A DNA stretch of 33,831 nt from Bacteroidota bacterium. Lineage in GTDB: Bacteria > Bacteroidota > Bacteroidia > Chitinophagales > Chitinophagaceae. The stretch spans positions 1-33,831 of the forward strand of contig JAKQKY010000006.1 in NCBI GenBank assembly GCA_029560415.1, in the 5' to 3' direction. The notes beneath the pieces were generated by a model that searched no databases, was not told the origin of the DNA, and saw only the letters and a list, made by a program, of their open reading frames with translations. Positions 1-33,831 of this stretch are shown here, in pieces; within the stretch, counting starts at the first letter, position 1, and each line of letters begins with the position of its first letter. Position numbers and translations under genes: made by a program.

Positions 1-1
1 G

Positions 2-1189
2 ATGAATGGGGGGAACCAGCGATCGTTTCACCTGCTACACCAGATCGCTACTTATTTTGAGGTTACGGTGATCGTTCACCAGGAACGGGAAGCTTTTTTA
101 AGATCGATCGGGGAATTTCCGGCATTAGCACATGTTAAAGTGTATAGTACAAAGGATTTTCCGGCACAAAAAGATATCTTTTCATTGTTGCCCGCAAGAA
201 TCCAAACGGCTATTCGTTACCGTTGGATACAACAATCCTGGGCAGGCACAGCAGATGGTAATTTTTTAACCTATTACCCTGTATTAAAGAAGCTTCTGAA
301 AGAAGAAAAATTTGATGTGGTTGTATTGGAAACCATGGTATCTATTAATGCAGCCAGGCTTGTTCGCAGGCTGCAGAAAAATGCATTCATCATTTTCGAT
401 ACACACAACGTTGACAGCAGCCTCGCCAGGGAGGAGTTTAATAAAGGACTCATCCGTAAAGAGAATTTTGAATCTATTCTCGATATTGAATCTAATTTGT
501 ATAGAAAGGTTGATGCGGTTTTTGCCTGCAGCGAAGTGGATAAGAAGGGATTTGAAAGCATCAATAAAGGGCCGTTACCCGTTGCCGTTATACCCAATGG
601 GGTGAAACTCAATGATGTGCTGATGGATGCGGGTGTAAAAATGCCTGCGCCCGATTACATTATCTTTTGTGGATCATTGGGGTATAATCCCAATATTGAA
701 GGATTGTTGTGGTTCTATCGGTCGATCTGGCCCATCATCAAACAATCATTGCCAGCATTGAAGCTGATTGTATTAGGAAGTGGAAAGCCAACCGCAGAAA
801 TAGAAGCGTTGCAAAAAGATACAGACCTATGGTTTACCGGGCGGGTGCCCGATGTTAAAGAATATTATGAAAAGGCAGCATTGTCTGTTGTGCCGTTGAA
901 AAGCGGTAGCGGAACCAGGTTGAAAATACTGGAAGCCCTGAACCTCGGAGTCCCGGTGATCTCCACTACCAAAGGTGCTGAAGGAATTGATTACACAGCA
1001 GCTGAAGACCTTGTTATTGCCGATACAGAAACGGCCTTTGCACAGGAAGTGATACAGGTGATTAAAAGTATGGAGAAGAGATTGAGCCTTCAAAAAAAGG
1101 GAAGGTTGCTGATTGAGAAAAAATATGACTGGGATATGATCGGCAAAAAAATACAATCATTTATCGGTGACATACCAGTTAAAGCATAA
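2..1189 (+). CDS. Glycosyltransferase family 4 (GT-B), 5' end outside window
   Basis: This is a retaining GT-B glycosyltransferase, expected to transfer a sugar from a nucleotide donor to a growing lipid-linked oligosaccharide at the cytoplasmic side of the inner membrane. The C-terminal donor domain is clear: PNGV at about residue 198, a strand-loop with CGSLGYNPN near 223, FTGRVPDV near 278, and SGSGTRLKILEALNLGVPV around 301-319, which is the variant of the GT4 E-x7-E region where the first Glu is replaced. The visible protein begins with NGGNQRSFHLL. In this family that sequence is the glycine-rich loop that normally follows a few residues of N-terminal strand, so the ATG at base 2 is probably internal and the true start lies left of the window. 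The next gene follows after 15 bp. The acceptor sugar cannot be read from sequence. Confidence 0.85.
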   Translation: MNGGNQRSFHLLHQIATYFEVTVIVHQEREAFLRSIGEFPALAHVKVYSTKDFPAQKDIFSLLPARIQTAIRYRWIQQSWAGTADGNFLTYYPVLKKLLKEEKFDVVVLETMVSINAARLVRRLQKNAFIIFDTHNVDSSLAREEFNKGLIRKENFESILDIESNLYRKVDAVFACSEVDKKGFESINKGPLPVAVIPNGVKLNDVLMDAGVKMPAPDYIIFCGSLGYNPNIEGLLWFYRSIWPIIKQSLPALKLIVLGSGKPTAEIEALQKDTDLWFTGRVPDVKEYYEKAALSVVPLKSGSGTRLKILEALNLGVPVISTTKGAEGIDYTAAEDLVIADTETAFAQEVIQVIKSMEKRLSLQKKGRLLIEKKYDWDMIGKKIQSFIGDIPVKA

Positions 1190-1204
1190 ATTTTATCATC
1201 ACTG

Positions 1205-2041
1205 ATGAATGATACCCCACTTGTAAGTATTTTAATGACCTCTTATAACCGGGAGAAGTATATTGGTGCTGCCATCGAAAGCGTGCTGGCATCAACGTAT
1301 CGTAACCTGGAGTTGATCGTAGTTGATGACCGGTCGAAAGACAGCACCGTACAGATTGCCCGTTCCTATGCAGAGAAAGACAATCGTGTGCATGTTCATG
1401 TGAACGAACATAACCTTGGCGACTACCCGAACAGGAACCAGGCAGCAGCCCATGCAAAAGGAAAGTATATTAAATATGTAGATGCCGATGACCTGATCTA
1501 CCCTTACGGACTGGAATTGCTTGTACATTCTATGGAACAGTTTCCGGAAGCCCGTTGGGGTTTGTGTTCGCTTGACCAGGATGAAAAACGAATATTCCCA
1601 TTTGTACTTTCGCCAAAAGAAGCATACGAGTATCATTACCTGGGAACAGGATTGTTTCATAAGGCGCCATTATCTGCCATCATCCGGCGTGACCTTTTTA
1701 ATGAAGTGGGTGGATTTAAGCCCATTCGGATGGCCGGCGACAATGAAATGTGGCACCGGCTTGCCCAGAAGCACCCGGTATTGCTTATGCAGCATGGAAT
1801 AGTATGGTACCGGAAACATGACGCACAGGAAATGACTGTATATCATACTTTCAGGGAAGTGTACAGGGGTATTTCGAGCAGTTACCTGAAAGACAAGGAT
1901 TGTCCATTAGATAAAAATACTTCTATACAGATTTTAAAAAAGCAGCAGAACCTCGCATTGAGGGCAGTTGCTAAAAATATGTTGAAAGGAAAACTTGCAC
2001 AGGCAAAGCAGGAGTTTTCCTATTACCGTACATTGGGATAA
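1205..2041 (+). CDS. Glycosyltransferase family 2 (GT-A)
   Basis: This is a GT-A fold glycosyltransferase using a nucleotide sugar and a divalent metal. The N-terminal half has the usual family features: SILMTSYNRE near residue 8, VVDDRSKDST at 39-48 for nucleotide binding, and the metal-binding DADD at 93-96. A likely base-containing segment, GDNEMWHRL, lies around 178-186. The length of 278 residues is typical for a soluble single-domain GT2 protein. It sits 15 bp after the preceding glycosyltransferase and a few bases before an acyltransferase, inside the polysaccharide operon. It probably adds one residue of the repeat unit. Donor and linkage are not predictable here. Confidence 0.88.
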   Translation: MNDTPLVSILMTSYNREKYIGAAIESVLASTYRNLELIVVDDRSKDSTVQIARSYAEKDNRVHVHVNEHNLGDYPNRNQAAAHAKGKYIKYVDADDLIYPYGLELLVHSMEQFPEARWGLCSLDQDEKRIFPFVLSPKEAYEYHYLGTGLFHKAPLSAIIRRDLFNEVGGFKPIRMAGDNEMWHRLAQKHPVLLMQHGIVWYRKHDAQEMTVYHTFREVYRGISSSYLKDKDCPLDKNTSIQILKKQQNLALRAVAKNMLKGKLAQAKQEFSYYRTLG

Positions 2042-2050
2042 TACAAATTG

Positions 2051-2800
2051 ATGTTCATCGCTTATATCAAGGGAATATTTAAGTCGTGTATGCGTCGCTG
2101 TTACTGGATGTATAATATTTTCCGTATCCGGAGCGGCCGTGGTTGTACAATAGCGACAGGCGCCAGGGTAGAAGGAAAGGGGAAGATCGTATTTGGAGAT
2201 GATGTTTCTGTAGAACGTTCGGTTACGATAGGTTGTGCGTTGAACAGCGGGATATCGATTGGTAATGGAAGCCGTTTACAGGAAGGCGCAACATTAACTA
2301 CAACGCCCGGTACAACATTTAGTGCAGGAAAAGGCTTTACGCTGGGATTGTATTCCCGCTGTTTTGTACATGCCAATTGGCAGTTAGCCGATTCCGTTAG
2401 TATTTCCACTTATTGCCATGTTTTTTCAAGGGAAAAAGGTAAGCATGGTAAATTGACTATTGGAGAGAATAGTGTTGTGGGCGATTTTTCCATTATAGAC
2501 GTAAGCGCAGATATTCACATTGGTAAGAATATCGCCATTGGTCCCCGTTGCACAATCTATACTCACGATCATGATTATACCGATGCAGCAGCCACCGTTC
2601 CATGGAAAGGTAAAGCGGTTACGAAACCGGTTCGGATAGAAGATGGTGCGTGGATCGGCGCCAATGTAACCATTTTGCCGGGCGTTACGATCGGTGAAAA
2701 TGCCATCGTAGCGGCGGGATCTGTTATTACAAAGAGCATACCTCCCGGTACCATCAGTGCGGGCGTTCCTGCCAGGGTGATCAAGTCATCTTTTAAATGA
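2051..2800 (+). CDS. Hexapeptide-repeat acyltransferase (WcaF/maltose O-acetyltransferase type)
   Basis: This is a left-handed beta-helix acyltransferase, expected to O- or N-acetylate a sugar using acetyl-CoA. Hexapeptide turns run through most of the protein, and the C-terminal signature is clear: IGPRCTIYTHDHDY near residue 170 carries the catalytic His, followed by GAWIGANVTILPGVTIGENAIVAAGSV-type repeats and a PARVI-like end. The N-terminal 40 residues are basic and hydrophobic and may associate with the membrane. A TTG lies one codon upstream at 2048; I chose the ATG at 2051. The gene begins 9 bp after the preceding GT2 gene, so it most likely decorates the same glycan. The substrate is unknown. 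Confidence 0.85.
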   Translation: MFIAYIKGIFKSCMRRCYWMYNIFRIRSGRGCTIATGARVEGKGKIVFGDDVSVERSVTIGCALNSGISIGNGSRLQEGATLTTTPGTTFSAGKGFTLGLYSRCFVHANWQLADSVSISTYCHVFSREKGKHGKLTIGENSVVGDFSIIDVSADIHIGKNIAIGPRCTIYTHDHDYTDAAATVPWKGKAVTKPVRIEDGAWIGANVTILPGVTIGENAIVAAGSVITKSIPPGTISAGVPARVIKSSFK

Positions 2801-2861
2801 GCCCTGCCAATCTTAACAGAATGAGTACTAACGTTAATATGTACTTGCAAAATATTTAGTG

Positions 2862-3875
2862 ATGTCAAAAAAAATCAGGTTTGGAATTATTGGTTGTGGC
2901 AGGATCGCACAACGGCATGCCGAGCATATCAATAGTAAAGGTGAATTGATTGCAGTGTGCGATATCGTGAAAGATAAAGCTGATGCCATGGCTACGCAAT
3001 ATCATGCCAGGCCATATTACCAGGTTGAAGATCTTTTGGCAGAAGCCAGTGATATTGATGTGATCACCATTTGTTCACCCAACGGGTTGCATGCCGAACA
3101 CAGCATCAAATCGTTACAGGCCGGGTTTCATGTATTGTGTGAAAAGCCACTGGCCATACATGTACATGATTGCGGACTGATGATACAGGCAGCAGAAAAG
3201 GCGAACCGTCGTTTATTTGCGATCAAGCAGAACCGTTATAATCCGCCTGTTGCAGCGGTAAAGAAAATACTGGATGAAGGCAGGCTGGGGAAAGTGATGA
3301 GCATTCAATTGAATTGTTTCTGGAACCGTAACCCGGATTATTATGAAAATTCGTGGAAGGGTAGTCTTGCCCTCGATGGAGGCACCCTTTATACACAGTT
3401 CAGCCATTTCATCGACCTGTTATACTGGATGATCGGCGATGTAAAACAGGTGCATGCTTTCATGGGCAACTACCAGCACAAGGGCATCATTGAATTTGAA
3501 GATACAGGTGCTGTGATCCTGCAGTTTCAGAATGGAGCCATCGGTACCATCAATTATACCGTGAATAGTTTTGAAAAAAATATGGAAGGGTCGTTGACCA
3601 TTTTTGGAGAGAAGGGTACGGTGAAGATAGGCGGGCAATACCTCAATGAACTCGAGTATCAGCGGATTGAAGGATACACGATCACAGACTTGCCTGAAGG
3701 AAATAAGCCGAATAATTATGGCAATTATGTGGGTTCAATGAGCAATCATGATAAAGTGTATGATAACCTTATTGATGTGTTGAATAACAATGCAAGCATT
3801 ACAACCAGTGCTTTTGAAGGGATGAAGACCGTTGAGATCATTGATAAGATTTACCAATCAGCCAGCAGAATATGA
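2862..3875 (+). CDS. wlbA: Gfo/Idh/MocA sugar-nucleotide 3-dehydrogenase, WlbA/WbpB-like
   Basis: This is an NAD(P)-dependent oxidoreductase of 337 residues. The Rossmann motif GIIGCGRIAQRH is at residues 8-19 and the family signature CEKPLA is at 93-98, with the C-terminal domain containing a GGTLYTQFSHFID segment that supplies the active-site His. WlbA/WbpB oxidises C3 of UDP-GlcNAc-uronic acid so that an amine can be added there. The assignment rests mainly on the next two genes, an acetyltransferase and a DegT aminotransferase in WlbB, WlbC order; family membership alone would not fix the substrate. A GTG one codon upstream (2859) is a less likely start. The stop overlaps the next start in ATGA, which suggests translational coupling. 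Confidence 0.75.
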   Translation: MSKKIRFGIIGCGRIAQRHAEHINSKGELIAVCDIVKDKADAMATQYHARPYYQVEDLLAEASDIDVITICSPNGLHAEHSIKSLQAGFHVLCEKPLAIHVHDCGLMIQAAEKANRRLFAIKQNRYNPPVAAVKKILDEGRLGKVMSIQLNCFWNRNPDYYENSWKGSLALDGGTLYTQFSHFIDLLYWMIGDVKQVHAFMGNYQHKGIIEFEDTGAVILQFQNGAIGTINYTVNSFEKNMEGSLTIFGEKGTVKIGGQYLNELEYQRIEGYTITDLPEGNKPNNYGNYVGSMSNHDKVYDNLIDVLNNNASITTSAFEGMKTVEIIDKIYQSASRI

Positions 3876-4339
3876 ACCAGCCAATATTATTAAAAGCGCA
3901 GATCAGCAACGTACATTTCGGGATTGAAGTTAAAGTTGTAGAGCCGGTTAATTTGTATGGATGCAGCATCGGCGATCATTGCTTTATCGGCCCATTCGTG
4001 GAAATCCAGAAAGACGTGAGCATTGGCAAGCGTTGTAAAATACAATCTCATACATTCATATGTGAGCTGGTAACTGTTGGGGATGAATGTTTCATTGGTC
4101 ATGGGGTGATGTTCATCAACGACCTGTTCAGTGAAGGCGGACCTGCGGGAGGGGATAAAACGAAATGGAAGAAGACCATAATTGGGAACAAGGTTTCTAT
4201 CGGATCCAATGCAACGATTCTCCCTGTTTCTATTTGCGACAATGCGGTGATTGGCGCAGGTGCAGTTGTAACAAAGGATATATCACGCCCGGGGATATAC
4301 GCAGGCAACCCGGCGAAACTAATTCGATTACTTTCTTAA
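3872..4339 (+). CDS. wlbB: Sugar N-acetyltransferase, WlbB/WbpD-like
   Basis: This 155-residue left-handed beta-helix acetyltransferase is expected to acetylate the 3-amino group formed by the following aminotransferase. Hexapeptide turns such as CSIGDHCFIGPFVEI and VSIGKRCKI appear early. The segment CFIGHGVMFINDLF near residues 71-84 matches the region in WlbB/WbpD that holds the catalytic His and Asn. The end, ISRPGIYAGNPAKLIR, is typical of this group. Proteins described as WbpD/WlbB are somewhat longer (about 190 residues), so this is a compact form. Its start overlaps the preceding dehydrogenase stop by 4 bp, and the aminotransferase follows after 13 bp. QdtC/FdtC-type enzymes for dTDP-3-amino sugars are close relatives and cannot be excluded. 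Confidence 0.72.
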   Translation: MNQPILLKAQISNVHFGIEVKVVEPVNLYGCSIGDHCFIGPFVEIQKDVSIGKRCKIQSHTFICELVTVGDECFIGHGVMFINDLFSEGGPAGGDKTKWKKTIIGNKVSIGSNATILPVSICDNAVIGAGAVVTKDISRPGIYAGNPAKLIRLLS

Positions 4340-4352
4340 TATATTTCACTTT

Positions 4353-5459
4353 ATGCAGATTCCTTTTGTAGACCTACATACTCAATACCAGCAGAACAAG
4401 GAAGCGATCGATGGTGCGATAGCGGGTGTTATAGCAGATACCGCATTTATCGGTGGTAAATATGTTCGTGCATTTGAGGCATCTTTTGCCGAAATGTATG
4501 GAGCAAAACACGTGATCGGCTGTGGGAACGGTACGGATTCATTGTATATCCTCATGAAAATGCTTGGCATTGGAGAAGGGGATGAAGTGATCACAGTGGC
4601 CAACAGCTGGATTTCAACTTCAGAAACCATATCTCAAACAGGCGCCAGGCCAGTATTTGTAGATATTCACCCGCAGTATTATAGTATGGATGAAACCTTG
4701 TTAGAGGCAAGGATCACAGGTAAATCGAAAGCAGTGATCATTGTTCACCTTCAAGGACAAGCCTGTGATATGAACGCCATCAGCGACATTTGCAAAAGGC
4801 ATAACTTATTTCTGATAGAAGATTGCGCACAGTCGCATTTCTCAACTTTCAAAGGAAAAAATGTTGGTTTATTTGGTATAGCAGGTTCATTTAGTTTTTA
4901 TCCCGGGAAAAACCTGGGTGCATACGGCGATGCAGGTTGTATCATCACCAATGATGATGCATTGGCAGAAAAATGCAGGATGTATGCAAATCACGGAGCA
5001 TTGGTAAAGCACCAGCATCGAATTGAGGGGATCAATAGTCGCCTCGATGGATTGCAGGCTGCGATCCTTTCGGCAAAGTTGCCACACATTCATGAATGGA
5101 CGAAAAAGCGAATCGAAAATGCAGGTATATATGATCACTACCTGGAAGGCATAAACGAAATAATCCTCCCCATACGCAGGCCTGATGCAAAGCACACATT
5201 TCATCTTTATGTGATCAGGGCACAGCGGCGTGATGAACTGGCAAAATGGTTAAAAGACCAGCAGGTTGAAACGGCCGTTCATTATCCCACTGCATTGCCC
5301 AACCTGCCCGCATACGCATACCTGGGCTATTCCCCGGAAGAGTTCCCCGTTGCAACAGCCCTGCAACATGAAATCCTAAGCCTGCCGATGTATCCCGAAT
5401 TAACGGAAACACAAATTCAATTCATTGCAAACAGCATCGAGACTTTTTATCGCAAATAA
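4353..5459 (+). CDS. wlbC: PLP-dependent sugar aminotransferase (DegT/DnrJ/EryC1), WlbC/WbpE-like
   Basis: This 368-residue enzyme is a DegT/DnrJ/EryC1 aminotransferase. The N-terminus IPFVDLHTQY is characteristic, GCGNGTDSLYI near residues 56-66 binds the cofactor phosphate, IEDCAQ at 155-160 contacts the PLP ring, and the Schiff-base lysine is K186 in FYPGKNLGAYGDAG. With the Gfo/Idh/MocA dehydrogenase and acetyltransferase directly upstream, the simplest reading is conversion of a 3-keto UDP-GlcNAcA to the 3-amino sugar, leading to UDP-2,3-diacetamido-2,3-dideoxy-glucuronic acid. The UDP-GlcNAc 6-dehydrogenase (WbpA) needed at the start of that route is not in the window. The fold and reaction class are firm; the exact sugar is inferred from gene order. 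Confidence 0.82.
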   Translation: MQIPFVDLHTQYQQNKEAIDGAIAGVIADTAFIGGKYVRAFEASFAEMYGAKHVIGCGNGTDSLYILMKMLGIGEGDEVITVANSWISTSETISQTGARPVFVDIHPQYYSMDETLLEARITGKSKAVIIVHLQGQACDMNAISDICKRHNLFLIEDCAQSHFSTFKGKNVGLFGIAGSFSFYPGKNLGAYGDAGCIITNDDALAEKCRMYANHGALVKHQHRIEGINSRLDGLQAAILSAKLPHIHEWTKKRIENAGIYDHYLEGINEIILPIRRPDAKHTFHLYVIRAQRRDELAKWLKDQQVETAVHYPTALPNLPAYAYLGYSPEEFPVATALQHEILSLPMYPELTETQIQFIANSIETFYRK

Positions 5460-5473
5460 ACGGCTGATTTCAT

Positions 5474-6640
5474 ATGCGCTTGTTGGCCAATAAACAGATT
5501 CTCATCATATCTCCTCAAAATTGGGGAACATTGTTTGTGTCTAAGCAGCACTACGCGATCGAACTCGCCAAAAGAGGGAATACGGTTTATTTTCTATGTC
5601 CTTCTTCCAAACCTTTGCAGGATGATAAGGAAAGTGTTGTTATCAAACCATCGGGTACGCATGAACGCCTGTTTATCATTTACCACAAACCTTTCTTTTC
5701 CTTAAAGTTGAAATTTCATGCAATGCCGGTCTTTCATTGGCTCATGCGAATTCATACAAGAGCGATATTAAAAAAGATCAATAAAGAGATCGACATCATC
5801 TGGTCGTTTGACCTGGGCAATTATTTCCCTTTTCGCTTTTTCGATAAAAATGCATACAGGATATTTCACCCGGTAGATGAGCCACTGAACCAGGAAGCCA
5901 TACAGTCGGCCCGCGGCGCAGACATCCTGTTTTCGGTGACAAATGAAATCCTGGAGAAGTATCATCATTACCAGCTGCCATCATATTTTATCAACCATGG
6001 TGTAACGGATGAATTTCTGGCTATTAAGCCATTAGCTTCCAGGAAAGATCAGCATATTCATGTTGGATTTTCGGGTAACCTTCGCCGGGAGGACATTGAT
6101 CGCAAGGTATTGCTGGAGATTATAGAAGAGAATCCCGGGGTAATATTTGACTGCTGGGGAATGTATGAAAATGTAAAACAAAGAATAAACGAAGAGGAAA
6201 CCGATCAGTTTATAAATCGTTTGAAATCATTTTCGAATATAAGGTTACATGGAATGGTTACCCCGGGCAAGCTGGCTGTAAGTATCCAGGAAGCAGATGC
6301 ATTCCTGATCTGTTATGATGTTGAAAAAGACCAGAGTAAGGGAACCAATTATCATAAGGTGCTGGAATTTATCAGCACGGGAAAAGTCATCATATCCAAT
6401 AATATAAGTGCCTACCAGGACAAGCCCGAAATGGTAATGATGGTGAAGGAACGGAAACATAATACAGGATTGCCGGCGCTTTTCAAAACAGTGATTGGGC
6501 AATTGGAAATATATAATTCGGAAAAGCTGCAGGCAGATAGAAGGATTTTTGCCGCTGACAATGCTTATAGCAAACAAGTAGACCGGATAGAATTGATTTT
6601 AAGTAAACAAATGCCTGCAGTACAGAAAGCTGTACAGTAA
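5474..6640 (+). CDS. Glycosyltransferase, GT4-like (GT-B)
   Basis: This 388-residue protein looks like a GT-B glycosyltransferase. The N-terminal domain starts with a Rossmann-type strand (KQILIISPQNWGTLFVSKQHYA). The linker has a HGVTDEF segment near residue 175. The C-terminal domain begins with VGFSGNLRR and has a donor-site region KGTNYHKVLEFISTGK near residues 288-303, where FISTGKVII replaces the more common EALACGVPV. It starts 14 bp after the WlbC-like gene. It is more diverged than the other GT4 proteins here, and no specific subfamily is recognisable. It probably transfers one sugar of the repeat unit. Confidence 0.75.
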   Translation: MRLLANKQILIISPQNWGTLFVSKQHYAIELAKRGNTVYFLCPSSKPLQDDKESVVIKPSGTHERLFIIYHKPFFSLKLKFHAMPVFHWLMRIHTRAILKKINKEIDIIWSFDLGNYFPFRFFDKNAYRIFHPVDEPLNQEAIQSARGADILFSVTNEILEKYHHYQLPSYFINHGVTDEFLAIKPLASRKDQHIHVGFSGNLRREDIDRKVLLEIIEENPGVIFDCWGMYENVKQRINEEETDQFINRLKSFSNIRLHGMVTPGKLAVSIQEADAFLICYDVEKDQSKGTNYHKVLEFISTGKVIISNNISAYQDKPEMVMMVKERKHNTGLPALFKTVIGQLEIYNSEKLQADRRIFAADNAYSKQVDRIELILSKQMPAVQKAVQ

Positions 6641-6681
6641 TTTAAAAAGTTCAACCGGTTAATTAACTACGTTACCGATTC

Positions 6682-7719
6682 ATGAAGATATCTATTTGCA
6701 TTCCTCAATATAACCGGATCAATTACTTACTTAAAAGTCTTTCGATCATTGAAAGACAGAATTATCCCGATTTAGAGATCGTGATCAGTGATGATTGTTC
6801 TACCGATGATACGGTTGCACAGATTTCTGCGTTATCACGCACTTACAAATTCCCGATTGTTTTTGACCGCAATGAAAAAAACCTGGGCTACGATCGCAAT
6901 TACCGTAAATGCATTGAAATGGCTTCCGGCGATTATGCGTTTGTGATAGGTAACGACGATTCACTGCAAACGGAGAACAGCATTACTTTCCTGGTTGATT
7001 TCCTGCAAAGAAATAACCTGCCGGATATAGGATTCTGCAATATGATAGAGGAGCGCACCGGGGGCGGATTGGTGAAAAGGGCATGGGGCAATAAGGTAAT
7101 TGGTGCCGGTGCAGAAGTAGCACTTAGAAATTATTCATCTTTCAGTTTTGTAGGCGGACTTATATACAAGCGAAGTGTTTTTCTGAAATATAATACTGCC
7201 AAGTATGACGGTAGCATCTATGCGCAGATGTACCTGGGTGTTTACATGATCTGCAATGATGCCGTATTGTTTTGTATAGAGGAACCACTGGTGATAAAAG
7301 ATCTGCTGCTCGATGATACAGCTATCAATTCCTATAAAGATACCATCGCCCGCAGCTGGAAGGAATACAAAGTTGTAGATGGGGGATTGCCGTCGGTAAT
7401 GAATGTACTGATCGGCGCTTTGCAGGATTCTGGCTCAATAACGCAGGCACGCATCTATTATATTTTCCGACGTATCTATGCCATCACTTTTCCGCATTGG
7501 GTACTCGATTATAAGGAAAACGGCGCTTTCCCTGAAGCATGGGGTTTGGTTAAAGGGCTACATCCATCCCGGAACAAGAATTTTACATTGTTAAGCAGGA
7601 TGAACAGGTTCCGCATTTACCTATGGTATTATTTTGCAGGATATGCAGCGCTGTTAACACCTGTATTCCTTTTCAAACTCATTAAACAAAAACTTTACGC
7701 TGTTTTAAAGCGTTCCTGA
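6682..7719 (+). CDS. Glycosyltransferase family 2 with C-terminal hydrophobic segment
   Basis: This GT-A glycosyltransferase of 345 residues has SICIPQYNR at residues 4-12, ISDDCSTDDT at 35-44 and a metal-binding NDD at 91-93, where the more usual DxD is replaced by GNDDS. The last third contains a basic stretch and a hydrophobic segment around residues 314-334, so the enzyme may be held at the inner membrane. Its stop codon shares one base with the next start (TGATG), which points to coupled translation with the downstream glycosyltransferase. Donor and acceptor are unknown. Confidence 0.86.
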   Translation: MKISICIPQYNRINYLLKSLSIIERQNYPDLEIVISDDCSTDDTVAQISALSRTYKFPIVFDRNEKNLGYDRNYRKCIEMASGDYAFVIGNDDSLQTENSITFLVDFLQRNNLPDIGFCNMIEERTGGGLVKRAWGNKVIGAGAEVALRNYSSFSFVGGLIYKRSVFLKYNTAKYDGSIYAQMYLGVYMICNDAVLFCIEEPLVIKDLLLDDTAINSYKDTIARSWKEYKVVDGGLPSVMNVLIGALQDSGSITQARIYYIFRRIYAITFPHWVLDYKENGAFPEAWGLVKGLHPSRNKNFTLLSRMNRFRIYLWYYFAGYAALLTPVFLFKLIKQKLYAVLKRS

Positions 7720-8756
7720 TGCGGATATTAATTGTTGGTGCGGATAGTAAATACGCCATTGAAAGACCTTACCTGAAGTATCTTTCAAAACATCCTTCCG
7801 TGGCTGCTATTGAATTATTTGCAGCTCAGCAATTTTTCCTGGCCTGGTATCAAAAGAGCGTTTTCAATAAGATCATTTACCGGGCTGGTTTAAGTCGAAT
7901 CCTTCATAGCATCAATGAAGATCTGCTTCAAAAAGTTGAATCATTTAAACCGGATGTGTTATTTGTTTTCAAAGGCATGGAGATATTCCCAGCCACATTG
8001 AAAAAAATAAAAGATAAGGGTATAAGGCTGGCCAATTACAATCCCGACAATCCTTTCATCTTTTCGGGTAGGGGTAGTGGTAATGAAAATGTTACCAGGT
8101 CAATTCCTCTTTTTGATCTTTTCCTGAGTTACGATCGTGGGATTTGTAAAGAAATGGAAAGCCGGTTCAGGATAACCTCAAAACTTTTGCCATTTGGTTT
8201 CGACATTCCAGATGCGCTTTATGAAACCTGTAAGAAGGAACCCGAAATCATTAAACTGTGTTTTATTGGAAATACCGATACTTTTCGGCTTGAATTTTTA
8301 AACAACCTGGCTGCAGCAGGAATTGAAATAGATCTTTATGGAATGAATTGGAAAGAGAGTGGTTTGCATCAGAATATCCAGTTTAAGGGCCCGGTGTTTG
8401 AAGATGAGCTCTGGAAAAAACTGCGGGCTTACCGGGTACAATTAAACCTGATGCGCATTCACAATCCTGATTCTCACAATATGCGAAGCTTTGAAATTGC
8501 CGGTATCGGTGGCATTCAGCTGGCACCATCTACAGAAGATCATCGAATCTATTTTACAGATGGCAAAGATATTTTTCTGTATACCGATCATGCTTCCTGC
8601 ATTCATCAAATTGAAAAACTACTTTCTATGCCCGTTGAAGCGGCTAACCAGGTGAGGGAAACAGTAAGGGCAAGGAGTATCGGTGACGGATATACGTATA
8701 AAGACAGGGCCAATACCGTTGCACAATATTTGAATGAATTAATGATGAGCAATTAA
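7719..8756 (+). CDS. Glycosyltransferase of the CgeB / Glyco_trans_1_2 type
   Basis: The 345-residue protein starts with MRILIVGADSKYAIERPYL and has a mid region LANYNPDNPFIFS, where the YNPDNP motif is common in CgeB-like glycosyltransferases. The C-terminal domain resembles the Glyco_trans_1_2 family, with CFIGNTDTFR near residue 184, LNLMRIHNPDSHNMRSFEIAG near 245 and a final DHRIYF region. In this group the segment with MRSFEIAGIGG takes the place of the GT4 donor-binding helix. It overlaps the previous gene by one base, and the next gene begins directly after its stop. It is assigned a role in polysaccharide assembly from context. CgeB-like proteins can have other substrates such as spore or flagellar proteins, but nothing here supports that. 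Confidence 0.75.
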   Translation: MRILIVGADSKYAIERPYLKYLSKHPSVAAIELFAAQQFFLAWYQKSVFNKIIYRAGLSRILHSINEDLLQKVESFKPDVLFVFKGMEIFPATLKKIKDKGIRLANYNPDNPFIFSGRGSGNENVTRSIPLFDLFLSYDRGICKEMESRFRITSKLLPFGFDIPDALYETCKKEPEIIKLCFIGNTDTFRLEFLNNLAAAGIEIDLYGMNWKESGLHQNIQFKGPVFEDELWKKLRAYRVQLNLMRIHNPDSHNMRSFEIAGIGGIQLAPSTEDHRIYFTDGKDIFLYTDHASCIHQIEKLLSMPVEAANQVRETVRARSIGDGYTYKDRANTVAQYLNELMMSN

Positions 8757-9605
8757 GTGTATGTAAGCGCTCAATATTGCCGTAATGCGGGTCTTGGAAA
8801 CAAATTATTTCCATGGGCCAGGGCAGTGGTAATGGCGGAGAGATTTGGTTATACCTGTATCGACCCCGTTTGGTTTTCTCCCCGTGGAGCAGCAATCACC
8901 CGTGGTGGCATCGATTACGGAAAAGCACTTCGGAAAATCTGGTTGTATGATAATTTTACCCGCCGGAAACAGGATGCTCCATTTCTCAAAGGAATATTCC
9001 TAAGTAAACAACAGCAAATATGTTGCGATAACCTTTCACAAGCCGTCGCTGCGGCAAATGAAAAAAAGAACATCTGTTTTAAGTGGAATACTGATCACCA
9101 TTTTACAGATATTTCTGAATATCGTACGATCATAGTCAAAGCCTTGAATGATATCAGCATTCCACGAAGTCTTGATTTCGCCATGAACTATCATCCCCAG
9201 CCATTTATAGGATTGAATATCAGGACCGGTAAGGATTTTGTGCAAAAGTCTTCGGGCAAGCATGGATATTATTTAACAGAGATCGATTGGTTCATTCATG
9301 CATTGGCTGTTACCAGGGAGAAGCACGGAAACCTGCCAGCCGTCATTGTTTCTGATGGGGGAGAAAAGGAATTAGCGAAAATCTTGCGGGTACCCGGTAC
9401 CGTTTTACTCAACTCACGTAATGCCATTGAAGACCTGTTGGTTTTATCGAAAAGTAAAGTGTTGCTAGGTAGCGGGAACAGTAGTTTTTCGGCCTGGGCT
9501 TCATTTCTTGGTGGAATGGATACATTCAGCTCAAAGGAAACTTCATTTTCTCATTTCAGGATCAACGCTGGAAATACAATCCAGTTTGTTGGAATAATAG
9601 AATAA
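8757..9605 (+). CDS. Fucosyltransferase-like glycosyltransferase (GT11-related), GTG start
   Basis: The protein has the order of motifs seen in GT11 alpha-1,2-fucosyltransferases: a glycine-rich NAGLGNKLFPWARAV at residues 10-24 (compare GLGNQLFQYA), an arginine motif GLNIRTGKDF near 160 in the place of the HxRRGD donor motif, then VIVSDGG near 198, and a C-terminal ED-LLVLSKSKVLLGSGNSSFSAWA block that resembles the family's NSSFSWWGA. It therefore probably transfers fucose or a related deoxysugar from a GDP donor. The start must be GTG at 8757, directly after the previous stop; the next in-frame ATG lies beyond the glycine-rich loop. Similarity is at motif level only, so the sugar is uncertain. 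Confidence 0.68.
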   Translation: MYVSAQYCRNAGLGNKLFPWARAVVMAERFGYTCIDPVWFSPRGAAITRGGIDYGKALRKIWLYDNFTRRKQDAPFLKGIFLSKQQQICCDNLSQAVAAANEKKNICFKWNTDHHFTDISEYRTIIVKALNDISIPRSLDFAMNYHPQPFIGLNIRTGKDFVQKSSGKHGYYLTEIDWFIHALAVTREKHGNLPAVIVSDGGEKELAKILRVPGTVLLNSRNAIEDLLVLSKSKVLLGSGNSSFSAWASFLGGMDTFSSKETSFSHFRINAGNTIQFVGIIE

Positions 9606-9606
9606 T

Positions 9607-10344
9607 ATGATCGTTCAGGATATTCTCACCAATACATACGTTCATCGTTTCCTCGTAAAACCGTTTATAAAAAAGGGAATTCTGAAAACCAGGTATGGAT
9701 TTATAGACCTCACCGGTCAGCATCCTTTTATACAATCACTTATTTTCTGGAATGTGTATGAGAGAAAGGAAATTGCGGCGATAAAAAAATATCTTGATAA
9801 AGATCTCGATATAATAGAACTGGGTTCGTCGATTGGTTTGGTTAGCATGGCCATTGGTCAGTTGTTGAAGTCGAAACCCAATAAATATGTATCTGTTGAA
9901 GCCAATCCTTTGCTCATAGAAAAGCTTCGTCATTCAGCCGAATTAAATGAGTATAATATCAAGTTTATACATGCAGCGGTTTGTTACAATGCAGATAAGG
10001 TTTCTTTTGATATAGATGACAGGAACCTGGGGAGCAAAATTGCTGACGGGAATTCGAAGAATACGGTAGTGGTAAATAGTATAACACTGGCTTCACTGTT
10101 TAAGGAAAATCATATTCAGCATTATGCATTGGTTTGCGACATTGAAGGAGCCGAAAGCCATATTTTTTCGGATGAATCAGACCCGATGGTCATAGAGCAT
10201 TGCCGGCAAATCATCATTGAGCTTCATGATACAACTTATAAAGGCGTTCATTATACAACAGAGAAGCTGGCGAACCTGATCATGGAAAAATTCTCCATGC
10301 GGATGCTGTTTTCTGCTGATAATATCTGGTTTTTTGAAAAATAA
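9607..10344 (+). CDS. FkbM-family SAM-dependent methyltransferase
   Basis: This 245-residue methyltransferase has the SAM-binding motif DIIELGSSIGLVSMAIG near residues 69-85, an acidic ribose-contact at YVSVEANPLLIEKL near 97, and the FkbM hallmark VCDIEGAESHIF near 176-187, followed by IIIELHD. FkbM proteins O-methylate hydroxyl groups of sugars or polyketides. In this operon the natural role is O-methylation of a sugar residue in the polysaccharide, possibly at a terminal position. The gene starts 1 bp after the fucosyltransferase-like gene, which suggests that they act on neighbouring positions. The target hydroxyl cannot be inferred. Confidence 0.85.
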   Translation: MIVQDILTNTYVHRFLVKPFIKKGILKTRYGFIDLTGQHPFIQSLIFWNVYERKEIAAIKKYLDKDLDIIELGSSIGLVSMAIGQLLKSKPNKYVSVEANPLLIEKLRHSAELNEYNIKFIHAAVCYNADKVSFDIDDRNLGSKIADGNSKNTVVVNSITLASLFKENHIQHYALVCDIEGAESHIFSDESDPMVIEHCRQIIIELHDTTYKGVHYTTEKLANLIMEKFSMRMLFSADNIWFFEK

Positions 10345-10358
10345 ACGGACTTTTCTTT

Positions 10359-11477
10359 TTGAATAAAATTATCATCCTGCATTTTAATCCCATTGAATTG
10401 TACCCGCCCGTACAGAATGTGATACAATATGCTGCTTCGCATTGGACAGGTAAAAAAATATTTATCCTTACCACCAGGGCTGGCAAATTACCGTTTGAGC
10501 AATTTAATACAGATGCGTCTCACATCAGCATAATCCGGTTGGGTCAATCCGGGCCAACCATGTCGGCTATTAAACGATACACTGGTTACATAAAATTTTA
10601 CCTGGGCACACTATGGTTTCTTTTTATCAAACGACCATCGAAAGTGTTGTATTATGAAACGTTGTCATCGTATCCTGTTTACCTGTACAAGAAATGGATA
10701 AATCCGAAAGCAGGTATATTCATTCATTATCACGAGTATTCATCACCGGTAGAGTATCAACAGGGCATGAGATTGATCCGTTATTTTCACCGGATGGAAA
10801 AATGGCTTTATCCCAAAGCTTCCTGGGTTTCGCATACCAATGAAATGCGTATGCAACGTTTTGAAAAAGATATTACCCCGGCAATCGTCAATACAAAGTA
10901 TATATTTCCGAACTATCCACCCATTAGCTGGTTGAGACCCGCTAAAAAACAAATGGGTAATCCTGTAAAGATCGTTTATGTTGGTGCATTGAGTTTACAT
11001 ACCATGTACACGAAAGAATTTGCAGATTGGGTATTGAAGCAACAGGGAGCGGTAACCTGGGATATCTATACGGCAAATATTAAAACGGATGCCCGTGAAT
11101 ATTTTACAAACATGTCCACTCCATTGATAACATTGCATGAAGGCATTCAATACCAGGATCTCCCGGATGTATTGGCAAAATATGATGTTGGGGTGATCCT
11201 CTATACAGGCCATATTGATAATTATATTTACAATGCTCCCAATAAATTATTCGAATACATGGCTTGCGGATTGGATGTTTGGTTCCCGGATGTCATGAAA
11301 GGCAGTTTACCTTATGTAACTAAAGATATTTATCCCAAAGTGATTGCAATGGATTTTACTAAGCTGAACCAGGTAAATTTAACTGTTCTTGCCAATCATG
11401 ATGACCTTGAATACAGGCAACCGGGGTATTTTTGTGAGAATCTGTTGGAATCTTTGGGGAAACAACTTTTATCATGA
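10359..11477 (+). CDS. Glycosyltransferase (GT-B, GT4-like), TTG start
   Basis: This 372-residue protein has a GT-B layout. NKIIILHFNP forms the first strand, HYHEYSSPVEY near residue 127 is an acceptor-side motif, and the C-terminal domain starts with VKIVYVGALSLHT near residue 204. The donor region NAPNKLFEYMACGLDVWFP near 289-307 matches the NKLFEYMA variant found in many polysaccharide glycosyltransferases. The only sensible start is TTG at 10359, because the first strand follows it directly and the next in-frame ATG is far inside. It is 14 bp from the FkbM gene and 63 bp from the polymerase gene. Its sugar specificity is unknown. Confidence 0.8.
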   Translation: MNKIIILHFNPIELYPPVQNVIQYAASHWTGKKIFILTTRAGKLPFEQFNTDASHISIIRLGQSGPTMSAIKRYTGYIKFYLGTLWFLFIKRPSKVLYYETLSSYPVYLYKKWINPKAGIFIHYHEYSSPVEYQQGMRLIRYFHRMEKWLYPKASWVSHTNEMRMQRFEKDITPAIVNTKYIFPNYPPISWLRPAKKQMGNPVKIVYVGALSLHTMYTKEFADWVLKQQGAVTWDIYTANIKTDAREYFTNMSTPLITLHEGIQYQDLPDVLAKYDVGVILYTGHIDNYIYNAPNKLFEYMACGLDVWFPDVMKGSLPYVTKDIYPKVIAMDFTKLNQVNLTVLANHDDLEYRQPGYFCENLLESLGKQLLS

Positions 11478-11540
11478 GTAGTGAGAATATTTGAACGGAC
11501 TTCCCATGTCAATAACATTTAAACTTATAAATACAAACAG

Positions 11541-12899
11541 TTGAAGAGTCTGCCACTTTTGATCATTGGCGGTATGATCATGGTATTGGTGTACCTGGTT
11601 TATTTTCATACTGCACCCGAAAATAACGGTGCCGATTACCTGTTTTGGGGTAAGATGCATATTATTTTGAGCACCATCCCGGCAGTGATTTATTTTAATG
11701 GATATACAAGGAAAAGTATTTTCCCTTTCATTGCATTTGTTTCTTTTTTCCAATTGATTGCCTTCGGGTTGCCTGTGTTTTTTATCAGGATCAATAGTTT
11801 CCAGATGAATGATGTATTGAATGTAGAAGCGATGGAAATTGGATTCTGGGGCTTATTGATCTTTTACTTCACTTATTTTTTCATGTATCCATATCTTTTT
11901 CAGCGGGTCAAACCATTTATGCCGATCCCAAAAACCCTGGATACCGTTTACTTTAATGTACTGATAGTACTGGTATTGTTGATATATGCCTTTTCAAAAT
12001 TCTTTCAGTTAGTAGCCATCAGGCATCTTGGTAATTTCAGTTTATATGTTTACCTGGGTTTTACCATAACTAAGCTAATAAGAAAGCGGGCAAACCTATG
12101 GGAAATGCTCATCTTTGGCTTGGTCCTGGGTTTTGAGTTAGTAGACAGGCTTACTTCAGGACTGATTGCGGAGCTGGCAACCCTCGTGCTTTTCCTCAGT
12201 CTTATTTTGATCCTGGAAGGTTCAAAAAAATATCTCATAGCTGTATTCATGGTTCCCTTCCTGATATTTTATGTACAATTCTCGAGTGTGAAAGGTACCT
12301 ATCGAAACATTGCATGGTTTGGTAAAAAGACACTTAGCTATGAAGAAAAAGTGAATCTTATTGCTGACCTGATCGAGAAAGATGAAAAGAAACCTGATTT
12401 TGACGACAAGGAAGGAAAGGATAACTTTCTTTGGCGATTCTCTTATCCCATGTCGGCCCTTTCCCTGGTGGTCACCAAAACGCCCTCCGTTGTTCCTTAC
12501 TGGAACGGTGAAACCTATCTTCCGTTCTTCACCAAATTTATACCCCGGGCCTTATGGCCAACCAAGCCGGAAGAAAACATGGGCCAGCGATTTGGGAAAA
12601 CCTATCGCATCATCAAACAACGTGATAACGCCACATCCATCAATACGCCCATCCTTACTGAACTATATATGAATTTCGGGGTGAAGGGCTTTTATATTGG
12701 TATGTTCATGCTCGGCATATTCTTTGTATTCCTGGATAAATTCTTTAACAGCAAGTCGGTGACCTACGATAACCAGATTGTAAACATGTCGATCATTTTC
12801 CCGTTGTTGATCATGGAGTCGAATTTCTCCCTGATCTATGGCAACCTCTTCCTTATTTGTATAAGCTTATTCCTCATATTCAGAACGATCAAGAAATAG
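11541..12899 (+). CDS. Wzy-like oligosaccharide repeat-unit polymerase
   Basis: This 452-residue protein is strongly hydrophobic with about ten predicted membrane segments and a large extracytoplasmic loop (about residues 255-345). That loop ends with FIPRALWPTKPEENMGQRFG, and PRxLWPxKP is a recurring motif in O-antigen polymerase-type proteins. Wzy enzymes join lipid-linked repeat units in the periplasm. This makes the locus look like a Wzx/Wzy-dependent system, although no flippase is in the window. The TTG at 11541 keeps the first hydrophobic helix complete; an in-frame ATG 33 bp later is an alternative. It is followed by the SGNH-type and MBOAT genes. Confidence 0.83.
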   Translation: MKSLPLLIIGGMIMVLVYLVYFHTAPENNGADYLFWGKMHIILSTIPAVIYFNGYTRKSIFPFIAFVSFFQLIAFGLPVFFIRINSFQMNDVLNVEAMEIGFWGLLIFYFTYFFMYPYLFQRVKPFMPIPKTLDTVYFNVLIVLVLLIYAFSKFFQLVAIRHLGNFSLYVYLGFTITKLIRKRANLWEMLIFGLVLGFELVDRLTSGLIAELATLVLFLSLILILEGSKKYLIAVFMVPFLIFYVQFSSVKGTYRNIAWFGKKTLSYEEKVNLIADLIEKDEKKPDFDDKEGKDNFLWRFSYPMSALSLVVTKTPSVVPYWNGETYLPFFTKFIPRALWPTKPEENMGQRFGKTYRIIKQRDNATSINTPILTELYMNFGVKGFYIGMFMLGIFFVFLDKFFNSKSVTYDNQIVNMSIIFPLLIMESNFSLIYGNLFLICISLFLIFRTIKK

Positions 12900-12950
12900 A
12901 CAAAGGTTTTCTGTATCGTCTATTGGTTTACGTTATATATAACACATCGG

Positions 12951-14066
12951 TTGAGAAAGTTTCCCATCATATTTAACATCATCATTCCTGTCATAGGCGC
13001 AATAGGGTTGCTGTACTATTATAAAGGCAGCACCCGGAAAGGAACCGATATCGGGCTGGGAGAGGGTACCATTTGTTATACGCCTTCGGTTGATCAGTAT
13101 CCTATACATATCATGAGCCCGGTAGGAATGGATTCAATGAAAACGGGATACCAGCACCGCGGAAGCAAGCCCGTCATTCTATGGATTGGCAATTCACAAT
13201 TACATGGCGTAAACCAATTTCAACCTGGACAATCCAATTGCGTAGCGTTTTTATTTCACCAGTTGAAAGCAACCAACCGTGAAGTGCTGGGCATGAGTTA
13301 TCCCAATGCCAACCTGCAGGAATTGCTGATGTCGGCTGTTTATTTTTCTAAACAGGTGCCGGTAAAAGCGATCGTTGCACCCGTTTTTTATGATGATATG
13401 CGGGAAACCGGCATTCGCAATGATCTGCATGATCAGCAGATGTTGAATGCCATTGCGAATGAGCCTGCTTATTTTAAGGAACTGAAGGAAGTGAATAAAT
13501 TGTTGGTGGATACTAATACAACGCATACGGCTACGAATGACTATAACGGTATCCGTGAAACGCTGCAGGATCGTTCCGAAAGATTTCTCAATAATAAATT
13601 TGATGAACATTGGGTAATCTGGAATAGTCGTGCCGATTTCAGGGCCAGGCTTTTCAATGATCTATACATAACAAGGAATATGCTCCTCGGCATTAAACCA
13701 AACAGTGTACGCAAGATGATTCCCGGTAACTACCAGGATAATTATGCGGCTTACCAGGGCCTGTTACGGTATTGTAAAGAAAAAGGCATCAGACTGCTTA
13801 TATATATACCACCTATCAGGAATGATGTAACCATCCCATACGATATGAAAGCTTACCAGGCCTTTAAAGACCAGGTAAAAACGGATTGTAACAATGCTGG
13901 AGCTACATTTCTCAATATCGAGAACCTGGTTGATAACAAGTATTGGGGTATGAAGAAATCTACCGGCAGTTTTAATGGAAAAGGGGAGGTAGATTTCATG
14001 CATTTCCAGGAACATGGACATCAATTGATTGCAGATACAATTTTTAAAACCATTGCCAACTGGTAA
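12951..14066 (+). CDS. SGNH-hydrolase-like membrane-anchored protein, probable O-acetylation partner
   Basis: The protein has an N-terminal membrane anchor (about residues 4-23) and an extracytoplasmic domain. ILWIGNSQLHG at residues 76-86 fits the block I nucleophile of SGNH hydrolases, with S82 in GNSQ in place of GDS. Near the C-terminus, DFMHF gives D348 and H351 in the DxxH arrangement that completes a Ser-His-Asp triad. It lies 6 bp before an MBOAT gene, and this pairing is well known from alginate, cellulose and teichoic acid acylation (AlgI with AlgJ/AlgX, DltB with DltD). The likely role is transfer of acetyl groups to the polysaccharide outside the inner membrane. TTG at 12951 is the only start that includes the anchor. 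Confidence 0.72.
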   Translation: MRKFPIIFNIIIPVIGAIGLLYYYKGSTRKGTDIGLGEGTICYTPSVDQYPIHIMSPVGMDSMKTGYQHRGSKPVILWIGNSQLHGVNQFQPGQSNCVAFLFHQLKATNREVLGMSYPNANLQELLMSAVYFSKQVPVKAIVAPVFYDDMRETGIRNDLHDQQMLNAIANEPAYFKELKEVNKLLVDTNTTHTATNDYNGIRETLQDRSERFLNNKFDEHWVIWNSRADFRARLFNDLYITRNMLLGIKPNSVRKMIPGNYQDNYAAYQGLLRYCKEKGIRLLIYIPPIRNDVTIPYDMKAYQAFKDQVKTDCNNAGATFLNIENLVDNKYWGMKKSTGSFNGKGEVDFMHFQEHGHQLIADTIFKTIANW

Positions 14067-14072
14067 GCATAC

Positions 14073-15527
14073 ATGATTTTTAATTCGCTTAGTTTTTTAC
14101 TTTTTCTGCCACTCGTGGTGATATTGTACTGGCTATTGCCCCGTACGGCCAGGGTATGGATGCTTACATTGATGAGCCTGGTCTTCTATGGTTTCTGGAA
14201 ACCAGAGTATACCTTACTCCTCATTTTTGCCGCGGTGCTGGATTATTTTGTGGCCCTGGAGATAGCCCGGCGGGATGATCCACGAAAACGAAGGAATTTT
14301 TTGATCTTCAGCCTTGTGCTGAACCTTGGCATACTATTCTATTTTAAGTACCTCGTTTTTTTCAGCGGCAACCTGCAGGATGTTTTAAATGCCTTCGGCA
14401 ATCATTCGCTGATTTTTCCTCACCTCGAGATTCTGCTTCCCATCGGAATTAGTTTTTATACTTTTGAAACGATCAGTTATACAGTTGATGTTTACCGCAG
14501 GCATATCGAACCCGAGCGTAATTTTATGCGTTATCTCTGTTTCCTGGTGTATTTTCCGCACCTGATCGCGGGACCTATTTTAAGAGCTGCAGATATACTA
14601 CCGCAGCTGGCTAAACGCAATCCTTTCAGGAAAGAATACTTATCCGAAGGATTTAAAAGGATCGTATATGGGCTGTTCCTGAAAGTAGTACTGGCCGATA
14701 ATATTGCCCCGATGGTTGATCATGGTTTTGCCATGGAACATACAGCTATCAGCGCCATTGATGTTTGGACCCTGGCCTTCTTGTTTGGATTCCAGATATA
14801 TTTCGATTTCTGCGCTTATTCGCATATCGCCATTGGTTGTGCGAAGCTGATGGGCATTACATTCTTTGAGAATTTCAATTTCCCTTACCTGGCTGTATCA
14901 CCGAAGGCTTTCTGGAAACGCTGGCATATCTCACTATCTAACTGGATCAAAGATTACCTGTACCTGCCGCTCACCGGGAAGAAAGTGGTATACGATCAGC
15001 AACAGGCTATTTCTGAGATCAATAATTCGAGTACGCTCAAGGGTTATACGGCATTGTTTGCCACCTGGGCCATCATGGGTTTCTGGCACGGCGCAAACTG
15101 GACTTTTATTATTTGGGGACTTTATCATGCTATTTTAGTTACCATTCATAGACTGATCATTCCTGTTACGGCTGGCATTTCTAAACGGGTAAGAAATATT
15201 GCGGGCTGGTGTATTTCCTTGCCATTCCTGATGTTGGGTTGGATCCCATTCCGGGCAGGTAGCATGACAGCACTCACTGGTTATGCAGGAAAGATTATAC
15301 AGCCTCATGGTTATACCTGGCTGGGATTAAGAGAGAATGTATACCTGGTTACCTTCCTGGTGTTGTTAACGATCATCATTGTATACCTGTTGAATACTTA
15401 TGTAAAACCATTGATAGAAAACAGTGTATTTGGACAGTTATTGAATACCCTTGTAATGACGGCAGCCATCGCACTGGTGATTATTTTCCTGAGGCCGATC
15501 AGCCAGTTTATTTATTTCCAGTTTTAA
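14073..15527 (+). CDS. MBOAT family O-acyltransferase (AlgI-like)
   Basis: This 484-residue integral membrane protein matches the AlgI/DltB group. It begins MIFNSLSFLLFLPLV, a typical MBOAT N-terminus, continues with LPIGISFYTFETISYTVDVYR near residues 129-149 and YFPHLIAGPILR near 163-174, and carries the conserved catalytic histidine H339 in GFWHGANWTF. MBOATs bring an acyl group, usually acetyl, across the membrane for transfer to an exported polymer. It forms a pair with the preceding SGNH-like gene and is followed after 29 bp by a GT4 gene. The family is certain; acetyl as the donor group and the polysaccharide as acceptor are inferred from context. Confidence 0.93.
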   Translation: MIFNSLSFLLFLPLVVILYWLLPRTARVWMLTLMSLVFYGFWKPEYTLLLIFAAVLDYFVALEIARRDDPRKRRNFLIFSLVLNLGILFYFKYLVFFSGNLQDVLNAFGNHSLIFPHLEILLPIGISFYTFETISYTVDVYRRHIEPERNFMRYLCFLVYFPHLIAGPILRAADILPQLAKRNPFRKEYLSEGFKRIVYGLFLKVVLADNIAPMVDHGFAMEHTAISAIDVWTLAFLFGFQIYFDFCAYSHIAIGCAKLMGITFFENFNFPYLAVSPKAFWKRWHISLSNWIKDYLYLPLTGKKVVYDQQQAISEINNSSTLKGYTALFATWAIMGFWHGANWTFIIWGLYHAILVTIHRLIIPVTAGISKRVRNIAGWCISLPFLMLGWIPFRAGSMTALTGYAGKIIQPHGYTWLGLRENVYLVTFLVLLTIIIVYLLNTYVKPLIENSVFGQLLNTLVMTAAIALVIIFLRPISQFIYFQF

Positions 15528-15556
15528 AGAAAATTAAATAGAGAAAAGTCACTTCA

Positions 15557-16681
15557 TTGAATTCAGTAAAAAAAATATTTGTAAGCATTCCCTGGTTTCA
15601 CCCGGCTTTTCGGGCGGGTGGGCCGGTGCAGTCTGTTGCCAATATGGTGAATGAACTGAAGGAAGGATATGAGTTCTATATTTTCTGTGGCAATACAGAT
15701 CTCAATAATACATCGCTGGAGAATATTGAAACTGGTAAATGGATATTGTATAATGATCATACAAAAGTGTGGTATGCTGCTTCGTCTAACCGTAGTAGTG
15801 TATTGGTAAACCTGGTAGAAAAGACCAGGCCCGATGTGTTGTTCATCATAGGTGTTTACTCCTGGCATTTTAACCTGGTTCCCTGGATATTTTGCAAGGC
15901 GCCAGTGAAAATATTATCGGCCAGGGGCATGTTGCACCCCGGTGCTCTTTCACAGAAGAATAGCAAGAAAAAAATATTCCTGAAACTGTTCAAGTTGTTG
16001 GGCATGCAAGGCAAGGGAATCTTTCATGCCACAGATGAAACGGAGAAAAATCATACCAGGGAGATCATGGGCCCAGATGTAAAGATTCGGGTTGCCGGTA
16101 ATTTTCCAAGGCGGTTTGAACCAGGACAGCCGATCTTAAAGAAAGCCGGAAGTCTCCATCTCATCAGTATTGCGCTGATCAGCCCTATGAAGAATCATTT
16201 GCTGGTATTGCAGGCATTGGAAACCGTTACTGCATTGATCGTTTACCATATCTGCGGACCAGTAAAGGACATGGAATACTGGCAGCAATGCCTGGAGCAG
16301 ATTAAAAAAATGCCGCCAAATGTAACCGTTCATTATCATGGTGATATTCAACCGGCCAAAGTGTATGAATTTTTATCAGCCGGCCAGGTGTTCATACTGC
16401 CGAGTAAAAGTGAGAACTTTGGTCATGCTTTTTATGAGGCGCTGAGTGCCGGAAAGCCGGTGATCACCAGTCATTTTACGCCCTGGCAAAAACTGGACGA
16501 GAAACAAGCTGGTATGAATATTGAGTTAACTGCAATGGCTGTAAAGGATTCTATTGAACAATTTGCCCGGATGGACCAGGCAACGTATGAAGCATGGAGT
16601 AATGCTGCAGTAGATTATGCGACCGATTCCATTAATATACCATCGCTGCAGGAAAGTTATCGGCTTTTATTTAATGCATAG
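15557..16681 (+). CDS. Glycosyltransferase family 4, TTG start
   Basis: This 374-residue GT-B enzyme begins with IFVSIPWFHPAFRAGGPVQSV, a frequent N-terminus in Bacteroidota GT4 proteins, where AGGPVQS is the glycine loop. The mid region has LSARGMLHPGALSQ near residues 119-132, and the donor domain has ISPMKNHLLVLQAL near 202-215 and a full E-x7-E motif in SENFGHAFYEALSAGKPVI near 289-307. TTG at 15557 is the only start preceding the first strand. The gene lies between the MBOAT and the exosortase-like gene and probably adds a sugar to the repeat unit. Confidence 0.88.
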   Translation: MNSVKKIFVSIPWFHPAFRAGGPVQSVANMVNELKEGYEFYIFCGNTDLNNTSLENIETGKWILYNDHTKVWYAASSNRSSVLVNLVEKTRPDVLFIIGVYSWHFNLVPWIFCKAPVKILSARGMLHPGALSQKNSKKKIFLKLFKLLGMQGKGIFHATDETEKNHTREIMGPDVKIRVAGNFPRRFEPGQPILKKAGSLHLISIALISPMKNHLLVLQALETVTALIVYHICGPVKDMEYWQQCLEQIKKMPPNVTVHYHGDIQPAKVYEFLSAGQVFILPSKSENFGHAFYEALSAGKPVITSHFTPWQKLDEKQAGMNIELTAMAVKDSIEQFARMDQATYEAWSNAAVDYATDSINIPSLQESYRLLFNA

Positions 16682-16695
16682 TTGAGTTAAAAATT

Positions 16696-17259
16696 TTGAC
16701 ATTGAACTTATTAAAGAATAAAGAATTCACCAGGTACGTCGTAAAGTTCATCCTGATCTTTGCCATATTGTATTTCGGAACACTTGCATGGATTGGGTTT
16801 GCGGCGCCGGGCGGATTATATAGTCCGTTTATAGCTGAATACCTCGACTATGTAAAATGGATCAGGATATCTTTACTGGAAGGAAGTAAATGGCTACTGT
16901 CGTTATTCGATATAGATACATATCGTACAACTGATTTCCGCCTCAGGTTTCCACAGGGAAGAGGTGTGATCATGGCCTATGACTGTGTTGGATATGGTGT
17001 GATGAGTTTCTGGATCGCATTTGTTTTCGCATCTACGGTACCGTTAGTAAAGAAATTCGCCTGGACGCTGTTGGGAATTACCGTGATCTGGTTCATTAAT
17101 ATCAGCCGCGTGAGCCTGTTGCTGGTTGCCATCAATCGCAAATGGGCCATGCCACTTGGGTGGGATCATCACACCTGGTTTAATATTGTAGCGTACATCG
17201 CGATATTTACGATGATGTATTTTTTTGATAAAAAACGAGTTGTAATTAGTAAAGAATAA
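16696..17259 (+). CDS. Exosortase/archaeosortase family transpeptidase-like membrane protein
   Basis: This 187-residue protein has about four to five membrane helices and the three residues expected in the exosortase/archaeosortase active site: C97 in AYDCVGYGVMSF, R138 in FINISRVSLL and a histidine (H158 or H159) in GWDHHTWFNIVAY. Each lies at or near the outer end of a predicted helix, as in the family. Exosortases cleave C-terminal sorting tails (PEP-CTERM-like) and attach the protein to the cell surface, and they are often encoded in exopolysaccharide loci. The length agrees with short Bacteroidota versions. No protein with a sorting tail is encoded in the window, so the substrate is elsewhere or the role is different. 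It starts with TTG 14 bp after the GT4 gene and ends the operon; its stop codon lies in an AT-rich repeat box. Confidence 0.78.
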   Translation: MTLNLLKNKEFTRYVVKFILIFAILYFGTLAWIGFAAPGGLYSPFIAEYLDYVKWIRISLLEGSKWLLSLFDIDTYRTTDFRLRFPQGRGVIMAYDCVGYGVMSFWIAFVFASTVPLVKKFAWTLLGITVIWFINISRVSLLLVAINRKWAMPLGWDHHTWFNIVAYIAIFTMMYFFDKKRVVISKE

Positions 17260-17380
17260 TTAATAATTAAAAATTCATTTGGGATGAAGATTAATTGGTT
17301 ATCTGATCCTCTATCCTGCATCCTGTATCTTGTATCCAGTATCCAGTATCCAGCATCCAGTATCCAGCATCCAGCATCAC
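17254..17380 (-). repeat. Composite intergenic repeat, copy A (AT box plus 10 heptamers)
   Basis: Read on the minus strand this has ten 7-bp units of the GATACTG/GATGCTG type (17311-17380), then a spacer, then an AT-rich box with TTAATTATTAATTATTC at about 17254-17270. On the plus strand the units read GTATCCA or GCATCCA. The same order, heptamers followed by an AT box, is seen at 20789-20941 and 27299-27436 on the plus strand, so this copy is inverted. The AT box includes the stop codon of the exosortase-like gene. No coding or hairpin role is evident. Confidence 0.75.
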
Positions 17381-17398
17381 CCTAACAACCACCACCAC

Positions 17399-19129
17399 AT
17401 GATAATCATAGGCATTAACGCTTACCACGCCGATTCTTCAGCAGCCATCTTTGTAAATGGAAAGATGATCGCGGCCATTGAAGAAGAAAGATTTAAGCGG
17501 GTAAAACATTGGGCCGGTTTTCCCAGGCTGGCCATTGAATTTTGTATGAAAGAAGCGGGCGTATCGTATGAGCAGGTCGATTTTTTCGCCATCGGCAGGG
17601 ATCCCAAAGCTAAGTTCATCAATAAACTTTTATACCTGGCGGCCAATCCGTCGGGTAGTTTTAAAGCGGTGAAAGACCGGTTGGCCAATAGCCGTAAGGT
17701 TGCTTCCATTCAAAATGAATTAGCTGAAATGTCCGGCCTGCCTGAGTCTTTGTTCATACCCAAGATCAAACAGGTAGAGCATCACCGTAGTCATCTTGCT
17801 TCTGCATTTTTTGCATCTCCATTTGATGAGGCCGCCTGTTTATCGATCGATGGTTCAGGTGATTTTTCAACCACCATGATCGGCACGGGCAAGGGCAATA
17901 AGATCCATGTTATAGATTCAGTTGATTTTCCACATTCCCTTGGAATTTTTTATACGGCATTCACCCAGTTGCTTGGTTTTCCCCATTATGGCGATGAATA
18001 TAAAGTCATGGGCATGGCGCCTTATGGCGAAGCGAAGTATACCGATCAATTACATGATGTGGTGAAGCTGACTCCCGATGGATTATTCAAACTCAACCTC
18101 GATTATTTCCGCAAGGGCACTGCAGGCGTGATATCGTACGGCGAAGATCATATTCCGGTAGTAGCGCCCATGTTCAGCGACCTCATGGTAAAAAAGTTTG
18201 GGCAACCGCGGGCAAAAGACGAGCCATTGAGTCAATACCATAAAGACATGGCAGCGTCGGTGCAAAGAATGACCGAGATCGCCATTTTTCATATCCTGAA
18301 TCACCTGCAAAAACGCACGGGACTGGATAGTGTATGCATTGCCGGTGGTGTGGCACAGAATAGTGTGGCCAATGGTAAGATCACCCGAAATACGGGATTC
18401 AAACATGTGTACATTCCTTCAGCCGGCCATGATGCGGGTATTTCAATGGGAGCTGCTTTATACGTACAACAACAGTTGCAGGAAATGCCCAGGCAGGAGC
18501 CAATTTATTCAGCCTATACAGGCAGCCGGTTCAGTAATGAAGAGATTCGGGCCATTCTTGATGCTAAAGGCATCGCCTATACGCAGTTGAGTGATGAAGA
18601 ATTATACGACCAGGTAACGGATTGCATGATACAGGGTGGTGTAGTGGGATGGATGAATGGCCGGGCAGAATTTGGCCCACGGGCATTGGGTGGCCGTTCG
18701 ATCATTGCCGATCCGCGTCGAACGGATGCAAAGGAGATCCTCAATTTAAAGATCAAGCGCAGGGAAAGTTTCCGCCCTTTCGCACCAAGTATCCTGAAAG
18801 AATATGTTGGTGAATATTTTGAGCTGGATGAGCCGGTTCCTTTCATGGAAAAAGTATTTCCCATCAAGGAATCGAAGCGAAGTGAAATACCCGCCGTAAC
18901 GCATGTGGATGGAACGGGAAGGTTGCAGTCGGTTGATAAAACCGTATCGCCAAAATATTATGCACTGATCGATACATTTAGAAAAAAAACCGGCGTGCCC
19001 ATTTTACTCAATACTTCTTTCAATGAAAATGAACCGATCGTAAACAGTCCGGAAGAAGCACTGGCCTGCTATTTACGCACCCAGATGGATATGCTGGCCA
19101 TTGAAAACATCCTTATAAAAAGAAAATAG
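17399..19129 (+). CDS. Carbamoyltransferase, NodU/CmcH/TobZ family
   Basis: This enzyme is expected to form carbamoyl-adenylate from carbamoyl phosphate and ATP and to transfer the carbamoyl group to a hydroxyl, here probably of a sugar. The N-terminal Kae1-like domain has IIIGINAYHADSSAAIF at the start, EEERF, HHRSHLASAFF near residue 126, CLSIDGSGD and GDEYKVMGMAPYGE near 198-211, followed by CIAGGVAQNS. The C-terminal carbamoyltransferase domain has GRAEFGPRALGGRSI near 420-434 and LLNTSFNENEPIV near 538. I place the start at ATG 17399: the open frame continues upstream to 17330, but those 23 codons are translated from the heptamer repeat. The gene is separated from the operon by that repeat and is followed by a terminator-like hairpin, so it may be transcribed alone. 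Confidence 0.9.
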   Translation: MIIIGINAYHADSSAAIFVNGKMIAAIEEERFKRVKHWAGFPRLAIEFCMKEAGVSYEQVDFFAIGRDPKAKFINKLLYLAANPSGSFKAVKDRLANSRKVASIQNELAEMSGLPESLFIPKIKQVEHHRSHLASAFFASPFDEAACLSIDGSGDFSTTMIGTGKGNKIHVIDSVDFPHSLGIFYTAFTQLLGFPHYGDEYKVMGMAPYGEAKYTDQLHDVVKLTPDGLFKLNLDYFRKGTAGVISYGEDHIPVVAPMFSDLMVKKFGQPRAKDEPLSQYHKDMAASVQRMTEIAIFHILNHLQKRTGLDSVCIAGGVAQNSVANGKITRNTGFKHVYIPSAGHDAGISMGAALYVQQQLQEMPRQEPIYSAYTGSRFSNEEIRAILDAKGIAYTQLSDEELYDQVTDCMIQGGVVGWMNGRAEFGPRALGGRSIIADPRRTDAKEILNLKIKRRESFRPFAPSILKEYVGEYFELDEPVPFMEKVFPIKESKRSEIPAVTHVDGTGRLQSVDKTVSPKYYALIDTFRKKTGVPILLNTSFNENEPIVNSPEEALACYLRTQMDMLAIENILIKRK

Positions 19130-19144
19130 GCAGAATAGCCACGC

Positions 19145-19170
19145 AGGTTTAGCAATAAACCTTTATTATT
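19145..19170 (+). terminator. Probable intrinsic terminator after the carbamoyltransferase gene
   Basis: AGGTTTA (19145-19151) and TAAACCT (19156-19162) form a 7-bp stem closed by a GCAA tetraloop, followed by the T-rich TTATTATTG. The stem is AT-rich and the T tract is interrupted, so efficiency is uncertain. It lies 15 bp after the stop codon, which supports the call. Confidence 0.5.
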
Positions 19171-19201
19171 GTACAGGATTTGTGAAAAAATGTTGTGCAA
19201 T

Positions 19202-19951
19202 ATGAAAGTGACCCTCATCACTGCTACTTATAACTCCCAGAAATACCTGGAAGACTGTATCACGTCTGTCATACGGCAGGGTTATAAGGATATTGAGCAC
19301 ATCATTGTAGACGGGAAATCGTCGGACAATACTGTAGCCATCATCAAAAAATACGAATCACACATAGCCTGGTGGGTATCTGAAACCGACCGTGGAATGT
19401 ATGATGCCATCAACAAAGGAATGAAAATGGCTACCGGCGACGTCATTGGTATTCTTAACAGTGATGATATGCTGGATTCCGATGATGTGATTGAAAGCAT
19501 CGTAAAAGCATTTGAAGAAAAGCAGGTTGACAGCATTTATGGCGACCTGGAATATGTGGATCCGGATGATACAAATAAGATCTACCGCATCTGGAAAGGC
19601 AAGCCATATAACAGGAATCTTTTCCGTTTTGGCTGGATGCCGGCTCATCCCACGTTTTATTTTAAAAGGGTATTGCTCGAGAAATTCGGCGGCTATGAAA
19701 GCCATTACTATAGTGCCGCGGATTATGAATTCATGGCCCGTTATCTTTTCAAACACCGGATTTCGGCATATTATCTTCCTAAACTGATCGTGAAAATGAG
19801 GCGTGGCGGGCAAAGCAACAGCAGCCTGCGCATCAGGCTCCGGGCCAACCGCCGCGATTACCTGGCGATGAAGAAAAACAACATTCCTTTCGCTTTTTTT
19901 GTTTCTATACTAAAGCCTTTAAGTAAATTGCACCAGTATTACCGGAAGTAA
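19202..19951 (+). CDS. Glycosyltransferase family 2 (WcaA-like)
   Basis: This is a GT-A glycosyltransferase of 249 residues from the chosen start. MKVTLITATYNSQKYLEDC opens the nucleotide-binding fold, HIIVDGKSSDNT follows near residue 34, and the metal-binding motif is NSDDM near 83-87. WVSETDRGMYDAINKGM near 60-76 is typical of the WcaA-like subgroup often found in capsule and colanic acid loci. The open frame extends to a TTG at 19169, but the conserved domain begins at the ATG at 19202. The upstream hairpin suggests it is a separate transcription unit from the carbamoyltransferase gene. The next gene, 97 bp on, encodes a capsule-type phosphatase. Confidence 0.88.
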   Translation: MKVTLITATYNSQKYLEDCITSVIRQGYKDIEHIIVDGKSSDNTVAIIKKYESHIAWWVSETDRGMYDAINKGMKMATGDVIGILNSDDMLDSDDVIESIVKAFEEKQVDSIYGDLEYVDPDDTNKIYRIWKGKPYNRNLFRFGWMPAHPTFYFKRVLLEKFGGYESHYYSAADYEFMARYLFKHRISAYYLPKLIVKMRRGGQSNSSLRIRLRANRRDYLAMKKNNIPFAFFVSILKPLSKLHQYYRK

Positions 19952-20048
19952 CATTGGTTTACCAGCAGCGTCGGATAATAAACTGATCTTTACTTCTGTT
20001 TATAGCGGGCTATATTTCTGATAACCATTTCATATTCTTAACAAGAAC

Positions 20049-20783
20049 ATGTTTTCTTTTTTCAAAAAAAAATCTGCTGAGCCCGGGGAAATCTATTTTC
20101 CGATCAAAACAGACATGCATTCGCATATTCTGCCAGGTATTGATGATGGTTCACCCGACCTGGAAACATCGATCATGCTTATTAAGGGATTGATGCAACT
20201 GGGCATTAAAAGATCCATCGCCACGCCACATATCATCGGCGACCTGTACCGCAATAATCCCACGACCATCAATGCTGCCTTAAAAAAACTGAAAGATGAA
20301 CTGGCCAGGCAGAAGATACAATTTGAAGTGAGTGCAGCAGCTGAGTATATGCTCGACAGTTACTTTTTTGAACTCCTTCAATCAAAAGAACGGTTACTCA
20401 CGGTAAAGGATAACCTGTTGCTCACCGAATTTTCCTATGCTTCCCGTCCCGATGACCCGGGAAAACTTTCCTTCGCCATCATCATGGAAGGATATACGCC
20501 GATCCTGGCACATCCCGAACGCTATCCTTATTTCTACAATAACTACAAACAGTTCCATCACCTTGCTGAACTGGGTTTCCTGCTCCAGGTAAACTTACTC
20601 TCCCTCACCGGTTATTACGGCAAAGAAGCCGCCAAAGTTGCCCAATATATTATCAAGAACGACCTCGCCAGTTTTGTAGGCACCGATCTGCATCACGAAC
20701 GCCACCTCAATGCATTGAAAGATAAGCGCACGATCGCGTTGTTTAAAAAGCATTTGGGGGACAGGCAGTGGAATTTGATGTAG
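20049..20783 (+). CDS. Tyrosine-protein phosphatase of the CpsB/YwqE PHP type
   Basis: This 244-residue protein is a PHP-domain metal-dependent phosphatase. Metal-binding motifs are in order: DMHSHILPGIDDG at residues 22-34, ATPHI near 59, the AAEYM region near 97, LAHPERYP near 156, and a final GTDLHHERH near 215-223. In Gram-positive bacteria CpsB/YwqE dephosphorylates the BY-kinase that controls capsule chain length. Bacteroidota homologues are common beside exopolysaccharide genes and presumably act on a Wzc-like kinase, which is not in this window. It is the last gene of the polysaccharide-related plus-strand region and faces mtaB across a repeat. Confidence 0.87.
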   Translation: MFSFFKKKSAEPGEIYFPIKTDMHSHILPGIDDGSPDLETSIMLIKGLMQLGIKRSIATPHIIGDLYRNNPTTINAALKKLKDELARQKIQFEVSAAAEYMLDSYFFELLQSKERLLTVKDNLLLTEFSYASRPDDPGKLSFAIIMEGYTPILAHPERYPYFYNNYKQFHHLAELGFLLQVNLLSLTGYYGKEAAKVAQYIIKNDLASFVGTDLHHERHLNALKDKRTIALFKKHLGDRQWNLM

Positions 20784-20788
20784 AGGAG

Positions 20789-20941
20789 GATGCGGGGTAG
20801 GAGATACAGGATACAGGATGCGGGATACAAGATACTAGATACTGGATGCTGGATGCTTGATACTTGATGCAGTGTCGTAACTTTCGGGTTCTTGATCCTA
20901 ACGGAATTATTAATTATTAATTACTAATTATCAATTAATAA
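20789..20941 (+). repeat. Composite intergenic repeat, copy B (heptamers plus 39-bp AT box)
   Basis: Ten 7-bp units run without a break from 20803 to 20872, alternating GATACxx and GATGCxx (GATACAG twice, then GATGCGG, GATACAA, GATACTA, GATACTG, GATGCTG, GATGCTT, GATACTT, GATGCAG), with two more degenerate units before them. After a 30-bp spacer comes a 39-bp AT-rich box at 20903-20941. Its first 20 and last 9 bases are identical to the box at 27398-27436; only the 10 bases between differ. The element fills the gap between two convergent genes. Confidence 0.85.
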
Positions 20942-20949
20942 TACAGCTC

Positions 20950-22218
20950 CTAAATAATCCAATCGACAATCTCATTCTCCCAGGCTGCATGATAGGGGGT
21001 TGAAATTTTAATATAATTATCCGTATAGCCTTCCATCATCCCGTTTTTATTTACACTTTCAAAAAGCACTTTACGGGTTTGCCCGATGTGTTGTTCGGTA
21101 AAGGCCTGCATCTTGGTATAGCTGAGGTTGCGCAGGATCTTATTGCGTTCGTGCCTAACCGATAGGGGGACAATTGTTTTGATCTCCAGTGCCTGGGTAT
21201 GATCTCTTTCTGAATACGTAAATACGTGCAGGTAAGAGATGTCGAGCTGCTGAAGGAATAAGGCTGTTTCGGCAAAATCTTCATCCGTTTCACCCGGGAA
21301 TCCTACGATCACATCGGCGCCAATGCAGGCGTGTGGCATCATTGCTTTGATCAATCCTACTTTTTCGGCATATAGTTCCCGCTTATACCGGCGACGCATA
21401 GCTGCCAGTATCTTATTGCTGCCGCTTTGCAGGGGAATGTGAAAATGCGGCATGAATTTTTTACTATTGCTGATGAATTCGATCAGTTCGTTGCCCAGTA
21501 AATTCGGTTCGATGGATGATATGCGAAAACGATCGATAAAAGGTAATGCGTCAAGTTGCATCACCAGGTCGGCAAAATTTTCTTCATGTTTTTTCCCGCC
21601 GATAAATCCCTTCCCAAAATCGCCCAGGTTAATACCGGTAAGCACAATTTCCTTTGCACCGCCTGAAGCGATCTCTTCCACATTCTTCAAAACATTTTCA
21701 ATGGATTCGCTGCGACTTTTACCACGAGCTAACGGTATGGTACAAAAGCTGCAATTGTAATCGCAGCCATCCTGTACTTTTAAAAAGATACGGGTACGTT
21801 CTTTGAGAGAATGCGATGCGGTAAACGTATTTACGTCTTCAATATCGCAACTGCAGATCTTGCCTGCATCATTTTTGCTCAACTCTTTCAGGTGTGCTGC
21901 AATGTTGAATTTCTCCGCAGCGCCCAGCACCAGGTTCACCCCGGGAATAGCGGCGATCTCCTTTGGCTTCAACTGCGCATAACATCCCGTGATCACCACC
22001 ATGGCTTCCGGCGCCTTGCGCTGAATACGACGCACCAGTTGCCGGCATTCTTTATCGGCATTATCCGTCACCGAGCATGTATTGATCACATATACATCGG
22101 CCACCTCATCAAAATCCTTTTTTTCAAAGCCGTCATTTTCCAGCAAACGACCGATGGAAGTGGTTTCGCTGAAATTAAGCTTGCAGCCAAGGGTATGTAA
22201 TGCGACTGTTTTTTTCAC
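20950..22218 (-). CDS. mtaB: tRNA (t6A37-C2) methylthiotransferase MtaB
   Basis: This radical-SAM enzyme adds a methylthio group to t6A at position 37 of ANN-decoding tRNAs. The 422-residue protein has the three-part layout of methylthiotransferases: an N-terminal domain with ALHTLGCKLN (first cluster Cys), NTCSV and TGCYAQ; the radical-SAM motif CDYNCSFC near residues 152-159 in VQDGCDYNCSFCTIPLARG; and a C-terminal TRAM-like region. The GCKLN and IPLARG sequences favour MtaB over MiaB or RimO. The start is GTG at 22218, four bases downstream of a good -7 box on the minus strand. It converges on the CpsB-like gene. TsaD, which makes the t6A substrate, is also in the window but not adjacent. 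Confidence 0.9.
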   Translation of the reverse strand: MKKTVALHTLGCKLNFSETTSIGRLLENDGFEKKDFDEVADVYVINTCSVTDNADKECRQLVRRIQRKAPEAMVVITGCYAQLKPKEIAAIPGVNLVLGAAEKFNIAAHLKELSKNDAGKICSCDIEDVNTFTASHSLKERTRIFLKVQDGCDYNCSFCTIPLARGKSRSESIENVLKNVEEIASGGAKEIVLTGINLGDFGKGFIGGKKHEENFADLVMQLDALPFIDRFRISSIEPNLLGNELIEFISNSKKFMPHFHIPLQSGSNKILAAMRRRYKRELYAEKVGLIKAMMPHACIGADVIVGFPGETDEDFAETALFLQQLDISYLHVFTYSERDHTQALEIKTIVPLSVRHERNKILRNLSYTKMQAFTEQHIGQTRKVLFESVNKNGMMEGYTDNYIKISTPYHAAWENEIVDWII

Positions 22219-22222
22219 GGCG

Positions 22223-22230
22223 CAAAAATA
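22223..22230 (-). promoter_or_regulatory. -7 promoter box for mtaB
   Basis: On the minus strand this reads TATTTTTG, a full match to the Bacteroidota -7 consensus TAnnTTTG. Only four bases (CGCC) separate it from the GTG start of mtaB, so the transcript should be leaderless or nearly so. No clear -33 TTTG is seen at the expected distance, because a short tandem repeat occupies that position. Confidence 0.6.
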
Positions 22231-22235
22231 CGTAA

Positions 22236-22284
22236 GAAATAAGGAATAAGGAATGAGGAATATGAAATGAGGAAGTGGAAGAGT
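22236..22284 (+). repeat. Seven degenerate heptamers of the GGAATRA type
   Basis: GAAATAA, GGAATAA, GGAATGA, GGAATAT, GAAATGA, GGAAGTG and GAAGAGT follow one another without a gap. The unit length is the same as in the GATACAG arrays but the sequence differs. The array lies directly upstream of the mtaB promoter box. Confidence 0.6.
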
Positions 22285-22340
22285 AAACTTAATTAGAAGG
22301 GACTTAAAAATTTGGAATTCAATCTATTAAGAATCGCAAA

Positions 22341-22380
22341 CCCTTAAACCCTCAAACCCTTAAAGCCTTAAACCTTTAAA
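22341..22380 (+). repeat. Five octamers of the CCCTTAAA type
   Basis: CCCTTAAA, CCCTCAAA, CCCTTAAA, GCCTTAAA and CCTTTAAA are contiguous. The same unit recurs upstream of tsaD at 28997-29052 in the same orientation. It lies between the divergent mtaB and DUF4258 genes. Confidence 0.75.
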
Positions 22381-22410
22381 CCTCCCCAACAACCTATAAA
22401 AATTTCCTCC

Positions 22411-22418
22411 TACCTTGC
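22411..22418 (+). promoter_or_regulatory. Possible -7 box for the DUF4258 gene
   Basis: TACCTTGC is near the TAnnTTTG consensus and lies 6 bp before the ATG at 22425, the same layout as at mtaB and hscB. No -33 box is recognisable. Confidence 0.35.
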
Positions 22419-22424
22419 ACCGTG

Positions 22425-22838
22425 ATGAAAAAATATCTACCATATATCGTGCTCATTGCGGCGGCCATGTTCTTCATCTGGATAAAAAAGAACCAACGGG
22501 GTAAAACTGAAAAGACCGTTATACCCATTGAAGCGCCACTGGTAACGAAGGGCAGCGACCCTTTTGTAAGAGATACAGCCCATCTCATTTACAGCAAACA
22601 CGCCAAATGCCGCATGGATTGCAGGGAAATAGATGAATCGGAAGTTAAGGAGATCATCGCAGCGGGTGAGATCAACTACCAGAAAGTAGAGGAAAATGCA
22701 AAGGGCAAAACCTATCCATTGGAAGGCGTTACGCACGACAAGCAACGGGTGAGGATCGTGGTGGCGCCACATGACAGGGAACTGGTGGTAGTGACCGTCA
22801 TAGATTTAGATACCGAATGGAAATGTAATTGTTATTAA
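22425..22838 (+). CDS. Small membrane-anchored DUF4258 protein
   Basis: This 137-residue protein has one N-terminal hydrophobic segment (about residues 5-20, YLPYIVLIAAAMFFIWI) followed by a basic stretch, so it is probably a type II membrane protein or a secreted protein with an uncleaved signal. The rest matches the DUF4258 domain: LIYSKHAKCRMDCREI near residues 54-69, EVKEIIAAGEI near 73-83, and a C-terminal RIVVAPHDRELVVVTVIDL. It ends in the cysteine pair CNC. DUF4258 has no settled function; resemblance to small toxin or RNase-like folds has been suggested for some members, but no antitoxin-like neighbour is present here. The frame opens with GTG at 22422, and I use the ATG directly after it. 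Confidence 0.75.
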   Translation: MKKYLPYIVLIAAAMFFIWIKKNQRGKTEKTVIPIEAPLVTKGSDPFVRDTAHLIYSKHAKCRMDCREIDESEVKEIIAAGEINYQKVEENAKGKTYPLEGVTHDKQRVRIVVAPHDRELVVVTVIDLDTEWKCNCY

Positions 22839-22839
22839 A

Positions 22840-22869
22840 TTGCCCTTTCAAGGCCTTTTTATACTTTTG
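22840..22869 (+). promoter_or_regulatory. Bacteroidota-type promoter for the GH3-family gene
   Basis: TTG at 22840-22842 is followed by a 19-bp spacer and TACTTTTG at 22862-22869. This matches the Bacteroidota consensus (TTTG or TTG, 19-21 bp, TAnnTTTG). The predicted start of transcription is about 35 bp before the ATG at 22908, so this gene has a normal leader. Confidence 0.65.
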
Positions 22870-22907
22870 AATATCAAAAGAGCGGGATTCCGACAATTGT
22901 GAAATAG

Positions 22908-24410
22908 ATGAAAATAAAATCGTTCCTGGCAAAACCATTTGCCAATTATATATACCGGCAAACGAGGAAGGGGATGCTAACGGCTGTGGCCGATCAACAG
23001 CATATTTTTGCCCAGCTTATTAAGACTGGCCAGAAAACCCAGTTTGGTAAAGATCACCAGTTTGCCCAGATTAAGTCCCACGACGATTACGTAAAACAAG
23101 TTCCCATCCGCGACTATGAAGCTTTCAGGACCTACATCGATCTGATCAAAGAAGGAAAACACAATGTGTTGTGGAAAGGCGTGCCAATTTATTTTGCCAA
23201 AACGAGTGGCACTACGAGTGGCGTGAAGTACATTCCTATCACCAAAGATTCTATTCCAAATCATATCAATACGGCCCGTAATGCCCTGCTTTGCTATATG
23301 GCTGAAACGGGAAATACCAAATTCGCCAATGGCAGACTTATTTTCCTCAGCGGATCTCCTGAATTGGAACGCATCGCAGGCATCCCAACGGGAAGGCTTA
23401 GCGGCATAGTGAATCATCACGTGCCCAAATACCTTCGGGCAAACCAGCTTCCATCGTATGAAACAAATTGCATTGAAGACTGGGAACAGAAACTGGATAA
23501 GATCGTGGAAGAAACCATCAACCAGGATATGACACTCATCAGCGGAATACCGCCATGGATGCAGATGTACTTCGACCGGCTGATGGAAAAATCGGGCAAG
23601 AAGATCGGCGAATTGTTTCCCAATTTCAGCGTGATGGTACAAGGTGGTGTGAATTATGAGCCTTACAAAGCCAAACTAACGGAGAGCATTGGACGCCATA
23701 TCGATACCATCGAACTTTTCCCGGCCAGTGAAGGATTTTTCGCATTCCAGGATTCGCAGAAAGAACCCGGCATGTTACTCAATACCAACAGCGGCATCTT
23801 CTTTGAATTTATACCAGTGGCTGAACTTGGAAATGAAAATCCCACGAGGCTTACACTCAAAGATGTAAAAGTAGGAGAGAATTATGCCCTCATCATCAGC
23901 AGCAATGCCGGATTGTGGGCTTATAATATCGGGGATACGGTTAAATTTGTTTCTACTACGCCTTACCGTTTGGTGGTGAGTGGCCGTACAAAACATTTTA
24001 TATCTGCCTTTGGCGAACATGTGATTGTGGAAGAAGTAGAATCGGCCATCCTGGACGCTGCCCGTGCAGAAAATATCCATCTCACCGAATTTACGGTGGC
24101 ACCGCATATCAGCACCGACCAGGGCAAGAGTTACCACGAATGGTTCATCGAATTTGAAAAAGCGCCATCTGACCTGAAGGGATTTGCACAAAAAATTGAT
24201 GATAATCTTCGGCTGAAAAACGTTTATTACGACGACCTCGTGAAAGGCAATATCCTGTTACCTCTCCAGATCACAACCGTGCAGAAGAATGGCTTTGTGG
24301 ATTATATGAAGAGCATTGGTAAACTCGGCGGACAAAATAAAGTAGCCAGGCTATCAAACGACCGCAAGATCGCCGATGCCATAAAAGCCTATACTGTTAA
24401 AAATACCTGA
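22908..24410 (+). CDS. GH3-family acyl-adenylate-forming enzyme
   Basis: This 500-residue protein belongs to the GH3 branch of the adenylate-forming (ANL) superfamily, known from plants for conjugating auxin or jasmonate to amino acids. The ATP phosphate loop is FAKTSGTTSGVKYIPI at residues 96-111. Further family features are GVNYEPY near 245, LFPASEGFFAFQD near 266-278, YNIGDTVKF near 340 and the hinge region VVSGRTKHFISAFGEHV near 357. The residue after the hinge starts the C-terminal cap domain. GH3 homologues are widespread in Bacteroidota, but their acid and amine substrates are generally not known. It has its own promoter and no functionally linked neighbour. Confidence 0.9.
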   Translation: MKIKSFLAKPFANYIYRQTRKGMLTAVADQQHIFAQLIKTGQKTQFGKDHQFAQIKSHDDYVKQVPIRDYEAFRTYIDLIKEGKHNVLWKGVPIYFAKTSGTTSGVKYIPITKDSIPNHINTARNALLCYMAETGNTKFANGRLIFLSGSPELERIAGIPTGRLSGIVNHHVPKYLRANQLPSYETNCIEDWEQKLDKIVEETINQDMTLISGIPPWMQMYFDRLMEKSGKKIGELFPNFSVMVQGGVNYEPYKAKLTESIGRHIDTIELFPASEGFFAFQDSQKEPGMLLNTNSGIFFEFIPVAELGNENPTRLTLKDVKVGENYALIISSNAGLWAYNIGDTVKFVSTTPYRLVVSGRTKHFISAFGEHVIVEEVESAILDAARAENIHLTEFTVAPHISTDQGKSYHEWFIEFEKAPSDLKGFAQKIDDNLRLKNVYYDDLVKGNILLPLQITTVQKNGFVDYMKSIGKLGGQNKVARLSNDRKIADAIKAYTVKNT

Positions 24411-24429
24411 AAGATTGCGGGCAACTAAA

Positions 24430-24473
24430 ATCAGGCTGGGCTGAGACCAGTCCTGGTAAAGGTTTTCCCTGAT
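24430..24473 (+). other. Small folded element in the GH3-dxr gap
   Basis: ATCAGG (24430-24435) can pair with CCTGAT (24468-24473). This encloses a hairpin of CTGG (24436-24439) and CCAG (24447-24450) with loop GCTGAGA. CTGAGA followed later by CCTGATC recalls part of the TPP riboswitch core, but the GGGG/ACCC helix and the ATAATGCCAGC segment are missing. It lies upstream of the predicted dxr promoter, so it would sit in the 3' region of the GH3 transcript. There is no T tract to make it a terminator. Confidence 0.3.
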
Positions 24474-24502
24474 CGGCACGATCCAGATTCCCATCCCGGT
24501 AA

Positions 24503-24532
24503 TTGCTTTACAGATTTATTACAGTAAATTGC
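24503..24532 (+). promoter_or_regulatory. Possible promoter for dxr
   Basis: TTG (24503-24505), a 19-bp spacer and TAAATTGC (24525-24532) have the right spacing for a Bacteroidota promoter; the -7 box ends TTGC instead of TTTG. The ATG of dxr is 37 bp further on. Confidence 0.4.
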
Positions 24533-24569
24533 CCCACATATATAAATATTTCAAAATAAAACCCTTGAT

Positions 24570-25739
24570 ATGGCAGGAGCTGATGCTAAAAAACGCATAG
24601 CCATTTTTGGTTCTACCGGTTCTATCGGCACCCAGGCACTTGAAGTGATTCGTTCGCATACCGACATCCTGGAAGTGGAGATTCTCACCGCCCAAACGAA
24701 TGACGAATTGCTCATCACGCAGGCCATGGAATTCAGGCCCAATGCGGTTGTTATTGGAGATGATAAAAAATACGAAAAAGTAAAAGCAGCATTGGCTGCA
24801 ACTGATATAAAAGTTTTTTGTGGTGAAGAAGCCCTCGAAGAAGTAGCCGATTTTGATACGTACGACGTGATGATCGCTGCCATTGTTGGATTTGCCGGAC
24901 TGAAACCCACCCTGAAAGCAGTTTCAAAAGGAAAAGTGATCGCCCTGGCGAACAAAGAAACGTTGGTAGTGGCAGGTGATATCGTGATGCAGATGGCCCT
25001 CGACAATCGTTCGCCTATCATCCCTGTTGACAGTGAACATTCCGCCATCTTTCAATGCCTGGTCGGCGAAGCCAGGAACCCGATCGAACGCATCATATTA
25101 ACAGCAAGTGGCGGACCATTTCTCGGAAAGAAGCCAAACTTCCTGGTGAATGTTAAACGCGATCATGCGCTGCAACATCCCAACTGGAGTATGGGCGCCA
25201 AGATCACAATCGACTCTGCAACCCTCATGAATAAAGGGCTTGAGATGATAGAAGCCAAATGGCTCTTCAACCTTCAGCCAGAACAGATAGAAGTGGTGAT
25301 ACACCCGCAAAGCGTGATTCACAGTATGGTGCAGTTTGAAGATGGCAGCATCAAGGCGCAAATGGGTTTGCCCGATATGAAGCTTCCGATTCAGTACGCC
25401 CTGGGTTTTCCTCAAAGGATTAAAAATGATTTTCCCCGGTTGAATTTCAGGCGTTATCCCGCCCTCAATTTTGAGGAACCCGACTTTAAAACATTCCGAA
25501 ATCTCGGCCTGGCCATTGAAGCCCTGCAAAAAGGAGGAAACACTGCCTGTGTTCTGAATGCAGCCAATGAAATTGCGGTTTGGGCATTCCTGAAAAACAG
25601 GATCGGATTCCTTGATATCACGGCTGTTGTGGAAAAAACCATGCAGCACATCACTTACATCAAAAAACCAACCTTACAGGAATATTTTGACAGCGATGGT
25701 GAGGCCCGTAACTTTGCCGCTTCGTTGATGAAACTTTAA
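24570..25739 (+). CDS. dxr: 1-deoxy-D-xylulose 5-phosphate reductoisomerase
   Basis: Dxr converts 1-deoxy-D-xylulose 5-phosphate to 2-C-methyl-D-erythritol 4-phosphate with NADPH, the committed step of the MEP isoprenoid route in the cytoplasm. The 389-residue length is usual. The NADPH site GSTGSIGTQALEV is at residues 14-26, ANKETLVVAG near 127-136 is a conserved block, the metal and substrate residues are in VDSEHSAIFQ near 152-161, and the mobile loop and phosphate site include ILTASGGPF and ATLMNKGLEMIEA near 214-226. The downstream rseP gene is a common neighbour in Bacteroidota. Nothing appears truncated. Confidence 0.97.
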   Translation: MAGADAKKRIAIFGSTGSIGTQALEVIRSHTDILEVEILTAQTNDELLITQAMEFRPNAVVIGDDKKYEKVKAALAATDIKVFCGEEALEEVADFDTYDVMIAAIVGFAGLKPTLKAVSKGKVIALANKETLVVAGDIVMQMALDNRSPIIPVDSEHSAIFQCLVGEARNPIERIILTASGGPFLGKKPNFLVNVKRDHALQHPNWSMGAKITIDSATLMNKGLEMIEAKWLFNLQPEQIEVVIHPQSVIHSMVQFEDGSIKAQMGLPDMKLPIQYALGFPQRIKNDFPRLNFRRYPALNFEEPDFKTFRNLGLAIEALQKGGNTACVLNAANEIAVWAFLKNRIGFLDITAVVEKTMQHITYIKKPTLQEYFDSDGEARNFAASLMKL

Positions 25740-25848
25740 TAACACAATGAGTTGATCTCGTTTTTGAAAAGGAATATTTGAAAGTAAAGATCCTTCAACA
25801 AACGAATTTTACATAACAATAAAATTTACCCTCGCAGGGTTTGGCTTT

Positions 25849-27234
25849 ATGACATTATTAGCTATCGATTGGTCGAGTGTTGGATTAAAAGCGGCGCAAT
25901 TATTATTATCTCTTTCCATACTTGTTTTACTGCACGAGTTCGGGCATTATATCACTGCCAAATGGTTTAAATGCCGGGTAGAAAAATTTTACTTATTCTT
26001 TGATCCATGGTTTTCGATTTTTAAAAAGAAGATCGGCGATACCGAGTACGGCATAGGCTGGTTGCCATTGGGTGGTTATGTGAAGATCGCCGGCATGGTA
26101 GATGAGAGCATGGACAAAGAACAGTTGAAATTACCTCCACAGCCCTGGGAATTCAGGAGCAAGCCGGCCTGGCAACGGCTGATCATCATGATCGGTGGCG
26201 TTACTGTAAATATTTTACTCGCTTTCATCATTTATGCAGGTATACTAATGGTTTGGGGCGAAAAGAAAGTACCTTCTTCATCATTGAAATATGGTTTTGC
26301 CTTCAATGATCCCATCTTTAAAGAACTTGGATTTAAAAACGGAGATAAATTACTGGCTGTAGATAATAAACCAGTAGACGAATTTACCGAAACCATCAAG
26401 AAGTTATTGATCGTAGACAGTACGGTTACGATTATACGCGAAGGTCAGCAAATGACCCTGCAAATGCCGGTCGACCTGATCGGTAAACTTGTTGAAAAAA
26501 GAAAACAAGCTCCGGGCCCGATGATCAGTCCGCGGGTACCCGTTATCGTTGCTGATGTACAGGATACCAGCGATGCCTATGCAGCAGGGTTAAGAAAAGG
26601 GGATGTGATCATGCAGATCGACAGTGTAAATACCCAATTTTATGATGAGTTTGAAGCTGTGATGGCCAAACATAAGAAAGGAGATGAGATCAACCTGTCA
26701 ATAAACAGGAACAACGAGCCCATCAATATTAAAACCCGCCTGGTAGAAGGTGGAAAGATCGGATTCTATCCTCCACGCACACCCCAGGAATTTGATAGTC
26801 TTGGCATTTATAAATACACGGTTAAGAAATACGGTTTCTTCGAAGCTATTCCTGCCGGTGTTAGGCGTGCAGGCAGTGAATTGAAATTTTACATCGACCA
26901 GTTTAAAAAGATATTATCGCCTTCAACCGGTGCCTACAAAGGTGTCGGTGGCTTTAAAGCCATGGGTTCTGTTTTCTCCGGTACAGGCTGGGATTGGGAA
27001 CACTTCTGGACGATCACTGCATTCTTCTCCATCGTACTCGCTTTCATGAATCTCTTGCCCATACCTGCGCTTGATGGAGGTCATGTGCTGTTCACCCTCA
27101 TTGAAATGATCACCGGCCGCAAGCCCAGTGAAAAATTCCTTGAATATGCCCAGATCGCCGGCATGGTGCTGTTACTTGCGCTGATGCTCTATGCCAATGG
27201 GAATGATTGGTTTGGATGGGGAAGAGGGAGATAG
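25849..27234 (+). CDS. rseP: Site-2 intramembrane zinc protease RseP
   Basis: This 461-residue integral membrane protease has the zinc motif HEFGH at residues 29-33 in the first membrane helix, the conserved GIGWLPLGGYVKIAGM segment near 64-79, two PDZ-like domains in the middle (about 130-205 and 215-300), and the third zinc ligand in NLLPIPALDGGHVLF near 404-418. RseP cleaves anti-sigma factors and clears signal-peptide remnants in the inner membrane. The gene follows dxr by 109 bp. A weak box AGGGTTTG at 25836-25843 lies 5 bp before the ATG but departs from consensus. The length and domain order are standard. Confidence 0.95.
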   Translation: MTLLAIDWSSVGLKAAQLLLSLSILVLLHEFGHYITAKWFKCRVEKFYLFFDPWFSIFKKKIGDTEYGIGWLPLGGYVKIAGMVDESMDKEQLKLPPQPWEFRSKPAWQRLIIMIGGVTVNILLAFIIYAGILMVWGEKKVPSSSLKYGFAFNDPIFKELGFKNGDKLLAVDNKPVDEFTETIKKLLIVDSTVTIIREGQQMTLQMPVDLIGKLVEKRKQAPGPMISPRVPVIVADVQDTSDAYAAGLRKGDVIMQIDSVNTQFYDEFEAVMAKHKKGDEINLSINRNNEPINIKTRLVEGGKIGFYPPRTPQEFDSLGIYKYTVKKYGFFEAIPAGVRRAGSELKFYIDQFKKILSPSTGAYKGVGGFKAMGSVFSGTGWDWEHFWTITAFFSIVLAFMNLLPIPALDGGHVLFTLIEMITGRKPSEKFLEYAQIAGMVLLLALMLYANGNDWFGWGRGR

Positions 27235-27235
27235 G

Positions 27236-27277
27236 GAATGTAGAATATTGAATGTAAAACAATGAATGTAGAATGAT
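27236..27277 (+). repeat. Six heptamers of the GAATGTA type
   Basis: GAATGTA, GAATATT, GAATGTA, AAACAAT, GAATGTA and GAATGAT start two bases after the rseP stop codon. Three of the six units are identical. This is a third 7-bp unit family, followed at 27299 by the GATACAG-type composite repeat. Confidence 0.65.
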
Positions 27278-27298
27278 TTGGCAGTGTGGGTGAGGCTG

Positions 27299-27436
27299 GA
27301 TACGTGATACAGGATGCAGGATACAGGATACAGGATGCAAGATGATAAAGCTTTGACCCAGGATACTATTTCAAATAAATAATACTCTTCAACCGAAGGA
27401 ATTATTAATTATTAATTCTCAATTCCTAATTAATAA
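27299..27436 (+). repeat. Composite intergenic repeat, copy C (heptamers plus 39-bp AT box)
   Basis: Seven heptamers at 27299-27347 (GATACGT, GATACAG, GATGCAG, GATACAG, GATACAG, GATGCAA, GATGATA) are followed after a 50-bp spacer by a 39-bp AT-rich box at 27398-27436. The box matches copy B in its first 20 and last 9 bases. Orientation is the same as copy B and opposite to copy A. Confidence 0.85.
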
Positions 27437-27479
27437 CCTCCGTTCACAACATTTTCCTTTTCAAACCAAATGCTTCCAG

Positions 27480-27487
27480 TAATTTTA
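27480..27487 (+). promoter_or_regulatory. Possible -7 box for the ABC permease gene
   Basis: TAATTTTA lies four bases before the ATG at 27492, one base off TAnnTTTG. The position relative to the start codon is the same as at mtaB and hscB. No good -33 match is present. Confidence 0.35.
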
Positions 27488-27491
27488 CAGC

Positions 27492-28733
27492 ATGCTTAAA
27501 ACGCTGAAAATTCTGCAGAATTCGCTCAAGCTTACTTTCCAGGAATTGAAGGTAAACAAGATGCGTACAGCGCTCAGTTTAACGGGGGTTGCCTTTGGCA
27601 TTTTCTGCATCATCGGTGTATTGGCAACTGTAAACAGTCTTGAACAGAATATACAGAACCAGGTAAAAAGCCTGGGCAGTAATACCATCTACATAGATAA
27701 ATGGGAGTATAGTGGCGGTCCGGATAAACCCTTTTGGAAATACCGTGCCCGCCCGGTGATGGAATACAAAGAAGCGGCCCTGCTGAAAGAGCGTTCAACC
27801 CTTACCGAAGAAGTGACTTTTTTGATGCAGACAGGCGGGAATGTTTCTCATAAAGACGACCTGTTGCAGAATGTGGCAGTATATGGTATTAATGAAGCGC
27901 AGATCGCCATTCAACCCATTAAATTTGAAGTGGGCAGGTATTTTTCGGCCAGTGAATTCAATGCCGGCAACCCGGTGTGCATCATTGGATATGTGAACGC
28001 AGAAAACCTTTTTGGAATGGCTGAAAGGGCCATGGGGCGCCAGGTAGAAGTGAAAGGTAAGAAGGCTACCGTTATTGGTGTTATAAAAAAAGAAGGGAAA
28101 AATTTCATTGGATGGGATTATGATAATTGTATCATGTTTCCTTATAAGTTCTGCAGGCAGTTATATGAAGAAAAAAATGCCAATCCTATACTCATTGTAA
28201 AAGGAAAACAAAACATTGCAGTAGAAGCATTGAGTGATGAATTGAGGGGGATCATGCGGCAGATTCGCAAACTGAGTCCTACAGAAGAAGATAATTTCTC
28301 CCTCAACAGCGTGGAGGCCTTCAGTAAAGCCATTTCAGAATCATTTGTTACCATCAACATTGTAGGTTCCATCATCGGGGGCATCAGCCTCATTGTGGGC
28401 ATGTTTGGCATTGCCAATATCATGTTTGTAACGGTAAAGGAACGTACACCGGTGATCGGCTTAAAGAAAGCGATCGGTGCAAAAAAATCAACCATTCTTT
28501 TCGAATTCCTGATGGAAGCTGCATTGCTCTGCCTCATCGGTGGCGCATTCGGTCTTCTCTTCGTGTATATATTAACGTTAATTCTGTCGGGCCCGTTGAA
28601 TTTCCCGGTATTTATCTCGCTGCCCATGCTGGTAGCTACGGTGATCATTTGCCTGGTCGTTGGTATATTAGCTGGTATCATCCCTGCATCGCAGGCCGCT
28701 AAGATGGATCCGGTGGTGGCGATTAGGAGTTGA
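27492..28733 (+). CDS. MacB/FtsX-type ABC transporter permease
   Basis: This 413-residue permease has the MacB-like layout. A first membrane helix at about residues 24-46 is preceded by KVNKMRTALS, a typical MacB N-terminal motif. A large periplasmic domain of about 220 residues follows, with YGINEAQIAIQP and FEVGRYFSASE. Three further membrane helices lie in the last 140 residues (about 283-310, 335-360 and 372-395), with KERTPVIGLKKAIGAKKSTI between the second and third and the end motif AAKMDPVVAIRS. Such proteins work with an ATPase and an adaptor in efflux or lipoprotein-related export, but neither partner is adjacent. Its stop codon overlaps the first unit of the following octamer array. 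Confidence 0.9.
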   Translation: MLKTLKILQNSLKLTFQELKVNKMRTALSLTGVAFGIFCIIGVLATVNSLEQNIQNQVKSLGSNTIYIDKWEYSGGPDKPFWKYRARPVMEYKEAALLKERSTLTEEVTFLMQTGGNVSHKDDLLQNVAVYGINEAQIAIQPIKFEVGRYFSASEFNAGNPVCIIGYVNAENLFGMAERAMGRQVEVKGKKATVIGVIKKEGKNFIGWDYDNCIMFPYKFCRQLYEEKNANPILIVKGKQNIAVEALSDELRGIMRQIRKLSPTEEDNFSLNSVEAFSKAISESFVTINIVGSIIGGISLIVGMFGIANIMFVTVKERTPVIGLKKAIGAKKSTILFEFLMEAALLCLIGGAFGLLFVYILTLILSGPLNFPVFISLPMLVATVIICLVVGILAGIIPASQAAKMDPVVAIRS

Positions 28734-28891
28734 TTTGAAGATTATTTGATTTGAAGATGAATTGATTTGAAGATTTGATAATTTGAAAATGAATTGATTT
28801 GAAGATTTGATGATTTGAAAATGATTCGATTTGAAGATTTGATAATTTGAAAATGATTCGATTTGATAATTTGAAGATAAATTGATCATTT
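28732..28891 (+). repeat. Octamer array (GATTTGAA type) with 32-bp higher-order unit
   Basis: Twenty contiguous 8-bp units can be read, mainly GATTTGAA, GATTTGAT, AATTTGAA and AATGATTC. Four octamers together form a 32-bp higher-order unit that occurs three times in nearly identical form at 28764-28795, 28796-28827 and 28828-28859, then decays. The array begins within the stop codon of the permease gene. Open frames on the minus strand here are simply translations of the repeat. Confidence 0.9.
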
Positions 28892-28923
28892 GAGACAGTA
28901 CTTAATATGCAACTATTCATAAA

Positions 28924-28965
28924 CAACAAACAACAATCAATATTCAATAGTCAACGTTCACCCTT
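28924..28965 (+). repeat. Heptamers of the CAACAAT/CAATATT type
   Basis: CAACAAA, CAACAAT, CAATATT, CAATAGT and CAACGTT are contiguous, with a weaker sixth unit. On the other strand they resemble the GAATGTA/GAATATT heptamers after rseP. The array lies between two octamer arrays in the permease-tsaD gap. Confidence 0.5.
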
Positions 28966-28996
28966 AAATGTCCTGAACGTCCTGAACCTCTCGAAC

Positions 28997-29052
28997 GCCT
29001 TAAACCCTTAAACCCTTAAACCCTTAAACCCTTAAACCCTTCAACCCTTCAA
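28997..29052 (+). repeat. Octamer array (CCCTTAAA type) directly upstream of tsaD
   Basis: Seven units are contiguous: GCCTTAAA, four exact CCCTTAAA, and two CCCTTCAA. Less regular 8-9 bp units of the TCCTGAACG type precede it from about 28961. The array ends 12 bp before the TTG start of tsaD, so it occupies the position where the tsaD promoter or leader would be expected. The same octamer is at 22341-22380. Confidence 0.85.
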
Positions 29053-29064
29053 CCTCACACCCCC

Positions 29065-30105
29065 TTGCCAACCATCCTTGCCATAGAATCTTCCTGCGAT
29101 GAAACTGCCGCTTCAGTTTGTACAGACGGGCGGATATTGTCTAACGTTATTGCAACGCAGAAAATACACGAACAATATGGTGGCGTAGTACCCGAACTGG
29201 CCAGCAGGGCGCATATGCAGCATATTGTTCCTGTTGTAGACCAGGCTTTAAAACAGTCCGGATGCAGCTTGCAGCAGTTGGATGCCATCGCTTTTACCTC
29301 GGCGCCCGGGTTGATTGGGGCCTTGCTGGTAGGTGCACAGTTTGCCAAGTCATTGGCCCTGGCCCTGGATAAACCCCTTATAGCAGTGCATCATATGCAG
29401 GCGCATGTAGTGGCAAACCTGATAGATGACCGCAAGCCGGCGTTTCCATTTTTATGCCTTACCGTTAGTGGCGGACATACACAGATCGTATTGTGTGAAT
29501 CGCCAACAAAAATGAATGTGATCGGCCAAACGATTGATGATGCTGCAGGAGAGGCATTTGATAAAACGGCCAAGATGTTGGGCCTTCCATATCCTGGTGG
29601 TCCGCTGATAGATAAATATGCGGCTAACGGTAACCCTTATGCGTATAAATTTCCGGAACCACAGATGCAGGGACTGGATTTTAGTTTTTCTGGCTTAAAA
29701 ACCTCCATCTTATATTTTTTGCAGAACGCCGGTACCAGTCTGGTATTCAAAGAAAGTTTTTCGGCTACTGAAGAAGAACGTAATCAGTTTAAGGAAACAC
29801 ATATGGCCGATATCTGTGCGTCTGTGCAACACCGTATAGTGACCATCTTATTGAATAAATTGAAGAAAGCATCTGAACAAACCGGAATCAAAGACATCTG
29901 CATTGCCGGTGGCGTAAGTGCCAACAGCGGACTTCGCAAAGGTTTACAGCAACTGGGTGAGGAGCAGGGATGGAATACGTTCATACCTGCCTTTCAGTAT
30001 TGCACCGACAATGCGGCAATGATCGCCATCACGGCCTATTATAAATATCTTGAAAATGATTTTGCCCCCCTCGATATAGAACCCAGCGCCCGGGCTGAAT
30101 GGTGA
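29065..30105 (+). CDS. tsaD: tRNA N6-adenosine threonylcarbamoyltransferase TsaD
   Basis: TsaD transfers the threonylcarbamoyl group from its AMP ester to A37 of ANN-decoding tRNAs, together with TsaB and TsaE. The 346-residue protein has ILAIESSCDETAAS at residues 4-17, ASRAHMQHI near 47, the metal-binding HHMQAH with H110 and H114, SGGHTQIV near 135-142, DDAAGEAFDKTAK near 158-170 and a C-terminal CIAGGVSANSGLR with TDNAAMIA. The start is TTG at 29065: it gives exactly the family N-terminus and no ATG is available upstream, where a tandem repeat lies. The TrmN6-like gene follows closely. Confidence 0.96.
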   Translation: MPTILAIESSCDETAASVCTDGRILSNVIATQKIHEQYGGVVPELASRAHMQHIVPVVDQALKQSGCSLQQLDAIAFTSAPGLIGALLVGAQFAKSLALALDKPLIAVHHMQAHVVANLIDDRKPAFPFLCLTVSGGHTQIVLCESPTKMNVIGQTIDDAAGEAFDKTAKMLGLPYPGGPLIDKYAANGNPYAYKFPEPQMQGLDFSFSGLKTSILYFLQNAGTSLVFKESFSATEEERNQFKETHMADICASVQHRIVTILLNKLKKASEQTGIKDICIAGGVSANSGLRKGLQQLGEEQGWNTFIPAFQYCTDNAAMIAITAYYKYLENDFAPLDIEPSARAEW

Positions 30106-30120
30106 TGCCTTGCATGATCG

Positions 30121-30128
30121 TATCTTTG
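30121..30128 (+). promoter_or_regulatory. -7 promoter box for the TrmN6-like gene
   Basis: TATCTTTG is a full match to TAnnTTTG and ends 8 bp before the ATG at 30137. It argues for the 30137 start, because a start at the TTG at 30110 would place the promoter inside the gene. A -33 box is not clear. Confidence 0.5.
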
Positions 30129-30136
30129 CTTCGTAT

Positions 30137-30865
30137 ATGTCTAATCCTTTTTTTCATTTCAAACAATTCAACATACAGCAGGACAGATGTGCCATGAAAG
30201 TGTGTACCGATGCCTGCATATTGGGAGCTTATGCCGCTGGTAAGTTTTCTGTCAATCAGCCTGCCATGCAACGTATACTCGATATTGGTTGTGGCACTGG
30301 TTTACTAAGCCTGATGACGGCGCAGAAAATTCCTGCAATCATTGATGCGATTGAAATTGACGAATCAGCAGCTTCCCAGGCAATGGAAAATGTGCATCAA
30401 AGCAAATGGAAGGATCAGGTAAGTGTTCATCATATCTCCCTGCAATCATTTCATCCGGTAGCGCCCTATGATCTCATCATCAGCAACCCGCCTTTTTTTG
30501 AAAACGACCTGAAGAGTGGGGATTCGATGAAGAATAAAGCGAAGCACGACATTACCTTATCAATTGAAGAGATCATTACTTTCGCAGCTGAAAATTTATC
30601 AGCAAATGGGTGTCTCGTATTGCTCTTGCCTTATCATCGTAGCAATGAAGTTGAACAAATGGCGGTTCAACAAAACTTATATCTAATAGAAAAATTGTTT
30701 GTGAAGCATGCCGAAACGCATCCGTATTTCAGATCGATATTTCAGTTTTCAAAATCAAAGCCGGCGACAGATCCTCTAATACGTGAATTAGTGATCTATG
30801 ATTCGGAAAAGCAGTACTCTCCTGCATTTCAAAGCCTGCTGGCAGATTATTATCTGAAATTATAA
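30137..30865 (+). CDS. trmN6: tRNA1(Val) (adenine-37-N6)-methyltransferase-like protein
   Basis: This 242-residue class I SAM methyltransferase has the features of TrmN6 (YfiC): N-terminal FHFKQFNIQQDRCAMKV, the variant with KVCTDACILGAY near residues 21-32, the SAM motif RILDIGCGTGLLSL at 46-59, an acidic EIDESA near 73, and the amino-methyltransferase motif NPPF at 117-120 in LIISNPPFF. The NPPF motif fits N6-adenine methylation. The known E. coli enzyme acts on A37 of tRNA1(Val). The open frame begins at TTG 30110, but I use ATG 30137, which agrees with the conserved N-terminus and the promoter box. It is convergent with the next gene. Confidence 0.88.
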   Translation: MSNPFFHFKQFNIQQDRCAMKVCTDACILGAYAAGKFSVNQPAMQRILDIGCGTGLLSLMTAQKIPAIIDAIEIDESAASQAMENVHQSKWKDQVSVHHISLQSFHPVAPYDLIISNPPFFENDLKSGDSMKNKAKHDITLSIEEIITFAAENLSANGCLVLLLPYHRSNEVEQMAVQQNLYLIEKLFVKHAETHPYFRSIFQFSKSKPATDPLIRELVIYDSEKQYSPAFQSLLADYYLKL

Positions 30866-30892
30866 TGCTTTCTTTTAGTCAATGCATGATGA

Positions 30893-32107
30893 TCAATGCT
30901 CCAGGTCAGCGCCATAGGCATAATCGTGCATGTATTCGTAGTCGTTAGTTAATACCCCGCCCTTAACGATCGTTGCATGATCTATGATTCTGCTGTTACC
31001 TTCGAACAGATCTTTCAGCACGTGTTTGATCAGTTGTTCACCGAAATAGCGGCTGGCATCGCGGGGAAGTTCGTTTGGTAGATTTCCCACAGCCATCACA
31101 TCTACCGAACCCTGTTGGTACGGCGCTGTTTTTTCAAAAGTTTTTTTATCTACACCATAGACAGGATTTTCAATGGTAGAATCCCCGATATTGCAGGGAA
31201 CAGATCCACCCATATCATCGGTGATGTCGGCAATGGTTTGTATCCTGAAGTCATCGCGACGGATATCTTCCATATTAAACAAACGGGGAATGTTCTTTTC
31301 CCAATAAATTCCATTCATCAATATATCGGTATGGGATAAGTATTCAGGAAAGAGGCAGGTATATTCGTTTGGATGATGATGAAAATGTTCGCGGCTGTAG
31401 TTACCGTTGATTGTATGTTTATACAAATCGGCTCCTTTCAGGTGCACATAAACAGGGTAGGCGAATGTTTTTTCCAGGTACTCATCTGGTTCCACCTCAT
31501 GTATGCCCAGCAGGTTCATGATCTCGAGTACACCATGAGCCACTCTGCCACTACCCGTAACCGCTAACTTAAGTTCGGGAAGCTTTAATCCGAAATAAGT
31601 ATGCACGAGGTATTGAAAATTCTTAGTTGCGTTTACACGGTCCAGTTGGTATTGCCCCGTTCTTTTACCAAATGCCATCATACCATTGTGGGCTCCAACG
31701 ATACCGGCGAAGAATCCAAAACCGATGATCCTTTTTCCATCTTCATGTTCGAGGCATTCGTAATCGATGAGGGTGATCTTGCGGGCGATGATCTCTTTGA
31801 GCAGGTGTTGGTTATAGGGTTGTAATTTTTTAGTATGGGAAAAAAACAGGTACGTTTTACCATCCATCAGCATATCAATGGGAACTTCCTTGATACCGAG
31901 TAGAATATCGCATTCGCTGAGATCTTCTTTCACCTCTACGCCGGCCATTTGGTATTCTTTATCACTGAAGCATCGGGTATTGCAGTTTTGTACAATAACC
32001 CTGACATTAGGTTGATTCTTATTTATCCACTTGCAGTGAGCGGGGGTAAGGGCCACGCGGTTGTCTGCCGGGATTTTGCCTTCCCTGATTAATCCGATAG
32101 TAAGCAT
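30893..32107 (-). CDS. Saccharopine dehydrogenase (lysine-forming)-like / alanine dehydrogenase-PNT family
   Basis: The protein has an N-terminal AlaDH/PNT domain starting with TIGLIREGKIPADNRVALTP, the form seen in NAD-dependent saccharopine dehydrogenases of the fungal Lys1 type. ILLGIKEVP near residue 69 and FFSHTKKLQPYNQ near 87 are further shared blocks. The Rossmann motif AVTGSGRVAHGVLEIM near 189-204 belongs to the NAD-binding domain, and ADITDDMGGSVP near 289 is a conserved substrate-side block. I chose ATG 32107; the frame opens further upstream to 32140, but the conserved protein starts here. In Bacteroidota the physiological substrate has not been well settled, so lysine metabolism is likely but not certain. 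It is divergent from hscB with 68 bp between starts. A possible -7 box TAAATTGC lies at 32123-32130 on the minus strand. Confidence 0.8.
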   Translation of the reverse strand: MLTIGLIREGKIPADNRVALTPAHCKWINKNQPNVRVIVQNCNTRCFSDKEYQMAGVEVKEDLSECDILLGIKEVPIDMLMDGKTYLFFSHTKKLQPYNQHLLKEIIARKITLIDYECLEHEDGKRIIGFGFFAGIVGAHNGMMAFGKRTGQYQLDRVNATKNFQYLVHTYFGLKLPELKLAVTGSGRVAHGVLEIMNLLGIHEVEPDEYLEKTFAYPVYVHLKGADLYKHTINGNYSREHFHHHPNEYTCLFPEYLSHTDILMNGIYWEKNIPRLFNMEDIRRDDFRIQTIADITDDMGGSVPCNIGDSTIENPVYGVDKKTFEKTAPYQQGSVDVMAVGNLPNELPRDASRYFGEQLIKHVLKDLFEGNSRIIDHATIVKGGVLTNDYEYMHDYAYGADLEH

Positions 32108-32140
32108 TCGTTCAAATTTGGCGCAATTTACCATTAACAT

Positions 32141-32171
32141 TTTACAATTTCTGGTTACGGGGCTACATTTG
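32141..32171 (+). promoter_or_regulatory. Promoter for hscB
   Basis: TTTA (32141-32144), a 19-bp spacer and TACATTTG (32164-32171) match the Bacteroidota consensus with one mismatch in the -33 box. The ATG of hscB is four bases after the -7 box, so the transcript should be leaderless or almost so. Confidence 0.6.
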
Positions 32172-32175
32172 CAGG

Positions 32176-32667
32176 ATGAATTATTTTGAACTGTTTGATA
32201 TACCCATTGCGCCTACCGTGAAAAAGGCTTTATTAGCGGAAAAATATTTTGCATTACAGAAGAAAAGTCACCCCGATTTTTTCAGCCAGTCTAACGAAGC
32301 GGAGCAGGAGCAGGCTCTGGACCAGTCGGCCGACATCAACAAGGCCTTTACCATTTTCCGGGATGATCAGAAAACGATTGAATATTTTCTGCAGGTGACG
32401 GGGCATATTGCTGCGAATGAGAAGTATGAATTGGATCCTGCCTTTTTGATGGAGATGATGGAGATGAATGAAACGTTGATGGAGGAGGAAGAGGCCGAGG
32501 CCAGGAAGCGAGTGGCGGATTATGAAGAAACTTTATATGATGAAATAGCGCCAATCCTGGAGGGTTACCAGGCAGGGGTACAGAATGCAGGTCAGATGGA
32601 ACTTTTGAAGGGGTATTACTACAAGAAAAAATATTTGCGGCGTATTTTGGACAGGTTAGCTGATTAA
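32176..32667 (+). CDS. hscB: Iron-sulfur cluster co-chaperone HscB
   Basis: HscB is the J-domain partner of the HscA (Hsp70) chaperone and helps release iron-sulfur clusters from IscU. The 163-residue protein opens with NYFELFDIPIAP, has HPD at residues 32-34 in KKSHPDFF, and continues with a helical C-terminal domain (about 75-163) that includes DPAFLMEMMEMNETLMEEE and YYYKKKYLRRIL, the last resembling the IscU-binding region. The length is normal. HscA and IscU are not in the window. The start is fixed by the promoter box just upstream. Confidence 0.92.
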   Translation: MNYFELFDIPIAPTVKKALLAEKYFALQKKSHPDFFSQSNEAEQEQALDQSADINKAFTIFRDDQKTIEYFLQVTGHIAANEKYELDPAFLMEMMEMNETLMEEEEAEARKRVADYEETLYDEIAPILEGYQAGVQNAGQMELLKGYYYKKKYLRRILDRLAD

Positions 32668-32677
32668 TGTAATATTG
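32646..32677 (+). promoter_or_regulatory. Possible promoter for tRNA-Leu
   Basis: TTTG (32646-32649), a 20-bp spacer and TAATATTG (32670-32677) resemble the Bacteroidota promoter with one mismatch in the -7 box. It lies across the end of hscB and gives a transcript start about 12 bp before the tRNA. Confidence 0.4.
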
Positions 32678-32693
32678 CCTCCCGATTTCAATT

Positions 32694-32777
32694 GCCCAGA
32701 TGGCGGAATTGGTAGACGCAACAGACTCAAAATCTGTCGTTCGCAAGGATGTGCAGGTTCGATTCCTGTTCTGGGCA
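32694..32777 (+). tRNA. tRNA-Leu (anticodon CAA)
   Basis: The acceptor stem is GCCCAGA (32694-32700) with TCTGGGC (32770-32776), followed by discriminator A. The anticodon stem is ACAGA/TCTGT (32721-32725 and 32733-32737) with loop CTCAAAA, giving anticodon CAA at 32728-32730 for TTG codons. There is a long variable arm, as expected for a class II leucine tRNA, and a T arm with GGTTCGATTCC. The 3' CCA is not encoded. An open frame over this gene (from 32700) is an artefact. Confidence 0.97.
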
Positions 32778-32787
32778 CGAGTTAAAG

Positions 32788-32818
32788 AAAGGCAATTCCG
32801 TCAGGGTTGCCTTTTTTC
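32788..32818 (+). terminator. Rho-independent terminator after tRNA-Leu
   Basis: AAAGGCAA (32788-32795) pairs with TTGCCTTT (32807-32814) over an 11-base loop, and the stem runs into a T tract (TTTTTTCTTT). It starts 10 bp after the tRNA. From here to 33000 the sequence is AT-rich with no gene. Confidence 0.85.
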
Positions 32819-32955
32819 TTTGTGTAAAATTCAAATATTATATTTTTTCTTAATTTTCATTGTCGCAATAACCAAAAAATTCATTTCTTTCAAAATCTAT
32901 TGTTTACGTGGCTTTTCTGCAAATAATTGGTTTTGTTAATTGCGTATATTTAATT

Positions 32956-33454
32956 GTTAGCTGAAATTTTTTTGACCATTTCAATTCTATATAGATTTTA
33001 TGACGCACAGCAAAATCATCGACTTCGTCAAATGTTTACTTTGCTTTCTCATAATGTCGTGCAATTTGGGAAAGGAGCAAAAAAGAAAGGTATTATTAGA
33101 ATCACAGATTGGTACTTATATTTTGGATACAACTAAAACATCATTAACTGGATATAGGGATAGTTTTGATAAGTATAAATCACTTACGATAACTTTTAGC
33201 AAAGATTCATTTTACTTAAATCAAAAAGTTCCATTCATATTCGATAGTATTGGAACATGGACTGTTTCTGAAGGAGGTGTGGAAGACTGGAACTGGTTGT
33301 ACTACAAAAGTAATCCAAACATTAGCACTCAATTCACTGAACCTTGGACAACCGATTCTGTGTTTTACCTGAACAGTGTAACGCCGCAAAAGGGACAGGT
33401 TGCTATCAATGTAATTTATTTTAAGAAAATGAAGTAAGCAAAACTTCAGCTAAC
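32956..33454. repeat. Inverted repeats bounding the small lipoprotein gene
   Basis: GTTAGCTGAAATTTT at 32956-32970 is matched, in inverted orientation with one mismatch, by AAAACTTCAGCTAAC at 33440-33454. One copy is 29 bp before the start codon and the other begins just after the stop codon. In an integron gene cassette the first bases after the GTT crossover are complementary to the R'' arm of that cassette's own attC, and this is the same relation. No integrase is in the window. Confidence 0.7.
33000..33437 (+). CDS. Small putative lipoprotein of unknown function
   Basis: This 145-residue protein has a basic N-terminus, a hydrophobic stretch (residues 9-20, FVKCLLCFLIMS) and a lipobox-like IMSC with the lipidated cysteine at C21. 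It would then be processed by signal peptidase II and anchored to a membrane. The mature part is rich in Thr, Ser, Lys and aromatic residues with a likely beta-sheet pattern (for example SLTITFSKDSFYLN and SIGTWTVSEG), reminiscent of small lipocalin-like lipoproteins of Bacteroidota, but no family is recognisable. It is more AT-rich than the housekeeping genes upstream and is bounded by inverted repeats and an attC-like element, which suggests horizontal transfer. ATG at 33000 is the only start that includes the signal sequence. Confidence 0.7.
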   Translation: MTHSKIIDFVKCLLCFLIMSCNLGKEQKRKVLLESQIGTYILDTTKTSLTGYRDSFDKYKSLTITFSKDSFYLNQKVPFIFDSIGTWTVSEGGVEDWNWLYYKSNPNISTQFTEPWTTDSVFYLNSVTPQKGQVAINVIYFKKMK

Positions 33455-33681
33455 AAAAGCATTGGCAAAATTCGGGCGGACAGTCAAATGCTGAGCATTT
33501 GATCTCTACCAATCAGTGGTTATAGGCCTGACATTTTCTAATCCGCCAGCAGATGTTGGCTACGCTCTTACTCTGCTGGCTGGTTTGGTGGTTCCATCAA
33601 AATTTCCGTTCTTTAATAAGAGTATCGGCCAGGCGGACAAAGCAACAAATTCCCAAACCTCGCCAATGCTCGACGTTAGCC
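33449..33681. other. attC-like structured element (233 bp)
   Basis: The ends form two nested inverted pairs: GCTAAC (33449-33454) with GTTAGC (33675-33680), then GCATTGGC (33459-33466) with GCCAATGC (33662-33669), separated by unequal spacers of 4 and 5 bases. This is the R''-L''...L'-R' order of integron attC sites, and the right end GTTAGCC fits the core GTTRRRY. The interior also folds: TCAAATGC/GCATTTGA (33484-33502, loop TGA) and GCCAGCAGA/TCTGCTGGC (33545-33580). GGCGGACA occurs at 33475 and 33632. At 233 bp it is longer than attC sites described to date (up to about 150 bp), so this may be a related but distinct element. A 64-codon open frame inside (33516-33710) is probably not a gene. 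Confidence 0.5.
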
Positions 33682-33689
33682 ATAATTAT

Positions 33690-33831
33690 TACGCCGGTTC
33701 AACATTCTAACGCAACGTTAAGACAAAATTCTTAGCTTGTATGATGGATAAAAAGTACGGTCGAATGACCCTCCCAGAGCGTATTGAAATAGAAAAACAA
33801 CTCAGCCATAAGAAGAGTTTATCTGAGATTG
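33690..33831 (+). mobile_element. Left end of an IS30-family insertion sequence (partial)
   Basis: The transposase start at 33741 is preceded by TTCAACATTCTAACGCAACG (33699-33718), which resembles the TCAA...AACGCAAC part of known IS30-type terminal repeats. The outer boundary is approximate, since only one end is present and no target duplication can be checked. The element begins within about 15 bp of the attC-like right end. Confidence 0.5.
33741..33831 (+). CDS. IS30-family transposase, N-terminal fragment (cut by window end)
   Basis: Thirty codons are visible, from ATG at 33741 (a second ATG follows at 33744) to the last base. The protein reads KYGRMTLPERIEIEKQLSHK followed by SLSEI, which matches the start of the N-terminal helix-turn-helix of IS30-type transposases (compare LTxxERxxIxxLLxxGxSxxEIA). 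The catalytic DDE domain would lie to the right of the window. The call depends on this short segment and the terminal-repeat-like sequence before it. Confidence 0.65.
   Translation, partial: MMDKKYGRMTLPERIEIEKQLSHKKSLSEI

Follow-up and report, generated by a model that had tools for sequence, protein, structure and literature searches.

A single-gene unit with a long paired-end hairpin as a probable cassette of a Bacteroidia integron-type system with a non-IntI recombinase

Near the right-hand end of a 33,831-bp stretch of DNA from a Bacteroidota bacterium (contig JAKQKY010000006.1 of assembly GCA_029560415.1; hereafter the window) lies a single-gene unit that we interpret, at a probability of roughly 0.92 based on sequence comparison, as a gene cassette belonging to a Bacteroidia integron-type system, one with a non-IntI recombinase, a short attI and a long attC with paired ends. 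The cassette anatomy, the arrays, an attI at the array head in both array layouts, covariation in the attC stem, the linkage of attC sites to the recombinase and the sharing of an entire cassette, its attC included, between two distant genomes can all be read directly from the DNA, and in every structural respect tested the system appears integron-like. The first-pass annotation of the window had proposed either an atypical cassette of a chromosomal integron or a mobile unit of some other cassette type, and both halves of that proposal hold: the anatomy is that of an integron cassette and the recombinase is not IntI. The evidence set out below supports regarding the underlying observation as real and the integron reading as largely right.

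The putative cassette occupies 719 bp on the plus strand between two G/TT points (32957–33675; the slash marks the join). A tRNA gene (32694–32777, plus strand; Rfam tRNA, 60.3 bits), the anticodon region of which reads by eye as tRNA-Leu, lies just 5' of a leader (32837–32955, plus strand) and is the sole match above its own Rfam cut-off in 32500–33831. The leader, which does not figure in the first-pass annotation, has a second copy in the genome, at a recombinase-headed array on contig C375 (BLAST, 84% over 121 bp, window 32837–32957), and ends in the attI-like core TTGCGTATATTTAATT/G (32940–32956, with the attI-like junction at 32940–32955; plus strand), where the cassette joins at G/TT. 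Within the unit we located, as that annotation had it, the cassette start GTTAGCTGAA (32956–32965, plus strand), its reverse complement TTCAGCTAAC (33445–33454, plus strand), which constitutes the R'' arm, and a single ORF (33000–33437, plus strand) encoding a 145-aa product that is lipoprotein-like by eye and has no Pfam or NCBIfam match. The start and its own R'' are complementary at 10 of 10 bases, and the longer match of 15 bp with one mismatch was confirmed by eye (14 of 15). The R'' arm opens an attC-like site (33445–33684, plus strand; covariance model R1, 58.1 bits, E = 9e-13), a hairpin of 232 bp in which, again as first described, the L'' arm AGCATTGGC (33458–33466, plus strand) and the L' arm GCCAATGCT (33662–33670, plus strand) form a nested 9-bp L stem and R' GTTAGCC (33675–33681, plus strand) closes the site, doubling as the start of the next cassette. 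This site is outside the 20 rows from which R1 was built.

A search of both strands for the layout of the unit (start and R'' matching at 10/10, L stem ≥9 bp) gave a single instance in the window and no instance in 200 dinucleotide-shuffled versions, and the folding of 33440–33686 surpasses that of all 200 shuffles on both strands (z = −4.28 and −3.59). R' runs into an insertion end (CGCCGGTTC..., 33691–33831, plus strand), which we take to be IS30-like, carrying the start of a transposase-like ORF that is truncated by the contig end (33831), and the window shows no further cassette. The IS30-like end gives a weak HTH_38 match (18.2 bits, below the cut-off of 27), and the same stretch recurs in other contexts at two contig ends of genome G699 (L088 and L089). 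No recombinase gene is present among the window ORFs that were read. The region from 1 to 20800 holds a polysaccharide-type gene cluster with glycosyltransferase-, acetyltransferase- and MBOAT-like ORFs, all named by eye.

Further copies in the genome, which the first-pass annotation had suggested looking for, were found in the form of three more sites. Contig C123 carries a second attC-like copy (88%), and contig C375 carries both a third copy, cut by the contig end, and one more site of the attC family (R1, 92.9 bits). The C375 array runs from a tyrosine recombinase (401 aa from the first ATG) through an ORF of 109 aa, the leader, a first unit, an attC-like site and a RelB/RelE cassette to the cut site. 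The RelB/RelE-like cassette begins with GTTAGCGGA and ends with TCCGCTAAC, and the Pfam matches of its RelB-like and RelE/ParE-like ORFs all fall below the Pfam cut-offs. Contamination of the assembly is given as 7.3%, and the window and C375 may therefore derive from different organisms. The leader part of the query had no match in the other genomes among 30 of the genus. The copy on C123 (L021, G000; minus strand, ~2879–3900) belongs to a decayed cassette that stands alone and comprises a MoaF-like ORF and a single attC-like site; it lies 3' of a tRNA, the 3' part of which is repeated between tRNA and cassette.

The model R1 is a covariance model of 20 attC sites from eight loci (alignment A3). 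Within this alignment the 18-pair stem has 89.3% of its cells paired, as against 63.5% after shuffling and 37–47% when slid, and the stem covariation of 0.611 (0.173 in shuffles) was reached in none of 500 shuffles; further pair types in the stem are no more numerous than after shuffling (25 versus 24.4). The sites measure 120–235 bp and contain conserved GGGCKGGAC-like interior motifs, which recur inside the A3 sites in one orientation. At E ≤ 1e-6, R1 has at least one match in 114 of 395 Bacteroidia genomes, in a scan confined to that class in which the model was roughly calibrated, the filters were strict and six candidates per genome were considered. A shorter attC subtype of ~137–139 nt is common among these class-wide matches and is also seen at L066 (9317–10583, minus strand). 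By DNA search the attC of the window finds matches in only 5 of 294 family genomes (its own being one of the 5), since the interiors of these sites vary from species to species, and a BLAST search of this attC against plasmids returned one short match (E = 0.2).

The complementarity between the start of a cassette and the R'' arm at its far end proved to be a general property of the arrays. At locus L082 of G699, nine successive cassettes each have a start complementary to their own R'' at 9–10 of 10 bases; L165 likewise has nine cassettes in a row, and among the 30 genomes of the genus there are many tandem copies in G699 and several in G683. With homology as the sole criterion for picking G699 sites, 6 of 7 variable positions were reached by 15 of 19 own pairs, compared with 3 of 24 pairs within the same attC and 5.7% of random pairs. 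In a second set, drawn from further loci and arrays (68 sites from multi-site loci, with L083 and L084 of G699 also belonging to the G699 set), the first 10 bases were complementary to the cassette's own R'' in 35 of 44 neighbouring pairs, as opposed to 4 of 65 within the same attC and 4.9% of random pairs; the rule fails in the other 9 of the 44. A start at 9 or more of 10 bases was present within 3 kb for 184 of 239 listed attC sites, and for 242 of 2384 control AACs outside sites in the same loci. (The A3 rows themselves had been picked by their length and their start–R'' match, and they are therefore no evidence for the rule.) The longest ORF lies in the array direction in 21 of 23 examined cassettes. 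An initial search that demanded pairing of R'' with R' inside one attC missed the array sites. The integron R' consensus is GTTRRRY; the cassette starts found here read GTTRNNNGHHA (among 52 starts, R in 52, G at position 8 in 51 and A at position 11 in 51), with GTTR in all 52 and positions 5 and 6 not confined to purines.

Hairpins that are repeated, palindromic and situated at assembly breaks, with an isolated and decayed copy on C123, could also be dispersed repeats or small transposons (REP-, MITE- or IS605-like) that lie between genes by chance. We consider this extremely unlikely: the hairpin ends are complementary to the start of the neighbouring gene unit and not to one another, and the hairpins share a common orientation within arrays that have a recombinase-linked head.

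We examined the linkage of attC sites to the recombinase in loci from a scan of 84,980 species genomes with the recombinases of C375 and of G020 (L065), which are 43% identical to each other; the best 80 of 551 confirmed stretches were used. Bacteroidota taxa are given on 79 of these 80 records and 'bacterium' only on one. R1 produced 147 matches in the best 80 loci, 138 of them downstream on the recombinase strand, spread over 38 loci of which 27 have at least two, and none upstream on that strand in 631 kb; the other 9 lie on the opposite strand at divergent array heads in five loci. The recombinase is thus usually co-directional with its array (38 loci) and divergent in 5 of the same 80. 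Nineteen of the 147 matches, all among the 138, are rows from which R1 was built (the 20th row is L065, outside the best 80), and 10 cover part of the model. Within the best 80, 12 of the 51 loci with at least 1.5 kb downstream have no R1 match; the remaining 29 have less than 1.5 kb, too short to tell.

At the head of the arrays stands a motif, TKCGTATATTTNNNNGTTR, which we regard as the candidate attI: arrays of up to nine cassettes begin exactly there. Of 16 junctions selected through this motif, 15 continue from it with N4 and then GTTR. With at most one mismatch the motif occurs within 900 bp downstream of 21 of the 80 recombinases (the best 80 of 551), and the reversed motif downstream of none; at two mismatches the figures are 42 and 15 of the 80 loci. 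A cassette starts exactly at the attI GTT in 10 of 30 loci examined, these being the loci within the best 80 that have the motif at up to two mismatches plus GTT, and a chain of two or more cassettes starts there in 6 of the 30, as against 53 and 2, respectively, of 4130 control GTTs. In G020 (L065) the recombinase ends ~80 bp before GTGCGTATATTTACGA-GTTGCCTGC, at which a cassette with the R'' arm GCAGGCAAC begins. In the divergent loci L171, L175, L179, L180 and L181 the recombinase points away from the array with the motif between them, and in 5 of 5 the attI faces the array, 129–145 bp beyond the 5' end of the recombinase open frame. A strict attI pattern, found in 2 of 395 genomes of the class, was too narrow.

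The linked recombinases have an intact catalytic signature: R, K, H and R are present in 79 of 79 from the best 80 loci, and H and Y in 78 of 79. They differ from IntI between the GKGKKDR and HxLRH motifs, a segment of 72–76 aa in all 79, compared with 114 in 3 IntI proteins; the L165 recombinase, outside the 79, has 71 aa, and in the tree set the segment measures 71–74 aa in 31 of 31 recombinases and 113 in 19 IntI. Alignment with IntI4 (2a3v) indicated that ~40 residues are missing, and the ~40-residue IntI insertion (the additional domain near patch III) is absent from 79 of 79 recombinases of the best 80 loci. The C375 protein scores 174 bits against the IntI family TIGR02249, which has a cut-off of 265, and has its best NCBIfam match in NF040815 (XerA_Arch; 197.6–200.9 bits, below the cut-off of 220), a family matched by 44 of 44 relatives scanned. 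A tree places these recombinases in one group (97/86) apart from IntI (100/99); built from 55 of 103 rows, with its root unknown and long 'other' branches, it cannot separate one integron origin from two. Modelling of the structure (mean pLDDT 86.7) gave XerA/XerC-like and IntI4 folds as matches and added nothing beyond the sequence. By the absent insertion and the scores below the IntI cut-off, the system is not an IntI integron, and we take it as a distinct integron-type system. Of the IntI-type recombinase that the first-pass annotation had proposed to look for, one part is in evidence: a tyrosine recombinase heads the C375 array, but no IntI over the family cut-off was found in this genome.

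The cassettes might nevertheless be moved by a conventional IntI encoded at another place in these genomes or in a former host, with the linked recombinase as a bystander; in the wider GTDB phylum, 105 of 395 genomes do encode IntI over the cut-off, which contradicts any blanket claim that the phylum has no integrons. (Bacteroidota are among the phyla listed with integrons in PMC8618304, and for Bacteroidetes proper a passage of PMC9024848 gives one complete integron, that of Salinibacter ruber M1.) However, none of 7 genomes with such sites encodes a protein over the IntI cut-off; of 108 genomes with a strong IntI match, one (G432) is from the order of the window and the other 107 are all from other classes; 20 IntI loci (71 kb) contain no R1 match at E ≤ 0.1; and the attC sites adjoin the non-IntI recombinase. 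We judge such a division of roles to be very unlikely.

Evidence for movement came from a comparison of 184 cassettes across loci, in which matches over at least half their length were counted. Three cassette pairs matched in different loci, one of them on two G699 contigs. A 1318-bp cassette common to L166 (labelled Chitinophagaceae UBA1931) and L220 (G339, of the window's class and another order, and therefore probably of another family than L166) is 97.9% identical, with its attC at 99%, and lies among unrelated neighbours; it codes for an ArsR-type regulator and a MerT/HMA protein (mercury transport). At its right edge identity drops to 38% just after CGTTA, and at its left edge similarity is 79% in the final 33 bp, in keeping with the general likeness of attC ends, and 21% in the 47 bp before them. 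Precise boundaries, another thing that the annotation had proposed to seek, were thus seen for cassettes in relatives and not for the window's own cassette. It had further stated that the joint absence of other copies, of an integron-type integrase and of precise excision would refute its reading; other sites, a non-IntI tyrosine recombinase at the head of the C375 array and precise boundaries in relatives were found.

In the pair formed by L116 and L165 (array positions 2 and 5), identity of the cassette is 84% between GTT and a point shortly after R'', with a similarity of only 0.51 for the attC interiors and of 0.28 for the upstream sequence. A plain whole-cassette move does not explain this pattern. 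The moving unit could instead be only the gene between two R arms, with the attC interiors staying in the array, and the likeness of attC interiors across different genes in G699 also fits that idea. In L166 and L220, however, the attC travelled with the gene at 99%, and a later exchange of attC interiors, which is our guess, can explain L116/L165 as an older pair; movement of the gene alone strikes us as unlikely.

We return to the integron-type reading, in which whole cassettes would move. In the mechanism that we envisage, the linked recombinase, a tyrosine recombinase related to XerC, XerA and IntI that heads the arrays without the IntI-specific insertion, would be the enzyme and would cut at G/TT. 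Its substrates would be the short attI and the long attC. The latter, presumably acting as one folded strand, has cassette-specific R'' and R' ends and, between these, a short spacer without pairing, ~18 bp of covarying stem and an interior that varies. The excised circle would rebuild R' from the cassette's own start, because of which complementarity between start and own R'' would be kept while the sequence varies. Recombination itself we infer from these arrangements. The window's one cassette is joined to the extra leader copy and has no recombinase next to it; it may be served in trans from C375.

Chromosomal integrons resemble this system in having recombinase-headed arrays with one small ORF per cassette as a rule and a toxin-antitoxin-like cassette, as well as an attI junction, structured attC sites with R'' complementary to the cassette start and whole-cassette transfer. 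Here, in contrast, the IntI insertion is absent and the score falls below the IntI cut-off, the attI motif is its own, R' reads GTTRNNNGHHA, which may set it apart from GTTRRRY, and the attC sites, at 120–235 bp, carry the GGGCKGGAC-like interior motifs. The window attC, which has no adjoining recombinase, is comparable to the CALIN or lone attC sites of PMC9024848, but has an attI-like leader, and a recombinase-headed array is present elsewhere in the assembly. Xer/dif modules share an Xer-like recombinase, and the left arm of the G020 attI, GGTGCGTATA, resembles what we take to be a dif arm; whereas those modules use short dif-like sites, the sites here are long covarying hairpins with cassette-specific ends. 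Although NF040815 is the best NCBIfam match of the C375 recombinase, this protein falls short of the family cut-off (220) and is linked to cassette arrays. NF040815 bears the name 'site-specific tyrosine recombinase/integron integrase', and a relative on a Chryseobacterium plasmid carries it as a product name; the protein family has therefore been named, though we found no description of this cassette system in open-licence PMC papers.

If our reading is correct, many Bacteroidia (the 114 of 395 with at least one R1 match) carry cassette sites of another integron type, and mercury-transport and toxin-antitoxin-like genes move between distant hosts. The IntI-specific additional domain is called necessary for integron recombination in a passage of PMC9668308; an integron layout without it makes that necessity testable, and opens to experiment both the recognition of a folded attC by such a recombinase and the question of a single or double origin of integrons. 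That Bacteroidia possess a second, independently evolved integron system, an Xer-type clade with its own attI, structured attC and a class-wide cassette pool unseen by IntI-based surveys, is a proposition for and against which we find the odds evenly balanced.

The plasmid of Chryseobacterium sp. SNU WT5 (L235) encodes a relative of the recombinase and has two R1 matches (37.6 and 27.7 bits). Its array includes IS110-family and group II intron maturase genes, each followed by the same attC-like 3' half (14590 and 17659); in classical integrons some such elements target attC.
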